A DNA stretch of 64,000 bases. Source: Anaerococcus porci (GTDB taxonomy: Bacteria > Bacillota > Clostridia > Tissierellales > Peptoniphilaceae). The translations under genes and the position numbers were made by a program. The stretch's first letter is position 1. Every line of letters starts with the position of its first letter. Under the pieces are notes generated by a model. The model did no database searches and had not been told where the DNA came from. It saw nothing but the letters and a program-made list of their open reading frames with translations. Below, piece after piece: positions 1 to 64,000 of this stretch. The stretch is taken from contig NZ_VULQ01000002.1 in the NCBI RefSeq assembly GCF_009696575.1, positions 1 to 64,000 of the forward strand, given 5' to 3'.

Positions 1-94
1 TGAAGACTCAGCTATTAGACTAATAGGCGCAATCCTCATTGATATCAATGAGGATTGGATAACATCTTCTAAATTGTATATTAAAATGAAATAG
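1..94 (+). CDS. IS256-family transposase, C-terminal end (partial)
   Basis: The partial reading frame encodes the residues around AILIDINEDW and ends IKMK, the same as the C-terminus of the transposase at 26016-27185. The family is a DDE mutator-type transposase that moves the element by cut or copy and paste. Only about 30 residues are visible, so whether this copy is intact cannot be judged. Confidence 0.75.
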   Translation, partial: EDSAIRLIGAILIDINEDWITSSKLYIKMK

Positions 95-138
95 TAAATA
101 TTGGACTAGGATAATTTACACAATATTTTGGACTTGAC
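1..138 (+). mobile_element. Right end of an IS256-family insertion sequence (copy 1)
   Basis: These bases match 27092-27229 with two mismatches, so this is the 3' end of a second copy of the element at 25924-27225. It holds the last codons of the transposase (stop TAG at 92-94) and the right terminal repeat, which on the other strand reads AAGTCCA followed by an AT-rich stretch and TTGTGTAAA. A perfect 26-base palindrome lies at 31-56 inside the coding sequence. The left part lies outside the window. Confidence 0.85.
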
Positions 139-190
139 TTTTGTGCGACTAATTTATATTAATTACATTTTTTACCAGTTCATATTTTCC

Positions 191-619
191 CTACTTTTTT
201 ATTCTATAGTAAAAATCACAATATTCACCTCCCCTAGCCAATGTATTTTTCCTTTCAAAAATAATATTTGGCTTTAAAGCTGCTCCTGATACATCATCGC
301 CTGAGCAAAAAATATCACAAAACTCTGCTACTTCATATTTTTTACAATAATTATAATATATGCATTGTTTTATATTAAATTGGCACAAATTACGATCTGC
401 TTTTACGAATTCAATTTGGAAACCTTCTGGGGATTGCCTATATGATGTTTTCACAATCTTTTCAATAATCTTAGGAACTAACAAATAAATGTAAGGGATT
501 TTCATTATTTTTCTCAAAAACTTAGCTCTAGGATAAACCTCTGTTTCATTAAAAATATTTCCTGTTTTTTCAAGAGAATCTATTTCTTTCTCTTTCAATG
601 TTTTATATATTGCTATCAT
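191..619 (-). CDS. L-2-amino-thiazoline-4-carboxylic acid hydrolase-like protein, N-terminus damaged
   Basis: The 142-residue frame resembles the ATC hydrolase-like family (PF14196): an F-x-x-x-x-x-x-Q-F-N core, the FCDIFCSGDD segment near residue 105 and the typical end TLARGGEYCDFYY. Family members usually have roughly 180-220 residues, so about 50 are missing at the front. The ATG at 619 has no ribosome site. The same frame stays open upstream to 646 (reading FIAIIRIFP) until a TAA at 647-649, and a compatible helical stretch (EKFNVYKKHLLKEEY) continues in another frame up to about 770. The gene therefore looks frameshifted and is probably a pseudogene. Catalysis on a thiazoline substrate is not implied; many members have unknown substrates. 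Confidence 0.55.
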   Translation of the reverse strand: MIAIYKTLKEKEIDSLEKTGNIFNETEVYPRAKFLRKIMKIPYIYLLVPKIIEKIVKTSYRQSPEGFQIEFVKADRNLCQFNIKQCIYYNYCKKYEVAEFCDIFCSGDDVSGAALKPNIIFERKNTLARGGEYCDFYYRIKK

Positions 620-1101
620 TGGAAAAATTCTAATTATAGCAATGAATTATATTGTCTTTTGAAACAATTTCTTTAAAAAGTAATTCTTCAAATATTTTTT
701 TTGAAATTAAATATTCTTCTTTTAATAAATGTTTTTTATAAACATTGAATTTTTCTAATGCTTTTCTTTTTCATGTATAAAGATAATTGACTAGACCAAT
801 TGTTAACAAAGATGAATTATATACGGAAAGATCAATTTCAATTTCCTTTAAAATAATTAAGAGTGTGATCATAAAGCTTTTTATTGTTCTTACTTTTTCT
901 AAGAATTTCCCCCCATTTTAATACTTAGTCCCCATAATTTAATTAAAAGATATAGGATTTGATAAATAAAATAAGAATTTTCTTTTCTATATAGATGCAA
1001 GGGAAGTCCAGCCAATATCTCACCTATTAATTTTGAACATGAAAAAACTCAGATTTCTGAGTTTTTCAAATTATAGCATACATTCTTATATTACTTTATA
1101 T
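620..1101. other. Gene-poor stretch with decayed coding remnants
   Basis: 620-770 carries the frameshifted N-terminal continuation of the ATC-hydrolase-like gene. 780-925 (minus) holds a frame with several stops, containing SSLLTIGLVNYLY; related decayed pieces appear near 2200-2345 and 10100-10320, so it may be the relic of a repeated gene or element I do not recognise. The remainder to 1101 is AT-rich with no supported gene. Confidence 0.4.
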
Positions 1102-1746
1102 TTAAAGTCCATTTCTTACATGTAAAAGAAATGAATAAATTCCTGGAATTAAAACAGCTATAATGACTACAATTAGCATAGGAAAAAGATTTTTAAACAA
1201 ATCGATAAAAGTTGCCAAAATTAGAAATATACCCAAAACAATATATAAAATCCCAGCTAAATGATGTGTTTTATTCCAATTTTCTTCATTTGCAAGTGTC
1301 CAAGGTATTTTAATTCCTAAAGTATAATTTTGCCTTACCTTTGGAAGATAATTTCCTATAATTATGAAAATTAGTCCAATAAATACGCTAAAAAATAAAG
1401 TAATATTTAATCTAATTCCCAAGTTATATAGATACATAAAAGCTGATACAAATATAGAAATACAAGGTATTATCCACAAAACAAGAGTATACATCTTATC
1501 ACTTATATTTTGTTTGCGTGGATCCTTAGCAGTTACTACTGAAGCAAATAAATGGATTAATAACAAAATAAGTGGAAGTCCAACTATTCCAAAAATTTTA
1601 CTACTAAACCCGTTGGCTTCATTATCAAATCCAATATGCGTCGCCATCGTATCAGGAAGCTTATCCCATAATAATAACCCTATTAAAATAGGTAATAATA
1701 TGATTATGCTTGTTAAAATTAAAGTCTTTCTATTCCTCATTAGCAT
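1102..1746 (-). CDS. sdpI: SdpI-family immunity/integral membrane protein
   Basis: About 214 residues with six hydrophobic segments. The N-terminal segment followed by LPDTMATHIGFDNEANGF matches the DUF1648 part of the SdpI family, and the later TLGIKIPWTLANEENWNKTH motif is the SdpI-family signature. In Bacillus SdpI protects against the SdpC toxin and sequesters the repressor SdpR at the membrane. The ATG at 1746 lies nine bases after AGGAGGG, better than the GTG at 1755. The gene overlaps the 3' end of the ArsR-type gene by 17 bases, so they are translationally coupled. No sdpABC toxin genes are nearby, so a general envelope-stress or self-regulating role is more likely than immunity to its own toxin. 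Confidence 0.85.
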   Translation of the reverse strand: MLMRNRKTLILTSIIILLPILIGLLLWDKLPDTMATHIGFDNEANGFSSKIFGIVGLPLILLLIHLFASVVTAKDPRKQNISDKMYTLVLWIIPCISIFVSAFMYLYNLGIRLNITLFFSVFIGLIFIIIGNYLPKVRQNYTLGIKIPWTLANEENWNKTHHLAGILYIVLGIFLILATFIDLFKNLFPMLIVVIIAVLIPGIYSFLLHVRNGL

Positions 1747-2014
1747 TTGTGTCACCCTCCTTTAAACTCGCTATCCAAATCATAACGTCCTCTAATACCG
1801 ATATATTTAACTGGTAATAAATATAGTTTTTTTCTTTCCTTTCAAAAATAAGATCCGCATTTTTTAAAATTTTCAAATGATATGAAATAGTGGCACCAGT
1901 TGTGTTAAAATTTGAAGCTATTTCCCCAGCAGACATTGCACCTTTCTTTAACAATTCTAAAATTTTTCTTCTCTCCGGGTCTGATAGTACCTTAAAGGTA
2001 TCAGCAAAAGCCAT
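1730..2014 (-). CDS. sdpR: ArsR/SmtB-family repressor, SdpR-type
   Basis: Winged-helix regulator of about 94 residues. It starts MAFADTFKVLSDPERRKIL, followed by the recognition-helix region AGEIASNFNTTGATISYHLK and the wing NYIYYQLN. The first ATG at 2029 sits directly on AGAGG, whereas the ATG at 2014 follows GGGTGAT at a normal distance. There is no metal-binding CxC pair, consistent with SdpR rather than a metal sensor. Known SdpR represses its own operon until SdpI captures it at the membrane. Two copies of one inverted repeat lie just upstream of the start (2037-2060 and 2092-2115), which supports autoregulation. Confidence 0.85.
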   Translation of the reverse strand: MAFADTFKVLSDPERRKILELLKKGAMSAGEIASNFNTTGATISYHLKILKNADLIFERKEKNYIYYQLNISVLEDVMIWIASLKEGDTNANEE

Positions 2015-2036
2015 ATTGATATCACCCATCCTCTCA

Positions 2037-2115
2037 CTATTTAGAATTCTATCTAAATAGATAGTGCTTTATGTTTGCCTTTTTGTCAATACTATTTAGA
2101 TGTTTTTCTAAATAA
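2037..2115 (-). promoter_or_regulatory. sdpRI promoter with two 24-bp operators
   Basis: CTATTTAGA, six bases, TCTAAATAG forms a perfect inverted repeat at 2037-2060. A second copy at 2092-2115 has the same arms and the same six-base gap with one mismatch. The centres are 55 bp apart. Between them on the minus strand is TTGACA (2089-2084), a 17-base spacer and CACTAT (2066-2061), a plausible promoter with its -10 box touching the first operator. Binding by SdpR is inferred. Confidence 0.7.
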
Positions 2116-3012
2116 TATTATAATATTTAGACTTTATCAATATAATCTTCTATGTAGCTATTATTTAAATTTATTTTTCTTATTACTTTTTTTGATAAAC
2201 ATGTCATTTGCAAGACAATTTAAGTAAATATAAATCAAAAATAGAAAGACTAAATTTTACTGCCTTAATAGTAATAAAGGTATGACTTTCCACTGTTCTT
2301 AATTTTTAGAAATTTTCTCCGTTTTAATATTTGACCGCCTTAAATATAAATTAAGACTATTTCCCTAGCTAAAGCTTTATAGAAAATATACCAAATCTCT
2401 CCATCTTATATATAAAATATAATTTGAAAGTTTCAAATAATTTTAATAAAAAATATTTATAATAAAGTTTTAAGAACAAGGAGATTGGCAATAGAATAGC
2501 TGGCTAATTGAGTAAAAAATATCACAAATATAAATTAACTAATAAATTTATCCAAGACTGTTGTTTCAAGACATATTAGATAATAGGAAACCTAAAACAA
2601 ACATACTTGTAAATATGCTACTCACTAAGTATAGCAAACATAAGATTTTTTATCGAGTTTTAAAATATAATTTTGGTCATCTACATATTGATATAAAGAA
2701 ATACTGATAAGATAACTAAAGAGAAAAAATAAAACTTGAATTATATTTTAAAGAGGAATAATTTTGTATAAGGATGAAAATATCATAGATGTATTGACTT
2801 ATAAAAACAATAAGCTTTAAAAAAATTAGAATTATTTGTTCAAGTAAATGATTTTTAAAAGACTATGAGCAATAAAAGTCATAGTCTTTATATAGCAACC
2901 TAAAGATTTTTTGGATTAGTTTTTTTTTAATTCCTAATTCCTTAAGTCTTTATGCCTTAATTTACTTATTAAAATTAATATTTTTATTCGATTTTTCCAA
3001 GATATTTGCAGA
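2116..3012. other. Long AT-rich intergenic region
   Basis: No complete gene is visible. 2200-2345 on the minus strand is a degenerate copy of the sequence near 780-925 (shared string around AAATTTCTAAAAATTAAGAAC). Scattered short frames with stops follow. The M42 peptidase terminator lies at 2858-2889. It appears to be decayed accessory DNA. Confidence 0.45.
2858..2889 (-). terminator. Terminator of the peptide-import operon
   Basis: AAAGACTATGA at 2858-2868 pairs perfectly with TCATAGTCTTT at 2879-2889 around a ten-base loop. On the minus strand the stem ends in CTTTT followed by AAAAATC. It lies about 120 bp past the M42 peptidase stop codon, with no gene between. Confidence 0.65.
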
Positions 3013-4053
3013 TTAATATTCACTTAGCATATATTCTCTTAATAAGTCTATATTATTTTTATATCCATCATAGTGACTTCTTTCATAGTGGTGGGTTGCA
3101 TTTACTCCAAGTCCTATACAAGCAAAGTTGAAATCTGTTCCTTGTAGGGCATAAGTTGTTGCATCAGAACCATAACGAAAGTGAACGTCTGTTGCGTAGT
3201 CAATATTATTTTTAATTGCTATTTCTTCAAGTCTATGACGAAATTCATAATCATAAGGTGTTCTGGAATCTTTTGCAAGTATAGTTACCTTTTTCTCACA
3301 AGATGTGTGATAAGAGCCTACAGTCCCTATATCAAGTGCCAAAATTTCATGTACATCATCAGATACTCCGTAAAGTCCATGACCTATTTCTTCATAGTCT
3401 GTCAAAAATAGGTAGGTTGTGTGAGAAACCTCCATTTTTTCGTCCAAAATCTGTTTTACTGCTGCATATAAAACTCCTACACAAGCCATATCATCAAGAT
3501 ATCTTGATTTTATATAGCCGTTTTCAGTGATTACTGTTCTAGGATTAAAGCTTACAAAATCTCCAACATTTATACCTAGTTTTAAAACACCTTCTTTTGA
3601 AGAAACATCAGCATCTAGTCTTACTTGAACGGAATCTTCTGTTCTTGAAGCTTCTCTTACTTCATCGGAAAATACATGGATAGAAGCCTTGTCAGGCAAA
3701 AGTGTTCCTGTGATTTCTTTTTCTTCTCTGGTATGAATAATTAGGTTTTCTCCCTCTACAGATTGCCAAGCATAGCCACCTATATTTGTTATTCTAAGAT
3801 AGCCATCATCTTTTATTTCTTTTACAATGGCACCTAATGTGTCGATATGGGCTGCAACAGCTCTTGCTTTTCCCTCACTTTTTCCAGGAAGAACTGCATA
3901 AATAGCACCCTTTTTTGTTCTTCTTACTTCAAGTCCCATATCTTCAAAGCGTTTTTTACAAAGTTCTCTTTGTTTAAAGGTATATCCACCTGGAGAAGGT
4001 GTTTGTAAAAGTTCTTTGGTTAGTTTCATTGCGTATTCTGTATAATCCATCAT
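3013..4053 (-). CDS. M42-family metallo-aminopeptidase
   Basis: A 346-residue cytosolic peptidase of the M42 (PepA/FrvX/YsdC) family, which trims N-terminal residues from oligopeptides using two metal ions in a large self-compartmentalised complex. Visible metal and catalytic positions are AHIDT (His69, Asp71), SRYLDDMA (bridging Asp), LTDYEEIGHG (catalytic Glu pair), ALDIGTV and the late His in THHYERSHYDG. The length is normal. It starts one base after the stop of the transporter ATPase gene upstream, so it is the last gene of the importer operon. The imported peptides are probably its substrates. Confidence 0.9.
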   Translation of the reverse strand: MMDYTEYAMKLTKELLQTPSPGGYTFKQRELCKKRFEDMGLEVRRTKKGAIYAVLPGKSEGKARAVAAHIDTLGAIVKEIKDDGYLRITNIGGYAWQSVEGENLIIHTREEKEITGTLLPDKASIHVFSDEVREASRTEDSVQVRLDADVSSKEGVLKLGINVGDFVSFNPRTVITENGYIKSRYLDDMACVGVLYAAVKQILDEKMEVSHTTYLFLTDYEEIGHGLYGVSDDVHEILALDIGTVGSYHTSCEKKVTILAKDSRTPYDYEFRHRLEEIAIKNNIDYATDVHFRYGSDATTYALQGTDFNFACIGLGVNATHHYERSHYDGYKNNIDLLREYMLSEY

Positions 4054-4054
4054 A

Positions 4055-5086
4055 TTACTCCTTAATTGTCACTTCATTTGTTGATGATTTTAGTGTTCTT
4101 GGCTTTAAATTATTTACATAATGACAGGCAACCGAATGATTTTCGCCAATATCTAAAAGTTGTGGAGCATCTTTTACACATTTTTCTTGAGCATATGGAC
4201 ATCTAGTGTGGAATTTACAACCTTTTGGAGGGTTTGCTGGTGATGGAAGATCACCTTCTAAAATTTGCCTTTCGACAACAGCACTAGGATCTGCTACAGG
4301 AGCTGCAGAAAGTAAGGCTTGGGTATAAGGATGAAGAGGATTTTCATATAATTTCTCTTTGGAACCCATTTCTACAAAGTTTCCTAAATACATTACTCCT
4401 ACACGTGTAGAAATATGTTCCACTACAGAAAGGTCGTGGGATATGAATATATAAGAAAGACCTCTTTCATCTTGTAGATTCATTAATAGGTTTATAATTT
4501 GAGCCTGAATTGATACATCTAGAGCAGATACAGCCTCATCACAAATAACAATTTTAGGATTTAAAACAAGGGAACGAGCTATACCTATACGTTGTCTTTG
4601 CCCCCCTGAAAATTCATGAGGATATCTTGTTGCGTGATAACCAGCAAGACCACATTCTTCAATTGTGTTTATTACTTTTTCCCTCATATCTTCTTTATCT
4701 TTATACAAGCCGTTGTTTGACAAAGGTTCTGCTACAATTTGACCTGCTGTCATACGTGGATTTAAAGAAGAGTAGGGATCTTGGAAAATCATTTGAAGAT
4801 CTGTACTTAGTTTTCTTCTTTCATCTTTATCCATGCCAACAAGTTCTTTACCCTTGTATTTTACACTACCTTCTACTCCTTCATAAAGCCCAAGTATAGC
4901 TCTTGCAAGAGTTGACTTGCCACAGCCGGATTCTCCTACTATACCCAAGGTTTCTCCAGGATATAAGTCAAATGATACTCCGTCCACAGCTTTTACATCA
5001 CCAACATTGTGTCTAATAAATCCCCCTGTTATTGGAAAATATTTTTTTACATTCCTTACTTCCAGAATCGGTTTTTTATTTTCCAT
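4055..5086 (-). CDS. dppF: Oligopeptide/dipeptide ABC importer ATPase, DppF/OppF type
   Basis: ATP-binding subunit powering peptide uptake. Walker A GESGCGKST, Q-loop MIFQDPYSSLNP, signature EFSGGQRQRIGIA, Walker B IVICDEAVSALD and H-loop FISHDLS are all intact. The C-terminal extension contains the oligopeptide-transporter cysteine cluster CKFHTRCPYAQEKC. The start is taken at MENKKPILEV (5086), six bases after AGGAGG; the upstream ATG at 5104 overlaps that ribosome site. The gene overlaps the end of the OppD-type gene by 11 bases, which indicates coupling. Confidence 0.93.
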   Translation of the reverse strand: MENKKPILEVRNVKKYFPITGGFIRHNVGDVKAVDGVSFDLYPGETLGIVGESGCGKSTLARAILGLYEGVEGSVKYKGKELVGMDKDERRKLSTDLQMIFQDPYSSLNPRMTAGQIVAEPLSNNGLYKDKEDMREKVINTIEECGLAGYHATRYPHEFSGGQRQRIGIARSLVLNPKIVICDEAVSALDVSIQAQIINLLMNLQDERGLSYIFISHDLSVVEHISTRVGVMYLGNFVEMGSKEKLYENPLHPYTQALLSAAPVADPSAVVERQILEGDLPSPANPPKGCKFHTRCPYAQEKCVKDAPQLLDIGENHSVACHYVNNLKPRTLKSSTNEVTIKE

Positions 5087-6110
5087 CTTTTTCCTCCTGA
5101 TCATATAACCAACAAGATACTATGTGTTCATCAAATTCCACAGGAGTTGGTGTTTTTTTCAAACACTTGTCAAAACATTTTGAACATCTATCTGAAAAAT
5201 AGCACTTATCTCCGAGATTAATTGGATTTGGAACTTGTCCTGGTATTGTGTATAGTCTATCTTGTTTTATTCCTATCATAGGTTTTGCCTTCATAAGTCC
5301 TTTTGTGTAAGGATGGAGAGGATTACCATATATATCTTCAACATATCCTTGTTCTACTACTTTTCCTGCATACATAACTACAACATAGTCTGCCATCTCA
5401 GCAACTACTCCCAGGTCGTGAGTAATAAATAGAATGGATGTTTTTGAATTTTCCTTTAAATCTCTTAATAATTCCAAAATTTGTGCCTGAATAGTTACAT
5501 CCAAGGCTGTAGTAGGTTCATCAGCTATCAAAAGGTCAGGATCACAAGCTAGAGCCATGGCTATCATGGCACGTTGCCTCATACCACCTGATAGCTGGTG
5601 TGGATATGAATCATTTATAGCTTCAGGTCTTGGGATTCCAACTTTATTTAATAGACTTATGGATTCTTTCCTTGCATCTTCCTTACTAAATTTTCTATGT
5701 CTTCTTAATACTTCACTAATTTGATAGCCAATCTTTAGTGAGGGATTTAAAGAAGTCATAGGCTCTTGGAAAATCATGGCTATACGGTTTCCCCTAATTT
5801 TTTGCATCTCTTTATCTGAAAGTTTTGTAATATCAAGACCATCAAAATATATATGTCCACCAACAATTCTTCCTGTAGGTTCTTCTATAAGTCTCATCAA
5901 AGAAAAACTTGTTACTGATTTCCCACACCCAGATTCTCCTACTACACAAACCGTTTCCCCTTTCATTATTTTGAAGGAAACCCCATTTACAGCTTGAACA
6001 GTCCCTCCTTCTGTAAAGAAATTCGTATGAAGATTATCAAATTCAACCAAGGTCTCTAAACCAGAATGGTCAACTTTTTTTACTTTATTTTTTATTACTT
6101 TTTCTGTCAT
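5076..6110 (-). CDS. dppD: Oligopeptide/dipeptide ABC importer ATPase, DppD/OppD type
   Basis: Second ATPase of the importer, 344 residues. It has Walker A GESGCGKSV, Q-loop MIFQEPMTSLNP, signature QLSGGMRQRAMIA, Walker B LLIADEPTTALD and H-loop FITHDLG. The C-terminal cysteines CYFSDRCSKCFDKC match the cluster of the oligopeptide ATPase domain (oligo_HPY). It pairs with the downstream DppF-type subunit to form the nucleotide-binding dimer under the two permeases. The spacing to the upstream permease gene is three bases. Confidence 0.93.
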   Translation of the reverse strand: MTEKVIKNKVKKVDHSGLETLVEFDNLHTNFFTEGGTVQAVNGVSFKIMKGETVCVVGESGCGKSVTSFSLMRLIEEPTGRIVGGHIYFDGLDITKLSDKEMQKIRGNRIAMIFQEPMTSLNPSLKIGYQISEVLRRHRKFSKEDARKESISLLNKVGIPRPEAINDSYPHQLSGGMRQRAMIAMALACDPDLLIADEPTTALDVTIQAQILELLRDLKENSKTSILFITHDLGVVAEMADYVVVMYAGKVVEQGYVEDIYGNPLHPYTKGLMKAKPMIGIKQDRLYTIPGQVPNPINLGDKCYFSDRCSKCFDKCLKKTPTPVEFDEHIVSCWLYDQEEKDGK

Positions 6111-6113
6111 AGA

Positions 6114-6986
6114 TTACCTCTTTTGTTTTGGATCTAGTGCATCTCTTAAGCCATCTCCAACTATATTTAAAGCAAATATAGTAATAGAGATAACTATACC
6201 TGGATATAGTGTCAAGAATGGAGCATATCTTATATATTGACGCCCTTCTGAAAGCATAGCACCCCATTCAGGAGCAGGTATTTCAACGCCTAGTCCTATA
6301 AAGCTTAATGAGGCTGCATTTAGTATAGCCGATGCTATTCCTAAGGTCATTTGTACAATAATCGGAGCTATACAGTTTGGAAGAACGTGTCTAAATATTA
6401 TACGAAAATCCGATGCTCCTGATAGCTTTGCAGCTTCAACATACTCTTGTTCTCTAGCTGAAATTACTGACGAGCGCATAATTCTTGCATAAGTAGGTAT
6501 AGAAGATAAACCAACTGCTATCATTAGATTTCTGACACCTGTTCCTAGTGCTGCAGCTATTGCTATAGCCAAAAGAAGTTGAGGTATAGATAGTAAAATA
6601 TCTGTAATCCTCATTATAAAGTTATCTATTCTACCACCATAGTATCCTGCAATAGCTCCTAAAAATCCGCCCAAAATTGTAGCTATACCTACAGAAATAA
6701 TACCTACTGTTAATGATATTCTTGCTCCATAAACTATTCTTGAGAATATATCTCTTCCAAAATTGTCTGTTCCCAATATATGTTCACGAGTGTTTGTTGC
6801 AAATGCATTTGAAATATCCTGAACATCATATGAATATGGGGCTACAAAATCTGCAAATATCGCTATTAAAACTAATAATAAAAGTATAATCAAGCCAACA
6901 ACCGCTAGCTTATTCTTTTTGAACCTATACCAAAAAGATTTAAAACTTGAAGATCTGCTTGCTTTTAATGTTTTTGTTGTTTTCAT
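6114..6986 (-). CDS. dppC: Peptide ABC importer permease, DppC/OppC type
   Basis: Membrane subunit with an N-terminal cytoplasmic stretch, a first membrane helix (VVGLIILLLLVLIAIFADFV), the OppC-type N-terminal domain (HILGTDNFGRDIFSR) and the binding-protein-dependent transport domain. The EAA loop is seen as EAAKLSGASDFRIIFRHVLPN. ATG at 6986 is preferred over GTG at 7001 because it has GAGG at a suitable distance. It follows the stop of the DppB-type gene at 6998 closely. Usual length for the family. Confidence 0.92.
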   Translation of the reverse strand: MKTTKTLKASRSSSFKSFWYRFKKNKLAVVGLIILLLLVLIAIFADFVAPYSYDVQDISNAFATNTREHILGTDNFGRDIFSRIVYGARISLTVGIISVGIATILGGFLGAIAGYYGGRIDNFIMRITDILLSIPQLLLAIAIAAALGTGVRNLMIAVGLSSIPTYARIMRSSVISAREQEYVEAAKLSGASDFRIIFRHVLPNCIAPIIVQMTLGIASAILNAASLSFIGLGVEIPAPEWGAMLSEGRQYIRYAPFLTLYPGIVISITIFALNIVGDGLRDALDPKQKR

Positions 6987-6997
6987 ATGAAATTTCC

Positions 6998-7927
6998 TCA
7001 CTTATATTGACTTTGAATCTTAGGATCTAAGAATCCGTATAACAAGTCAACTATTAAATTTATTAAACAATAAACAATAGCTATAACCAAAACTCCACCT
7101 TGAACAACAGGGAAGTCTCTCATTTTAATTGAGTCTGTCATAAGTCTTCCCAAACCTGATATGGAGAAGATTGACTCTGTTAAAACAGCTCCACCTAGTA
7201 GGTTGCCAAATTGCAAACCAATACTTGTAAGAACCGGTATAAAGGCATTTTTCAAAGCATGAATCACTATGGTAGTTTTTTGCTTTAAACCCTTAGCTTT
7301 TGCAGTTCTTATATAGTCTTGTTGTAAAACTTCAAGCATTGACGAACGTGTCATTCTCATAATTACAGCTATAGATTGTAAACTCAGTGCTGCTACTGGT
7401 AAAATCATTTGTTTAGGTGTTGAAAAACCTGATGGTGGCAGTAAGTTTAGATTTACTGAAAATGCAATAATTAACATTAAACCTAGCCAGAAAACAGGTA
7501 CACTTAGTCCAAAAAGACCAAACAACATAACTACATTATCTAGGATCGTGTACCTTTTTATTGCCGATATTATTCCCAATGGTACACCAATCAATACCGC
7601 TATAGTAATACATAAGACAGCAAGTTTAATAGTATTTGGAAATACTTGTTTAATTAAACCTGATACTGATGTTTTTGACCTATAAGATATTCCCAAATCA
7701 TGATCTACAACAAGTTTTTTCATATAATTTCCATACTGAACTAGGAAAGGATCATTTAAGCCCAATTCTTCCCTCAGCTGTTCAGCTTCTGCTGTAGAAG
7801 AGTTCTCTCCTAATATACTTAAAGCGGGATCTCCTGGAGTGAAATGTAATAAAGTGAATATTATAAAAGTAACCCCTATTAAGGTTGGGATTAACAATAA
7901 AATTCTTCTTATTATGTATTTAATCAT
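6998..7927 (-). CDS. dppB: Peptide ABC importer permease, DppB/OppB type
   Basis: A 309-residue permease with six predicted membrane helices. The N-terminus MIKYIIRRILLLIPTLIGVT and FTPGDPA are characteristic of the DppB/OppB/GsiC family. The cytoplasmic coupling loop reads RTAKAKGLKQKTTIVIHALKN. It forms the translocation pore together with the DppC-type subunit. It is the second gene of the operon, separated from the binding protein gene by 124 bp that hold a strong hairpin. Confidence 0.92.
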   Translation of the reverse strand: MIKYIIRRILLLIPTLIGVTFIIFTLLHFTPGDPALSILGENSSTAEAEQLREELGLNDPFLVQYGNYMKKLVVDHDLGISYRSKTSVSGLIKQVFPNTIKLAVLCITIAVLIGVPLGIISAIKRYTILDNVVMLFGLFGLSVPVFWLGLMLIIAFSVNLNLLPPSGFSTPKQMILPVAALSLQSIAVIMRMTRSSMLEVLQQDYIRTAKAKGLKQKTTIVIHALKNAFIPVLTSIGLQFGNLLGGAVLTESIFSISGLGRLMTDSIKMRDFPVVQGGVLVIAIVYCLINLIVDLLYGFLDPKIQSQYK

Positions 7928-7979
7928 ATTATGTATTCCTTCTTTCTTAAGACCCCTCGGCCTTTAAATAGTGTACCTA

Positions 7980-8021
7980 CATAAGAAACAGAAAAGGATA
8001 TACCCTTTCTGTTTACTTATG
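7980..8021 (-). promoter_or_regulatory. Intercistronic hairpin between binding-protein and permease genes
   Basis: CATAAG..AACAGAAAGGG faces CC.TTTCTGTT..CTTATG across a five-base loop in the 124-bp gap after the binding-protein gene. There is no U-run directly after the stem, so a leaky terminator or an RNA-stabilising 3' end is more likely than full termination. Such structures often let the binding protein be made in excess over the permease. Confidence 0.55.
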
Positions 8022-8051
8022 AGTTTATTATTTTTTCTTTACTTTTTTTAA

Positions 8052-9662
8052 TTATTTATTAAAAGAAACAGGTGCTATTCTGTGATAAGCATATGATGTA
8101 GGTTCAAAACCTTTTACATAGCTTCTTACTGCGAAAGCTTGTTCTGTTGTAACAAGTGGTAATATTGGTAGTTGATCGTAAAGAATGTCTTGTGCTTTAC
8201 CATAGACTTCTGAACGTTTACTATCATCTTCTGTTAAACGGCCTTCTTGTAAAAGTTTATCAAATTCTTCGTTTTCAAAGTGTGAATAGTTACTTCCTTC
8301 AGCAGATGCACCACTATTTAGTAAGGCGTAAAGCATTACGTCAGCATCAGCTATATTTGTAGCCCATCCTAGCATGTACATATCATATGCTGTTGGATCT
8401 TTCAATTTTTCTAGAAAAGTTGACCATTCTAGTGTTTCAACCTTTGCTTTAATTCCAACTTTTTCAAGTTCTGATTGGATGATTGTACCCATATCTACTC
8501 TTAGAGGGTTTTCGTTTGTGATGATTGTTGTTTCAAATCCATCTCCAACCCCTGCCTCTTCTAGAAGTTTTTTAGCCTCATCTATATCTACGTCATAAAA
8601 TTTTAGTTCTTTTTGTTTAGAATATTTAATATCTGATGGGACCATAGCTATTGATGGCTCTCCTAGTCCTTTATATACTGAATTTACAATTGATGGTATA
8701 TCCAAGGTGTGGGCTATAGCCTTACGAACATTTACATTATCAAATGGTGCTTTTTTACCATTAAATCCTAAATAGGTTATAGAGTTTTGCTTCTTTCTGA
8801 TTACATTGATATCAGGATTATCTTTAAGTTTATCTAAATCCAATACCCCAATATCATAAGCTATATCAGCATTTCCTGTTTCAACCTCAATAGCCCTGTT
8901 TGTAATTTCTGTAACTGTACGATACTCTACATTTGGAATTGCTGGTTTTTTTCCCCAGTAATCATCAAATGCTTTTAATTCTACCTTGTCGTTTTTAGTC
9001 CAAGAAACCAATTCATAAGGTCCTGTTCCACAAGGTTTAGAGCCAACTTCCTTACCAGCTTCTTCTACTGCTTTTTTATTCATGATGTAAGAACCTGGGT
9101 GAGTTAAATATGCCAAAAATACTGAGTTTGGTTCTTTTAGTGAGAATTCTACTGTATTTTCATCTACAGCTTTTAGTGTATCTAGGTCAATTCCATCATA
9201 GTATTCTTTAACAGCCGGAGCTTTAGCAGCCCTATCTAAGGTAAATACAACATCATCTGCAGTAAGTGGTTCTCCGTTTTGGAATTTTACCCCCTTTCTT
9301 AAATGGAAAGTATATTTTTGGTTTCCTTCAACATCCCAGCTTTCAGCAAGTCCAGGACTGATTGTCCCATCATTTTCCATTACTACCAAACCATCAAATA
9401 TTTGCATCATGATATTTGAAGCTGCCACCTCGTTTTGTGCAGATGGGTCCAATGATGATGCATCATAACCAACTACAATTTTTAGAATATCCTTATTAGG
9501 ATCAGCTGTTCCAACTTTTTCAGTTGTGCTTACATTACTAGAAGATCCACCTTCAGTGCTTGATGCATTGTCAGCAGGTTTATCTACAGTCTTGGCACAA
9601 CCAGCAAAAAGCATCAAGGCACTTAATGTCAAGCCTAATAATTTACTTTTTTTCAGTTCCAT
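8052..9662 (-). CDS. dppA: Peptide-binding lipoprotein of ABC importer (SBP family 5)
   Basis: A 536-residue extracellular solute-binding protein anchored by lipid. The signal peptide KKSKLLGLTLSALMLFAGCA ends in lipobox FAGC (Cys22), followed by a Ser/Thr/Gly-rich linker to about residue 55. The mature part has the family-5 features GLAESWDVEG, YTFHLRKGVKFQNGEPLTADDV and GTGPY. The start ATG follows AGGGGGAAAAT. It is the first gene of the operon, so peptide capture leads to import and then cleavage by the M42 peptidase. Peptide length preference cannot be read from the sequence. Confidence 0.93.
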   Translation of the reverse strand: MELKKSKLLGLTLSALMLFAGCAKTVDKPADNASSTEGGSSSNVSTTEKVGTADPNKDILKIVVGYDASSLDPSAQNEVAASNIMMQIFDGLVVMENDGTISPGLAESWDVEGNQKYTFHLRKGVKFQNGEPLTADDVVFTLDRAAKAPAVKEYYDGIDLDTLKAVDENTVEFSLKEPNSVFLAYLTHPGSYIMNKKAVEEAGKEVGSKPCGTGPYELVSWTKNDKVELKAFDDYWGKKPAIPNVEYRTVTEITNRAIEVETGNADIAYDIGVLDLDKLKDNPDINVIRKKQNSITYLGFNGKKAPFDNVNVRKAIAHTLDIPSIVNSVYKGLGEPSIAMVPSDIKYSKQKELKFYDVDIDEAKKLLEEAGVGDGFETTIITNENPLRVDMGTIIQSELEKVGIKAKVETLEWSTFLEKLKDPTAYDMYMLGWATNIADADVMLYALLNSGASAEGSNYSHFENEEFDKLLQEGRLTEDDSKRSEVYGKAQDILYDQLPILPLVTTEQAFAVRSYVKGFEPTSYAYHRIAPVSFNK

Positions 9663-10421
9663 ATTTTCCCCCTATAAAAATTATAAATATAAGTACGTTT
9701 TCCCATTAGCTATCTTCGTGATAAACTTTTAATATTTTAAATAGCTTTCGTACATTAATCTATTTATGTGATATATGATATCATAGATTTTATATATTTA
9801 CAAATAAAAATTATATTAATTCTATAAATATGTTATATTAGTTTTATTGCTGTTATTGTTTTTTATAAAAACAGAATAAAAATCTAGAATTTTAGTGCAT
9901 TTACGCCTTAAATAAAGGTATTAAAATAAGCTTTTAAAACACCCAAAATATTTTAAATAAATATACAATCTTTTGTATTTATAACGTAATTTATTTTAAA
10001 ATAATATCATATTAAAGTGATGTAATAATTATTTAAACTATTCCAAGTGTATAACTTCAAACTGAGAGAGCTAGTTTTGTTATAAGAAAAAGGAAGTTGC
10101 CTGTAAAATTTTCCTTAACCTGTCTTTAAATCTTCAAATTTCCTTGAATATAAAATATTGACTAAATCTATGGTTAACAATGATAAATCAGAATTTGTTT
10201 AATCTTTCTTCTACTTCATTCATAGAATTACTCTTTACTTCTTTCTTTAGCTTTGTTAAAATAGAATTTATAACTGCTCTTCTTAAAAAGATGATGAAAA
10301 AATTCTCTCCTAGTCTTTAGCTTTGTCTCTCAATTTAAATATTTTATTTAAAATGTTTATATTACATCTCCTAATTTTATGTATAAAATAGCACCTACTT
10401 TTGTAGATGCCAAATTTTAAA
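9663..10421. other. Upstream region of the peptide importer operon, no intact gene
   Basis: 9663-10060 is very AT-rich and should contain the importer promoter, but several candidate boxes exist and none is convincing. 10080-10320 on the minus strand shows broken coding (for example SLLTIDLVNILYSRKFEDLKTG minus its stops), related to the remnant near 780-925. No RNA motif was recognised. Confidence 0.4.
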
Positions 10422-10691
10422 TTAGTTATTTCTATTTTTGCTATTCAACCCTATTATCATACCTAATAACATCCCAATAGACATACCAATAGCTAAATTT
10501 TCCTTACCTAATGCTATTCCCATTGCAGTTCCTAGACACATACCAATAAACATACCTTAAGACATATAATTTTCATTTTTTTGTTTGTCTTTATTAGACT
10601 TATATCTAGCTTTTTTCTTAGAACTATTAATCAAATAAACAGCTAAAATACATATTAAAAATAGTGGTAATAATATTCTCAAAATTTCCAT
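10422..10691 (-). pseudogene. Small glycine-zipper membrane protein, interrupted by one in-frame stop
   Basis: From ATG 10691 (GGGAGAA eight bases upstream) the frame encodes MEILRILLPLFLICILAVYL, a basic linker and NYMS, then TAA at 10557-10559. The same frame continues as GMFIGMCLGTAMGIALG and AIGMSIGMLLGMIIGLNS to a stop at 10422-10424. The 90-codon whole is a typical one-helix plus glycine-zipper protein, as found in many Firmicutes. The position of the stop normally carries Glu or a similar residue, so a single GAA to TAA change would explain it. Function unknown. Confidence 0.6.
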
Positions 10692-10777
10692 ATAATATTC
10701 TCCCTTTATTAATTTTATCCAGTTAAAAAAAGCAGTCAAACACCTATATCATAAAAAGATTCACTAATATCAATACC

Positions 10778-11064
10778 TCATCTTATATCACTATCAAGAG
10801 CTATTATGATTGCAATAACTCCATCTATCTTTTCCAAAATTTGAATTACTGTCTTTAGCTCATTATTTCTTTCTAGCTGATTTACATATGAAAATTCTAT
10901 CCAGTTATTCTTAAAGGATATTCCTGTTCGTTTTAAAAGTATGGAATAAAGTATGATCGCTTCTGCCGATAATCCCTTAAATGCTTATCCATCGACTAAT
11001 ATTTCTGGTACTTTCAAAAGTTGAATCTCTCTGCTTTTCTGTTATATAAATAGTCAAAATCCAT
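10778..11064 (-). pseudogene. Replication initiator RepA, N-terminal domain, decayed
   Basis: ATG 11064 opens MDFDYLYNRKAERFNF, then a TGA and a frame change. The following frame reads KVPEILVDG, TAA, AFKGLSAEAIILYSILLKR and TGISFKNNW. This is the start of the RepA_N initiator (PF06970) found on plasmids and integrative elements of Firmicutes. After NNW the homology ends and an unrelated stretch runs to TGA at 10778, which suggests a deletion junction. It cannot make a working initiator. Confidence 0.65.
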
Positions 11065-11150
11065 CGCTTCACCTCCTATCCTTGAAAATTTGCAAAGAAA
11101 AAGACGATAGTTTTCTCTATCGCCTTTGATAACCATTTTTATGAAATTTT

Positions 11151-11435
11151 TTAGATTGATTTTATCGCTTCATTGATTCCCTGAAGGAACGCTATAATGG
11201 TTGCTCCAATCATCGGTATTCCGTATGAACTTACTAAAAAACCAATAATTAATGCTTCGATTCCGATGGTAACTTCTTTTTGTAAAAAAGATGCTATTGC
11301 TCCAAATATACAAAACATCATCAGCAAATATAGCGGTGCCGTTCCTATGCCGAGCAGGAATGTTAGAAAGGTGGTGAGGATGCTCATTATTAAACTGATT
11401 GGAAACAGGATTATCTTTATTATCCACCTCATCAT
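11151..11435 (-). CDS. CD1845-like membrane protein of conjugative elements
   Basis: A 94-residue hydrophobic protein: an N-terminal helix (WIIKIILFPISLIMSILTTF), a central helix pair and a C-terminal amphipathic end. Length, MKWI-like start and the closing pattern SSYGIPMIGATIIAFLQGI fit the CD1845 family encoded by Tn1549/CTn-type integrative elements. Its role there is unknown. It sits beside a RepA_N remnant, which supports an origin in such an element. The plus-strand and other-frame readings of the same bases are shadows. Confidence 0.5.
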   Translation of the reverse strand: MMRWIIKIILFPISLIMSILTTFLTFLLGIGTAPLYLLMMFCIFGAIASFLQKEVTIGIEALIIGFLVSSYGIPMIGATIIAFLQGINEAIKSI

Positions 11436-11438
11436 TTC

Positions 11439-11627
11439 TTATTCCTCACTTCCTAAATCATTCTTTGTATCTCCACACACCATATCAATGCAAACATAAA
11501 CATCAATATAATTATTCAGAACTTTTTTTCGTCCTCCGTCACCATCTTCATTAAACACATAATGCTTGTAAAACTGCTTAAAATGCAGGATTTTTACGAT
11601 TTCGCTCTTTGTTTCAACGCTATGCAC
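11439..11627 (-). pseudogene. Fragment of an unrecognised mobile-element gene
   Basis: The 62-residue frame has KILHFKQFYKHYVFNEDGDG and YIDVYVCIDMVCGDTKND and stops four bases before the CD1845-like gene. Another frame just upstream reads IGDVINADHSSYVECIAL and would join it through a one-base shift near 11600. I read this as the C-terminal end of a frameshifted protein of the same decayed element. Family not recognised. Confidence 0.3.
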
Positions 11628-11720
11628 TCCACATAGCTTGAGTGGTCAGCATTAATAACATCCCCAATTTTTCGATTTGCTTGTTCTTGGAAATATATCG
11701 ACTTTTTATTTTTAAAGTTA

Positions 11721-12779
11721 CTACTTGGCTTTTGGAAGTTCAATATAAAATGCCGTCCCTTTAAAAACTTCACTTTCTACTTCAATGCTGCCCTGTGCTT
11801 TATTTACTATTTCTCTTATAATTGTAAGCCCAAGGCCCATACCTTCATTTTTTGATGGTCTTGAGTCATCCACTTTATATAGGGGTTCAAATATTTTATC
11901 TAAATTATCTTCCCTAATCCCAATACCATTATCTTCAAAACGTATATAAATATGATCCCCATCTTCTTCAATGTCTATATTTATAACCGGAAGCTCTTTG
12001 TCATTATATTTCAAAGCATTTATAAATAAATTTTCAATGAGAATTTCTAGTTCTCTCTTATCTATAGTTAATAAACTTTCATCAAGAACATCATTTTTAT
12101 AAGAAAGTTTTAATGAATTTAATTGATAGGATTCGCTAAGGCCTTTGATTATTTTATCCATGCTTTTCTTTATAGAAATATTTGATTTCATTTCACCCTT
12201 TGAATTCACATAAATTGAAAAATTTCTCAACTGCTCGATTCTCTCTTCCAATTGACTTATCTTACTATCAATAATATTAAAATAAGATTCTTTCTTTTCT
12301 TCTGTTAGCGCAATATCATCTCTTAAGGAATCTACATAGGTTTGGATGACAGTTAGTGGTGTCCTTAGATCATGAGATATGGCATTAATTATAGACTGCT
12401 TTTCTTTTTCTAACTTAGAATTCATTAATGATAATTTATTTAAGGCTTTTGTCATTTCATTAAATTTTCTAATTAAATCTCCTATTTCATCATTCTGATG
12501 GTTTTCAAGCCTTATTTGGTAGTTGCCTTGGCTTACTTCTTCTAGACCATCTAATAATTCTTTGATTGGCTTTAGTATCATATCTTGAATATAATTCAAA
12601 AATATAATATTAACGATAACAATAGGAACTGAAATAAGGAGAATTAGTCCAAAAATTGAACCTAAAATGTTAGCTGGAGGATGAATGGGGATTCCAGTAA
12701 CAACTAATAGAAGAATAGGGATGTTAATAATAACCAAAAGAAATATACTTAATTTTTTGCTTAATGAGTTATTTTCCAA
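11721..12779 (-). CDS. Sensor histidine kinase of an immunity-type two-component system
   Basis: A 352-residue membrane kinase. Two helices near residues 9-28 and 35-62 enclose only a short loop, as in intramembrane-sensing kinases of peptide-antibiotic resistance systems. A HAMP region follows, then the H-box SHDLRTPLT (His near 136), the N-box NLFINALKYND, G1 DNGIGIRED and G2 GMGLGLTI. It would autophosphorylate and pass phosphate to the response regulator, whose gene overlaps it by 11 bases. The likely signal is the substrate or state of the ABC transporter encoded upstream; this is inferred from context. Confidence 0.88.
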   Translation of the reverse strand: MENNSLSKKLSIFLLVIINIPILLLVVTGIPIHPPANILGSIFGLILLISVPIVIVNIIFLNYIQDMILKPIKELLDGLEEVSQGNYQIRLENHQNDEIGDLIRKFNEMTKALNKLSLMNSKLEKEKQSIINAISHDLRTPLTVIQTYVDSLRDDIALTEEKKESYFNIIDSKISQLEERIEQLRNFSIYVNSKGEMKSNISIKKSMDKIIKGLSESYQLNSLKLSYKNDVLDESLLTIDKRELEILIENLFINALKYNDKELPVINIDIEEDGDHIYIRFEDNGIGIREDNLDKIFEPLYKVDDSRPSKNEGMGLGLTIIREIVNKAQGSIEVESEVFKGTAFYIELPKAK

Positions 12780-13449
12780 ATTTATACCCCACTCCCCAAA
12801 CAGTCTGGATATATTCTGGATGGTTTAGATCACTTTCTAATTTTTGACGTAGCCTATTAACAGTAACCGTTATTGTACTTATATCTCCTAGGGCTTCAAG
12901 CCCCCAAATTTGATTATATAGCTGGTCTCGTGTAAACACCTGTCCTGGATTTGATGCTAAATAAATTAAAACATCGAATTCTCTTGGTGATAAGTCTATG
13001 ACTGTCCCATTTTTTTCTACCCTGTGTTCACTAGGATAAATTTTTAACTCTTTGAAGCTTATAGGATTAGATAAGCCCTTATTAAATATTTGACTTCGTC
13101 TAAGCATGGCCTGGACTCTAGCAAGTAATTCTCTCATCCTAAAGGGCTTTGTTACATAGTCATCCGCACCTAGCTTCAGACCCATAATTTTATCGAATTC
13201 TTCGACTTTTGCAGATAGGATTATAATGGGTATATTTGAGACCTCCCTAATTTTTCGACATATTTCATACCCATCCATGCCAGGAAGCATTAAGTCTAAA
13301 ATAACTAAGTCAGGGTTAAAGACATGAAATATATCCATGGCTAAACTTCCATCTTGACATATCTTTACTTCAAATCGTTCTTTAACTAAATAATCTAAAA
13401 TTATATTTGCTATATCCAATTCATCTTCTATCACCAATATCTTATTCAT
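12769..13449 (-). CDS. OmpR/PhoB-family response regulator
   Basis: A two-domain regulator of about 226 residues. The receiver has EDE near the start, the phosphorylated Asp in LVILDLMLPGMDG, a conserved Thr/Ser region IIILSAK and Lys in DYVTKPF. The C-terminal winged helix ends with TVTVNRLRQKLE and VWGVGYKFGK. The start is taken at MNKILVIEDE (13449), which follows CAGGAGGTTAAGT; the longer frame to 13467 has no ribosome site. It probably controls the adjacent transporter genes. Confidence 0.92.
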   Translation of the reverse strand: MNKILVIEDELDIANIILDYLVKERFEVKICQDGSLAMDIFHVFNPDLVILDLMLPGMDGYEICRKIREVSNIPIIILSAKVEEFDKIMGLKLGADDYVTKPFRMRELLARVQAMLRRSQIFNKGLSNPISFKELKIYPSEHRVEKNGTVIDLSPREFDVLIYLASNPGQVFTRDQLYNQIWGLEALGDISTITVTVNRLRQKLESDLNHPEYIQTVWGVGYKFGK

Positions 13450-13467
13450 ACTTAACCTCCTGAGCAT

Positions 13468-14238
13468 TCATGAATGAATATCCATCTTTTTAAAATACCA
13501 TATATTTATACAATATAAAATAATAGAGGAAATAATCGATACTATAATCATTTGTACTGATTGATCATAAGCAATCTCTCCTCTTATAAAGAAAGCTGGT
13601 AGTTTATACATGTAATTTGTTACAAAGAAAATTTTTAGCTTTTCTGGTATTGTTAAACTTAATATATAATATGCTGCCCCGATTCCAAAAACTGCATTTG
13701 AATTTCTTAAAAAAAATGCAAGAAACATAAGCAACTGTGTTAAAGTTAGAGCTGGTAATATGGCTGTTAGTGTACCAAGAAAAATAACAGCAAAACCATA
13801 CATGCCTTCTAATTGTTTGCCCCTTATATATAGCAATTCTCCATTAAACATTATTTCACTACCAGTTTTTAAAAAGATTTCTCCAATCAAGTAGGCTGAA
13901 ATTATATTAAATAATATAATTGTAATAATCCCTACTGTTGCTATTAAAAACTTAGATAAGAAAACTTTTGAACGCTCACCCCCAATGATTATAGGTAATT
14001 TTAAGGTTCCTTTCTGGTAATCGGAAGCAATAAGATAGGATGAAATATAGACTACAAATAAAATTACAAATAGCAAGGCTTCAGGAATTGCCATCAAAGC
14101 AAAAGATGGCGGATTAATTGATACCATACCCATCTGAAACACTTTTATAATGTGAGATACTAGTATTGTCAAAAAGAAAAGCCATATATATTTATTTTTT
14201 ATTATTTTATACAATTCATTTCCTAGATATCTGCTCAT
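13468..14238 (-). CDS. ABC-2-type permease of immunity transporter (LanG-like)
   Basis: A 256-residue protein with six predicted membrane segments, the first after YLGNELYKIIKNKYIW and the second preceded by SSYLIASDYQKGTLKLP, a motif of the ABC-2 family. Together with the next permease and the ATPase it resembles the LanFEG/BcrAB exporters that expel bacteriocins or bacitracin-like peptides from the membrane. It lies 14 bases downstream of the other permease gene. Confidence 0.8.
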   Translation of the reverse strand: MSRYLGNELYKIIKNKYIWLFFLTILVSHIIKVFQMGMVSINPPSFALMAIPEALLFVILFVVYISSYLIASDYQKGTLKLPIIIGGERSKVFLSKFLIATVGIITIILFNIISAYLIGEIFLKTGSEIMFNGELLYIRGKQLEGMYGFAVIFLGTLTAILPALTLTQLLMFLAFFLRNSNAVFGIGAAYYILSLTIPEKLKIFFVTNYMYKLPAFFIRGEIAYDQSVQMIIVSIISSIILYCINIWYFKKMDIHS

Positions 14239-14252
14239 TTTCCTTCACCTAC

Positions 14253-14978
14253 CTAATATAAAATATCTTTGTTTTTAAATAATACTGTTCCAAACAAAAA
14301 GGAAAATACTCCTATCAGCAGCGATAGTACGATAATTGGAAGTATGTCCCTGTATCCAATCACTTGGAGTGAGGTTAACTTTTGACCTATCTGTGTATTA
14401 AAGAAAAACACACAAAGAAAAATCATCGTTATATTCACCGATATTGAGCTCTTTATAAATAGACCAAGTAGCATAGTCACTGAACCATAGGCAAAAATAG
14501 GCATAAGTAGTTTCGAATAATTTACAAGAGTATATAAAAAATCATCTAGACTACTTGAACCCCTACGGTAAAAATCAATTTGCCAGGTATTATTTAAATA
14601 AATCACCCCTATAAGGTAACAAGTAAGCAAAAAGAAGAAGGTGCTAAACAAAATTACTAATAAAAAACTTAATAATTTTGACAGTAAATGCTTATACCTA
14701 ACAGGTTCATTCATTATGTTTAATTTCAAAGTTCCCCCTAGCAAATCTTCTGTCACTATCTGGGATATAATAATTGGCACAAAAAAAATTAAAAGTTGAG
14801 TATATATGTCTAACATATCACTAGGAAAAGTTAATATGCTAGCAAGTTCCCATGAAGAATCTTTTGGATTATAGACAGATGCATTAATCCATATAAGGGC
14901 TATTTGGGACAATAAAAATATAACTATAACTTTTGTTTTTTTTATTTTTAAATATTCATTGTAAATCAAATTAAGCAT
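14253..14978 (-). CDS. ABC-2-type permease of immunity transporter (LanE-like)
   Basis: A 241-residue integral membrane protein: NLIYNEYLKIKKTKVIVIFL opens helix 1, and IVTEDLLGGTLKLN precedes helix 3, the same ABC-2 arrangement as in the neighbouring permease. The gene overlaps the ATPase gene by eight bases. The two dissimilar permeases plus one ATPase are the usual composition of lantibiotic immunity transporters. Confidence 0.8.
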   Translation of the reverse strand: MLNLIYNEYLKIKKTKVIVIFLLSQIALIWINASVYNPKDSSWELASILTFPSDMLDIYTQLLIFFVPIIISQIVTEDLLGGTLKLNIMNEPVRYKHLLSKLLSFLLVILFSTFFFLLTCYLIGVIYLNNTWQIDFYRRGSSSLDDFLYTLVNYSKLLMPIFAYGSVTMLLGLFIKSSISVNITMIFLCVFFFNTQIGQKLTSLQVIGYRDILPIIVLSLLIGVFSFLFGTVLFKNKDILY

Positions 14979-15702
14979 GATGGTAGCCTACTTTCTGAAA
15001 ATATAATTCTTTAAGATTTGCTACATTAGATTGAAAAAGGAGTTCTTTAAGCTCACCTTCTACACACAATTTTCCCTGATGTAAAATCCCTATACGATTG
15101 CATATCCCTTCCATCTCGTGAAGAAGATGGGAGGATATAAAAAAAGTCTTTTGAAAAGTCTTCGCAAGATAAATTATGAGTTCATTTATTTCTTCCATTC
15201 CATTTGGATCTAGACCATTTGTCGGTTCGTCAAGAATAATCAAATCTGGATTTCCAAGTAAGGTATTGGCTATTCCCAGTCTTTGCTTCATTCCCATAGA
15301 ATAATTAGAAAACTTATCTTTTTGTCTATCACTTAGATGAACGAGTTCAAGCACTTCTTGTATTTCTTTTTCCCCTACATTATCAATAAGATTTGCCATT
15401 AATTTCAAATTTTCATATCCTGATAGATTTTCATAAAATCTAGGAGCTTCGACCATGGCACCTAAATTTTTTAATGAAGTTTTCTTTTCATTAAAAACTG
15501 ACTTCCCGTTGATTAATATTTCACCTGAATCAGGGAAAACTAGACCCGTAATCATTCTGATTGTCGTCGTTTTTCCTTGACTATTCGCTCCAATAAATCC
15601 ATATATATCTCCTCGACTGACAGTTAAATCTAACTTATTAATAACCTTTCTTTTGGCGAAAGACTTATTTAAGTCATTTATTTTTAATATTTCATTTGTC
15701 AT
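14971..15702 (-). CDS. ABC transporter ATPase, lantibiotic-immunity/bacitracin-efflux type (LanF/BcrA-like)
   Basis: A 243-residue ATPase: Walker A GANSQGKTT, signature NYSMGMKQRLGIA, Walker B LIILDEPTNGLD and H-loop FFISSHLL. Where most ABC proteins have a Q-loop glutamine this one has glutamate (LGAMVEAPRFYENL), the E-loop known from lantibiotic immunity proteins such as NisF and NukF and seen in BcrA-like proteins. It is the first gene of the five-gene unit, preceded by AGGAGG. Resistance to a cell-envelope peptide is the best guess; no lantibiotic precursor gene is visible beside it. Confidence 0.85.
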   Translation of the reverse strand: MTNEILKINDLNKSFAKRKVINKLDLTVSRGDIYGFIGANSQGKTTTIRMITGLVFPDSGEILINGKSVFNEKKTSLKNLGAMVEAPRFYENLSGYENLKLMANLIDNVGEKEIQEVLELVHLSDRQKDKFSNYSMGMKQRLGIANTLLGNPDLIILDEPTNGLDPNGMEEINELIIYLAKTFQKTFFISSHLLHEMEGICNRIGILHQGKLCVEGELKELLFQSNVANLKELYFQKVGYHHA

Positions 15703-15711
15703 ATAATAACC

Positions 15712-15744
15712 TCCTTGCTTAATCTATAACTATTATAGCAAGGA
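15712..15744 (-). promoter_or_regulatory. Promoter and RBS-overlapping inverted repeat upstream of the immunity operon
   Basis: TCCTTGCT (15712-15719) is repeated in inverted form as AGCAAGGA (15737-15744). On the minus strand TATAAT (15737-15732) lies between the arms and the downstream arm contains AAGGAGG, the ribosome site of the ATPase gene at 15702. The repeat could be an operator over the -10 box. If transcription starts upstream it could also form a stem hiding the ribosome site. No clear -35 box, consistent with activator dependence. Confidence 0.5.
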
Positions 15745-15919
15745 GATATAACAAATTTCTAACAAGTCTATAAAATTTTGCTTAAACCTATATATTTTTC
15801 TCTTATATTAAGTGCTTCCATAGTATAAAATATTATGTGTAAAGTAGAAAAAGAGAACTCAAACTTGTAAAGTTTTGTTAAGTAAAAGAAAAAAACATAA
15901 ACTAACAAGGAGTTCTCTT

Positions 15920-17105
15920 ATGAAGAATTTTAACACAGATTTAATACAAATACTAGCCCAAGGATTAGATATTAATGAATTTTTTAGGCAACAGTTAGAA
16001 ATAGCCATTAATGATTTATTAAGATCAGAACTAACAGTATTTTAGACTATGAAAAATGGGAATATAAAGGCTATGGCTCTGGCAATTCAAGAAATGGATA
16101 TTACCATAGAAACTTAAAAACTAAATTTGGAGAGCTTGAACTTCAGATACCAAGAGATAGAGAAGGGACATTTGAACCACAATCATTAAAAAAATACGAA
16201 AAAGACATATCAAACATAGAAAATCAGATAAGATCAATGTATGCCAAAGGAATGACAACAAGAGACATATCAAGTCACATCAAAGATATCTATGGTTTTG
16301 GAATATCAGAAACAATGGTAAGTAAAATAACCAATAAAATACTACCAACCATAGAAGAGTGGCAAAATAAACACTAGAAAAAATCTATCCTATGGTCTTC
16401 TTAGACGCCATACACTACCATGTAAGAGAAAACAACATAGTAGTCAAAAAAGCAGTATATATAGCCTTAGGCTACAATCTAGAAGGCTTTAAAGAAATAC
16501 TAGGCATGTGGGTAGGAGAAAACGAATCAAGCAAATATTGGCTCTTAGTATTAAACCAGCTAAAAGAAAGAGGGCTAGAAGATGTATTAATATTCTCAAC
16601 AGACAACCTTCCAGGATTTAGCCAAGCCATAGAAGCAGTATATCCAAAAGCCGAAATACAAAAATGTATAATCCATCAAATAAGAAACTCAACTAAATAT
16701 GTATCCTACAAAGATATAAAAGAATTAATGAAAGACTTAAAAACAGTATACAAGGCACCAACAGAAGAACTAGCTTTAACAAACCTAGAAATATTTGAAG
16801 AAAAATGGGATAAAAAATACCCAATGTGTGTAAGCTCTTGGAAAAATAACTGGGCTAAACTTCTCACATATTTCAAATACCCAGAAGGAATAAGAAAACT
16901 AATATATACAACAAACGCGATGGAAAACTTCAATAGACAACTAAGAAAAGTAACCAAAAATAAAACAATATTTCCAAATGACTACGCACTACAAAAAAGC
17001 CTATATTTAGCAATGGTAGATGCCTCAAGCAAATGGACAAGTAGAATTCGTGGCTGGGATCAAATCCTATCCCAATTATCAATATTTTTTGAAGGGAGGT
17101 TTTAA
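15920..17105 (+). pseudogene. IS256-family transposase, frameshifted twice
   Basis: Translation starts at ATG 15920 after AAGGAG and reads MKNFNTDLIQILAQGLDINEF up to SELTVF, where a missing T brings a stop at about 16042. The frame resumes as LDYEKWEYKGYG and continues to IEEWQNK. A second one-base loss near 16370 leads to TAG. From 16392 the frame is open: FLDAIHYHVREN (first catalytic Asp), a central IHQIRNSTKYVSYKD region and TTNAMENFNRQLRK (catalytic Glu region). Both lesions are in the N-terminal half, so no complete transposase can be made. Confidence 0.85.
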
Positions 17106-17119
17106 AAACAGGTAAAAAA

Positions 17120-17177
17120 ACTATAAAAGCAGCTGGAAATTTTCATGAAAATTTGCAGCTGCTTTTTATAGTTTTTC
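17120..17177 (+). terminator. Hairpin terminator at the end of the IS transposase gene
   Basis: ACTATAAAAGCAGCTG at 17120 onward pairs with CAGCTGCTTTTTATAGT, with a further inner pairing AAATTTTCATGAAAATTT, giving a long stem followed by TTTTTC. It begins 15 bases after the transposase stop and is symmetrical enough to work in both directions. Confidence 0.7.
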
Positions 17178-17291
17178 TTTACCATAATCAGGAGGTTTCT
17201 ATACACAAAATTTTACACAGTCTCAATTAATTAAATATTATGTCCAGTTTTATGGGTGCACTTCATTTTTACAGTCTTAATACCTTAATTT

Positions 17292-18188
17292 CTATTGAAT
17301 TTCTTTTTCTTCTAACTCTTTTAAGGTTAAGCCATCTTTATTTTTCCAATCGGTTTTTCCATTTCTACTCATGCCAAGTACAAACATCGCTGCATATGAT
17401 GGACTATTGAATAGATAGTTTTTTGTTAGCTTCCCATCTATTATTTCATTATTAGTCCTGCACTTATCTCTTAGTTCTTTTATACTCTTTGGTAAGCTTT
17501 TTGAATCTATAATCTCTATCATGCTATCTTTTAATACAACAAATCCTTCACTCGTCCTTTTGCATTTTCCTTCTATTAATCTATTTGATTTCCTACTTGT
17601 TCTTGATAGATATAAAACTTCCTCCTCTTGAGGCTCTTTTTTAACATTAGACTTAATTTTGTTATCTAGTATTGGTACGAAAAGTTTATATCCAAGTACC
17701 CCTAAGACCATCTTGGAATATTCTATAAAATCTTCCAACTCTGATTCTTTTTCCTCCGTCACATTCCCAGGGTTTGGATCATTTCCATTTCTTACTTTAT
17801 ACCTATCAACATCTATTGCCATATTGGTGAATTTATTCTCCAAGTAGGAGATTTCGGTTGGACCAAATGAGTTGTTTTGTGTAGTTAACATAACTGCATC
17901 AGAAAAATAAGCTTCATCTTTTAGGTGTTCAGCTACTCTAAATAAAACTCCCTCACCATTTTTCCTTATTCCTGCTTGACCTATATATACTTCGTCATCT
18001 CCATTATCATTTTTACCAAACAAAAAATAAACTCCACTTTGCTTTAAATCGGCTCTATCTTTGCATTTGTCAAGATATGGTCTAGGAATTTTATAAGCAA
18101 TTCCTGTCCAATTAGATAGGGTACACTTTATTCTTCCCGTAACTTCTCCGTCCATTAAAAAAAGATTAAAATTTTTGCTGTTTTTCAT
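17292..18188 (-). CDS. GIY-YIG nuclease-fold protein with C-terminal DUF4357
   Basis: A 298-residue protein. The GIY-like motif SGVYFLFG (about 51-58) and the YIG motif EVYIGQAG (about 65-72), then RVAEHL and an ENKF segment in place of the catalytic Glu, form a GIY-YIG domain. The C-terminal 55 residues (FNSPSYAAMFVLGMSRNGKTDWKN) are DUF4357, often joined to such nucleases or restriction-like proteins. Its partner or target is unknown. It stands alone, preceded by GGAG and an extended -10 box, and lies between an IS and a phage lysin relic, so it may be part of a defence or mobile cargo. Confidence 0.8.
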   Translation of the reverse strand: MKNSKNFNLFLMDGEVTGRIKCTLSNWTGIAYKIPRPYLDKCKDRADLKQSGVYFLFGKNDNGDDEVYIGQAGIRKNGEGVLFRVAEHLKDEAYFSDAVMLTTQNNSFGPTEISYLENKFTNMAIDVDRYKVRNGNDPNPGNVTEEKESELEDFIEYSKMVLGVLGYKLFVPILDNKIKSNVKKEPQEEEVLYLSRTSRKSNRLIEGKCKRTSEGFVVLKDSMIEIIDSKSLPKSIKELRDKCRTNNEIIDGKLTKNYLFNSPSYAAMFVLGMSRNGKTDWKNKDGLTLKELEEKEIQ

Positions 18189-18220
18189 CGTTCCACTCCA
18201 AACATTAAATAGTTAATTAT

Positions 18221-18229
18221 ATTATACCA
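18221..18229 (-). promoter_or_regulatory. Extended -10 promoter of the GIY-YIG gene
   Basis: On the minus strand TGGTATAAT, an extended -10 element, lies about 32 bases before the ATG at 18188. No -35 box is recognisable, which is normal for extended -10 promoters. Confidence 0.5.
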
Positions 18230-18317
18230 GTTTGAAATGTTTTTTATTTGCATATTGCCCAAAATAGAAAAGCCTAATAAACTTCTAAATTGAAATCATC
18301 AGGATTTGATTATCCTA

Positions 18318-18800
18318 TTAAATTAACTGATTAACTCTTTTCTGAACTGCATAGTAATCATATCCTGCGTTAATTAATCTTCTTTTTCTCTCATATCTAT
18401 TTCCCCAATCTCCTCTAATGACTTCTCTAGCTAATTGGTCGATTGATTTTCCTAAGGGATAAACTAGCTTCCCATTTACATCGAATACTTTTAATCCAAA
18501 TCTATTGGCACATCTTTTAGCATTATCTAAATTTCTAAATGCATCTTTCTGGCTTTTTGCATCAGACCAAAATCTTCTAACTCTATAAAGTCTAACTTTT
18601 GGTCTACTTACTTATGTACTTCCTCTAAGTCTTTTATTCACTTCACTTGATATATATGAAAATTTACTTCCAAGGTATGGATCAGATTGGAATACTACTC
18701 GTGTTTTTGTAGGACTCCATCTTTTACACCAGTGTATATGCAATTCTTGATTCCATTTCTAAAACTCTCACTAGTTGGATACAATTTAATGTTTGGCTTT
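18318..18800 (-). pseudogene. Phage lysin fragment with Cpl-7 (CW_7) cell-wall-binding repeat
   Basis: Minus-strand reading with stops: YLGSKFSYISSEVNKRLRGS, stop, VSRPKVRLYRVRRFWSDAKS, FRNLDNAKRCANRFGLKVF, then LAREVIRGDWGN and YERKRRLINAGYDYYAVQKR up to TAA at 18318-18320. The last part is a CW_7 repeat, the wall-binding module of Cpl-7-type lysozymes and phage amidases. The catalytic domain is missing. About 220 bases are repeated at 21498-21715. Confidence 0.65.
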
Positions 18801-18866
18801 TGAAATGACTATAAACCATGTTTGCACCCCCTTATTTTTTAACGTTATAATGTATTGAAATAAGAA

Positions 18867-18893
18867 AATAGCCTGTACCATAAGTTGGCACAG
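18867..18893 (-). terminator. Terminator-like hairpin
   Basis: AGCCTGTACC and GGCACAGGCT pair around a short loop, with TATTTT after the stem on the minus strand. It lies downstream of the DUF3592-like gene and would end the GntR/ABC module transcript. Confidence 0.55.
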
Positions 18894-19077
18894 GCTCCTA
18901 ACTCTAATATTTTATCAATTTTTATCCACTTTTCTTTTAGCTTCGTGGATAATCATATCTAAGACTTACTAATGATCTTTTTTATCTTTCACCCATAAAT
19001 AAATTAATCTGAATATTGGAATTGCAATTAAAATATAAACCCATACTGTAGGTATTTTACTAATTTCCTACACCTCT

Positions 19078-19455
19078 TTATAACAAGTCAAATTTACCAA
19101 CAATAAATAGCATCGCAGAAACTATGCACAACATAATGGCTCTTTTTAAAGAAAAACTGTATATTTTTTCATGATCTTTCTTACTATATTTTATTTTCAT
19201 TCTATCTCCTATTTGCATGTTCATAGGCACTTGAATCTTATTCTTTGATACATAAATCTTCCCATTTACAGAATACTTAAATTTTGCCCATTTTGAATTG
19301 CCTTTTTTTACGGATTTAGGATTAGGTTGCCATATTGATATTATCTTGCCACTAGTATAATCAGTATTATTTCTCAATATATAACTTCTTCCAAAATCCA
19401 CTAACCCCAAAATCAACAATATTGTCGCAGAAATATAAATGAATTGTTTTTCCAT
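19078..19455 (-). CDS. DUF3592-like two-helix membrane protein
   Basis: A 125-residue protein with an N-terminal helix (FIYISATILLILGLVDF), an external or cytosolic beta-rich middle (AKFKYSVNGKIYVSKNKI, then GDRMKIKYSKKDHEKIYS) and a C-terminal helix (AIMLCIVSAMLFIVG). The middle matches the general pattern of DUF3592 proteins. It lies 33 bases after the ABC permease gene and is probably the last member of the GntR module. Downstream, 18900-19075 holds a short helix-encoding piece without a start (VWVYILIAIPIFRLIYLW). Confidence 0.6.
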   Translation of the reverse strand: MEKQFIYISATILLILGLVDFGRSYILRNNTDYTSGKIISIWQPNPKSVKKGNSKWAKFKYSVNGKIYVSKNKIQVPMNMQIGDRMKIKYSKKDHEKIYSFSLKRAIMLCIVSAMLFIVGKFDLL

Positions 19456-19488
19456 GCACTATCATCCTAACAAATATAAAAAGCATTT

Positions 19489-20118
19489 TTAATACTGCTT
19501 TTTTTCCATAATATTAATTGATGATTTTATGGAAACTCCAAGGACTACGAGGAATAAGATTATTATACTTAAGATGCTTATCTTAAATGAATAAAAGCTC
19601 AAAATATCTATTAAATTTGGTATAATATCTAATTTTCCTAATAAATTGGATATAGCAAATATTATCAAGAATGTTATCATAACAATAATTCTGCCTTTTT
19701 CCGCACCAAATTTAAGAATGAATGGTAACTGAATTGCAGGTAATAAATTTATTGAAACACCACTTAAAATTGATATTAGTATTATTTTATCTATACCAAT
19801 CTTATCCTCAATTAATAGAAGTATAAAAATAATAATTGAAGCTACTAAACTAAATGCAAATGAAAAGAATAATTTGCTAAAAACATAGGAGCTTTTTTTG
19901 ATTGGCATTGAGAAAGCAAATTGCTCAAATTTAGATTGTACATCATAGCCAAAAGCTATAGAATTTAGAATTAATGGCATAAAAACACACATCAATGGAA
20001 TCATAATTAAAGTTTTACTGTATATGGAGTAAACACTTAGTGCAATACATAATATAAATGATAATAAAAGTGTCCTCTTCAAAGTTGCTATGTCTTTTAT
20101 AATTAAAGCAATTATCAT
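19489..20118 (-). CDS. ABC-2 transporter permease
   Basis: A 209-residue membrane protein with about six helices. FGYDVQSKFEQFAFSMPIKK between helices 2 and 3 is the typical loop of the ABC2_membrane_5 family (PF13346). It overlaps the ATPase gene by four bases, so the two form one transporter. Transporters of this type next to a GntR regulator (YtrA/YhcF group) react to cell-wall antibiotics in other Firmicutes; substrate unknown here. Confidence 0.8.
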   Translation of the reverse strand: MIIALIIKDIATLKRTLLLSFILCIALSVYSIYSKTLIMIPLMCVFMPLILNSIAFGYDVQSKFEQFAFSMPIKKSSYVFSKLFFSFAFSLVASIIIFILLLIEDKIGIDKIILISILSGVSINLLPAIQLPFILKFGAEKGRIIVMITFLIIFAISNLLGKLDIIPNLIDILSFYSFKISILSIIILFLVVLGVSIKSSINIMEKKQY

Positions 20119-20963
20119 TTAATTTCTCCTTTCACAAAATATACCATTATATCTTCTATTGATGGCTTCTGTAGTGTTATTCCATTTGGAACAAGATCTC
20201 TTTTAACTAATAGTTGTTGACCAAAAGAGTGCACTCTTTTTCCTATAATTGCTTTATCGTCAATATTTTCTACTTCCTTATCTGATAAGTTACAAAGTGC
20301 ATAGTTCTCTTCTAATTGATCCTTTGTTTCAAAAAATAGAACTTTACCTTCATCTATGAAGGCAATATAATCGGCAATTTTTTCTAAATCTGATAAAATA
20401 TGTGATGATATTAATATTGTGTGATTTTCATCTTGCATATAGTCTAATAGTAAATCTAATATTTCTTCTCTGACAATAGGATCCAATCCACTTGTTGGTT
20501 CATCTAATATAAGAATTTCAGCATTATGTGATAAAGCTATTGCTATTGAAAGTTTCATCCTCATTCCTCGAGAATAATTTTTTATAATTTTTTTCGATGG
20601 CAAATTGAACTTGTCTTTTAACTTGTTGAAAAAATCCCTATCCCATTTTGAATAAACTCTAGAACAGAATCTTTCAACATCTAATAAAGTCATCTCATCT
20701 GGAATTAACAAATCATCAAATACCACACCTAGATTGTCTTTTATTTTAATACTGTTATAATCTTGGCTATCAAATATTTTAATGATTCCTGCATCTTTGT
20801 TTAATAATCCCAATAATAATTTTATGGTTGTACTTTTCCCAGCACCATTCTGACCGATATATCCAACTATTGTTCCTTTAGGAATAGAAATATTTATTGG
20901 TCCTAATTTAAAATCGTCAAATTCTTTTACTAAATTACAAATTTCAATTGCGTTATTACTCAT
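20115..20963 (-). CDS. ABC transporter ATPase of GntR-linked module
   Basis: About 282 residues: Walker A GQNGAGKST, Q-loop region NLGVVFDDLLIPDEMTLLD (Q replaced, as in several YtrB-like proteins), signature NYSRGMRMKLSIA, Walker B ILILDEPTSGLD and H-loop LISSHILSDL. The start is placed at MSNNAIEICN (20963), preceded by GAGGAGGGTGAAT, rather than 20978. It overlaps the regulator gene by eight bases. Confidence 0.88.
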   Translation of the reverse strand: MSNNAIEICNLVKEFDDFKLGPINISIPKGTIVGYIGQNGAGKSTTIKLLLGLLNKDAGIIKIFDSQDYNSIKIKDNLGVVFDDLLIPDEMTLLDVERFCSRVYSKWDRDFFNKLKDKFNLPSKKIIKNYSRGMRMKLSIAIALSHNAEILILDEPTSGLDPIVREEILDLLLDYMQDENHTILISSHILSDLEKIADYIAFIDEGKVLFFETKDQLEENYALCNLSDKEVENIDDKAIIGKRVHSFGQQLLVKRDLVPNGITLQKPSIEDIMVYFVKGEIK

Positions 20964-21336
20964 ATTCACCCTCCTCATAACTTTTTAACATGTTTATCAG
21001 TTCGTCAATTGATATATCTGCGATTTCTGACAGTTCAACTGATTTTTGTAACATTGATTCAATTTCCTTTAAGTATTCTTCGCGTATAAGTTCTTTATTT
21101 TGTGGAGCAACAAAATTCCCCTTGCCTTGAACTGAATTAATGAAACCATCCATTTCCAATTCATCAAAAGCTCTTTTAGCTGTTACCATACTTATTCTTA
21201 ATTCTTTTGCTAAAAACCTTATCGAAGGTAGCTGTTCTCCAACTACTAACTGTCCAGAAATTATTTGTGCTTTAATTTGATTTTTTATTTGTAAATATAT
21301 AGGATCATCACAAGAATTATTTATTTGTATATCCAT
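20956..21336 (-). CDS. GntR-family regulator, YtrA/YhcF type
   Basis: A 126-residue repressor: winged helix at residues 12-80 (PIYLQIKNQIKAQIISGQL, LPSIRFLAKELRISMVTAKR, SVQGKGNFV) and a short helical C-terminal part for dimerisation. The small size without a large effector domain is characteristic of the YtrA subgroup, which controls ABC exporter operons. It is the first gene of the operon and has a consensus promoter bracketed by inverted repeats directly upstream. Confidence 0.88.
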   Translation of the reverse strand: MDIQINNSCDDPIYLQIKNQIKAQIISGQLVVGEQLPSIRFLAKELRISMVTAKRAFDELEMDGFINSVQGKGNFVAPQNKELIREEYLKEIESMLQKSVELSEIADISIDELINMLKSYEEGEYE

Positions 21337-21347
21337 TTTTCACCACC

Positions 21348-21404
21348 TACTGTTATTTCTGTTTTAACCGTTATTATTATAGCATAACAGTATGGCTTTG
21401 TCAA
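21348..21404 (-). promoter_or_regulatory. Consensus promoter and operator of the GntR/ABC operon
   Basis: Minus strand: TTGACA (21404-21399), 17 bases, TATAAT (21381-21376). TACTGTTAT at 21348-21356 and its exact reverse complement ATAACAGTA at 21384-21392 enclose the -10 box, and one arm lies inside the promoter spacer. A bound regulator would block RNA polymerase, so autorepression is likely. Confidence 0.75.
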
Positions 21405-21497
21405 CTTTTGCTTATAAAGTAAGTATATAGATAATTGAAGTTATTGACTCCTTATTTTATCTAAATTTTGGAGTACGTTCCAAATTTACTACTCTGA

Positions 21498-21715
21498 CTT
21501 TTTGCATCAGACCAAAATCTTCTAACTCTATAAAGTCTAACTTTTGATCTACTTACTGAAGTATTGCCTCTAAGTCTTTTATTAACCTCATTCGCTATAT
21601 ATGAAAATTTACTTCCAAGGTATGGACCATGGCAGTTTGTATTGAAATACCACTCGTGTTTTTGTAGTACATCTTCCTTACCACCAGCATATGTGTAATT
21701 CTTGATACCATTTCA
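21498..21715 (-). pseudogene. Second phage lysin fragment
   Basis: The minus strand reads GIKNYTYAGGKEDVLQKHEW, FNTNCHGPYLGSKFSYIANE, VNKRLRGNTSVSRSKVRLYR and RRFWSDAKS before it breaks off. It is the same gene segment as 18553-18770 with roughly 85-90 percent identity and in the same direction. Neither copy is complete. The two frame the GntR/ABC/DUF3592 block. Confidence 0.6.
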
Positions 21716-22077
21716 GAATATAAAAATAAATTTTCTAATAGAGTTCATATGGACTTTGATTGGTAAAATATGAATTGAAAATGATGATAGAGAAAATAAA
21801 TAATTCACCATATACAATCAAATAGTAGATTTGATTGTATATGATGAATGAGTAATAATCTATAAAACTTATAAGTTAGAGTTTATACAAAAATTTGGTA
21901 GTTCCCCTATGAGTAATAATACAATTATTTTATTATTACTGATATTTTTAATAATTCAGTAGTTTTAATATCACTATCTTTATCTATAGAGGATATTAGT
22001 TCATCTAAAATAATCATATATTTATCTTCTAAAATTGTTTTAGACCACTTATTTTTTGCAACTTTTCTCCTGATTTT
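21716..22077. other. Non-coding stretch with long hairpin and a small coding remnant
   Basis: 21805-21847 is an almost perfect 19-bp stem (TCACCATATACAATCAAAT against its complement, one mismatch) with a five-base loop and no T-run. 21950-22077 on the minus strand, in frame behind the ABC gene stop, reads NKWSKTILEDKYMIILDEL and ISSIDKDSDIKTTELL to a TAA, perhaps the tail of a lost gene. No start codon serves it. Confidence 0.45.
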
Positions 22078-23523
22078 TTATTTTACTTTAGTGTTACATT
22101 TAATTTCACAATCTTTCAAATATATAATATTGAAATTTTTGTATTCATTCCTATATTTAGTATCAGTGAATAGAAATGTTTTGCCAGTATTTTCAAATTC
22201 TTCAAATATTAATGATCTAATAGCAAAATCTATAGAAAATAAATTATTGTCGATTAAAATCACATCTTTACCTGAAATCAGAGTTCTGGCTATAGCAATC
22301 CTATCTATTTGTCCTCCTGATAATTCATCATTAATTAATTTTTTCCTATCTTTCAAGTCATTTAATGAAAAAATATCTACAATTTCTCTATACCTATTAG
22401 GCTTACTGTCAGTAACTATATTCTCATATAAATCTTCACTTAATACTGATGATTTTTTAAGAACCAAACAATATTCTCTATTACTTGCAAGCTCTTTTAA
22501 AATTCTGCTCTTACCAGATCCATTCTCTCCAATTAGTACATTTACTTTACCCAAACTTATACTATTTAGTATCTTATCAACATTAAAACTAGATTTATCT
22601 TTGCATAAATTTAAGTTCAGCTTATCATTAAAGGAATCTAAACTCACTTTCAAATCATTGTTTATAACTACAAATGTCGATACATATGTCGATAAGTCAT
22701 TTATGATAAAACTATAGCTTATCAATAAAGCAAGGTCCCCTACAGAAAAGTTTCTAAAATATATCACTGCTAATAGTATAGCTATTAAATTCAAATCTAC
22801 TAAACATTGGTTGATAGTGTTTATCATAATATTGAAATAGCTATACTTAAACTTATCACTCTTATTTTTCTTTAAATGTTGATTATAGATATCAAAATAT
22901 TTATTCTCAAGAGACTCAATCCTTATTTTTCTGCCTTCACCTATGGCGTCTTGGTATATCTTTATAAGGTTGGTTTCATTATTTCTGATAGCCACGCTTT
23001 TCTCATAAAGCTTATCTTTCAGAATATTTAAAATGAAAAATATAAGTATGGGAACTACTAGTATAACAATAGCTACATAAATATTTATTGAGGCAATTAT
23101 TATAAATGCTATTATAGAAGCAAATACATTGCACACGGTATCTATTCCATATGATATGTAGGATACTATTGAGTTAACATCATTTTGAATGATATCTATA
23201 AATATTTGGTTATTAGAATCCGACACTTTTCTAGATTCAAGACACTTGCTAATAATTCTCTCATACATAACATTGGCCCACTTATGTTGAGCCTTAATAT
23301 CTATATCTGCTCCCAATTTTATAAGTGGAAATCTCAACAAAAAGATAATAGTATATAAAAATACAATGATTAACAGATTATTATTTTGATTTAAATCAAA
23401 ATAAAGTTTTATTAGATATGATAATACCAAGGGAATATTATGTGCTAAAAGCCAAATTAGCAAGTCTAGTACAAAGTATTTAGGATATTCTTTAATTATA
23501 GTTTTTACATTAAATTTTACCAA
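22078..23523 (-). CDS. ABC exporter half-transporter with degenerate ATP site (subunit B)
   Basis: About 481 residues: exporter-type membrane domain (six helices to about residue 290) fused to an ATPase domain. Walker A GENGSGKSR and signature LSGGQIDRIAIA are good, but the Walker B end reads VILIDNNLFS, with Asn where the catalytic Glu belongs, and the H-loop histidine is missing (TFLFTDTKYR). Such subunits work in heterodimers with one dead and one live ATP site. TTG at 23523 has GAGGTG seven bases upstream. It overlaps the partner gene, which has exactly the complementary features. It probably exports a peptide from the small locus upstream. Confidence 0.8.
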   Translation of the reverse strand: MVKFNVKTIIKEYPKYFVLDLLIWLLAHNIPLVLSYLIKLYFDLNQNNNLLIIVFLYTIIFLLRFPLIKLGADIDIKAQHKWANVMYERIISKCLESRKVSDSNNQIFIDIIQNDVNSIVSYISYGIDTVCNVFASIIAFIIIASINIYVAIVILVVPILIFFILNILKDKLYEKSVAIRNNETNLIKIYQDAIGEGRKIRIESLENKYFDIYNQHLKKNKSDKFKYSYFNIMINTINQCLVDLNLIAILLAVIYFRNFSVGDLALLISYSFIINDLSTYVSTFVVINNDLKVSLDSFNDKLNLNLCKDKSSFNVDKILNSISLGKVNVLIGENGSGKSRILKELASNREYCLVLKKSSVLSEDLYENIVTDSKPNRYREIVDIFSLNDLKDRKKLINDELSGGQIDRIAIARTLISGKDVILIDNNLFSIDFAIRSLIFEEFENTGKTFLFTDTKYRNEYKNFNIIYLKDCEIKCNTKVK

Positions 23524-25051
23524 AATCAATCACCTCATCTACCTTAGCAATAATTCTCTCTTCATGACTGATAATAACTATTATCTTATCCATATTATCA
23601 ACAAGTTTAAAGAAAGTATCACATTTACCTTCATCAATCCCCAAAAACGTTTCATCCATTATTATGATATCTTTATTTGAATTTAAAGCCTTTAACAGAT
23701 ACAAACTCCTATATTCACCATTAGATAATTCATCCAATGGAGTAGCAAAATCTTTATTTGGAAGAAAACTATTAAGAATTTTTTTTGATTCTTGATTTTC
23801 ACTAATCACATCAGCAATGATAGCTTCATTAGATAATTCAATTTTTTGATCTATGTATTCTATCTTTTCGCTGATATACCCTTTCTTAAGCATCCTTATG
23901 TCCATATCATTATATTTTATACTGCCATCAATTGGATCAAATAGCCTAACCATCAAGTTAATCAGTGTTGACTTTCCCGATCCAGAAGCTCCTCTTATAA
24001 GATATTTTTTCTTTCGAAAAGTGTAATTAAAATCTTTGAGAATTTCATTCTCAGAGTAGGCAAAACTTACATTAGTAAACTCAATTTTGGATACTTTTTC
24101 ACTCAAAACATAATTTCCATATTCTAGTTTTCTGGAATTCAAATCTAAAAAATCAAATATTCTTTCTTTGACAACACCTATATTGGGTAGGGTCTCTAAC
24201 TGCAATCGTATTTCCATAATTGGATCTTCTATTAAATCAATATAATATATAAACAGATACAAACTTCCCAAAGTTACTAGTCCATTTTCGATTAAAAATA
24301 TTCCTGATATCATCACAATTATCTTCATGGATGAAAATACAAAAATAGAACTAATCCAATACTCATAAGAAATAAAGTTTGATATAACTTCGTAATTGAA
24401 AAATTTCAGTATTGATTTTCTTAACCTATTTATTAAATAAGTATCTTTGTCTATGTATATAAATTCCTCTAATAAAGTAAAAGTCTCAGAGAATAAACTT
24501 ATCATTCTATCATAAGCAACCTTGGTGTTTTTATCCTTGCTTTTAGATTTTTTCTTAATTTTATTTAATAAGATTAAAAAAACTATAATCATCACAATAA
24601 ATAAAGATGAAAAATAAGATAACTTATTTACTGATACAATAAAGATGCCAGAAAGAATTAAAATATTTTTAAATATTATCGACAAGAAGTTTATATAAAA
24701 ATCTATTAAAGAATCTACATCCTTATTTAAATTAATCAGTTTTCCTTCATCTTCTCTAATTATATTTAGATAAGAACTATCAAGCAACTTAGACATCAAA
24801 GTTTTTTTGAGATCATACTCTAATGAATAATTTAGATAATTTTCCAATAACATATCAAAAATATTAAAAATTCCCTTAGCTATAATTAGTAATACAATCA
24901 CTAAAAAAACATTTTTCAATCTGTAGATATTTGAAATATTATCTATAAATTTAGATATGTAAATAGGATAAAAAACCATTATCAAAGAAATTAAAATAAG
25001 CAAAATTCCATGAATAACAATAATAAATTTTTTTCGTAAATTAATTTTCAT
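23510..25051 (-). CDS. ABC exporter half-transporter with competent Walker B (subunit A)
   Basis: A 513-residue exporter-type half-transporter: N-terminal membrane domain (about 1-300) and ATPase. Walker A GASGSGKST, Q-loop IEYIDQKIEL, Walker B IIIMDETFLG with catalytic Glu and H-loop VIISHEERI are intact. The signature is LSNGEYRSL instead of LSGGQ. In a head-to-tail dimer its Walker motifs would face the LSGGQ of the partner (live site), and its weak signature would face the partner's defective Walker B. No peptidase C39 domain is present, so any leader must be removed by another enzyme. ATG follows AAGGGGAATTT. Confidence 0.82.
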   Translation of the reverse strand: MKINLRKKFIIVIHGILLILISLIMVFYPIYISKFIDNISNIYRLKNVFLVIVLLIIAKGIFNIFDMLLENYLNYSLEYDLKKTLMSKLLDSSYLNIIREDEGKLINLNKDVDSLIDFYINFLSIIFKNILILSGIFIVSVNKLSYFSSLFIVMIIVFLILLNKIKKKSKSKDKNTKVAYDRMISLFSETFTLLEEFIYIDKDTYLINRLRKSILKFFNYEVISNFISYEYWISSIFVFSSMKIIVMISGIFLIENGLVTLGSLYLFIYYIDLIEDPIMEIRLQLETLPNIGVVKERIFDFLDLNSRKLEYGNYVLSEKVSKIEFTNVSFAYSENEILKDFNYTFRKKKYLIRGASGSGKSTLINLMVRLFDPIDGSIKYNDMDIRMLKKGYISEKIEYIDQKIELSNEAIIADVISENQESKKILNSFLPNKDFATPLDELSNGEYRSLYLLKALNSNKDIIIMDETFLGIDEGKCDTFFKLVDNMDKIIVIISHEERIIAKVDEVIDFGKI

Positions 25052-25070
25052 AAATTCCCCTTAAAATAAT

Positions 25071-25212
25071 GAGCTGCTGCAAAACTATGACTGTCTTGTA
25101 TCATCACAAGAAATACCATATAAAAATTTCACTCTCTCTGCTAGCTTATTGAAATTTTCTATATGAAGTCTTTTTATTGAAAATCAACAATTTATTGATT
25201 ATGCAACAGCCC
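25071..25212. repeat. MITE-like palindromic repeat, copy A
   Basis: 142 bp bounded by GAGCTGCTGCAAAACTA on the left and, reversed, GGGCTGTTGCATAATCA on the right. It contains an inner hairpin (AAAATTTCA against TGAAATTTT). The size, ends and hairpin design match the copy at 63664-63812. It has no coding capacity, so it is a miniature non-autonomous element. It lies between the micro-ORF stop and the ABC start. Confidence 0.55.
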
Positions 25213-25222
25213 TTGTGTTTTC

Positions 25223-25291
25223 CTATGCTTTCTTAATTATTCTAATTTTCACAACATTTTTTGTAGAAATACTACCTTTGCATTTAGACAT
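25223..25291 (-). CDS. 22-residue cationic micro-peptide, candidate exported or modified peptide
   Basis: ATG 25291 is preceded by TAAGGAGGTGAATTT, a full-length Shine-Dalgarno match seven bases away and the strongest ribosome site in this locus. The peptide begins MSKCKGSIST, has one Cys at position 4, seven Lys/Arg residues, and ends VVKIRIIKKA before TAG at 25223-25225. It lies between a YkgJ-like gene and two ABC half-transporters, all on the same strand. I do not recognise a family. It could be a bacteriocin or signal peptide, a modified peptide precursor, or a leader peptide regulating the transporter genes. Confidence 0.5.
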   Translation of the reverse strand: MSKCKGSISTKNVVKIRIIKKA

Positions 25292-25337
25292 AAATTCACC
25301 TCCTTAAATTTATTTATAAATAATATATATATATTAT

Positions 25338-25895
25338 TTATATTTCTTTAATTATTTTGACTTCTTCATCACTATAAATATAGTGGACTACTTCTTTCGT
25401 GTTGATAAATACACTTGTTATTTCGTTATATATTTGACTTGGAATTTCTTCAAGATAGTCAATAAATTTATCTATAATATCTTCTACTTTAAAATTAGAT
25501 ACTAAGTAATCATAATACGAACATTTTTTACTTAATGCCCAATAAATTTTTCCATCCAAATAATTGACTATCATAAATGGAAAGAGCATACAAAATAATG
25601 GTTTGTTTTTTTGAATTCTACATTCTCCTTTTTAATCTCGCAACTTACATGTTGGGGACTGATGCATTAAATCAATGTTTCCACTTTCATCATTATCAAA
25701 TGTATTTAATAAATTTATATTATCATTCAAACAAACAATTTCCGCCCCTATATCCAATAATTCATCTACTTCACTTTCAATAATGTGTATAACTCCTTTA
25801 CAATCACTATATTCGCATTCTATACATGATGAATGTATATTAGAAAATAAATCTTTGTTTAATCTATCTTTAATTAATCTAATATTATTTTTCAT
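25338..25895 (-). pseudogene. YkgJ-like (CxBC) zinc/iron-chelating cysteine cluster protein, interrupted by in-frame TAA
   Basis: Start ATG 25895 follows AAGGA. The frame encodes SSCIECEYSDCKG and, near codon 85, SPTCKLRD, then TAA at 25632-25634. The same frame goes on with KGECRIQKNKPLFCMLFPF, IYWALSKKCSYYDYL and an acidic C-terminus to 25338. The joined 185 residues show the YkgJ-type layout (CxxC cluster, C-x-L-x-D, G-x-C-x-I, RP-like KPLFC, late C). Either this is a fresh nonsense mutation, or two pieces are made: 89 residues, and about 83 from ATG 25589 or more from an ATT behind GGAGAA. The metal-binding role is from the family. Confidence 0.6.
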
Positions 25896-25923
25896 ATTCA
25901 ATCCTTAGTTATAATATAGATAG

Positions 25924-27225
25924 AGTCCGTATAATTGTGTAAAAAGAAAAAGGTCATTTAAAACCCAAACTAGTACAATGTTTTTAACAAACCAAAACTA
26001 AACTAGGAGGAACAAATGACCCAATTACATTTTACATTAAACATAGAAGATATTCAAAACTTAATTAACTAAGAAGTTAAAAATGATATGGCAAGAACTA
26101 TTCTAAGTAAAATATTTAACGAGCTTATGGAAAAAGAAATAGATGAATATTTAGAAAATACAGCCTATCAAAGAGATCCTAACAGAATCACCTACCGTAA
26201 TGGATACTATGAACGTGACTATACAACCAAAATAGGAACATTAACTTTAAGAGTACCTAGGACAAGAGATGGTAAATTCTCAACAGAAGTATCTGAAAGA
26301 TATCAAAGAAATGAAAAAGCACTACTTTCAACCATGCTAGAAATGTATGTTCAAGGAGTATCAACAAGAAAAGTATCCAAGGTGATAGAAAATATATGTG
26401 GCAAAGCATATTCTAAATCCTTTGTATCATCTTTAACTAAAGAGCTTGACGAAGAAGTAAAGCTATGGAGAAATAGTGATTTAAGCAAACTAAAAATTCC
26501 GTATCTAATTGTAGATGTGGTCTACATAAAAGTAAGGGAAAACAATCGTGTAGTATCAAAAGCTTGTCATATTGCAATAGGAACAACTGAAAAAGGAAAT
26601 AGAGAAATCATAGGCTTAGACCTAAGTTCTAGTGAAAGTGAAAATTCATGGTCAAACTTCTTTGAATATTTAAAAGCTAGAGGACTATCTGGACTTAAAA
26701 TGGTAATATCAGATGCTCACAAAGCTCTAGTAAAAGCAATAAAAGAAACATTCGTAAATGTAATATGGCAAAGATGTCAGGTACATTTCTTAAGAAATAT
26801 CCTATCAAAAGCACCAAAGAAAAACACTGAAGACTTTAGAACAGACATCAAAGCCCTATTTAAAATCCAAGATATAAACTTAGCAAGAAAAATGAAAGAA
26901 GAAATCTTCTCAAAATATGAAACAGAAAAGAAATATCAAACCTCTTTAAACACCTTAGATGAAGGCTTTGAAGATGCTTTTTCCTATTTATCTAATGGAG
27001 TAATTCATAGTAGACTTAAATCAACCAATTGCTTAGAAAGACTAAACGAAGAAGTTAGAAGGAGAGAGAAAGTCGTTAGAATATTTCCAAATGAAGACTC
27101 AGCTATTAGACTAATAGGCGCAATCCTCATTGATATCAATGAGGATTGGATAACATCTTCTAAATTGTATATTAGAATGAAATAGTAAATATTGGACTAG
27201 GATAATTTACACAATATTATGGACT
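25924..27225 (+). mobile_element. IS256-family insertion sequence, copy 2
   Basis: About 1.3 kb with terminal inverted repeats: left AGTCCGTATAATTGTGTAAA, right (reversed) AGTCCATAATATTGTGTAAA. It carries one transposase gene. The copy at the window start shares its right end and TTGACTT flank, so the true end may lie five or six bases further out. It sits 28 bp upstream of the YkgJ-like start codon and must have replaced or altered that gene's promoter. No target repeat was seen. Confidence 0.8.
26016..27185 (+). pseudogene. IS256-family transposase with premature TAA near the N-terminus
   Basis: The native start is ATG 26016 behind AGGAGG. After MTQLHFTLNIEDIQNLIN comes TAA (26070-26072). 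The frame stays open from there: EVKNDMARTILSKIFNELME, YLIVDVVYIKVREN (first Asp), VISDAHKALVKA (second Asp), WQRCQVHFLRN and STNCLERLNEEVRRR (catalytic Glu). All catalytic residues are present in the 365-residue part from ATG 26088, but no ribosome site precedes it. Activity would need reinitiation. The stop replaces a residue that is normally Gln or similar, so one base change is enough. Confidence 0.75.
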
Positions 27226-27610
27226 TGACTTATTCTAAAAGAAATGTAAATTTATTTTTTCTTAAAAATAAAGCCCTTTCCAATAAAGAAAAAAAATTTA
27301 TTAAATTCCTAAAAGATTTTCAGATTTAATCCAATATATAAAAAACTAAATAATCTTGCAAAGGAAAAAATTTACATCTTTGAATAGTGTGTACTATAGG
27401 TGGTTATATGACCTCGCAGGAGCTGAAATAAATTCAATTGAAGCTATATAAATGTACCTAGTTTCAGAAAATGACAGTCTATACTTCGTAAATAGTAAGA
27501 ACAAATCTGTTAAATATAAAACAGATACCCTTTGCGATCTCACAATAATAGGCAGCAAGTCTCGCTCAATCCCAGCTGCGGCATCTATTCTTGGAGATAT
27601 AATAAATATG
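27226..27610. other. Decayed coding remnants between IS and terminator
   Basis: The plus strand shows broken frames: LSNKEKKFIKFLKDF, then SENDSLYFVNSKNKSVKYK and GSKSRSIPAAASILGDIINM up to a TAA at 27612. They look like the C-terminal parts of one or two lost genes that ended at the terminator at 27611. Families not recognised. Confidence 0.4.
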
Positions 27611-27650
27611 TAATAAAAAGTTGTGTCAAAAAAGGCACAACTTTTTATTA
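27611..27650. terminator. Perfect 15-bp bidirectional terminator
   Basis: TAATAAAAAGTTGTG (27611-27625) pairs with CACAACTTTTTATTA (27636-27650) around ten bases. T-runs occur on both strands. It ends the decayed plus-strand gene and could also stop MerR transcripts on the minus strand. Confidence 0.8.
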
Positions 27651-27779
27651 TAATATTATGTTAATTAGAATTCTTACATAAGCTCCTATATTCCTCATAA
27701 TTTAAGACATTTCGATTTCTTAATTGTATATTAATTAAATCATACCTATAGTCCACAACCCTATTCCCAAAATACATTT

Positions 27780-28640
27780 TTATCTAGAATAAGAATTTTT
27801 TTCTTTTAAATATTTTTTATTGGCTTGTATTAATTTATTATAATATTCATCATAGGATTTACTAAATTTTCTAATGAGTGGAATTGCAATCTCATAATAT
27901 CCATTGTCCACCATGTATTTTTGAAATCTATCTTGTATTTTCTTAACCTCACTATTTAAATACTCATCACTTTTTTTATATTTTTCATAGTCAAAAATAA
28001 ATTTTTCATTATCTTTAAACCATTTTTTTATATTATTCACTGCTTCAATTTTTGATTCATTAATTTTTTCTAAATCTGCCATAGAAAAAGATTTAGTTAA
28101 TTTTTCAATGTATTTACCTTCGTCATTAGACAATTGAAATTCTGGTAAATTATCTAAGTACTCTATATATTTTTCAAAGGCTTTTTTCCCATCTTTATCT
28201 AGATTTTCATTTAAAAATATCTTGTAGGCTGAAAATAAAACTTGTCCAAAATAGCCCGGAAATTTATCCATTAATCTTTCATAGATAGTTTTATTAGTTT
28301 CTAACAAATCAAGTTTTTTATTTATCGTAGCTTGCTCTTCTCCCTTGATTATAAGTTCAAGAATTTCTTTCTTTTTTTCTTCAATATTTAATTCAAATTC
28401 CTTATTCCTTAAAATCGTAGATAATGAAGAATCTTGTGAATGTAGTATTCCTTTAATTTCAGCTACACTTAATCCAACTTTAGAAAGCACAGAAATTTTT
28501 TTTAAAATTTTAATATCTTTATCACTGTAATCTCTATACCCATTCTCAAGTCTTTTGGGATTAATTAGTCCTCTTTCTTCATAATATTTAATAGCCTTTC
28601 TTGTAAGACCCGTCCTGTTTTGAACTTCACTTATAATCAT
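27780..28640 (-). CDS. MerR-family transcriptional regulator
   Basis: A 286-residue regulator. The N-terminal MerR winged helix reads IISEVQNRTGLTRKAIKYYE, GYRDYSDKDIKILKKI and GLSVAEIKGIL. A coiled-coil dimerisation helix follows, and a large helical C-terminal part (about 120-286) without metal-binding cysteines, so it probably senses a compound as TipA or BmrR-type members do. The C-terminal domain was not identified. It is preceded by AGGGATATT and a promoter of the MerR-controlled type, which suggests that it activates itself. No efflux gene is left beside it; the CDF gene runs the other way. Confidence 0.8.
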   Translation of the reverse strand: MIISEVQNRTGLTRKAIKYYEERGLINPKRLENGYRDYSDKDIKILKKISVLSKVGLSVAEIKGILHSQDSSLSTILRNKEFELNIEEKKKEILELIIKGEEQATINKKLDLLETNKTIYERLMDKFPGYFGQVLFSAYKIFLNENLDKDGKKAFEKYIEYLDNLPEFQLSNDEGKYIEKLTKSFSMADLEKINESKIEAVNNIKKWFKDNEKFIFDYEKYKKSDEYLNSEVKKIQDRFQKYMVDNGYYEIAIPLIRKFSKSYDEYYNKLIQANKKYLKEKNSYSR

Positions 28641-28660
28641 AATATCCCTCCTCTATTTAA

Positions 28661-28691
28661 AGGATATCACCGTCCCTAAGGGACTAGTCAA
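28661..28691 (-). promoter_or_regulatory. MerR-type promoter with 19-bp spacer and palindromic operator
   Basis: Minus strand: TTGACT (28691-28686), a 19-base spacer, TATCCT (28666-28661). The spacer contains the palindrome GTCCCTTAGGGAC (28684-28672). An overlong 19-bp spacer with a centred palindrome is the hallmark of promoters that MerR proteins activate by DNA distortion. Confidence 0.75.
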
Positions 28692-29194
28692 ATACTAAAA
28701 TTTATTATTTAACTTACCGCTAAATATCACTTTTCCAAAAATAATTAGATATTTCTATAATTCTTTAACTTGAAAGATGAATAACAGTATTTTTTTATCC
28801 TTATCTTTTCCATTATAATGATTTTAATACATTGTAATAAATTACATAATTTAAAACTGAGTTTGCACTTATAAACTCTTCGATTTCTAAAAAGCGATTT
28901 TTATTCTTTTTTATTTGCTCCATGATTGAAAAAATTCCTGAATCATCCTGAGCTTTGAATTTTGGCAAATCAATATTATCCCAAATATATTGATACTATA
29001 AGTTAAAACTATTTTAAAATCAAAAAACAGGACTTGGTTCGCTTAAATTATAAGTGGCATGTCGTTTACTATTTTGTTTATACTATATACTTTTCATTCT
29101 TATCCATTTCTCTATTCTTTGTTTAAACAATAAACTTATGGGTATTAAAAAGGCGTAAAAATTAATCATAAATTTTAAATAAAAAGGGGTTATT
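28692..29194. other. Gene remnant region upstream of the metal transporter
   Basis: 28810-29010 on the minus strand reads DLPKFKAQDDSGIFSIMEQI, KKNKNRFLEIEEFISANSVL and NYVIYYNVLKSL without a start, the remnant of an unrecognised gene. 29010-29190 is AT-rich and leads into AAAAGGGG, the ribosome site used by the CDF frame. No promoter was assigned. Confidence 0.4.
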
Positions 29195-29283
29195 ATGTCA
29201 CAAGAGAGTTATGATATTTCAATATCTTAAAAAATCGTGGAAAGGCAATTATAAAGACAAGTATAATTGCTATTTTAATCAAT

Positions 29284-30327
29284 GTGTTTCTCGCAATATT
29301 TAATGCAATTTTAGGTTTGTTTGTTAATTCTATTGCACTGATTTTAGATGCTGTGAACAATTTATCTGATGCTCTTTCTTCTGTTGTAACTATCATAAGC
29401 GAAAAAATTGCCAGCAAGGCTCCAGACAAAAAGCATCCAATGGGTTATGGAAGGATTGAATACATATCTTCGATGATTATTGCTGCTCTTGTTCTTTACG
29501 CTGGAATTACTTCTTTGGTTGAATCTGTGAAGAAAATTTTAAATCCAAGTCCTGCATCCTATACAATACTTTCTATTGTAGTTATTGGTTTGGCAGTTGT
29601 CGTAAAATTTATTTTGGGAAATTATGTGAAAGAACAAAGCAAAAAAATTAATTCTACTGCATTAATTGCATCGGGTTTTGATGCTTTATTTGACGCAATT
29701 CTCTCTTTTTCTGTATTTTTGTCTGCAATTATTTTTACAATTTGGGGAATTTCTCTTGAAGCTTATATTGGTATAATTATTTCAATTTTCATGATTAAGG
29801 CTGGAATTGAAATAATGCTATCAACTGTTGATGATTTAATTGGTCACAGAGCTGATCATGAAATGGTAGAGAGAATAAAAGAGTTAGTTAGTGAAGAAGA
29901 ACAAGTTCTTGGAGTATACGACTTAGCGCTTTTTAATTACGGTCCTAATAAATACTATTCTTCCCTTCATGTTGAACTTCCAGACAAAATGCAAGTCGAT
30001 GAGGTTGACATGTTGACAAGAAAATTACAACACAAGATTTATAAAAAAACTGGAGTAATTTTAATTGCTCTCGGTGTATATTCTTTTAATACTAAAGACA
30101 AAAAAGCTACAGAAATTAGAAAAACTGTCGAAAAGAAAATTTTATCTCATGATTGGGCTCTACAAGTCCATGGATTTTACTGCGATATCGATAAAATTTC
30201 TTTAAGATTTGATGTTGTTTTGAGCTTTGACATTAAAATAGAAGATGCCCTTAAAATAATAAATAAAGAAGTCAAAGACCTTTATCCGGATTATAAAATT
30301 CAAATTGTTCCTGACCTTGATTTATAA
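29284..30327 (+). CDS. Cation diffusion facilitator (CDF) transporter, probable N-terminal frameshift
   Basis: A proton/divalent-metal antiporter of the cytoplasmic membrane. The visible frame begins at a GTG inside helix 1 and has no ribosome site. The native start seems to be ATG 29195 (after AAAAGGGG), reading MSQESYDISIS and then hitting TAA; adding one T near 29227 would join it to LKNRGKAIIKTSIIAILINV and restore the usual front. Metal-site motifs are AVNNLSD in helix 2 (N-x3-D) and FDALFDAILS in helix 5 (D-x3-D), then the cytosolic domain with HVELPDKMQVDEVD. N-x3-D occurs in manganese-type members, so Mn is possible. It may be inactive because of the shift. Confidence 0.75.
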   Translation: MFLAIFNAILGLFVNSIALILDAVNNLSDALSSVVTIISEKIASKAPDKKHPMGYGRIEYISSMIIAALVLYAGITSLVESVKKILNPSPASYTILSIVVIGLAVVVKFILGNYVKEQSKKINSTALIASGFDALFDAILSFSVFLSAIIFTIWGISLEAYIGIIISIFMIKAGIEIMLSTVDDLIGHRADHEMVERIKELVSEEEQVLGVYDLALFNYGPNKYYSSLHVELPDKMQVDEVDMLTRKLQHKIYKKTGVILIALGVYSFNTKDKKATEIRKTVEKKILSHDWALQVHGFYCDIDKISLRFDVVLSFDIKIEDALKIINKEVKDLYPDYKIQIVPDLDL

Positions 30328-30384
30328 AATTAACTTTTAATCTTAAAAACGTGGTTATAATTTGACCCACAAAGTTGTAATAAT

Positions 30385-30420
30385 ACCAGAGTGAGTATAA
30401 TATTTTCTCTGGTCTTTTTG
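30385..30420 (+). terminator. Terminator downstream of the CDF gene
   Basis: ACCAGAG (30385-30391) pairs with CTCTGGT (30407-30413) and is followed by CTTTTTG. The loop is 15 bases, longer than usual. 30421-30560 contains no gene I can support, only a broken minus-strand reading. Confidence 0.5.
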
Positions 30421-30560
30421 TTCTTTATTACCCAGTTGTAGAAAATTTTTACGCTACATTTTCTCTTTCTATATTTTTCCATAGAACTTGTTTTAATATT
30501 TATGAGTTTTTAGATTTAGCATAAAATCTCCAACCCCTTGACTTCGCCATTGTTCTGTTA

Positions 30561-31814
30561 TTAATCTTCTATCCTTGATATCAATAATATCGTCTCCACG
30601 TGCATAGTTTGTGGAAACATATCAACTGCTCTTATATTTTTCATTTTATAACCATTATTTTGAAATCTATTTATATCTCTTGCCAAAGTTTGAGGATTAC
30701 AGGATATATATACTACTTTTTCAATATTTGTTTTTGAAATTGTTTTTATTATTTCTTTACTAAGTCCCGCTCTTGGTGGGTCTAGTACTACTGCTTCTAC
30801 ATTATTTTCTTTTATAAATTTTTGATTTATAAAATTAGCATTTTTAGCTATGAATTTATAATCATTTAGCTCATTTAATTTTGCATTTTCATTTGCATCT
30901 TTTATTGCATTTTTATTTATCTCGACGCCTATTATATGATCTTTATTTATAGCAATAGAGCTTGTAGCTGACCCACAAAATAGGTCTAGAATTTTTTTGT
31001 CTTTATCTAGATTAGATTTTGCTATTTTATATAATTTATCAACCATAAAATCATTTACTTGATAAAAATCATTTAAGGAAATTTTGAATTTATTCTTATC
31101 AATCTTATATAATAGATAATCTTTACCTGATATATTAGCTAAACTATTATCAGTTATTAAATTAATATGAAATTTAGAATTTATATAATTTTTCTTAATG
31201 TATGAGTTAGCTTTTTCATTATTAATAGTTAAATTAAGCATTATTTCTTTATTATTTGTCCTAATACTTATCTCACTTATAGACTCTGGATATTTTTGTG
31301 ATATGTCCATAGTTAATTTTTCTATTTCTTCTAAATTATCTCTAATTATGTCCCTTGCAAGTAGGCAGTCTTTTATCAAAACTAGGTCATTTGAATATTT
31401 TTTGTTATAGGCGAGTCTTCCTTTTCTGTCCACTTTCAATCTAATCTTATTTCTATAAAAAAACTCTGGACTTTTTTCTAACTCAATTTTATCAATTCTT
31501 ATATTGGCTAATTTCTCTATGGCATTTTTTATTAAATTTTTCTTTAAGTCAATTTGTGTCTCATAGTTTATATCCATAATAGAACAACCACCACATTCAT
31601 TATAATATGGACATGGTGGTTTTCTATAGTAGGGAGATTTCTTTGAAGTTTTAATTTTTTCTGCTTCATAGAAATTCTTTTTTTCATTATTTACTTTTAT
31701 ATGGCAAGTTTCACCAAAAATCGCCTTTTCTATAAAAGCAATTTTTGTGTCTGTTCTTCCAACTCCCCTACCATCTTGTAGGATATCAATTATTTTGATA
31801 TCTTTAATTACCAT
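30561..31814 (-). CDS. rlmD: 23S rRNA (uracil-C5)-methyltransferase, RlmD/TrmA family
   Basis: A 417-residue SAM-dependent enzyme making 5-methyluridine in 23S rRNA (Bacillus RlmCD modifies U747 and U1939). An N-terminal TRAM RNA-binding domain (about 1-55) is followed by the iron-sulphur cysteines CPYYNECGGCS. The methyltransferase core shows the SAM motif ILDLFCGSATSSIA, DPPRAGLSKE, the catalytic nucleophile in SCNPQTLARD and the general base region near VDMFPQTMHVE. Its start overlaps the pyruvate kinase stop by one base, so it is the last gene of the murB-pyk run. Exact target uridines are not deducible. Confidence 0.9.
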   Translation of the reverse strand: MVIKDIKIIDILQDGRGVGRTDTKIAFIEKAIFGETCHIKVNNEKKNFYEAEKIKTSKKSPYYRKPPCPYYNECGGCSIMDINYETQIDLKKNLIKNAIEKLANIRIDKIELEKSPEFFYRNKIRLKVDRKGRLAYNKKYSNDLVLIKDCLLARDIIRDNLEEIEKLTMDISQKYPESISEISIRTNNKEIMLNLTINNEKANSYIKKNYINSKFHINLITDNSLANISGKDYLLYKIDKNKFKISLNDFYQVNDFMVDKLYKIAKSNLDKDKKILDLFCGSATSSIAINKDHIIGVEINKNAIKDANENAKLNELNDYKFIAKNANFINQKFIKENNVEAVVLDPPRAGLSKEIIKTISKTNIEKVVYISCNPQTLARDINRFQNNGYKMKNIRAVDMFPQTMHVETILLISRIED

Positions 31815-33586
31815 TATAATACCTTTGCTTCTCCCTTATATACGATTCCTCCTACAGGATCTAGAGTTACTACTTCTCCATCTTCTACAGCATCGAAGAT
31901 ACCTTTTACTCCAAGTATTGCTGGTATTCCAAAATGAATTGATACAACTGCTGTATGACTTGTTAGTCCTCCATTTTCAGCTATTACTCCTGAAGATCTT
32001 TCCATAAATTCATTAAGATCTTTATCTGTATATTCTGCTACAATTATATCACTATCTTCAAATTTTCCTTCAAGTTCTTCTTTTGTAGATCCTTTTACAA
32101 CTTTTGCAGATACTGATTTATTACCAACACCTGTTCCATTTGCAATTATATCTCCAATTACGTGAACTTTTATCAGATTGCTTGTTCCTGATACTCCTAG
32201 AGGAATTCCTGCTGTTACTACAGTAAGGTCCCCTTCTTGAACATAATTTCCTTTCAAAGCACCTACTATAGCTCTTTCTATTAGTTCATCAGTTTCTTTA
32301 GCTGCTTCTACTACTACAGGATATACTCCCCAAGAAATTGAAAGTTTTCTCGCAACTCTTTCATCTAAAGTACAAGCAACTATATTTGTTCTTGGTCTAA
32401 ATTTAGATACAGCTCTTGCTGTATTACCTGAAGATGTACATGTAATTATTGCCTTTGCATTTAATTGACTTGCTATAGTACATGTAGATCTTGAAATTGA
32501 GTTTGTTGTTGTAATCTCTGAGTCAATATTTGTCTTATAGATATTTTCTTCAAAGTCATCAGATAGTTCTGTTGTAATACAAATATCTCTCATTGTTTTT
32601 ACAGCTTCAACTGGATATTTACCAGCAGCTGTTTCACCTGAAAGCATTACACAGTCAGTCCCATCTATTATGGCATTAGCAACATCAGTAGTTTCAGCTC
32701 TTGTTGGTCTTGGGTTTCTTTGCATAGAATCGAGCATTTGAGTTGCTGTTATAACTGGTTTAGCTGCTTTATTACATTTTCTAATAATATCTTTTTGTAC
32801 TAAAGGAATTAACTCAGTTCTAATTTCAACACCCAAGTCTCCCCTAGCTACCATTACTCCATCACTATTTTCAATTATTTCATCAACATTATCTACACCT
32901 TCTTGTGATTCAATTTTTGAAATAATTAGGATATCTTCTCCGCCATGATCTTCAAGTACTTTTCTTATATCAAAGATATCTTCTTTTTTTCTTATAAATG
33001 AAGCTGCTATCATATCAATTCCATTTTCTATACCAAATTTGATATCATCAACATCCTTTGGTGTGATAGCTGGTAAATTGGTAACTCTTCCTGGAAGATT
33101 AACTCCCTTATGATTTGAAATTACACCATTATTTTGGACTGTACAAACTATGTCTGTTCCATCTTTTATTTCCAAAACTTTAAGTTGGATTAAACCATCA
33201 TCAATAGAAATAATTGAGTCTTTTTCTACATCTCTAGGAAGCCCTTCATAAGAAACTGAAACTATATTTTGATTTCCAATTACATCTCTAGTTGTTAGAA
33301 CAAAGGTATCATCTGGTTTTAAAAAATATTCCTTTTTATCAAAGTTTCCTATTCTTATTTCAGGTCCCTTTGTATCAAGCATTATTCCTAAAGGTACATT
33401 GAGTTTTCTTCTAATTCTTTTTATTGTTTTTATTTTTTCAAGGTGTTCCTCATGGCTACCATGAGAGAAGTTTAACCTTGCAACATTCATACCATTTTTA
33501 ATTAATCTTTCTAAAACTTCAGGTGATTCTGAAGCTGGTCCTATAGTACAAACTATCTTAGTTTTTTTTAGTATCTCAGGTGTCAT
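31814..33586 (-). CDS. pyk: Pyruvate kinase with C-terminal PEP-utiliser domain
   Basis: Converts PEP and ADP to pyruvate and ATP. A barrel and B domain (TKIVCTIGPASESPEVLERL, ARLNFSHGSHEEH, MLDTKGPEIR, MVARGDLGVEI, ITATQMLDSM) are followed by the allosteric C domain. An extra domain of about 100 residues at 485-590 contains GGLTSHTAVV, as in Bacillus and Geobacillus enzymes. The total of 590 residues is right for this long form. It lies 14 bases after pfkA, so the two control points of glycolysis are coexpressed. Confidence 0.97.
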   Translation of the reverse strand: MTPEILKKTKIVCTIGPASESPEVLERLIKNGMNVARLNFSHGSHEEHLEKIKTIKRIRRKLNVPLGIMLDTKGPEIRIGNFDKKEYFLKPDDTFVLTTRDVIGNQNIVSVSYEGLPRDVEKDSIISIDDGLIQLKVLEIKDGTDIVCTVQNNGVISNHKGVNLPGRVTNLPAITPKDVDDIKFGIENGIDMIAASFIRKKEDIFDIRKVLEDHGGEDILIISKIESQEGVDNVDEIIENSDGVMVARGDLGVEIRTELIPLVQKDIIRKCNKAAKPVITATQMLDSMQRNPRPTRAETTDVANAIIDGTDCVMLSGETAAGKYPVEAVKTMRDICITTELSDDFEENIYKTNIDSEITTTNSISRSTCTIASQLNAKAIITCTSSGNTARAVSKFRPRTNIVACTLDERVARKLSISWGVYPVVVEAAKETDELIERAIVGALKGNYVQEGDLTVVTAGIPLGVSGTSNLIKVHVIGDIIANGTGVGNKSVSAKVVKGSTKEELEGKFEDSDIIVAEYTDKDLNEFMERSSGVIAENGGLTSHTAVVSIHFGIPAILGVKGIFDAVEDGEVVTLDPVGGIVYKGEAKVL

Positions 33587-33600
33587 ATACTATCCTCCTC

Positions 33601-34560
33601 TTATTTTGATAATTTATTGGCTAATTCATATAGACTTTCATTAAAGTCACCTTTTATTGAGACAGCTTCATCAAGGCTTACTTGAGTAATTTGTCCATTA
33701 GTATAGCCTAATGCAATATTTGTTTTTTCATCTTTTAGTAGTTCAGCAGCCTTAGCTCCCATAATAGAGCCTAAAAGTCTGTCTGTAGCAGATGGTGAAC
33801 CACCTCTTTGAACGTGACCTAAAACCGTTACTTTTGTTTCAACTCCACTTCTCTCTTCTACTTCTTTTGCTACTGTATAAGGATTACCTACTCCTTCTGC
33901 AAGTACGATTAGATGATGTAGTTTACCTCTTTTTCTACCATGATTTACTTTTTCAACTATTTCATCAATAGAAAATTTATGTTCTGGAACTATTATTGAT
34001 TCTGCTCCACCAGCAAGCCCTGAAAATAAAGCTAAATCTCCACAATGACGTCCCATAACTTCTATAACAACCGCTCTACCATGTGATGATGAAGTATCAC
34101 GTAATTTTCCTATAGCATCTATTACTGTTTCAATTGCTGTAAAAAATCCGATAGTAAAGTCAGTATAACCCATATCATTATCAATTGTTCCTGGTATTCC
34201 TATTGTTTTGATACCTAGATCAGATAGTGCTTTAGCTCCCTTATATGAACCATCTCCACCTATAACTATTAGTCCTTCTATACCGTAGTCTGTGAGTATT
34301 TGTGCTCCTCTTTTTTGACCTTCTGCTTCTTTAAATTCAGTGCTTCTTGCTGTACCAAGTATGGTACCTCCCTTATGGATTATATCGGCAACTGATGATA
34401 CATTCATTTCGTATATGTCGCCTTTCATTAGACCATCATATCCATTTCTGATACCCTTTATTCTCATTCCATTATTAAGAGCTGTCCTAACCGCCGCTCT
34501 TATGGCAGAGTTCATACCTGGAGCATCTCCACCACTAGTAAGTATACCAATTGTCTTCAT
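33601..34560 (-). CDS. pfkA: ATP-dependent 6-phosphofructokinase
   Basis: Phosphorylates fructose 6-phosphate in the committed step of glycolysis. The 319-residue sequence shows ILTSGGDAPGMNSAIRA (ATP site), IGGDGSYKGA, the catalytic PGTIDNDMGYTD, MGRHCGDLAL and GHVQRGGSPS. Gly in GGDGS is the ATP-type residue. Length and motifs match bacterial allosteric PfkA. It sits between dnaE and pyk, nine bases after the dnaE stop, in the same direction. Confidence 0.97.
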   Translation of the reverse strand: MKTIGILTSGGDAPGMNSAIRAAVRTALNNGMRIKGIRNGYDGLMKGDIYEMNVSSVADIIHKGGTILGTARSTEFKEAEGQKRGAQILTDYGIEGLIVIGGDGSYKGAKALSDLGIKTIGIPGTIDNDMGYTDFTIGFFTAIETVIDAIGKLRDTSSSHGRAVVIEVMGRHCGDLALFSGLAGGAESIIVPEHKFSIDEIVEKVNHGRKRGKLHHLIVLAEGVGNPYTVAKEVEERSGVETKVTVLGHVQRGGSPSATDRLLGSIMGAKAAELLKDEKTNIALGYTNGQITQVSLDEAVSIKGDFNESLYELANKLSK

Positions 34561-34569
34561 TTTATCTCC

Positions 34570-37500
34570 TTACTTTAATATAACATTCTCTTTTCCTAAT
34601 TTTTGTTTTAATAAGTTAATAAGATCAGATTCTTTATTTATCCAAAGATTTATTTTCATATATCTGATTTTATTTTTATCATAGAAATATAAAACTACAG
34701 GTGTATCTCCTCTATAGTTTGACAAATCATTTCTTATCTCATTATACCTTATAAATTTCAATTTTATATATAAAATTTTAAAATCCGGATCTTCAACATC
34801 TATAAATGAGGATGCTATTAACTTAAGTTCATTATCAGTTGATTTAAGCCTTCCCTTAACTAATACAACTCCGTCCTCTTTTATCATTGACCTATAGTCT
34901 TTGTATATATTAGGAAAAATTATTGTTTCTATAGTTCCTGACATATCTTCAATATTTAAAAATGCCATTAGGGTAGACTTTTTAGTCATTGTCTCGGACT
35001 TATTAGTAATAATTCCAAGCAATATTACATCTTTTTTATCATAATTGTCAATATTAATTTCATCTAATTCTTCATTTATACCACAATTAAAATTAACAAA
35101 ACCTTCTAATTTTTTATTAATTGCATTCAAAGGATGATCTGATATATAAAAACCTAAGACCTCCTTTTCATTCTTTAATTTCTCTTTTTGAGAATATTCA
35201 TTTATTTCTTTGATAGATTCCTGGTTTTTTTTATAAGTACTACTCTGATTTGCAAAATCTAATAAATTGATTTGACCTTTTACATTTATCCTTTCATTTT
35301 CATGAACAGATATTAAAGCATTCTCATATCTTGCAATAAGAGTTGACCTATTATGTCCCAAAGAATCGAATACCCCAGCCTTTATCAAAGATTCTAAAGC
35401 CTTTTTATTTAAAGCAGTCCTATCAACCTCATTTACTCTTTCAAGAAATTCTTTAAAATTATTAAATCTAGAATTTCCTCTTGCCATAACTATAGCATCT
35501 ATCAAATTTGCTCCAACATTTTTTATAGCTGATAGACCAAATATTATCTTATTATCATCTACTACAAATCTTTTTTTTGATTTATTTATATCAGGTGGTA
35601 GAATTTTTATTCCCAACCTTTTAGCTTCAGAAATATAAAGGTATACTTTTGAAGTATTTCCCATTACAGAAGTTAAAAGATTTGCCATATATTCTTCCTT
35701 AAAATTATATTTTAAATAAGCAGTTTGCATGGCAACTAATGAGTATGCAGCTGAGTGCGATTTGTTAAATGCGTATTTGGCAAAAGATATCATCTCATCA
35801 TATATTTTATTAGCCTTTTCTTTTGATATACCATTTCTAACACAACCTTTAATTTCCACATTTCCAGATTCATCAAGTTTTCCATTTACAAAAATATCCC
35901 TATTTTCTTCCATGACACTCATTTTCTTCTTACTCATGGCACGTCTTAGATTATCTGCCTCTCCTAAGGAAAATCCAGCAAGTTGTTGTACTATTTGCAT
36001 TACCTGTTCTTGGTAGACAATAATTCCATATGTTAGCTCAAGTATAGGTTTTAGACTATCGTCAATGTAAGTGATATTTTTTGGATTATTTTTATTTTTT
36101 ATATAATTTGGAATCTGATCCATAGGACCTGGTCTAAATAATGAGTTTGCTGCTACCAAGTCATCAAATTTTCTAGGTTTTAAATTTTTTAGGAAATTTC
36201 TCATACCAGCTGATTCAAATTGAAATATACCTATAGTTTCAGCTTTAGTAAATTGACTTAAAACTTCTGAATCATTTTCATCTATATCTTCAATATTTAT
36301 ATCAATATTTTTGTTTTTCTTTACATCTTCTACAGTATCCTGTATTACGGTTAAATTACGAAGACCCAAAAAGTCCATCTTCAATAGCCCTAATTCTTCT
36401 ATTTCTACCATATTAAATTGAGTTACTATCTGATTATTGCTCATGGAAAGAGGAACTATATCTGTTAAAATATCTTTTGAGATAACTACTCCTGCTGCAT
36501 GAATTGATGTATGACGTGGTAGAGATTCTATAGCCCTTGCTGTATCAATCATTCTTTTTGTTTCCACATCATTTTCGTATTCATGGGCTAATTTTTCTGT
36601 ATTTTCTAGGGCAAGATCTATTGTCATTCCTATTGCTTGAGGAATAAGTTTTGCTATCTTGTCTACCTTATTATAGGATACATCCATAACTCTACCAACA
36701 TCTCTTATTGCGTTTCTTGCCTGCATTCTACCAAAAGTTACAATTTGAGATACATGGTCTTTTCCATATAATTCATAGACATAATCTACAACTTTGTCCC
36801 TATTTTCATAGCAAAAATCTATATCTATATCTGGCATAGATACTCTTTCAGGATTTAAAAATCTTTCAAAAAGTAAATTATATTTTAAAGGATCAATTTT
36901 AGTTATATCTAGGGCATATGAAATAATAGAACCTGCTGCAGATCCTCTTCCTGGGCCTACTGCTATATTATGGTCTTTTGCATATCTTACAAAGTCCCAT
37001 ACTATAAGAAAGTAATCTACATAACCCATATTATTAATTACATTGATTTCTTTTTTTGTCCTATCTATTATCTCTTTTGTTATATTTTTATATTTTCTTT
37101 TTAGCCCTTTATATACAAGTTTTTTTAAATATTCTAGATTAGATAAATCTTTTGGAAGTTTTGTAAAATAAGGCAAATGTGGCTCATGAAATTTAATTTC
37201 AACATTACACCTATCTGCAATTATTTTAGTATTTTCATATGCACGAGGAAATTCTTTGAAAATTTCTTTCATCATAGAAGAATCTTTTAAGTAAAATTCA
37301 TCAACTGGCATCTTCATCCTATCTTCATCTTTAAGTAAAAAACCTGTTTGTATACACAAGAGTACATCTTGATAATAAGCATCTTTTTTATCGACATAAT
37401 GAACATCATTAGTACAAACCAATTCAATATCAAGATCTTCATGCATCTTTAATAAGATTTCATTTACTTTTTTTTGTTCCTTCAAACCATGGTTTTGAAC

Positions 37501-38019
37501 TTCCAGATAAAAATTATCTCTACCAAAAACACCTAAGTATCTTTCACAAGTCTCATAGGCTCTTTTTATATCATTTTCTAAAATTCTTTGATTAATCTCA
37601 CCATTTAAGCAAGCTGATAGGGCAATTATATTTTTTGAATATTTTTTTATAGTATCAAAGTCAACTCTAGGTTTATAATAAAATCCTTCAGTATATCCTT
37701 TTGAAACTATTTTCAAAAGATTCTTATAACCTTCGTTGTTTTCGGCAAGAAGTATTAAATGATAGTATCTTTTATTAGCAGGTGTCTTTATAGATAAATC
37801 ATCTTCACAAACATAAACTTCACAACCAATTATTGGTTTTATGCCATTTTTCTTACATTTTTGATAAAATTCAATAACTCCATACATTTGGCCATGATCT
37901 GTTATGGCACAAGATTTCATATTTAACTCTTTAAGCCTTTTAATTAGCTTATCAATTTTTGTGAATCCATCTAATAAAGAATATTCTGTGTGTAGGTGTA
38001 AATGTGTAAAATCACTCAT
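34570..38019 (-). CDS. dnaE: DNA polymerase III alpha subunit, DnaE type
   Basis: Replicative polymerase, about 1149 residues. Domains in order: PHP (THLHLHTEYSLLDG at the start, ITDHGQMYG), palm/fingers with GPGRGSAAGS and the catalytic aspartates in MPDIDIDFC and LLKMDFLGLR, helix-hairpin-helix region about 840-900 and an OB fold near 1000-1075. The AUG at 38019 (MSDFTHLHLH) is chosen over 38040 because it fits the conserved start; it overlaps whiA by eight bases. In Firmicutes DnaE extends primers while PolC does the bulk; polC is not in this window. Confidence 0.95.
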   Translation of the reverse strand: MSDFTHLHLHTEYSLLDGFTKIDKLIKRLKELNMKSCAITDHGQMYGVIEFYQKCKKNGIKPIIGCEVYVCEDDLSIKTPANKRYYHLILLAENNEGYKNLLKIVSKGYTEGFYYKPRVDFDTIKKYSKNIIALSACLNGEINQRILENDIKRAYETCERYLGVFGRDNFYLEVQNHGLKEQKKVNEILLKMHEDLDIELVCTNDVHYVDKKDAYYQDVLLCIQTGFLLKDEDRMKMPVDEFYLKDSSMMKEIFKEFPRAYENTKIIADRCNVEIKFHEPHLPYFTKLPKDLSNLEYLKKLVYKGLKRKYKNITKEIIDRTKKEINVINNMGYVDYFLIVWDFVRYAKDHNIAVGPGRGSAAGSIISYALDITKIDPLKYNLLFERFLNPERVSMPDIDIDFCYENRDKVVDYVYELYGKDHVSQIVTFGRMQARNAIRDVGRVMDVSYNKVDKIAKLIPQAIGMTIDLALENTEKLAHEYENDVETKRMIDTARAIESLPRHTSIHAAGVVISKDILTDIVPLSMSNNQIVTQFNMVEIEELGLLKMDFLGLRNLTVIQDTVEDVKKNKNIDINIEDIDENDSEVLSQFTKAETIGIFQFESAGMRNFLKNLKPRKFDDLVAANSLFRPGPMDQIPNYIKNKNNPKNITYIDDSLKPILELTYGIIVYQEQVMQIVQQLAGFSLGEADNLRRAMSKKKMSVMEENRDIFVNGKLDESGNVEIKGCVRNGISKEKANKIYDEMISFAKYAFNKSHSAAYSLVAMQTAYLKYNFKEEYMANLLTSVMGNTSKVYLYISEAKRLGIKILPPDINKSKKRFVVDDNKIIFGLSAIKNVGANLIDAIVMARGNSRFNNFKEFLERVNEVDRTALNKKALESLIKAGVFDSLGHNRSTLIARYENALISVHENERINVKGQINLLDFANQSSTYKKNQESIKEINEYSQKEKLKNEKEVLGFYISDHPLNAINKKLEGFVNFNCGINEELDEINIDNYDKKDVILLGIITNKSETMTKKSTLMAFLNIEDMSGTIETIIFPNIYKDYRSMIKEDGVVLVKGRLKSTDNELKLIASSFIDVEDPDFKILYIKLKFIRYNEIRNDLSNYRGDTPVVLYFYDKNKIRYMKINLWINKESDLINLLKQKLGKENVILK

Positions 38020-38938
38020 CATTATTATCACTTTCTGCAAGTTTTATAAACTTTTGTAATCTATAATTAACCTTGGCTTTACTTAAAGGAGGATTTGCCA
38101 TCTTTCCTAATTCCTCTATAGAAATATAAGGGTATTCTACTCTTAAGTCAGCAAGTTCTTTTAATTCTTTTGATAGATTATCAAAAATTTTATTTCTTTT
38201 AAGCTTATTGATTGCTTCTACTTGATTAAAAGATGCTTTTATTGTTCTATCTATATTTGCCTTATCAAAATTATTTTGCCTATTTATATCATTTCTTATT
38301 GATTTAATAACTCTTACATTTTCAAGGTCAAATAAGGATTTATTTGCTCCAATTATAGCTAGAAAGTCTGATATCTTATCTGAATCTTTTATATATACAC
38401 TATAATTATCATTTCTTTTATTTATTTTTGCATCTATATTGAAATCTTTCATAAGTTTTTCTATTAAATAAACCTCATTTTTATCAGATAAATTTATTTC
38501 AAGGTTATAACCTCTGTAAGGATCATTGATTGAGCCTTTTAACAAAAAAGCTAGTTTCAATATAATTTTTTTTTCTTTTTGAGTTTTTATTTTTTTTAAA
38601 AATTTTTCCAAATCAAATATTTGATAATAATCTGCTAAATCAAGTATTAAATCTGCTATGTAACTATCTTCAACTATGACAACATATGATCTATCTTTAG
38701 AAAATTTTCTTTTGTTTTGAATTTCTATGGCAGGAGAATAATCATATTTTGCCTTTATAATTTTATAAATATATCTTGCTTCTATATTCTCACTTGCTTT
38801 AAATAATATTTTGTATGAATTATTTCTAATTCTAATAGAACCTGAGAAGTATAGGTAGGCTAATAATTCCACATCTATTTGACTTGTTTCAGGCTCTTTT
38901 TTTAATATTTCTTTTTTACATCTTTTTGAAAAAGACAT
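38012..38938 (-). CDS. whiA: WhiA, DNA-binding regulator with LAGLIDADG-like and HTH domains
   Basis: A 308-residue protein with an N-terminal LAGLIDADG homing-endonuclease-like fold without catalytic activity (LAYLYFSGSIRIRNNSYKI, AFLLKGSINDPYRGYNLEI) and a C-terminal helix-turn-helix (VEYPYISIEELGKMANPPLS, KVNYRLQKFI). In Bacillus WhiA affects cell division, chromosome segregation and nucleoid organisation. The gene is 11 bases after the phosphatase gene and overlaps dnaE. Confidence 0.95.
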   Translation of the reverse strand: MSFSKRCKKEILKKEPETSQIDVELLAYLYFSGSIRIRNNSYKILFKASENIEARYIYKIIKAKYDYSPAIEIQNKRKFSKDRSYVVIVEDSYIADLILDLADYYQIFDLEKFLKKIKTQKEKKIILKLAFLLKGSINDPYRGYNLEINLSDKNEVYLIEKLMKDFNIDAKINKRNDNYSVYIKDSDKISDFLAIIGANKSLFDLENVRVIKSIRNDINRQNNFDKANIDRTIKASFNQVEAINKLKRNKIFDNLSKELKELADLRVEYPYISIEELGKMANPPLSKAKVNYRLQKFIKLAESDNNDE

Positions 38939-38949
38939 CTAATCACTCT

Positions 38950-39672
38950 CTATTCAATTAATTTCTTTTTTAATTTATCTATAGAATTTCTATCAAGTTT
39001 AGCATAATACAGATAAGATTCAAAACTTTGATATTTTCTAATTATGTAAGATATAGCCTCTTTCATATTATAAGGGTTGGTTACTCTAAAAATAGATCCC
39101 TTTTCATCTTGATCATACCTTTCAATATAACCAAGATTTGCTGAAGATATCTCATAATCTGCAATTATATCCGACCTTGCTACATTAGCTAAACCATATA
39201 ATACCATGCTTATGATTCCTGTTCTATCTTTTCCCTCTTGGCAATGAAAAAGTGTAACCTTATCATTATCTGCTAGTATTTCAAAAACCTTTCTTATAGC
39301 CTTGTAATTATCTATTATAGATATATATGATTTTCCTATTGAATCTTTTTTATCTATTATTCTTTGTATTTCTTCATATCTCATGGCCCTTGGTGAAAGT
39401 GAAACCTGATGGTAAGAAAAATTTTCATTTATTTTTTCTAATCTCTTATGGTTTTTATAAACTTCATCATCACGTCTTAAATCTATTATAGTAGATACAT
39501 TTAAATCTTTTAATAATGATATATCCTTATCTGTGATATCATCAAGATTTGCAGATCTGATAAATTTAGACCAAGAGGTAATTTCTCCATCTAAGGTAGG
39601 CATACCTCCAAGGTCTCTAGCATTTTTTATACTTTCAAAGGGCAGTCTTTTTAAGTATTTTATTTTCTCCAT
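38950..39672 (-). CDS. Tyrosine-protein phosphatase (Y_phosphatase3 type)
   Basis: A 240-residue phosphatase. It begins with FESIKNARDLGGMPTLDGE, the N-terminal signature of this family, followed by STIIDLRRDDEV and the P-loop HCQEGKDRTG (C-x5-R; Cys about residue 145). It uses a phospho-cysteine intermediate; substrates may be phosphotyrosine proteins or phosphoinositides. It overlaps rapZ by 13 bases and lies between rapZ and whiA, where many Firmicutes have yvcK (glmR). Whether it takes part in the same cell-wall signalling is not known. Confidence 0.9.
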   Translation of the reverse strand: MEKIKYLKRLPFESIKNARDLGGMPTLDGEITSWSKFIRSANLDDITDKDISLLKDLNVSTIIDLRRDDEVYKNHKRLEKINENFSYHQVSLSPRAMRYEEIQRIIDKKDSIGKSYISIIDNYKAIRKVFEILADNDKVTLFHCQEGKDRTGIISMVLYGLANVARSDIIADYEISSANLGYIERYDQDEKGSIFRVTNPYNMKEAISYIIRKYQSFESYLYYAKLDRNSIDKLKKKLIE

Positions 39673-40514
39673 TTATCCTTATCCCTATGTTTTTTTATTA
39701 CTATATAATTTGTTTCTTTTAACTTTTCGTATATACTTTCACACATATAAACCGATCTATGTTGACCACCTGTACATCCAAATCCTATTGATATAGAATT
39801 CTTTCCTTCTTTAGCAAAATATGGTATAAGTTTAATTAGGTTTTTATAAACTTCATTTTTAAATTCTTGAGCTATTTCAAATTCATCTAAATATGACCTA
39901 AGTTTTTTGTCGGTGCCATTTAATTGTTTTAAATCATCAATATAATAAGGGTTAGGTAAAAATCTCATGTCAAATACTACATCAAAGTCAAGACTTAAAC
40001 CATTTTTATATCCAAAAGAAAATAAGTTAATAATAAAACTCTCTTTCCTATCAGATATATTCAATAGAACTTGTTTTAGGTTTTTGTTATTATAATTACT
40101 AGTATCTATGATTAAATCTGCCATATCTTTTATATCAGATAACATTATCTTTTCTCTTTCAAGACCATCTTTAACATCACCAAAAGAGCCTAAAGGATGA
40201 GGTCGCCTTAACTCATTATATCTTTTAATTATTACATCATCCCTACTTGTTAGAAATATGATGCTTGTATCCTTGTTGATTTTTTTAAGATTTGTTAAAG
40301 TTTCCTTAAGATTTTTTTCTACTTCCATTGATCTAAAATCAACTACACAGGCTAATTTTTCTATTGGCTTATCTTGTGACTTGCTTAAATATATAAAACT
40401 TTCTATTAAGGATCCTGGCACATTATCCATAGCATAATAATTTAAGTCTTCAAGTATTCTTAAGGCTGTGGTTTTTCCAGAGCCACTAAGACCTGTAATT
40501 ATTTTAACCTTCAT
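39660..40514 (-). CDS. rapZ: RapZ/YvcJ nucleotide-binding protein
   Basis: A 284-residue P-loop protein: Walker A GLSGSGKTTALR, CVVDFRSMEV, FLTSRDDVIIKRYNELRRPH and the C-terminal GFGCTGGQHRSVYMCE. Family members bind GTP/ATP; in E. coli RapZ controls glucosamine-6-phosphate synthase through a small RNA, while in Bacillus YvcJ affects competence. Its start overlaps the murB stop. The genetic link to murB suggests a role in balancing cell-wall precursor supply. Confidence 0.95.
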   Translation of the reverse strand: MKVKIITGLSGSGKTTALRILEDLNYYAMDNVPGSLIESFIYLSKSQDKPIEKLACVVDFRSMEVEKNLKETLTNLKKINKDTSIIFLTSRDDVIIKRYNELRRPHPLGSFGDVKDGLEREKIMLSDIKDMADLIIDTSNYNNKNLKQVLLNISDRKESFIINLFSFGYKNGLSLDFDVVFDMRFLPNPYYIDDLKQLNGTDKKLRSYLDEFEIAQEFKNEVYKNLIKLIPYFAKEGKNSISIGFGCTGGQHRSVYMCESIYEKLKETNYIVIKKHRDKDKWRK

Positions 40515-41416
40515 TACAAATCACCTAGTATTTTAACTTCTCTTTCTAGAATAAAACCAGTTTTTTCCTTAACTATAGATGCAATTTCCTTTATAAAATT
40601 ATCCATCTCTTCAAAACTGGCATCACCATTATTTATTATAAAACCACAGTGTTTTTCACTTACTTGGCAATCTCCTCTAGAGTATCCCCTTAGTCCACTT
40701 TCATCTATAAGTTTTGAAGCAAAAGATCCTACCGGTCTTTTAAAGGTTGACCCAGCCGATTTTTTCTCAAGTGGCTGCTTACTTGTTCTTCTATATGTGA
40801 AATCTTTATAAGCTTCATTTATATCTTCAGGATTTCCTTTTTTCAATCTAAAGCTTGCAGAGGATACAATTAAATCGTCATCAAAAACTTTAGAATGCCT
40901 ATATGAAAAATCCATCTCTTGATTTGATAGTTCAACTATATTACCAGACCTATCTATAAGTCTTACAGATTCAATTATATCTTTCATCTCTCTCCCATAA
41001 GCTCCAGCATTCATAGCTACAGCCCCACCTATAGTACCAGGGATTCCTGAGACCTCTTCCATTCCTGTAAGTTCATTTTTAAATGATAGTTTTGATGCTT
41101 TTGATAACAAAGTTCCACTTGTAACTATGAGGTGGTCTTCTTTTATTTCAATATTATCATAATTATTTGATAAGGCTATAACGCACCCTCTTATCCCTTT
41201 ATCAGTTACAAGAATATTAGTGCCATTTCCTATAATTGTAGTTTCTATGTTATTTTCTTTATTAAATTTTATAAGATTAATTAATTCATCTTCTTTGCTA
41301 GGCTCCACAAATACATCACATGGTCCACCTATTCCAAAATTTGTATGAAGTTTTAAAGGCTCATCAAAAAGTATAATTCCAAAATTTTTACCTTCATATA
41401 CTGACTTATAATCCAT
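40514..41416 (-). CDS. murB: UDP-N-acetylenolpyruvoylglucosamine reductase
   Basis: FAD enzyme that reduces enolpyruvyl-UDP-GlcNAc to UDP-MurNAc with NADPH, an early step in peptidoglycan synthesis. The 300 residues include HTNFGIGGPCDVFVEP, GNGTNILVTDKGIRG, SGIPGTIGGAVAMNAGAYG (FAD binding), the proton donor Ser in KSAGSTFKRP and the late Glu in FILEREV. It is the short type II form without the extra loop of E. coli MurB. The start follows AGGAGGCTTT. It is the first gene of the run to rlmD. Confidence 0.97.
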   Translation of the reverse strand: MDYKSVYEGKNFGIILFDEPLKLHTNFGIGGPCDVFVEPSKEDELINLIKFNKENNIETTIIGNGTNILVTDKGIRGCVIALSNNYDNIEIKEDHLIVTSGTLLSKASKLSFKNELTGMEEVSGIPGTIGGAVAMNAGAYGREMKDIIESVRLIDRSGNIVELSNQEMDFSYRHSKVFDDDLIVSSASFRLKKGNPEDINEAYKDFTYRRTSKQPLEKKSAGSTFKRPVGSFASKLIDESGLRGYSRGDCQVSEKHCGFIINNGDASFEEMDNFIKEIASIVKEKTGFILEREVKILGDL

Positions 41417-41454
41417 AAAGCCTCCTATCTATTTTCTTTACTTTAACTAATTTT

Positions 41455-41482
41455 ATTATACTCTTATTTGATTTTTTGTCTT
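41455..41482 (-). promoter_or_regulatory. Probable promoter of the murB run
   Basis: Minus strand TATAAT at 41460-41455, with a weak -35 (AAGACA) about 16 bases upstream. It lies 39 bases before the murB start and divergent to the rpmB promoter. Confidence 0.5.
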
Positions 41483-41514
41483 TTTTTATATATAATAGCT
41501 AAAGGCGATTATAT

Positions 41515-41543
41515 TTGATAATTTAATATAAATTTGATATAAT
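41515..41543 (+). promoter_or_regulatory. rpmB promoter
   Basis: TTGATA (41515-41520), exactly 17 bases, TATAAT (41538-41543). The start codon of rpmB is 36 bases downstream, behind TTGGAGGTG. Confidence 0.8.
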
Positions 41544-41578
41544 GACTAAGATTAAACTAAGACTTGGAGGTGTAAAGT

Positions 41579-41767
41579 ATGGCAAGAGAGTGTGATATCT
41601 GCGGAAAAGGTACAAAATTCGGTAACAAAGTTACTTTCTCCCATAGAAGATTAAACAGAAACTTTAAACCAAACGTTCATAAATTAAGAGCTAAAATCGA
41701 TGGAAGCGTTAAAACAATCAACGTTTGTACTAAATGTATGAAAAGCGGTAAAGTTGAAAAAGCTTAA
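41579..41767 (+). CDS. rpmB: 50S ribosomal protein L28
   Basis: A 62-residue basic protein of the large subunit. It starts MARECDICGKGTKFGNKVTF and contains SHRRLNRNFKPNVHK and INVCTKCMKSGKV, giving the CxxC...CxxC zinc-ribbon form of L28. It is the only plus-strand gene in the core region, with its own promoter and a shared terminator directly after it. Confidence 0.97.
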   Translation: MARECDICGKGTKFGNKVTFSHRRLNRNFKPNVHKLRAKIDGSVKTINVCTKCMKSGKVEKA

Positions 41768-41806
41768 TATTTAATGACAATAGTGCTAAAAGCATTATTT
41801 TTTCAT

Positions 41807-41850
41807 AAAAAAGGACAGTTGCAAGATTACTTTTGCAACTGTCCTTTTTT
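41807..41850. terminator. Bidirectional terminator between rpmB and rpe
   Basis: AAAAAAGGACAGTTGCAA (41807-41824) is an exact inverted repeat of 41833-41850, with an eight-base loop. Both strands get a T-run, so it ends rpmB on one side and the plsX-rpe run on the other. The rpe stop codon lies at the edge of the stem. Confidence 0.92.
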
Positions 41851-42505
41851 ATGAATTAAATATTTTATAATATTTAAAAACTTGGTCTTTAATTTCACCA
41901 TTTGAAAATATATCTGATCCACTTACTACAAGATCTACTCCACTATCAATCACCCTTTTTAAATTATGTGTTTTTATTCCACCATCAATCTCAATAAGGC
42001 AATTTAATTCATTCTCGTCAATATATTTTTTAATATTTCTTACTTTATCTAATGAATCTTCCATAAATGACTGACCACCAAATCCTGGCTCTACACTCAT
42101 AACAAGACATACATCTACTTTTTTAAGATATGGAAGTATACACTCGACTTTTGTTTTTGGTTTAAAAGTTAGTCCTACCTTAAGTCCTAACTTTCTTATT
42201 TTTTCAAGAGTTTTATTAAGGTCTGAGCATGCTTCATAATGAACAGTAATTATATCAGATCCACTATCTTTAAATTCTTCTAAATATCTGATTGGCTCAT
42301 CTATCATAAGATGAGTATCAAAAATAAAATCATTATTTTTTCTAATTGATTTTATTAATCCAAAGCCAAATGAAATATTTGGCACAAAAATCCCATCCAT
42401 TATGTCAAGATGAAGATATTTTATATTTGCATCTTTTAACTTATCCAAGTCAGCTTGGATATTTGAAAAGTTAGATGACAAAAGTGATGGTGCTAATTCT
42501 ACCAT
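41849..42505 (-). CDS. rpe: Ribulose-phosphate 3-epimerase
   Basis: Interconverts ribulose 5-phosphate and xylulose 5-phosphate in the pentose phosphate pathway. The 218-residue barrel shows APSLLSSNFSNIQADL, LHLDIMDGIFVPNISFG (metal-binding His and Asp), THLMIDEP, LVMSVEPGFGGQSF and EIDGGIKTHN (catalytic Asp). It overlaps rsgA by seven bases and is the last gene of its run, a common neighbour of rsgA and prkC in Firmicutes. Confidence 0.96.
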   Translation of the reverse strand: MVELAPSLLSSNFSNIQADLDKLKDANIKYLHLDIMDGIFVPNISFGFGLIKSIRKNNDFIFDTHLMIDEPIRYLEEFKDSGSDIITVHYEACSDLNKTLEKIRKLGLKVGLTFKPKTKVECILPYLKKVDVCLVMSVEPGFGGQSFMEDSLDKVRNIKKYIDENELNCLIEIDGGIKTHNLKRVIDSGVDLVVSGSDIFSNGEIKDQVFKYYKIFNS

Positions 42506-43362
42506 TTTTCTCTCCTTCTTTTTATATCATCAAATAAAGTTAAGTAATTTTCATACCTTGTCTTGCTAATATATCCATTTAGTAAATCATCTTTAACCTT
42601 ACATTTTGGTTCATTTATATGGTTACAATTATTGAATTTACATGACTTATTGTCAAATTCTTTGAAACAGTATTTAAGATTTTTCTCATCATCTATAAAG
42701 TCTAGGTCAAAACTATCAAATCCTGGTGTATCAAAAATGTTGGTATTTTTACCTAGATTGAATATTTCTATATGTCTAGTAGTATTCTTACCTCTTTTTG
42801 ACTTTTCAGATATTGACCCTATTTCAATATCATAGTCAACAAGGTTTGATAAAAATGTAGATTTACCAACGCCAGATGACCCAGAAACTGCAGATGTTTT
42901 ACCTTTTAAAAGATTCATAATTTTGTCTTTTGGAAAGTCATTATAATTATCTATAAATATTAGTTTATAACCAATATTTTCATACATTCTTATAAATTCC
43001 AAGTCTTTTTCTTCAGCTAAATCCTTTTTGGATAATATTATAGCAACATCTATATTTATATATTCACACATGGCTAAGTACTTATCTATATTAAATAAGT
43101 TTAGACTGGGATTTTTTATAGTTACAAAATATAAGATTTGGTCAATATTCGCTATATTTGGTCTTTTGATTTCATTTTTTCTCTCTAAGATATTATTTAT
43201 ATATCCCTTATTATCTTCTCTAATTTCAAACTCAACATTGTCCCCAACTAAAGGTTTTATATTTTGATTTCTAAAAACTCCCCTTGCCTTACACATATAA
43301 CTTTCATCATTAGCTAAAACATAGTATATTTCTTTTTGGGCTTTTATTATTTTACCAATCAT
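42499..43362 (-). CDS. rsgA: Ribosome small-subunit-dependent GTPase RsgA
   Basis: A 287-residue circularly permuted GTPase that helps the late maturation of the 30S subunit. It has an N-terminal OB domain (GDNVEFEIREDNKGYI), G4 ILSKKDLAE before G1 GSSGVGKSTFLSNL and G3 DTPGFDSF, then the C-terminal zinc site CKFNNCNHINEPKC. Its start overlaps the prkC stop by four bases (ATGA). Confidence 0.96.
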   Translation of the reverse strand: MIGKIIKAQKEIYYVLANDESYMCKARGVFRNQNIKPLVGDNVEFEIREDNKGYINNILERKNEIKRPNIANIDQILYFVTIKNPSLNLFNIDKYLAMCEYINIDVAIILSKKDLAEEKDLEFIRMYENIGYKLIFIDNYNDFPKDKIMNLLKGKTSAVSGSSGVGKSTFLSNLVDYDIEIGSISEKSKRGKNTTRHIEIFNLGKNTNIFDTPGFDSFDLDFIDDEKNLKYCFKEFDNKSCKFNNCNHINEPKCKVKDDLLNGYISKTRYENYLTLFDDIKRRREKW

Positions 43363-45431
43363 TTATTTACTTCATATACTCCTTTGGATTCTCCATCAAC
43401 TAAAATTTGAACCCTTGTACCTACAACTGACTTAAAATTTAAACTTAAGGTACCATCATCTCCAACTTCTTTGCTAGTATGATTTTGGTTATATAATAAA
43501 TCTGTTTTTTGATTATCATCTGAAAGCTTATATATTTTTATATTAAAACTTTCTTTATCTTTTGGTGGAGTAATTGAAAAACTAACATTTACAGCTTCCT
43601 GTTGTTTTTTCTTGTCTTTTCCATCTTTTTCTTCTTCATTAGATTTATTATCAGTATTTTCTTTGCGACTTGGATCCTTACCATTTGATACCACAAGATC
43701 TATCTTAGAATTTTCTGCAACTTCTGTATTTGCTGATATAGATTGTGAAATTACTATTCCCTTTTCGATTGACTCAGAATATTCATAATTTATATTTCTT
43801 ACACTTATAGAAGAATTTTCTGCAATAGATATTGCCTTTTCCTCAGTTTGTCCTACAAGGTTAGGTACGCTTACATTCTTAACTTCTGGCTCTTTTTTAC
43901 CAAGACTTACATTAATGTCAATTTCACTACCACTTTGTACTGTTTCTCCAACTCTTGGATTTTGACTAATAATTTTATCTTTTTCGACTGTATCAGAATA
44001 TTCGCTATTTGTTTTTCCTAAAGAAAGTCCTACCTCTTTTAAGCTTTCTTCTGCTTGACTTACAGTCATATTTGAAAGGTCTGGAACTTTAACCTCTCTA
44101 CCTTGACTTATAACTAAGTTTACTGTTGAATAAGGTTTTACCTTTGCCTTGGGACTTGGATCTTGTTCCATTACTTTTCCTTCACCATAGTTATTAGATT
44201 CTGCATAGCGTGAAACATTAGCCTTTAAGTTTTTTGATTTTAGAAGCTTAACTGCCTCATCCTCACTTAAGTTTAATACAGTAGGAACTTCAACCATATT
44301 TGAGTTAGAACTTCTAACATAGTAAAATACGCCTAAAGCTAAAGCTAAAATTACAAGAAATATAGGCCAAATTTTTCTTTTCTTCTTTTTTTCTTTAAGA
44401 TTTTTATTATCATCTCCAGGACTGACATATATAGCTTCATCATCTTCTTTATCTTCTTTTTTCTCTTCTAAAATTTTATCTTCATCATTTCTTTCTTCTG
44501 CAGGAATCTTTTCTTCAACTATAGGAATAAAGCTTGTTTCTTCTATATTATCTTCAACTACAGGAATTTTGGCTGTTTGTTCTTTTTTTATAGATCCTAT
44601 ATTATAATTTTCATCTTCTAAGGCTCTTATTAGCTCCTTAGCATTTGTAAACCTATCTTGAGGATTTTTCTCAAGTAATTTCATTATTATATCATTTAGT
44701 CTGTTGGATAGATTTTTATTTATCTCTTTAGGCTCAACAGCCTCATCTTGTATATGCATTACAGCGATACCAACAGAATTATCTGCATCAAAAGGGACTT
44801 TTCCTGTTGCCATTTCATACATAACTACGCCTAGAGAATAAAGGTCTGATTTCTCATCAACAAATTTTCCCTTAGCCTGTTCTGGTGAAATATAGTGAAC
44901 CGTTCCAAGAATCGATGATGTATAAGTTATAGTTGCATTGGTTGATACTCTTGCTATTCCAAAGTCTGTGACTTTTAATAAGCCATATTTATCCATCAAT
45001 ATATTTTGTGGCTTTATATCTCTGTGTATTATATTTGATTGATGAGCTGAGCTTAAGGCTTGAGCAATTTGTATTGAATAGTCAACTATATCATGATTTG
45101 AAAGTCCATTTTTATTCTTATCAATAAGATCTTTTAAGGTTTCTCCATTGACATATTCCATTACTATATAATGTATTTTTTTACCAGATATTAAATCTTC
45201 ACCTATATCATATACACTTACTATATTAACATGACTAAGTCTAGCCGCAGATAAGGCTTCATTTGAGAATTTCTTTACAAACTCATCATCTTCTTCATAT
45301 TGATCTTTTAATACTTTTATTGCAACTTCTCTTTGCAATAGTCTATCAGTAGCCTTATAGACCTTGGCCATTCCTCCAACGCCAATAAGTTCTCTTAACT
45401 GATACCTATTTCCTAATATTATATTATCCAT
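43359..45431 (-). CDS. prkC: Membrane Ser/Thr protein kinase with PASTA repeats (PrkC/Stk type)
   Basis: A 690-residue kinase. N-terminal domain (1-270) has IGVGGMAKVYKA, AIKVLKD (Lys39), HRDIKPQN and TDFGIAR. An acidic juxtamembrane region is followed by one helix (IWPIFLVILALALGVFYYV). The outside has three PASTA repeats (VPTVLNLSEDEAVKLLK, VPDLSNMTVSQAEESLK, VPNLVGQTEEKAISIAE) that bind muropeptides or lipid II in relatives, a charged linker and a C-terminal beta-rich domain of about 80 residues. It forms a reversible switch with the phosphatase encoded eight bases upstream. Targets here are not visible. Confidence 0.95.
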   Translation of the reverse strand: MDNIILGNRYQLRELIGVGGMAKVYKATDRLLQREVAIKVLKDQYEEDDEFVKKFSNEALSAARLSHVNIVSVYDIGEDLISGKKIHYIVMEYVNGETLKDLIDKNKNGLSNHDIVDYSIQIAQALSSAHQSNIIHRDIKPQNILMDKYGLLKVTDFGIARVSTNATITYTSSILGTVHYISPEQAKGKFVDEKSDLYSLGVVMYEMATGKVPFDADNSVGIAVMHIQDEAVEPKEINKNLSNRLNDIIMKLLEKNPQDRFTNAKELIRALEDENYNIGSIKKEQTAKIPVVEDNIEETSFIPIVEEKIPAEERNDEDKILEEKKEDKEDDEAIYVSPGDDNKNLKEKKKKRKIWPIFLVILALALGVFYYVRSSNSNMVEVPTVLNLSEDEAVKLLKSKNLKANVSRYAESNNYGEGKVMEQDPSPKAKVKPYSTVNLVISQGREVKVPDLSNMTVSQAEESLKEVGLSLGKTNSEYSDTVEKDKIISQNPRVGETVQSGSEIDINVSLGKKEPEVKNVSVPNLVGQTEEKAISIAENSSISVRNINYEYSESIEKGIVISQSISANTEVAENSKIDLVVSNGKDPSRKENTDNKSNEEEKDGKDKKKQQEAVNVSFSITPPKDKESFNIKIYKLSDDNQKTDLLYNQNHTSKEVGDDGTLSLNFKSVVGTRVQILVDGESKGVYEVNK

Positions 45432-45438
45432 TCTAACC

Positions 45439-46167
45439 TCAAATCATAATTGTAGTAACTGTGATATTATCATGACCGCCTTTTTTTATTGCTAAATCGA
45501 CAAGATTACTAGATATTATATCTGCAGAATTATTAGAAGCTATTATAGATTCAATCTCTAAGTCTGATACTTCGTTTGTTAAACCATCAGTAACCATCAA
45601 GACATAATCTCCATCTTTCATATCGCAAGATCTCGATTCTGGTCTAAGAGTCTCACTTACTCCAACAGCTCTCGTTATAGCAGACTTATTATCAAAATTC
45701 ATTGCTTCTTCTTTTGTAAGAGATCCAGAATCAATTAAGTCATTAATCAAAGAATGATCTCTTGTAATAGGGTGCAATTCATTATCAGTATAAATATATG
45801 CTCTAGAATCCCCAATATGGGTTATATGATAAGTTTTTTTATCATAATCTAGGCAAACACAAACCACTGTAGTACCCATATTAGAATATTCCTCATGGGT
45901 CTTTGAAAGGTCTAATATTTTAATATTTGCATCCTTTAAGGCGTCTTCTTGTAAGTCTATAAGTGATTTATAAGATTTTATATCAGAATTTTTAATAAAC
46001 TCTATGTAATATTTTGTAGCAAGCCTTGAGGCTATTTCGCCACCCTTATAACCACCCATACCATCAGCTACAATAAAAAAACATTGATTATCTATTTCTA
46101 AATTTCCATAGTAATCCTGGTTTTGACTTCTTACCTTGCCGATGTTAGAAATCGTACTAAATTTCAT
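45439..46167 (-). CDS. prpC: PP2C-family Ser/Thr phosphatase (PrpC/Stp)
   Basis: A 242-residue metal-dependent phosphatase that reverses phosphorylation by PrkC. Conserved PP2C positions: RSQNQDYYG, FIVADGMGGYKGGEIAS (metal Asp and Gly), MGTTVVCVCLD, HIGDSRAYIY, DYVLMVTDGLTNEV and GGHDNITVTTIMI. There is no membrane segment. The gene lies between rlmN and prkC, two bases after the former. Confidence 0.95.
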   Translation of the reverse strand: MKFSTISNIGKVRSQNQDYYGNLEIDNQCFFIVADGMGGYKGGEIASRLATKYYIEFIKNSDIKSYKSLIDLQEDALKDANIKILDLSKTHEEYSNMGTTVVCVCLDYDKKTYHITHIGDSRAYIYTDNELHPITRDHSLINDLIDSGSLTKEEAMNFDNKSAITRAVGVSETLRPESRSCDMKDGDYVLMVTDGLTNEVSDLEIESIIASNNSADIISSNLVDLAIKKGGHDNITVTTIMI

Positions 46168-46169
46168 TT

Positions 46170-47195
46170 CTACCTCGCATAGTTATTTCTAAGTTGTCCA
46201 CATGATGCATCAATATCCCTTCCCATAGATCTTCTTATTGTAGTATTGAGACCATATTTATTGAGTTTATTTTGAAATTGATTCATAATGCTGGATTTAG
46301 TTTTTGAGTGTCTAAACTCTTCAATTGGGTTAAGAGGTATCAAATTAATGTGGATATTTTTACCTTTAAAAAGTTTAGACAATTCTTTAACATCTTCTTC
46401 TAGATTATTTACCTTGTCTATTACCACATATTCATAAGATACTCTTCTTTTTGTCTTATCTAAATAGTAATCACAAGCCTTCACTATATCAGAAATCTTA
46501 TATTTGTTAGCAGTTGGCATATATTTTTTTCTTTTTTCATCAAAGGCATAATGTAAAGATACTGCTAAATTTACATCTAATTTAGAATCAGCAAGTTCTC
46601 TAATCCTATCAACAAGTCCTACAGTTGAAATAGTAATGGATCTATGAGAAAGATTTCTTCCTCTAGGATCTGTTGTTATTTCTATAAATTTAATAATATT
46701 ATCAAAATTATCTAAAGGCTCTCCTATGCCCATTACTACTATGTTGTTTATAGTTGAATTTTCTCTTTCTAATAGATAAATCTCTTCTATAATCTCTGAT
46801 ACATGCAGGGATCTTTCAAGACCATTTTTTGTAGAGGCACAAAATTTACATCCCATCCTACAACCAACTTGAGATGATATGCAAATTGTCACCCTATCCT
46901 CATATTGCATGAAAACTGCTTCTATAATATTTTTATCATCTAATTCTATTAAATATTTTTTGGTATTATCAAGTTTAGATTTGAATTTTTTTACTATTTT
47001 TAATTTAGGAAAGTAAAAAAGCGAGTCAAGTCTTTTCCTTAAATCCTTAGAAAGATCAGTCATCTTATAAAAATCATTTAATTTATTAATATGAATTTGC
47101 CTAAAAACTTGCTTAGCTCTAAATTTTTTAATCCCTAAATTATCAAATATTTCTTCTAATTCCTCAATTGATTTGTCATTAATAGTTCTTTTCAT
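46170..47195 (-). CDS. rlmN: Dual-specificity 23S rRNA/tRNA adenine-C2 methyltransferase (radical SAM)
   Basis: Methylates C2 of A2503 in 23S rRNA and A37 in some tRNAs. A 341-residue radical SAM protein with the cluster motif CRMGCKFCAST, VVMGIGEPLDNFDN, SLHYAFDEKRKKYMP, INLIPLNP and the C-terminal methyl-carrying Cys region DASCGQL. Usual length. It lies two bases after rsmB in a run of RNA-modification genes. Confidence 0.96.
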   Translation of the reverse strand: MKRTINDKSIEELEEIFDNLGIKKFRAKQVFRQIHINKLNDFYKMTDLSKDLRKRLDSLFYFPKLKIVKKFKSKLDNTKKYLIELDDKNIIEAVFMQYEDRVTICISSQVGCRMGCKFCASTKNGLERSLHVSEIIEEIYLLERENSTINNIVVMGIGEPLDNFDNIIKFIEITTDPRGRNLSHRSITISTVGLVDRIRELADSKLDVNLAVSLHYAFDEKRKKYMPTANKYKISDIVKACDYYLDKTKRRVSYEYVVIDKVNNLEEDVKELSKLFKGKNIHINLIPLNPIEEFRHSKTKSSIMNQFQNKLNKYGLNTTIRRSMGRDIDASCGQLRNNYAR

Positions 47196-47197
47196 AA

Positions 47198-48478
47198 TTA
47201 TATCTTTTCAAATTTCGTCATAAAAAATCCGTCTGTATTATCTTCAAATGGAGTGTATTCAATATATGGTTTATCATCTATTGCTATATTTTTTAGTCTT
47301 TTCTTTTTTGTAAGATAAATATAGTTGTCTAAATTTTCATACATACCCAGAGTACAAGTAGAATAAAGAAGAATTCCTCCTTTTTTTAAATACATAAATG
47401 CCCTATCTAATATTCTTTTTTGAAGACTTGCTAGTTTTTTCACTCCATCCATATCTCTATTATATCTTATCTCAGGTTTTCTATCCATAACACCAAGTCC
47501 TGAACAAGGTAGGTCACAAAGAACATAATCAAACTTTTCTTTATATTCAGCTATATATTCACTTGCATCAAAATTTGTAATTTCAATATTTTTAAGGTTT
47601 AATCTCTCTATATTTTCATTAATTTTTGATAGTTTATTAAAAGAAATATCATTTGCAATAATATTTGCATTATTATTTACTAATTCTCCTATAAGAGAAG
47701 TCTTTGTCCCAGGTGCTGCACATAGATCAAGAATATTTGATCTTTCTTTAGGATTAAGTTCTTCACATACTTTGATGGATGCTTCAGATTGGATAGTAAA
47801 AAGACCTGCTTTAAATTCATTTGTACTTGCAAGTTTACTTGGATTTGTAATTCTTAAAGACAATTTGGAAATTTTTGAATCTGAAACCTTATATCCCCTC
47901 TTTATTAGAATTTTCTTCAAATCATCTTTGCTTATTTTTTTGTTATTTACTCTTATAGATATGAATCTTTTATCATTTAATGATAAAAGAAATTTTTTTG
48001 TAAAATCTTCATCATAGGATAGGTTTAGATATTCGATTATCCAAATTGGACAAGAATATTTTATAGATAAGTACTCGTATTCATTTTTTATATTTATCTT
48101 AGATAAATTTTCTTCATCTCTTATAAAAGATCTTAAAATAGCATTTACAAAACCTTTTGATTTATTAGATTCTTTTTTGGTAACATTTACTAATTCATTT
48201 ACAATAGCATAGTTTTTCCTATCTAAAAAATGAATATTATATATACCTACTTCGAGAATTAGAAGGACTTTTTTATCTAATTTTTTTATCTTTATCTTCG
48301 ATAATTTACTAATAATATAGTCAAGATAGAGTTTTCTTTCAATAACTCCGTATATACTTCTTGTTATATATGAAATATCCTCTCTCTTGCTTGCTATTTT
48401 ATTTAAAATATCTGTAGACTTTTTGTTTTCGTAAAAAACTTCATAAAGTCCATCTATTATCAACTTAAAGTCATCCAT
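47198..48478 (-). CDS. rsmB: 16S rRNA (cytosine-967-C5)-methyltransferase RsmB
   Basis: A 426-residue enzyme: N-terminal NusB-like RNA-binding domain (about 1-130; VLLILEVGIYNIHFLDR) and C-terminal methyltransferase with SAM motif LDLCAAPGTKTSLIGE, DLPCSGLGVMDRKPEIRY (first catalytic Cys region) and LLYSTCTL (second Cys). It modifies C967 near the P site of the small subunit. Gene order fmt-rsmB-rlmN-prpC-prkC is conserved in Firmicutes. Confidence 0.95.
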   Translation of the reverse strand: MDDFKLIIDGLYEVFYENKKSTDILNKIASKREDISYITRSIYGVIERKLYLDYIISKLSKIKIKKLDKKVLLILEVGIYNIHFLDRKNYAIVNELVNVTKKESNKSKGFVNAILRSFIRDEENLSKINIKNEYEYLSIKYSCPIWIIEYLNLSYDEDFTKKFLLSLNDKRFISIRVNNKKISKDDLKKILIKRGYKVSDSKISKLSLRITNPSKLASTNEFKAGLFTIQSEASIKVCEELNPKERSNILDLCAAPGTKTSLIGELVNNNANIIANDISFNKLSKINENIERLNLKNIEITNFDASEYIAEYKEKFDYVLCDLPCSGLGVMDRKPEIRYNRDMDGVKKLASLQKRILDRAFMYLKKGGILLYSTCTLGMYENLDNYIYLTKKKRLKNIAIDDKPYIEYTPFEDNTDGFFMTKFEKI

Positions 48479-48479
48479 A

Positions 48480-49424
48480 CTAATCTATGTATATTCCCTT
48501 TTCAAAGTCATTTCCCAATAAAAAAGATTTTACATCCATAGCTTTTTTACCCGGAAATTGTATAATTTCTACTTTTATAGCCCCATCTTTGCATCCTATC
48601 TCTATCAAGTCATTTTTATTAGCCTCATATACAAAAGATGGTTTAGAGTCTTCTTTAACTATCGCCTTAGCCTTAAGAATCTTTATATTTTCACCCTTAT
48701 AATTAAAATATGCCTTAGGAAATTCTACAAATGCTCTAACTTTATTTACTATATCTTGCTTATTTCCATTCCAATCGATTTTACCCATTTTCTTATCAAT
48801 CTTTTTTGTGAAAGTTGCCTTAGTGTCATCTTGCTTTATTCTTTTGGCAAACTTTTCTTCATAGTTAAGAACAGCTTCAAGAATCGCCTTACTCCCAAGA
48901 TCCGACATCTTTTCACTTAAACTTATAAAATCATCTTCCTCTTTTATTTCATATTCTTTTTGATTTAATATATCTCCACTATCCATCCCCTTTTCTATAA
49001 GCATTGCTGTAGCATGCGTTATTTTCTCACCATTTAAGAGGGTATATTGGATTGGACTAGCTCCTCTATATTTTGGTAGAGATGAAGGATGAAGGTTTAT
49101 AATCTTATTTTCAAATTTATCTAGTAGCTTTTCTCCTATAAGTTGCCCGAAGGCAACTACAACTATAAAATCAATTTTTCTATCTGTAAGTTCTTTTAGA
49201 AATTCATCAGTGTTTACAGAATCAGGAGTTAAGACATCAACTCCTTTATCAAGGGCATATTGTTTAACAAGTGTTGGTCTAAATTTATTTCTATTTCTTT
49301 TTTTATCTTTACCACTAACAACTAAATCTACGTTTATATTTTCATTATTATAAAGAACATCCAAAGTTTTTAGAGCAAACTTTGGACTTCCCATAAAACA
49401 TATATTTATTTTTCTATTGTACAT
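48480..49424 (-). CDS. fmt: Methionyl-tRNA formyltransferase
   Basis: Formylates initiator Met-tRNA with 10-formyl-THF. The 314-residue protein from MYNRKINICFMGSPKFALKT has VVVAFGQLIGEKLLD and the catalytic LHPSSLPKYRGASPIQY (Asn/His region), then the C-terminal OB-like domain starting near KIDWNG. The start is placed at 49424, because the longer frame to 49466 runs far into def. The gene still overlaps def by 11 bases. Partner of def in the start-methionine cycle. Confidence 0.95.
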   Translation of the reverse strand: MYNRKINICFMGSPKFALKTLDVLYNNENINVDLVVSGKDKKRNRNKFRPTLVKQYALDKGVDVLTPDSVNTDEFLKELTDRKIDFIVVVAFGQLIGEKLLDKFENKIINLHPSSLPKYRGASPIQYTLLNGEKITHATAMLIEKGMDSGDILNQKEYEIKEEDDFISLSEKMSDLGSKAILEAVLNYEEKFAKRIKQDDTKATFTKKIDKKMGKIDWNGNKQDIVNKVRAFVEFPKAYFNYKGENIKILKAKAIVKEDSKPSFVYEANKNDLIEIGCKDGAIKVEIIQFPGKKAMDVKSFLLGNDFEKGIYID

Positions 49425-49878
49425 CTTTGACTTCCTCTTCATAATCATCAATAAAAAGTTTGCCATTTAAATGATCAATCTCATGACATAAACAGACTGC
49501 CTTAAGTCCCTCTGCTTCTATCTGTTTTTCTTTTCCATCTTCATTTAAATATTTTACTATAACATGTGCTGGTCTTTTTACATTTGCATTAAAATTAGGT
49601 ACAGAAAGACAACCTTCTACTCCAATTTGTTCGCCATCAGCTTCTATTATTTCGGGATTAATTAGCTTGATTAAACCATCCTCATCTCTAACATCTACTA
49701 CTATAACTCTTTTTAAAAGACCTACTTGTGGTGCTGCAAGTCCCACACCATCGGCTTGATACATTGTATCAGCCATATCATCAAGTAAAACTCTTATTTT
49801 ATCTGTAACTTCTTTAATTTCTTTTGATTTTTTTCTTAAAATTGGATCTCCAACTTGTCTTATATTTCTAATTGCCAT
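49414..49878 (-). CDS. def: Peptide deformylase
   Basis: Removes the N-formyl group from new proteins. The 154-residue enzyme from MAIRNIRQVGDPILRKKSKE contains GVGLAAPQVG, EGCLSVP (metal Cys) and CLCHEIDHLNG (metal His pair and catalytic Glu). The start at 49878 follows AAAGGAGGCTTAT; the frame is open to 49923 but without a ribosome site. It lies 41 bases after smc. Confidence 0.96.
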   Translation of the reverse strand: MAIRNIRQVGDPILRKKSKEIKEVTDKIRVLLDDMADTMYQADGVGLAAPQVGLLKRVIVVDVRDEDGLIKLINPEIIEADGEQIGVEGCLSVPNFNANVKRPAHVIVKYLNEDGKEKQIEAEGLKAVCLCHEIDHLNGKLFIDDYEEEVKDVQ

Positions 49879-49919
49879 ATAAGCCTCCTTTAAATACTTT
49901 ACTTTAATAGAATTTAGCT

Positions 49920-52900
49920 TCAATTATCAAAATCAATAGAATATATCTTTGAAATTCCGTTATCTTCTATAGTTACACCATGGATTTTATCAGCTAATTG
50001 CATAGTGGTTTGTCTATGGGTTATCATTATGAACTGTGTTTTATCTGATAAAGACTTTAGATAATTTATATATCTTTTTATATTAGATTCATCCATTGCT
50101 GCATCAATTTCATCTAATAGTGAAAATGGTGCTGGATTTGTTTCAAATATTGCAAACAATAAAGCTACTGCTGTCAAAGACTTTTCCCCTCCTGATAAAA
50201 GTGAAAGTGACTTTGTAGTTTTATTTGGTGGGCATGCACTTATTTCTATTCCTGCATTTAAGAAATCATCTGAGTCAAGGCTAAGTTTCGCCTTTCCTCC
50301 CATAAACAATTCTTTAAATATTCTTTGAAATTTATCATCTATTATATTGAAATTTTTAATGAATTCTTTTTTCATCTCTACTTCAAGTTTTTTTATCATT
50401 TCTTCTATATCTTTTTTTGACTCTTCCAAATCAGTTTTTTGTTTATCTAGAAAATCAAATTCATCTTTTGATATTTTATAAGATTCTTTAGAGTTTTCAT
50501 CGAAAAATCCTACTTTTGATAGGTCTTTTTGTAATTTAAATAAATCTTCTTTTTTAACAGAAATTTTATCATCAAAGATTTTCTTATCTTTTAGGAGCTC
50601 AATTGATTCAGATATAAAAGGTCTAATTTCATCTTCCAAATTTTTATAGTCCTTAGATATAGACTCTAGACTATAATTTATCTTCACACTCTGCATGGAA
50701 AGATCATTTAATAGTTTCTCAATTTCTTTTGCTTCGATAATAAGTTTAGAATTTTTTAGTTTCTTATCCTCGATGTTATTTTGTATAGCTTTAACTTTAT
50801 CTTTTAATTCAATTTTTCTTTTGTTTGAATATTCAATCTTAAGTCTTATTTTTTCAATTGTATCTTCTAATTTTTTTATATCTTTTTTTATAGACTGTTC
50901 AAATTTATTAGAATAAGATATAGAATCTTGTAAATTTTGAATTTCACTTTCTTTATCTCTTATATTATTAACATATATATTTAAATCCCTTTTATTTATT
51001 TCAATATTATTTTCTAATTTAAATATATTATTAGATAAATCATTCAAAGTGGTTGTAAGATTTTCAATTACCTTTTCTAAAGATTCTCTATTTTTTTTTA
51101 GATTTTCTAAATTTTTCTTATAAACATCAATGTTTGAGTCATCTTCTTTTAAATCTTCTAATTTAAGTGATTCATTTAATTCATTAATTCTTTTTCTATT
51201 ACTTTCTAATTCATAGTTTGACTTATCAATTTCTCTATTAAGCTTATCCATAGACATTTTTAACTCATCTAGATACTGACTAATCTTGTTTTTTTCTTTA
51301 ATTTTATCATTAAACTTATTCTCTTCTATAGTAATTTTTTTTGATAAGTCTTTTTTATCTTCTCTTAATTTTAAAATCCTATTTCTTATATCACTTATTT
51401 TCTTATTTCTATTAAGTATAGCAGTATTACTACTTCTGGATTTATTGACGCCTGCAACCATTGAACCCCAAGTATTTATGAGATCAAGATTTAACGAAAT
51501 TATTCTATACCCTTTTATCTTATTAGATAAACTAATTGCATCATCTATATTTTTGACAACTACTGTATTATATAAAAAATGGTTAACAATATGTTCAAGT
51601 TTTGGATCATATCTTACTAGCTCATATGCCATAGCTATTACTTCGTCTTCATTAACTTTTGGTTTTCTACTTTGTTTAATAGAGTCAATAGGTAAAAATG
51701 TAAGCCTTCCTAGTTTATTTTTATTTACAAAATTAATTATTTCCCTAGTTTCTATCTTAGTCCTTGTTACAATATTTTGTAGACCTTGTCCTATAAGATT
51801 TTCTATTATATTCTCATATCCTTCTTTAACCGTTATTAGGTTTGCTAAAGTATCAATATATAAGTCTTCTATTTTGGTTCCCTTACTTTTGTTTAAAAAA
51901 TCAGAAACAGAATAAAAATACCCTTCATGTTTTTCTAAAAGAGATTTTTGAATCTTATAGTTTGAAATTTCTTCTTTACTAGAGATATTATTTTGATTAA
52001 TAAGATTTTTTAATCTTTCTATCTCATTGGAATTTTCATTAATTTTTTTTGAAATATCACTGAGTTTATTTTCGCTTTCTTCTTTCTTATCATTTAAATC
52101 TTGATATTTGTTTCTTAGAATTTCACTATAAGAAGATATTTTTTCAATATCTTTTTCTAAATTCTTAAGTCTTTCTTTTATTCTTTGGTTTTCTTCTTCT
52201 CTTTGTTTTTTTAAAATAGACTTAGTTTTCTGATTTAAATCATAATCATATACATTTTTTTCAAGAATAGATATTTCTTTGGAAATATTCTTTAAGTTTT
52301 TCTTATTTCCATCAAGATCTATTATTATATTCGACTTCTCTTTATCTTTTTTGCTTTTAAGACTAAGCATATTTTTAATATCTTGTTTAGTTTTTTCTAA
52401 TTTTTTGTTTTCAATTTCAAGTGTATTTTGAGTATCTTCTAATTTATTTTTATAATTTTCCTTATCTTTTGTATTTCTATCTAAATCTTTTTGATTATAA
52501 TCTAACTTTTGAAAATCTAGTTTAATTTGATTATTAAAATCTACAATCTTTTTTTCGAGATTTTGAGATTCATTTTCCATAGAATCATTTAATTCTTCTA
52601 ATTCATTCGACTCTTTAGCTATAGGTTCAAGAGCTTTTTTTACCTTATTAAAATAGGCAGTTTTTTCTTCTTTTTTAAGATTTATCTCGTCTAGCTTTTT
52701 ATATAAACTTTTCTTCTTGTCATTTAATCCTTTTGATTTAGACTTTAAATATATTAGAGATAGAGAATCTAACTTATCGACTATTTCTTTATGCTTATCA
52801 AAATTTTTAGCTTCATCTTCTAATCTTTCATTATCTTTTTTCTTATATTCCCATTCCCTTTGGATAACTTCAAGATCTTCATCTACCTTACTTAGTTTTT

Positions 52901-53435
52901 TAAGTGATTCTTCTCTTCTATACTTGTGGGTTGCAATTCCACTTGCCTCTTCAAATATATTTCGTCTTTCTTGGCTAGATGAATTTAAAATTTCATCTAT
53001 CCTCCCCTGACCTATTACAGAATATCCTTCTTTTCCAATACCTGTATCTAAAAATAGTTCCTTTATATCCTTAAGCCTTACTCTTTTTCCATTTAATCTA
53101 TATTCATTATCTCCATTTCTATATATTCTTCTTGATACTTTTATAAGATCATAGTTGCTATCTAGTTTCCTATCTTTATTTTCAAAAGACAGATTCACTT
53201 CCGCCATATTCATTGGATTCTTATCATCACTTCCTTGAAAGATTACATCATTCATGTTCTTTCCCCTGAGTGATTTCGCAGATTGTTCTCCAAGCACCCA
53301 TTTTACAGCATCTGCTATATTGGATTTTCCTGATCCATTCGGACCAACTATTGCAGTAATTTGATTATCAAATTTTATTTTAGTCCTTTTAGCAAAAGAC
53401 TTAAATCCTTTTAATTCAACGCTTTCAAGTTTTAT
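49920..53435 (-). CDS. smc: Chromosome segregation protein SMC, non-canonical start codon
   Basis: About 1170 residues. N-terminal ATPase half with KLESVELKGFKSFAKRTKI and Walker A AIVGPNGSGKSN, a long coiled coil, a hinge near 510-670 (GFYSVSDFL-like EGYFYSVSDFL onward), a second coiled coil and the C-terminal LSLLSGGEKSLTAVALLFA signature and Walker B FSLLDEIDAAMD. It condenses and separates chromosomes with ScpAB. The frame has no ATG, GTG or TTG before codon 47 (GTG 53297, after Walker A); the only upstream candidates are ATA 53435 and ATT 53441, with GGTGG nine bases before the ATA. Translation probably starts there, coupled to the overlapping radical SAM stop. Confidence 0.93.
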   Translation of the reverse strand: MKLESVELKGFKSFAKRTKIKFDNQITAIVGPNGSGKSNIADAVKWVLGEQSAKSLRGKNMNDVIFQGSDDKNPMNMAEVNLSFENKDRKLDSNYDLIKVSRRIYRNGDNEYRLNGKRVRLKDIKELFLDTGIGKEGYSVIGQGRIDEILNSSSQERRNIFEEASGIATHKYRREESLKKLSKVDEDLEVIQREWEYKKKDNERLEDEAKNFDKHKEIVDKLDSLSLIYLKSKSKGLNDKKKSLYKKLDEINLKKEEKTAYFNKVKKALEPIAKESNELEELNDSMENESQNLEKKIVDFNNQIKLDFQKLDYNQKDLDRNTKDKENYKNKLEDTQNTLEIENKKLEKTKQDIKNMLSLKSKKDKEKSNIIIDLDGNKKNLKNISKEISILEKNVYDYDLNQKTKSILKKQREEENQRIKERLKNLEKDIEKISSYSEILRNKYQDLNDKKEESENKLSDISKKINENSNEIERLKNLINQNNISSKEEISNYKIQKSLLEKHEGYFYSVSDFLNKSKGTKIEDLYIDTLANLITVKEGYENIIENLIGQGLQNIVTRTKIETREIINFVNKNKLGRLTFLPIDSIKQSRKPKVNEDEVIAMAYELVRYDPKLEHIVNHFLYNTVVVKNIDDAISLSNKIKGYRIISLNLDLINTWGSMVAGVNKSRSSNTAILNRNKKISDIRNRILKLREDKKDLSKKITIEENKFNDKIKEKNKISQYLDELKMSMDKLNREIDKSNYELESNRKRINELNESLKLEDLKEDDSNIDVYKKNLENLKKNRESLEKVIENLTTTLNDLSNNIFKLENNIEINKRDLNIYVNNIRDKESEIQNLQDSISYSNKFEQSIKKDIKKLEDTIEKIRLKIEYSNKRKIELKDKVKAIQNNIEDKKLKNSKLIIEAKEIEKLLNDLSMQSVKINYSLESISKDYKNLEDEIRPFISESIELLKDKKIFDDKISVKKEDLFKLQKDLSKVGFFDENSKESYKISKDEFDFLDKQKTDLEESKKDIEEMIKKLEVEMKKEFIKNFNIIDDKFQRIFKELFMGGKAKLSLDSDDFLNAGIEISACPPNKTTKSLSLLSGGEKSLTAVALLFAIFETNPAPFSLLDEIDAAMDESNIKRYINYLKSLSDKTQFIMITHRQTTMQLADKIHGVTIEDNGISKIYSIDFDN

Positions 53436-54508
53436 ACTAATTCACCACCGTAAGTTTTCTCCACATAATTTTTTATAAATTTACCTATATCATATGTTAT
53501 ATTTACATTTTTATAAGATATATATGACTTATCACTTTCTTTGAAATTAAGCTTTATTCCATATTTATCATAAAAGTATTTCTTATTTGAAGCTTTATTT
53601 CCTGCTATTATGGAAATTTCTCGAGGATTTATATTGATTTTTATGAACTCTTTTAAATTATAGTCTCTTATTAATTTTTCTAAATAAATCCTATTAATGA
53701 AAGATTCTACCAATTGCCTAAAAGCAGCATGAAAAGGACCTGCAACCACGTCCTTACCTTTGTTTATATTATCAGTAGGTTGAAGACCTACCCTAATTAT
53801 ATTAATATTTTTATAGAAATAAATCATATATATTTCAGATGAAACTCTTATAGCATCACCAAGGCTTAAAGCTTCAAATGAACCTTCATTATATAAGATC
53901 TCGAGTTTAGTATCTTTTATTACAAGCGTAGGATAGATTCTAACCATATCAGGTTCCATTTTCACAGACTTTATAGCTGTTTCTATAGATTTTTCATAAG
54001 AATCCTTAAAAAGTCCTGGCATAATTTGATGACCTAGGATAAAACCATATTCTTTTATAAGTTTTGATGCATTAAGAGAATCCAGACTTGTATGCCCTCT
54101 CTCATTTGCTTCTAGAATTTCATCATCCAATGACTGGATACCTAGCTCAATTATATCTACTTGATATTTTTTTAATATATCAAGAATAGAATTATTTATA
54201 TAATCAGGTCGGGTCGATAATCTGATTCTATCAATAATTCCCTTCTTTTTGTAGTCTAGTGCTATTTTAAGATAAGAAATCATAAGAGTTGTGTCTAGCC
54301 CTGTAAAAGATCCGCCAAAAAATGCTATCTCCTTTAAATTATCATTTTTGGGAAAATAAGATAGGTAGCTTTCAATTTGTTTAATTGTATTTTCTGTATT
54401 TATTGAATCCTTATAATTTGTAATCTTAACTTGATTACAGAATGCACAATCATGTGGACATCCTAAAAAAGGTATAAAGATTGGAATAATATATTCTTTT
54501 TTAGACAT
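53432..54508 (-). CDS. Radical SAM protein, Elp3-like
   Basis: A 358-residue protein with the cluster motif CPHDCAFCNQ right behind the start (IIPIFIPFLGCPHDC), EIAFFGGSFTGLD, RLSTRPDYIN, IIELGIQSLDDEIL and HQIMPGLFKDSYEKS. These are hallmarks of the Elp3/MiaB-NifB-like radical SAM group. The acetyltransferase domain of true Elp3 is missing. In Clostridia such genes lie between rnc and smc; a tRNA modification role is possible but unproven. It overlaps rnc by eight bases and the start of smc by four. Confidence 0.88.
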   Translation of the reverse strand: MSKKEYIIPIFIPFLGCPHDCAFCNQVKITNYKDSINTENTIKQIESYLSYFPKNDNLKEIAFFGGSFTGLDTTLMISYLKIALDYKKKGIIDRIRLSTRPDYINNSILDILKKYQVDIIELGIQSLDDEILEANERGHTSLDSLNASKLIKEYGFILGHQIMPGLFKDSYEKSIETAIKSVKMEPDMVRIYPTLVIKDTKLEILYNEGSFEALSLGDAIRVSSEIYMIYFYKNINIIRVGLQPTDNINKGKDVVAGPFHAAFRQLVESFINRIYLEKLIRDYNLKEFIKININPREISIIAGNKASNKKYFYDKYGIKLNFKESDKSYISYKNVNITYDIGKFIKNYVEKTYGGELV

Positions 54509-55217
54509 TTGTTAACTTCTTGTATGCTTTCTTTGCAGCCATTTGCTCAGCTTCTTTTTTATTTTTTCCAAAGCCTTGACTTAGCTTTTTATTTTTCGCA
54601 TAAACTTCCATATAAAAAGTCTTGTCATGCTCTGGTCCTTCTTCCTTTACAAGCTTATATTTCAATATAATTTTTGAAGTCTTATTAAAATATTCTTGTA
54701 GTTTAGTTTTATAGTCTATAAAAAGAAGGTCATCATTTAAAAGTTTCTTAACAGTTCCTAAATAATTTTTAAGTAAAAAATTTTTAAGATAATCATAACC
54801 TGCATCTAGATAAAGTGCTGCACAAAATGCTTCAAAAGTATCTGCCTTAACAGACTTCTTATTTTTTCCTTGATGATTAATTTCACCTTTTCCAAATAAT
54901 AAGTAATCAGATAAGTTGAATTTTTCACTTGCTTTCGAAAATGACGAAGTACAAACAATTCTCGATCTGATTTTTGTAAGCTTACCTTCAGGGTAATTTT
55001 TATGATTTTTATAAAGCTCTTCGCTTACAATTAAATCAAGAACTGAGTCCCCAAGAAATTCTAGTCTCTCATTAGAAAGCTTATTTTCTTCTTTTGTTTC
55101 ATTTATATATGAAGAATGTGTAAAGGCCACATCTATAAGATTTTTATCCTTAAATGTGTAACCTATACTTTCTTCAAATTTTTTTATTTTTTCAAGTCTT
55201 TCTTTTGATAAATTCAT
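54501..55217 (-). CDS. rnc: Ribonuclease III
   Basis: Cuts double-stranded RNA in rRNA and mRNA processing. The 238-residue protein has the catalytic helix NERLEFLGDSVLDLIVSEEL, a second acidic site DTFEAFCAALYLDAGYD and a C-terminal dsRNA-binding domain ending GFGKNKKEAEQMAAKKAYKK. It overlaps the acpP stop by one base. Confidence 0.97.
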   Translation of the reverse strand: MNLSKERLEKIKKFEESIGYTFKDKNLIDVAFTHSSYINETKEENKLSNERLEFLGDSVLDLIVSEELYKNHKNYPEGKLTKIRSRIVCTSSFSKASEKFNLSDYLLFGKGEINHQGKNKKSVKADTFEAFCAALYLDAGYDYLKNFLLKNYLGTVKKLLNDDLLFIDYKTKLQEYFNKTSKIILKYKLVKEEGPEHDKTFYMEVYAKNKKLSQGFGKNKKEAEQMAAKKAYKKLTNV

Positions 55218-55441
55218 TAATTTTTGCTTTCAATTAAAGATACTACATCTGAGAATTTTTCTATCTCATCTAGTTCATCATCAGAAAATTCAATATCATA
55301 CTTATCTTCTACTGCCATTATAAAATCAAGCATATCTATTGAATCTATGTCATAATCAGATATATTTTTGTCAAAATCAATATCATCCCTGTCAATATCT
55401 AAATTTTCTAATACTAATTCTATTAATTCGTCTCTAATCAT
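55217..55441 (-). CDS. acpP: Acyl carrier protein
   Basis: A 74-residue acidic carrier for fatty-acid synthesis. The phosphopantetheine attachment Ser is in DYDIDSIDMLDF; the usual DSL is DSI here, a mild variation. Four-helix pattern and length are normal. Located between plsX and rnc with a four-base overlap to plsX, the standard arrangement, so it is the main ACP rather than one of a secondary pathway. Confidence 0.95.
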   Translation of the reverse strand: MIRDELIELVLENLDIDRDDIDFDKNISDYDIDSIDMLDFIMAVEDKYDIEFSDDELDEIEKFSDVVSLIESKN

Positions 55442-56412
55442 TTTAATTCTCCTCTTATTTTTTCAATTGTATTTGTATTTATATAGTCTATAAGTCCAAG
55501 AATTGCTGACTTAAAAGCCTTTTTATTAGAATTTCCATGTGCCTTATAGACATATTGATTTATACCCAAAAGTGGTGCTCCACCTATATCATCCGTATTA
55601 TACTTTGATAAATTTTCTTTTAAACTATCCTTTAAAAGTGCTCCACCAATTTTAGTTTTCAATGATTTATATATTGAATTTTTAATTTCCTTACTAAGCA
55701 GGCTAATTATACCTTCTGCAGTTTTTATAGCAATATTACCATCAAATCCATCAGCTATTACTATATTAGTTTTTCCAGTAAAAAGGTCTCTTGCTTCGAT
55801 ATTGCCTTTAAAATTAAGGTCTGTATCTTTTAATAGTGCATAAGTTTCCTTGCTTACTTTATTTCCCTTATGCTCTTCCACTCCCACATTTAATAAAGAA
55901 ACTGTTGGATTGTCTATATGAAGTACATTTTTTGCAAATACACTTCCCATAATTGCAAAGTCTCTTAAAAACTCTGCCTTACAGTCCATATTTGCTCCAG
56001 TATCTAATAAAAGTGTTTTATTTTCAAAAGTTGGTAAACTTGTTGCTATACAAGCTCTTTTTACTCCTTCTATTCTTCCAGAAATAAATAAGCCACTTGC
56101 TAAAAGTCCTCCAGTTGATCCTGCCGAAATAAGACCACTATAATTATCTTCATTTAATTTTTCAAATCCCTTTACTAGGCTTGAGTCTTTCTTTTTTCTT
56201 ATAGCTCTTACTGGATCTTCATTGTTATCTATTCTATCTTTTGCATCTATAATTTCATAGATATCTATTCTTTGTGAAATTATATTTTCAATTTCCTCTT
56301 TATCTCCAACAAAGACTGGTATAAAATCTTTTTCTTTCAAGGCTTCTATAGTACCCTCTATAGGTATTTCGATGCCATCATCAGCTCCATAAGTATCTAC
56401 TATAATTTTCAT
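55438..56412 (-). CDS. plsX: Phosphate acyltransferase PlsX
   Basis: Makes acyl-phosphate from acyl-ACP for membrane phospholipid synthesis. The 324 residues start with MKIIVDTYGADDGIEIPIEG (the usual MGGD is replaced by TYGADD), then SAGSTGGLLASGL, LLLDTGANMDCKAEFL, NVGVEEHKGN, VIADGFDGNIAIKTAEG and DIGGAPLLGI. It is the first gene of the run to rpe and lies just after the rpmF terminator, with GAGGAAAT before its ATG. Confidence 0.95.
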   Translation of the reverse strand: MKIIVDTYGADDGIEIPIEGTIEALKEKDFIPVFVGDKEEIENIISQRIDIYEIIDAKDRIDNNEDPVRAIRKKKDSSLVKGFEKLNEDNYSGLISAGSTGGLLASGLFISGRIEGVKRACIATSLPTFENKTLLLDTGANMDCKAEFLRDFAIMGSVFAKNVLHIDNPTVSLLNVGVEEHKGNKVSKETYALLKDTDLNFKGNIEARDLFTGKTNIVIADGFDGNIAIKTAEGIISLLSKEIKNSIYKSLKTKIGGALLKDSLKENLSKYNTDDIGGAPLLGINQYVYKAHGNSNKKAFKSAILGLIDYINTNTIEKIRGELK

Positions 56413-56440
56413 AATTTCCTCTTTTTTTAAAATTAAAAAA

Positions 56441-56462
56441 AAGATAGTGTTACCACTATCTT
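56441..56462 (-). terminator. Terminator of rpmF
   Basis: On the minus strand AAGATAGTG, a four-base loop and CACTATCTT are followed by a run of T. The stem begins right at the rpmF stop codon. plsX starts 29 bases later, so plsX must have readthrough or its own weak promoter. Confidence 0.85.
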
Positions 56463-56640
56463 AATCTAACTCAAGAACTTCTTTGCCTTTATGATAACCA
56501 CAGCTTGGACAAACTCTATGTGGTAACATTGGTTCATTACAATTTGGACACTCTACAAAAGATGCTTTGTTTAATCTGTAAGCTGAAGCTCTTCTTTTAT
56601 TTTTTCTTGTTTTTGATGTTCTTCTCTTAGGTACTGCCAT
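56461..56640 (-). CDS. rpmF: 50S ribosomal protein L32
   Basis: A 59-residue basic protein: [20 protein letters not shown], then the zinc ribbon [20 protein letters not shown] and a short tail ending LELD. Start ATG at 56640 behind CTAGGAGGTGTTAGA. It lies 70 bp after ackA with its own consensus promoter. A DUF177 (yceD) gene that often precedes rpmF is not present. Confidence 0.96.
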
Positions 56641-56679
56641 TCTAACACCTCCTAGCTATGAGTTTTAGCAATCTTAAAT

Positions 56680-56708
56680 ATTATATAAGCTAATTTTAAA
56701 ATTGTCAA
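56680..56708 (-). promoter_or_regulatory. Consensus promoter of rpmF
   Basis: Minus strand TTGACA (56708-56703), 17 bases, TATAAT (56685-56680). It begins directly behind the ackA stop codon, about 40 bases before the rpmF start. Confidence 0.88.
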
Positions 56709-56709
56709 G

Positions 56710-57897
56710 TTAAACTAGTCTTTTAGTATCTCTAGCTATCATTAATTCTTCATTAGTTGCAACAACAAATACTTTTACTCTAGAATCATCTGTAGATATT
56801 AGGTGAGCTCCTCCACGAACATTATTCTTTTCAGAGTCAATCTTTATACCAAATTGTTCAAATCCATTCATTATATCTTCTCTCATAGTGATTGAATTTT
56901 CGCCAATTCCTCCAGTAAATACTATAGCTTCAACATTTCCAACTTCTGCCATGTATCCTGCTATATATCTTTTGGCTCTATTTGCAAACATTTTAAGTGC
57001 TATCTCAGCTCTCTTGTTTCCATTATTAGCTGCATCTTCTAAATCTCTAAAGTCTGAAGATACTCCAGAAACTCCCAATACCCCAGATTCTTTGTTTAAT
57101 ACATTATCTATTTTCTTAGTATCATATCCATATTCATCCATTAAAAATGTTACTACAGCTGGATCTAAATCACCACTTCTTGTTCCCATTACAAGACCTT
57201 CAAGAGGTGTAAGTCCCATACTTGTATCATATGACCTACCATCTTTAACTGCACATATACTTGAACCATTTCCTAAATGACATGAAATCATATTAAGTTC
57301 ACTTTGATCTTTTCCTAGAAGTTCAGCTGTTTTTTGAGTTATAAAGTCATGGCTTGTTCCATGGAAACCATATTTTCTAATTGATTGTTCTTCATAGTAT
57401 TTATAATCAATTCCATAAAGGAAATTTTCTTCTGGCATTGATTGGTGGAATGCTGTATCAAATACTGCAACATTTTTAACATTTGGAAGAAGTTTTTCAC
57501 AAGCTTCAAGTCCCATCATATTTGCTGGATTGTGTAATGGTGCGAATTTAGAATATTCTTTAACTGCTTTTTTAACCTCATCATCTATTAGCACAGAGCT
57601 TGTAATTTTTTCACCACCGTGTACGAATCTGTGTCCTACTGCATCAATTTCAGAAAGATTTGATATAACACCATTATCCTCATCTGTTAAAGCATCAAAT
57701 ACATGTTTTACAGCTTGGGTATGGTCTTTCATGTCTTCTTCAATTATAAATTCATCTTCACCTTTTTCTTGCTTAAGTCTTGATCCATCAATTCCTATTC
57801 TTTCTACAAGACCCTTTACAAGAACTTCTTCATTATCCATATCAAATAATTGATACTTAAGTGATGAAGAACCACAGTTAATTACTAATATTTTCAT
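56710..57897 (-). CDS. ackA: Acetate kinase
   Basis: Forms ATP and acetate from acetyl phosphate, the final energy-yielding step of fermentation. The 395-residue enzyme from MKILVINCGSSSLKYQLFDM contains AVGHRFVHGGE, DTAFHQSMPE, RKYGFHGTSHDFI, HLGNGSSICAVKDG, DTSMGLTPLEGLVMGTRSGD and FTGGIGENS. The start at 57897 has GGAGG five bases upstream; the in-frame ATG at 57909 overlaps that site. The pta gene is not adjacent. Confidence 0.97.
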   Translation of the reverse strand: MKILVINCGSSSLKYQLFDMDNEEVLVKGLVERIGIDGSRLKQEKGEDEFIIEEDMKDHTQAVKHVFDALTDEDNGVISNLSEIDAVGHRFVHGGEKITSSVLIDDEVKKAVKEYSKFAPLHNPANMMGLEACEKLLPNVKNVAVFDTAFHQSMPEENFLYGIDYKYYEEQSIRKYGFHGTSHDFITQKTAELLGKDQSELNMISCHLGNGSSICAVKDGRSYDTSMGLTPLEGLVMGTRSGDLDPAVVTFLMDEYGYDTKKIDNVLNKESGVLGVSGVSSDFRDLEDAANNGNKRAEIALKMFANRAKRYIAGYMAEVGNVEAIVFTGGIGENSITMREDIMNGFEQFGIKIDSEKNNVRGGAHLISTDDSRVKVFVVATNEELMIARDTKRLV

Positions 57898-57916
57898 TTC
57901 ATCCTCCATAAATACT

Positions 57917-58804
57917 TTAATATACTTCTTTTGATTTAACTTTTAGAATCTTAGGATTGTAAATATCTTTTATGAAATCATATGACCTGCTTTTATCATA
58001 ATTATAGTCTATATCAAAATCATTTTTTGCAATAATTTGTCCGTTTAAGCTTAAATTGCAATCATTTATCGATTTTATATCACCACTTATAATAAGTAAT
58101 CCATTAATTTCTAAATCCTTTTCTAATATTAAATTTCCATCAATTATAAGTATACCACTTATTTTACAAGCTGTCTTTGATTTATCATTAAAATCATCTA
58201 GACTCTTATTATCATTATTTTCGCTTGATTTAGCTTCTACTATTGAATTTTTTCTATCATTTTTAATTATAAGCTCATTTGTAACTTTTATCTTTGAATC
58301 TAAGTCCCTGTCTAAAACAAGTTTTTCATATTCTTTAAATTCATATTCTTTGAATTTTAAATTTTTAAAAAATTCATCAAATTTGTCATTAAGAATTATC
58401 TTATCTTCATTGTATAGTTGGTACTTATCATATAATTCCAAGAAAACTTTACTTTCCGCTCTTACCTTTTTATATGAAATATCTTTTTCCATTAAAAAAT
58501 TATTATCAGATATTTTCGATATTAATAATTTCTCTTCTTCTCCCATATAATCAATCTTATAAGAAAATTTTTGTCTACTAGCTTTGTTCTCGTTAATTTT
58601 TTCTAAAAACTCAGTAAGCCTCTCATCATTACTTAGAGCTATATTATTTAAAGATTCAAGTTTATAAATTATTTTTTTCTTATTGTAAATATCTTCATTT
58701 AAATCTTGGTTATTCAAACTTTGCCTGTAAATGAAACTTAGACTTATGGATATAATGCTAAGAATTATTAATACATATATACTTATAAATGCCTTATTTT
58801 TCAT
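57917..58804 (-). CDS. Pilus-operon membrane protein, PilX-like, with C-terminal beta-solenoid-like part
   Basis: A 295-residue protein with an N-terminal helix (AFISIYVLIILSIISISLSF), a long charged coiled region (about 35-190) and a C-terminal hydrophobic repeat (GILIIDGNLILEKDLEINGL, LIISGDI, GQIIAKNDFDID) that resembles a short bactofilin-like beta solenoid. The N-terminus lacks the Gly/Ala-Phe-x4-Glu prepilin motif, as in PilX-type accessory proteins. It overlaps the preceding prepilin gene by 11 bases. Role probably structural; not identified further. Confidence 0.6.
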   Translation of the reverse strand: MKNKAFISIYVLIILSIISISLSFIYRQSLNNQDLNEDIYNKKKIIYKLESLNNIALSNDERLTEFLEKINENKASRQKFSYKIDYMGEEEKLLISKISDNNFLMEKDISYKKVRAESKVFLELYDKYQLYNEDKIILNDKFDEFFKNLKFKEYEFKEYEKLVLDRDLDSKIKVTNELIIKNDRKNSIVEAKSSENNDNKSLDDFNDKSKTACKISGILIIDGNLILEKDLEINGLLIISGDIKSINDCNLSLNGQIIAKNDFDIDYNYDKSRSYDFIKDIYNPKILKVKSKEVY

Positions 58805-59270
58805 AAGTTTTTCCTATAAAAGTTTTATAAAAAGAAGTCGATTCTTCTTCTATAAAATCAATACTTATATCAAATCCTTGCCTTTTTTTATCATAAACAA
58901 TATTGGAATTTTTGCAAATACCTATAGGAACAGCTACCTCCCTATTTTTTCTAGAATCAGTATTTCTTATATATGCATAAAGATTATTGCCATTTTGTTC
59001 AAACCTATAAGTGGATAGTGATTCTTCATTTTGAACGTAAAGAATAAAATTTGATTTAGAATTATTTTCTTCTATTTCTTTAGAACTTCTTATAAGATTT
59101 TCTATATAAAGCATGCAATTAGTAGAATTCTTGTAGTCCATTTCTTGATGAAAACTTCTATTGCTTAATTTGAAATTTACAAAGATTAAATTGTTTATCA
59201 ATAAAATCAATATAGAACTTATAAATAAAACCAATATTAGTTCTAATAAAGTAAATCCACGTTTTTTCAT
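58794..59270 (-). CDS. Prepilin-like minor pilin (PilW/ComGF-like)
   Basis: 158 residues with a class III leader MKKRG and the mature start FTLLELILVLFISSILILLI, so cleavage occurs before Phe6 with Glu at mature position 5. The rest is a small beta-rich head (SLSTYRFEQNGNNLYAYIR). Position in the operon after two smaller prepilins matches PilW/ComGF-like minor components that start pilus assembly. It overlaps both neighbours by a few bases. Confidence 0.75.
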   Translation of the reverse strand: MKKRGFTLLELILVLFISSILILLINNLIFVNFKLSNRSFHQEMDYKNSTNCMLYIENLIRSSKEIEENNSKSNFILYVQNEESLSTYRFEQNGNNLYAYIRNTDSRKNREVAVPIGICKNSNIVYDKKRQGFDISIDFIEEESTSFYKTFIGKTYEK

Positions 59271-59581
59271 TTTTCTACCACCAAGTCAAGAACATATTTA
59301 TTTTTATAAACTTTTATATGTTTTAACTTATAATTATATTCACTTATCTCAACATTTATGTCAAAACCATTACAATTTTCTATATATGTGCCTTCATCAT
59401 TTTCCTTATATAATTCTAGTACTTCTTGCATAGCAAAAATTAACCTTGAATCACTTTTTATTTTATCTGAATCATTATATACAGAATATAGGGAAGGTAG
59501 AAGATACATTGCAATTACTGAAATTAAAAATAGACCAATTATTACTTCAACCAAAGTAAAAGCCTTAAGTTTTTTATTCAT
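59267..59581 (-). CDS. Prepilin-like minor pilin (PilV/GspI-like)
   Basis: 104 residues. Leader MNKKLKA, cleavage before FTLVEVIIGLFLISVIAMYL, with mature Glu5. A small C-terminal domain without recognised ligand features. Overlaps the upstream gene by eight bases and the downstream one by four, so all these minor pilins are translated together. Confidence 0.75.
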   Translation of the reverse strand: MNKKLKAFTLVEVIIGLFLISVIAMYLLPSLYSVYNDSDKIKSDSRLIFAMQEVLELYKENDEGTYIENCNGFDINVEISEYNYKLKHIKVYKNKYVLDLVVEK

Positions 59582-59990
59582 TCATTCTTATCCTTCCTGC
59601 TATTGGAGAAATTATATATCCATATCTTCTCTTATCTGAACTAAAATAAATAGTCTGAGCATTAACTACAACACCATTCGACCTAAATTTTAGTTTGTAT
59701 GTCTTATTTGCCCTTAAATACCTAAACTTTACATATTTATCATCATTATTATTAATATCAGTAATATTTTTTATAGTATATGTATCATCAACAGCTTTAA
59801 AGCTATAGATGTGACCACTAGAAAGCGCCTTTTCCCTACAATAATTAAGATCTGCCAATAGGGTTTTAGCTTCATTTTTTTCTTTTATATTTCTATAGAT
59901 ACCACTTCTAATAATAAAAACACTTGATAATACAGAGATTATTGCTAGAACTATAATCAACTCTACAAGGCTAAATCCTCTTTTTTTCAT
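59574..59990 (-). CDS. Prepilin-like minor pilin (GspH/PilU-like)
   Basis: About 138 residues from MKKRGFSLVELIIVLAIISV; the prepilin site is Gly-Phe with Glu at mature position 5. The head domain has KTLLADLNYCREKALSSGH, the typical alpha-helical continuation of GspH-like minor pilins, and a beta-sheet part. The start at 59990 is taken because GAGGTGGGTT precedes it; the frame open to 60044 lies inside the peptidase gene. Confidence 0.75.
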   Translation of the reverse strand: MKKRGFSLVELIIVLAIISVLSSVFIIRSGIYRNIKEKNEAKTLLADLNYCREKALSSGHIYSFKAVDDTYTIKNITDINNNDDKYVKFRYLRANKTYKLKFRSNGVVVNAQTIYFSSDKRRYGYIISPIAGRIRMNE

Positions 59991-59998
59991 AACCCACC

Positions 59999-60700
59999 TC
60001 ATATATTTATAATGTAAAGATAAGACAAAAATATATATGGACAAAAAGCAATCATTATTTTAGTAGACTTTCTTTTAATAGCCATTATTATAGCAAAAAA
60101 AGCTCCTATCCAAATAGAATAAAATAAAAATTCTACAATATTTTCATTCTTTATAAATAAAAATAAACTTAGATAGAAAAAATAGTCACCATCTCCAATA
60201 TTTCTTTTTGAAATAATATATATAAATAAGAAAATAAAGGAGAATATCAATACAATTTTTAGAAATCCTATATTAAAAGATAGGTAAAAAAACCTATAAA
60301 TGAGTCCTAAAAACATTAATATGTAAATATATACCATATCTATATATAAGCTTTTGATATCGATTGCTGATATTACTAAGCAAAGAATCAAACTAAAAAA
60401 AATAATAATGCTCTGAATAGTAATTCCATATCTAAAGACCAGTACTGAAAGAACAGCACCTAACAATTCAAATAAGGGATAAGTTAAGCTTATCTTATAG
60501 TTGCAATTTCTACACTTTCCCCTAAGCATTATAAAAGAAATTAATGGTATAAGATCAATGTTAGAAATCTTATGCTTACAGTTTGGACAATGACTTCTTG
60601 GATATATTATACTTATTTGTCTAATATTCCTATCTACTAATAAATGAGAAAAGGAACCAAATATGGTTCCCAGAAAAAATACAAATATCCAGTATATCAT
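59999..60700 (-). CDS. pilD: Prepilin peptidase / N-methyltransferase (A24A)
   Basis: A 233-residue membrane protease that removes prepilin leaders and methylates the new N-terminus. The cytosolic loop has two zinc-type pairs, CPNCKHKISNIDLIPLISF and GKCRNCNYKIS. The two catalytic aspartates are seen in SAIDIKSLYID and in the NIGDGDYFFY (GxGD) motif. Eight membrane helices are predicted. It overlaps the major pilin gene by four bases and serves all prepilins of this cluster. Confidence 0.9.
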   Translation of the reverse strand: MIYWIFVFFLGTIFGSFSHLLVDRNIRQISIIYPRSHCPNCKHKISNIDLIPLISFIMLRGKCRNCNYKISLTYPLFELLGAVLSVLVFRYGITIQSIIIFFSLILCLVISAIDIKSLYIDMVYIYILMFLGLIYRFFYLSFNIGFLKIVLIFSFIFLFIYIISKRNIGDGDYFFYLSLFLFIKNENIVEFLFYSIWIGAFFAIIMAIKRKSTKIMIAFCPYIFLSYLYIINI

Positions 60701-61062
60701 TTGACTTCATCTGGATCTACAGTAACCGTTTCATTTTTAGGATCTATAGTTACAGTATATGTTACCTTATTATCAAAATTATCATTCTCAAATCTTGGAA
60801 GTTCAGGCCACTTATCTACATAAGCTTTTTCATGTTGTTCCTTTGTCCAAGTAACTTCTTCGCCAACGCCATTCATTTCATTTAGCTTAACCAACCCAGC
60901 TGTCTTAAGCATAGATACATTTGAATTATGAGCAGTTATAGCTGCCTGATCTTTAGACTTTTGATATCTAGGTATAGCAATGGCTGCAAGTATTGCTATG
61001 ATTGCTATCACTATTACAAGCTCAATTAAGGTAAAACCATTTCTCTTTCTTATCTTTTTCAT
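60697..61062 (-). CDS. pilA: Major type IV pilin-like protein
   Basis: A 121-residue prepilin: leader MKKIRKRNG, mature start FTLIELVIVIAIIAILAAIA with Glu5, then IPRYQKSKDQAAITAHNSNV and a compact head ending with repeated acidic-Thr segments (TVTIDPKNETVTVDPDEVK). No cysteine pair, as usual in Gram-positive pilins and GspG-like proteins. It has the best ribosome site of the pil set (AAGGAGGATAG) and is therefore the likely main subunit. Confidence 0.88.
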   Translation of the reverse strand: MKKIRKRNGFTLIELVIVIAIIAILAAIAIPRYQKSKDQAAITAHNSNVSMLKTAGLVKLNEMNGVGEEVTWTKEQHEKAYVDKWPELPRFENDNFDNKVTYTVTIDPKNETVTVDPDEVK

Positions 61063-61073
61063 AACTATCCTCC

Positions 61074-62171
61074 TTAGAAATCTATATTATTTACCGAGTC
61101 AAACATCGGTATTGCTACAGAAAATACAACAAATGCTACAATCGTTGCCATTATAAGTATAAGAACGGGTTCAGCGAGGGCAGAAATTCTTTTTAGCCTA
61201 AAAATATATTCATTGGCATAATAAGAAGATGCCTTTTCCAAAGATCTTGACATATTACCACTATCTTCTCCAATTTTCACCATAGAAATCATAAGATTTG
61301 AAAATATATTTTCTTTACTAATTGCATCTGATAAGGACAAGCCATGCCTTAGGCTGCTTTTGATATTTTCAAACTTAGCTTTAATATATTTATTTTTAAA
61401 AGAATCTTTTATTATATCCATACAATCAATTATAGAAATATCACCTCTTTTTAATATATAAAGCAGAGAAGTGATTTGGTATTCTACATTAAGCATCCTA
61501 AATTTTTTAAATAGAAAAGACTTAAATAAAATACTATCTATTTTTATTCTATATTCTTTCTTACTCATTAAATATATTAAAAATAAACATAATACTATTA
61601 ATATTAATAATATATTTAGTCCATTCTTTGTCATAAACTCAGATATTGACAAAAGAAATCTTGTAGCCAGTGGAAGCTCATTATGACTATTTTCGAATAC
61701 CGATATAAATGTGGGCAAAACTTTTGTAGTCATTATAATAATAACTATAAATGTCACTAACAAAAGTATTACTGGATATATAAAAGCCTGTTTAATCTGA
61801 CTTTTATTTTTGCTGTCTTCGGTTAAATATTTTGATAATTCATCTAATATATAAGAAAGGTTTCCACTTTCATCACCACTTTTTATAAAAGCTATAATTA
61901 AAGGTCCCATGGCTTTTTCTTCAAATTTAAAGGCATCATAAGCCTGGTAACCTTCATTAAGTTTTGCCTTTATATTAGTCAAAGACTTATTAAGCTTCTT
62001 ATCAAGTCCTTGACTAATTATTATTTCTAAACTATCATAAAGCGATATTGATGAATCAAGCAATAAGGCGAGTTGCTTTAAAAATAAAGCTAAGATATTG
62101 GAGTTAATTTTAATATTTCCAATATATTTATTAAAAAATTCCTTGAGCTTTTTTAAGTTAATATTATTCAA
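61074..62171 (-). CDS. pilC: Type IV pilus/type II secretion inner membrane platform protein PilC/GspF
   Basis: A 365-residue platform protein with the two repeated GspF domains (LFLKQLALLLDSSISLYDSL and NVEYQITSLLYILKRGDISI) and three membrane helices, the last AEPVLILIMATIVAFVVFSV. It anchors the assembly ATPase and draws pilins into the fibre. It starts with TTG directly behind the frr stop (TAATTG), so it is translationally coupled to frr. A cytosolic PilB/GspE ATPase gene is not in this window. Confidence 0.9.
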   Translation of the reverse strand: MNNINLKKLKEFFNKYIGNIKINSNILALFLKQLALLLDSSISLYDSLEIIISQGLDKKLNKSLTNIKAKLNEGYQAYDAFKFEEKAMGPLIIAFIKSGDESGNLSYILDELSKYLTEDSKNKSQIKQAFIYPVILLLVTFIVIIIMTTKVLPTFISVFENSHNELPLATRFLLSISEFMTKNGLNILLILIVLCLFLIYLMSKKEYRIKIDSILFKSFLFKKFRMLNVEYQITSLLYILKRGDISIIDCMDIIKDSFKNKYIKAKFENIKSSLRHGLSLSDAISKENIFSNLMISMVKIGEDSGNMSRSLEKASSYYANEYIFRLKRISALAEPVLILIMATIVAFVVFSVAIPMFDSVNNIDF

Positions 62172-62732
62172 TTATACTTCTAATAATTCTTTATTTTTCT
62201 TATCTACTATTATATCTATATTATCAATATATTTTTCAGTAATGTTTTGAATTTCTTCTTCTATAGAATATCTATCATCTTCTGTAAGATCCCCAGTTTT
62301 TTCTGCTTTTTTTACAACATCCATATTATCCCTTCTTATATTTCTAATTTGGATTTTGCTATCTTCAGAATATTCTGATACTTGCTTTGTCAATTCTTTT
62401 CTTCTTTCTTCAGTAAGAGATGGAAAAGGAAGCCTAATTACTTCACCATCATTTTGAGGATTGATTCCTATATCTGATTTATTAATAGCTTTTTCAATCT
62501 CTTTAATATTTGACCTATCCCAAGGCTTAATAACTAACAATCTTGGTTCTGGTATAGAAATTGTTGCGGCTTGATTGATTGGTGTTTGGGTTCCATAATA
62601 TGAAAATGTAATCCCATCTAATATTGAGTCATTGGCTCTACCTGCTCTAATTTTGGAAATTCTAATTTCGAATGATTCTACCGCCCTTTTCATTTGAGAT
62701 TCTGTATCCTTAATAATCTTCTCGTACATCAA
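62172..62732 (-). CDS. frr: Ribosome recycling factor
   Basis: A 186-residue factor that splits post-termination ribosomes with EF-G. Signature regions: [77 protein letters not shown] and [15 protein letters not shown]. Its start overlaps the pyrH stop by four bases (ATGA). Confidence 0.97.
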
Positions 62733-63442
62733 AAACTCTCCTTTACAATTGTTCCTATTTCTTTTCCTTCAACTATCTTAACTAAATTACTTGGATCATC
62801 TATACCAAAAACTAAAATCGGCATATTATTGTCCATGCATAAACTTGTCGCAGTGGAGTCCATAATTTGTAATCTCTTTTGTAAAATTTCACTGTAGGTT
62901 AACCTATCATATTTTTTTGCATCGTCATACTTATTAGGGTCTTTATCATAAATACCATCAGTACCTTTCTTTCCTAAAAGTATTACATCTGCACCAATTT
63001 CTAGAGCTCTTAAAGAAGCTGTAGTGTCTGTTGAAAAATATGGAAGTCCAGTACCAGCTGCAAAAATAACGACTCTCCCTTTTTCAAGATGCCTTGCTGC
63101 TCTTCTTCTTATATATGGTTCCGCTACTTCTTGCATATTTATAGCTGTCATTAGTCTTGTTTCAAGATTCATTTTCTCAAGTGCATCTTGAACTCTAAGA
63201 CCATTCATAACTGTTCCTAACATACCTATAGTATCACTGGTAGCTCTTTCAACATTTCTACCACTTCTACCTCTCCAGAAGTTTCCTCCGCCTACAACTA
63301 TGGCTATTTCAAGACCCATTTCTTTGGTTTTTTTGATATTGTTACAAATATTGTCTATTGTAGCATCATCAAATCCAAATCCTTTGTCTTTGGCAAGCGC
63401 TTCTCCACTTAATTTTAAAACTACTCTTTTAATATTGCGCAA
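62729..63442 (-). CDS. pyrH: UMP kinase
   Basis: Phosphorylates UMP to UDP. The 237 residues include [61 protein letters not shown] and [15 protein letters not shown]. It starts with TTG (63442) behind TAGGAGGAAAAGT, the only sensible start for the [11 protein letters not shown]-terminus. TATAAT at about 25 bases before the ribosome site is a probable -10 box. First gene of the pyrH-frr-pil run. Confidence 0.96.
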
Positions 63443-63582
63443 AACTTTTCCTCCTATTAGTAAAATTATATCCTATTTTGAAATTTTCATAAAGTTATAA
63501 GTTATAAGTTTTAAAATTTTATTAGATAGTTTACTATATGTATATCTACCCAAATCAGAAAAATAAAATCTTTATAAAAAAT

Positions 63583-63604
63583 AGTCAAGCTTTCACTTGA
63601 CTCA
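63583..63604 (-). terminator. Terminator upstream of pyrH
   Basis: Minus strand AGTCAAG, a short loop, CTTGACT, then ATTTTTT. It closes the transcription unit upstream (phage-like remnants at the right edge) before the pyrH promoter. Confidence 0.75.
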
Positions 63605-63637
63605 GCCTATGGATAAATCAGATAAATCCTTAAAATT

Positions 63638-63946
63638 TTAATATATTTTGTCTATAGTACGATGGACTATTGCAGAATAAATTAATCGTTCTAAAATTAT
63701 TACAAACTCCTCCACGACAATTTGGACTCTATAAGCCGACAGGCTATACTCAAATTGTCTAAAAGTAACTTGTAATGATTCAACTTTAGAATTCATAATT
63801 TTGCAACAGCCCATTTTATTAAAATATTTGACCAGTGCTGTAATGTTTTTTCTATTTATTGAATTAGTTCTTTCTCTTTCGATTGTATCAACGTATTTTT
63901 CAAATACTTCTGCATTAAAATATGTCTTATCAAATAATTTAGGCAT
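63638..63946 (-). pseudogene. Phage major capsid-like N-terminal fragment running into the repeat
   Basis: The start MPKLFDKTYFNAEVFEKYVD resembles the N-terminus of HK97-like major capsid proteins of Firmicutes phages. After about 28 residues the likeness stops, and the rest of the 102-codon frame is short unrelated sequence and then the reading of the MITE-like repeat, so the product is an accident. It has a ribosome site (AGGAGG) upstream, left over from the original gene. Confidence 0.45.
63664..63812. repeat. MITE-like palindromic repeat, copy B
   Basis: 149 bp bounded by GGACTATTGCAGAATAA and, reversed, GGGCTGTTGCAAAATTA. An internal hairpin is formed by GACAATTTG...ATAAGCC and GGCTATACTCAAATTGTC. 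The same ends, size and inner-hairpin plan are found at 25071-25212, although the interior sequences differ. It is inserted in a phage capsid-like gene fragment. Confidence 0.6.
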
Positions 63947-63956
63947 CTAAATCCTC

Positions 63957-64000
63957 CTATAAAATACCTTTCTTGTTAGCTTCAAGCATTTCCTCATAAG
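63957..64000 (-). CDS. C-terminal end of a gene upstream of the capsid-like fragment (partial)
   Basis: The last residues YEEMLEANKKGIL before TAG (63957-63959). In phage genomes the gene before the major capsid is commonly a scaffold or small structural protein, which would fit, but 13 residues do not allow identification. Confidence 0.35.
   Translation of the reverse strand, partial: YEEMLEANKKGIL

Follow-up and report, generated by a model that had tools for sequence, protein, structure and literature searches.

A 22-codon micro-ORF, a cysteine-rich gene and two ABC half-exporter genes of Anaerococcus porci were found to form a cassette shared with A. tetradius. The reading that we rank first, and hold tentatively, is that of a small, horizontally moving cassette in which a dedicated heterodimeric ABC exporter would carry a 22-residue basic peptide, or a product of it, out of the cell. 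A regulatory leader peptide is the main rival, possible though doubtful, and present evidence does not choose between these two.

A cassette shared with A. tetradius

The window was the whole 64-kb stretch of A. porci DNA analysed. The parts named in the original prediction, a minus-strand set of a cysteine-rich ORF with one TAA, a 22-codon ORF, ABC-A and ABC-B, were all located as described:

22114–25880, minus strand: cassette common to the window and A. tetradius, 91% nucleotide identity over 3.8 kb
22078–23529, minus strand: ABC-B, half-exporter of 483 aa with PF00664 and PF00005; signature LSGGQ, degenerate Walker B ILIDNN
23510–25051, minus strand: ABC-A, half-exporter of 513 aa with PF00664 and PF00005; Walker B IIIMDE, signature LSNGE
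25071–25212, minus strand: MITE-like palindromic element of 142 nt with terminus GGGCTGTTGCA, one long hairpin
25223–25291, minus strand: 22-codon micro-ORF MSKCKGSISTKNVVKIRIIKKA; peptide identical in A. tetradius, homologue with a broken frame in genome G020
25296–25305, minus strand: full-length Shine-Dalgarno sequence AAGGAGGTGA of the micro-ORF, the sole copy of this 10-mer in the 64-kb window
25338–25901, minus strand: cysteine-rich, weakly YkgJ/PF03692-like ORF with one in-frame TAA at 25632–25634; A. tetradius homologue uninterrupted

The same four genes were present in A. tetradius, where the cysteine-rich gene is uninterrupted. With another alignment scoring the two cassettes were 90.7% identical over 3786 columns, whereas pyruvate kinase, the single control gene, was 75% identical, and the flanks gave no alignment in the stretches compared. 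Because a 91% identical unit lies between unaligned flanks, the predicted linkage of the four genes holds and the cassette probably moved as one unit; by this argument, which uses one control gene, we infer its horizontal transfer. An IS256 transposase gene adjoins the cassette.

A conserved micro-ORF

The ribosome site AAGGAGGTGA was found in front of the micro-ORF as predicted, and the peptide, with 6 Lys, 1 Arg, one Cys and no acidic residues, was strongly basic as had been claimed. First-order Markov resampling of the window gave an ATG ORF of 12–40 codons, placed 4–10 nt behind AAGGAGG, in 22 of 60 resampled sequences, so that ribosome site and ORF alone are not beyond chance; the micro-ORF was taken as more than chance because of its conservation. 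The A. tetradius micro-ORF matched that of the window at 67 of 69 nt (97%), with both differences synonymous and the peptide identical. Between the window and the frame-broken G020 copy there were 18 differences, 4, 3 and 11 of them at codon positions 1, 2 and 3 (P = 0.014 for at least 11 of 18 at position 3). The check on synonymous and nonsynonymous change named in the original prediction thus gave a coding-type result (2 of 2 synonymous against A. tetradius, third-position bias against G020), and the micro-ORF looks conserved as a coding sequence, judged from 2 plus 18 differences in three sequences.

When the micro-ORF region was searched as DNA in 31 genomes at E 10, matches were obtained in all 31, mostly short and AT-rich, and by score only A. 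tetradius stood out. The G020 micro-ORF as a bare DNA match was no better than chance (E 2.1 × 10−4, against 1.8 × 10−4 for the best other match), and it was counted as a homologue because of its position directly upstream of the G020 ABC-A. At E 0.05 the 22-mer was matched in 2 of 130 family genomes. It had no family match in NCBIfam, Pfam or PADLOC, viral contigs gave no match to a degenerate pattern built from its initial codons, and no leader or processing site was seen in the 22 residues. As a putative RiPP or bacteriocin precursor, the micro-ORF was linked and conserved with the exporter genes in two genomes, plus one broken copy.

A heterodimeric exporter without a C39 peptidase

The ORFs of ABC-A and ABC-B overlap by 20 nt, each encodes a membrane domain and an ATPase domain, and in a tree the two formed separate clades, both present in 6 of 6 genomes. 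These features agree with the claim of a heterodimer. By sequence, the motifs of ABC-A (Walker B DE, signature LSNGE) and ABC-B (Walker B DN, signature LSGGQ) give one canonical and one degenerate ATPase site. A C39 peptidase, expected to be lacking, gave no Pfam match at E 0.1 in either half. The best NCBIfam match of ABC-A was a peptidase-containing ABC transporter (144 bits, cut-off 500), with the alignment beginning at profile position 152, past the peptidase part. After itself, the best match of ABC-A in its own genome was an ABC gene within a radical-SAM CXXX peptide cluster (30%); in the tree ABC-A had no firm place with either the peptide exporters or the drug exporters. The dN/dS values between the window and A. 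tetradius were 0.146 for ABC-A and 0.149 for ABC-B.

Distribution of the exporter pair

ABC-A was matched in 5 of 31 genus genomes at 1e-30, in 6 of 249 order genomes at 1e-40 and, with three candidates per genome scored, in 1 of 391 genomes of a class sample at 1e-60, this being its own; plasmids gave no match at 1e-25. A related-locus search returned 14 loci, with strong relatives only in L014 (90%) and L015 (56%) and matches of 22–35% over parts in the remaining 12.

Genomes G019 and G089 carried the ABC pair at 53–54% identity, with neither this micro-ORF nor a YkgJ gene upstream, so the exporter there would have another substrate or have lost the peptide gene. G020 had the pair with the frame-broken micro-ORF and no YkgJ match; the contig of G018 ends 25 nt upstream of the pair and is uninformative for the micro-ORF. 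Of the six genomes with the exporter pair, only the window, A. tetradius and G020 showed the micro-ORF; these three form a branch recovered by both the ABC-A and the ABC-B clades of one tree, with G018 in the other branch. ABC pairs lacking the micro-ORF or the YkgJ gene had been named beforehand as the pattern that would speak against the prediction; it was partly found, in 2 of the 6 ABC-pair genomes, with one broken copy besides; A. tetradius keeps both genes.

The spacer element and a possible leader peptide

The MITE-like element begins 10 nt past the stop codon of the micro-ORF, and 19 nt separate its end from ABC-A. The region 25052–25217 was predicted to fold into one long hairpin (z −3.16). 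A second element with the same terminus was located at 63664–63812 of the window, and the A. tetradius copy was 83% identical. Since both cassettes carry this insert and dN/dS is low, peptide and exporter appear to be still conserved despite the interrupted spacer. The palindrome separating micro-ORF and exporter was absent from the original prediction. In G019, a 5-codon ORF (MLIKI) behind GGGAGGT was seen by eye in the same place before ABC-A. A promoter scan was uninformative (17 found, 11.8 in shuffles, sd 3.8).

The place of the micro-ORF immediately before a heterodimeric ABC exporter, its very strong ribosome site and the hairpin-forming stretch just past its stop, together with the equivalently placed MLIKI ORF of G019, are consistent with a regulatory leader peptide: ribosomes translating it would respond to a drug or to the state of the membrane and adjust exporter expression by attenuation, as with BmrB. 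The precedent is bmrB of B. subtilis, an ORF of 53 residues that immediately precedes bmrC and must be translated for antibiotics to induce bmrCD transcription (PMC4191407). The two loci are alike in a small ORF directly upstream of an ABC half-exporter gene pair, but the BmrB coding region holds a terminator and an anti-terminator, whereas the A. porci ORF has 22 codons and no intrinsic-terminator-like site was found between 24900 and 26150. Its spacer hairpin is formed by a MITE-like insert, whose kind recurs in the window and which A. tetradius keeps, and probably not by a dedicated attenuator; conservation spans much of the peptide rather than one stall motif. The peptide does contain two Lys/Arg-X-Lys/Arg motifs (KCK and KIR), a class of motif at which ribosome stalling by ketolides chiefly occurs (PMC8298421), but shuffled peptides averaged 1.9 and 65% of them reached the observed 2, and these motifs were dropped as evidence. 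If the micro-ORF does encode a leader peptide, which we consider doubtful, another small-ORF-controlled heterodimeric exporter would stand beside bmrBCD.

The cysteine-rich gene

The likely start of the cysteine-rich ORF is ATG 25895 behind AAGGAT, with TTG 25901 as the alternative; the A. tetradius frame opens at TTG, with no ribosome site visible. The A. tetradius protein has 182 residues with cysteines at C21-x2-C24-x4-C29, C52, C80, C89, C99 and C122, and at its N-terminus, where a CX2CX2CC motif was looked for, it has CX2CX4C and no CC. It matched PF03692, a CxxCxxCC domain with a putative role in chelating zinc or iron, at 17.9 bits (E 0.005), below the gathering cut-off of 23, over residues 69–115, taking in C80, C89 and C99, and the two window pieces gave no PF03692 match at E 0.1; the predicted YkgJ label is therefore weak. 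Among solved structures no convincing relative was found (two matches, E 0.8–0.9, to another protein), and an AlphaFold2 single-sequence model of the A. tetradius protein had a mean pLDDT of 41.8, too low for use.

Relatives of the protein were found in 2 of 31 genus genomes (E 1e-3), 2 of 249 order genomes (1e-8) and 1 of 398 in a phylum sample (1e-4), the last being the window's own; plasmids gave no match at 1e-6. The proposed co-occurrence of a YkgJ-like gene with the ABC pair was thus limited to 2 of 249 order genomes. The gene being broken in A. porci, peptide modification is not expected from this copy.

The peptide as a possible exporter cargo

In the export reading, the 22-residue peptide would be the cargo of the ABC pair. 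Given that a C39 peptidase is missing from the exporter and a recognisable leader from the peptide, the peptide may leave without a cleaved leader, to act as a bacteriocin-like or signalling peptide. Counted for it, all from sequence comparison, were the synonymous-only change against A. tetradius and third-position bias against G020, the cassette identity of 91% beside 75% for pyruvate kinase, the dN/dS of about 0.15 in both exporter halves, the confinement of the micro-ORF to one exporter branch among six genomes, and the resemblance of ABC-A to the radical-SAM-cluster ABC gene and to the peptidase-containing NCBIfam transporter. Counted against it were the G019 and G089 pairs without the micro-ORF, the frame-broken G020 copy, the want of a leader, processing site or family match, and the infirm placing of ABC-A. 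Of the original interpretation, the linked unit, the coding-type micro-ORF and the heterodimer without C39 stood; YkgJ membership did not, and the cysteine gene is broken in A. porci and was found in 2 of 249 order genomes.

Leaderless bacteriocins are short cationic peptides without a leader, with an exporter that lacks a C39 peptidase. The micro-ORF peptide is likewise short, cationic and leaderless beside an ABC pair without C39, but the cassette has no recognised immunity gene and the peptide no family match. Radical-SAM RiPP clusters of the same genus (L032, L077, L078 and L081) also place ABC exporters among peptide-modifying genes, but the cassette has no radical SAM enzyme, and the cluster exporters match ABC-A at 24–30%.

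Should the cysteine-rich protein ever have modified the peptide, one conceivable route is [4Fe-4S]-dependent lysine methylation of the FliB type, though this would not be expected from the broken A. porci copy. FliB methylates flagellin lysines, and its cysteine motif was compared with the CX2CX2CC of PF03692 (PMC8598068). The likeness lies in a cysteine-rich motif and in a lysine substrate set beside a lysine-rich micro-peptide; FliB has CX4CX3CC, whereas the A. tetradius protein has CX2CX4C without CC, 182 residues and a score below the PF03692 cut-off, and its relation to FliB is hypothetical. The full picture, a minimal exported peptide system whose leaderless lysine-rich 22-mer is modified in intact copies by a small FliB-like Fe-S protein and exported by its own heterodimeric ABC transporter, with a 3.8-kb cassette passing from one Anaerococcus species to another, is a long shot, the least probable of the readings given here. 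In open-licence PubMed Central no paper joining YkgJ with radical SAM and a peptide was found; the cassette is not claimed to be unpublished.

It is unlikely that the micro-ORF and the broken cysteine gene are passengers, functionally unlinked, of a decaying multidrug-type exporter island. The broken A. porci gene and its A. tetradius counterpart opening at TTG without a visible ribosome site, the frame-broken G020 micro-ORF, the transposase gene beside the cassette and the MITE-like element inside it would fit such decay, but both ABC genes have dN/dS near 0.15, and the micro-ORF is 97% identical between the window and A. tetradius while the neighbouring element is 83%. Less likely still, the micro-ORF would encode, in place of a cargo, a small protein that stays in the cell or at the membrane and either regulates the exporter or assembles with it. 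Its occurrence and conservation alongside the ABC pair fit this equally well, and the C-terminal half (NVVKIRIIKKA), basic and rich in Ile and Val, might attach to membrane or to another protein, but no direct evidence points to this reading and the related pairs of G019 and G089 have no micro-ORF.

Should export prove right, the peptide would be an exporter cargo of very small size and without a leader, served by a mobile cassette of its own, and an orphan cysteine-cluster protein would gain a candidate substrate. Whether cargo or leader, the micro-ORF looks like a conserved gene missed by the family models of NCBIfam, Pfam and PADLOC.

Neighbouring regulator genes

A quorum-sensing link through an XRE+TPR regulator, divergent from the cassette in A. 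tetradius, was considered and rejected; G007 and G014 retain the regulator site and lack the cassette. PADLOC matches of ABC-A, ABC-B and the regulator were set aside, as they look like generic ATPase and HTH similarity. At E 1e-8 the window genome gave no match to the regulator, and an HTH-like fragment, seen by eye in G019 ahead of the ABC pair, was not matched to it by tblastn. In G020, a relative of the regulator lay ~2.4 kb from the ABC pair, beyond two other genes.

Organization of the cassette

The gene set of the original prediction, a cysteine ORF with one TAA, a 22-codon ORF with a ribosome site and an overlapping ABC pair, was confirmed on the minus strand.

Features of the cassette (window positions)
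25895–25338, minus: cysteine-rich ORF starting at ATG, with one in-frame TAA at 25632–25634
25291–25223, minus: micro-ORF of 22 codons, MSKCKGSISTKNVVKIRIIKKA, preceded by ribosome site AAGGAGGTGA
25212–25071: palindromic element, between micro-ORF and ABC-A in minus-strand order
25051–23510, minus: ABC-A
23529–22078, minus: ABC-B

An IS256-family transposase gene (26088–27185, plus strand) lay directly upstream of the first gene and divergent from it. The 10-base ribosome site AAGGAGGTGA occurred once in the 64-kb window. A short ORF behind AAGGAGG was not by itself beyond chance, because at least one was found in 22 of 60 Markov resamplings of the window.

Exporter pair and its relatives

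ABC-A and ABC-B were each a membrane-plus-ATPase half-exporter. In ABC-A the Walker B was canonical and the signature departed from the standard; in ABC-B the signature was standard and the Walker B lacked the catalytic glutamate. Heterodimeric exporters are designed with one good ATPase site, and the motifs of the pair fitted this design. The best PDB profile match was 3qf4, the TM287/288 structure (chain B named TM_0288). As predicted, no C39 peptidase was found in either half.

Of 249 genomes of the order, six had an ABC-A match at E 1e-40 or better: the genome that contains the window (2.2 Mb, 37 contigs), A. tetradius of the same genus (90%), G020 (56%), and G018, G019 and G089 (each 54%). 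ABC-A was followed by ABC-B in all six. A single tree built from 26 ABC proteins split the ABC-A and ABC-B clades identically into window, A. tetradius and G020 versus G018, G019 and G089.

Probable horizontal transfer

Window positions 25880–22114 were 91% identical to A. tetradius contig NZ_GG666300.1 over 3774 aligned columns, the flanks did not align within the stretches compared (window, 9.8 kb; A. tetradius, 18 kb), and a single control gene, for pyruvate kinase, was 75% identical between the two genomes, suggesting that the four genes were probably transferred jointly and recently by a horizontal route. In A. tetradius the cassette was flanked by an XRE+TPR regulator on one side and a 300-residue ABC ORF (locus L031:12651–13553) on the other. 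Since genome G014 had a 531-residue ABC gene adjoining the regulator at the same chromosomal place (locus L075:6938–8533), arrival of the cassette may have cut a resident ABC gene, as judged from the place and length of the two ORFs.

Micro-ORF and palindromic element

The full peptide was found by protein search in 2 of 130 family genomes. Only two changes in 69 nt, each of them synonymous, separated the A. tetradius micro-ORF from that of the window. A stretch in G020, as a bare DNA match (E 2.1e-4) no better than chance matches in other genomes, was taken as a homologue because it preceded the orthologous ABC-A. Its reading frame was broken near the fifth codon, and MSKC and KIRIIK were retained. 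Comparison of 21 codon pairs on both sides of the break, excluding the codon at the break, gave 6 synonymous, 8 non-synonymous and 7 unchanged; differences at codon positions 1, 2 and 3 numbered 4, 3 and 11 (P = 0.014 for at least 11 of 18 at the third). The micro-ORF looked like a coding gene on three sequences with few differences, one copy being broken.

The palindromic element, 142 nt long, folded as one hairpin (z -3.16). It was 83% identical between the window and A. tetradius, and G020 yielded no match to it. A second palindrome (63664–63812) shared an exact 11-nt terminus, GGGCTGTTGCA, with it; both were full-length hairpins of similar size, and their opposite termini differed at several bases. 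The element was read as a MITE-like insertion.

Cysteine-rich protein

Among 249 genomes of the order, this protein was detected in two. The YkgJ-like label was weak: the score was under the PF03692 cut-off and the motif was CX2CX4C, where the PF03692 type has CX2CX2CC. The gene was broken in the window by the TAA, and the A. tetradius frame opened at TTG with no ribosome site visible there. dN/dS was 0.25 and 0.27 for its two pieces (0.15 for the ABC genes), which places the gene under selection over much of the interval that separates the two copies. The nearest biochemical precedent found, a lead by analogy, was FliB, which methylates lysines of flagellin by means of a [4Fe-4S] cluster that its CX4CX3CC motif binds (PMC8598068). 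The proposed modification of the peptide is possible in other copies and not expected from the broken window copy.

Models for the cassette

The best-supported model, a tentative one, is a peptide-plus-exporter cassette in which the 22-residue peptide would be exported through ABC-A/ABC-B. Its chief rival, somewhat less likely, is that the micro-ORF might encode a BmrB-type leader peptide (precedent in PMC4191407). The position of the micro-ORF suits both. A product is favoured by the conservation, which extends along much of the peptide, and by the cassette having survived the MITE-like insertion. In both sequenced cassette copies with the element (window and A. tetradius) the peptide and the exporter are kept; this speaks against an attenuator that is finely tuned and remains compatible with regulation. 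Weighing against a peptide product are the absence of a leader, processing site or immunity gene in the cassette, and exporter pairs without the peptide. Peptide and cysteine gene accompanied the pair in A. tetradius, but this micro-ORF was absent before ABC-A in G019 (417 nt) and G089 (about 250 nt), and G020 had no match to the cysteine protein. A 5-codon ORF behind GGGAGGT preceded ABC-A in G019 (read by eye), and the G018 sequence ended 25 nt upstream of ABC-A. The observed parts of the original prediction were confirmed and its interpretation gained partial support; the association of micro-ORF with exporter failed in G019 and G089. The parts of the cassette are of known kinds, and as a set they make up an uncharacterised variant.

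Other peptide-related loci

At three Anaerococcus loci (L077:5634–9921, L078:2966–7962 and L081:5311–10052), there were XRE+TPR-type regulators 51–56% identical to that of A. tetradius. Divergent from these lay small ORFs whose start is hydrophobic and which carry TI(Y/D)LC near the end (pheromone-like; partly by eye), together with genes for radical SAM/SPASM enzymes and for ABC exporters. An additional Glu-rich precursor-like ORF with SSCG..CGGT close to its end was present in L078 and L081. These are possibly RiPP clusters under peptide-signalled control.

The window stretch 13468–15702 comprised an ABC ATPase gene and, after it, two membrane-protein ORFs that had no NCBIfam match. The closest family to the ATPase gene was that of lantibiotic-protection transporters (TIGR03740), with 222 bits where the cut-off is 310. 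At 19489–21336 were a GntR regulator and an ABC-2 transporter, the regulator and ATPase resembling PmtR and PmtA, genes of the PSM exporter, with scores below their cut-offs. Elsewhere in the same genome, locus L032 (contig C8) was a CXXX-repeat radical SAM peptide cluster in which TIGR04115, TIGR04119 and a PapB-type enzyme exceeded their cut-offs. Another cluster, L034 (contig C9), contained proteins of radical SAM and YcaO-like type that scored under cut-off.
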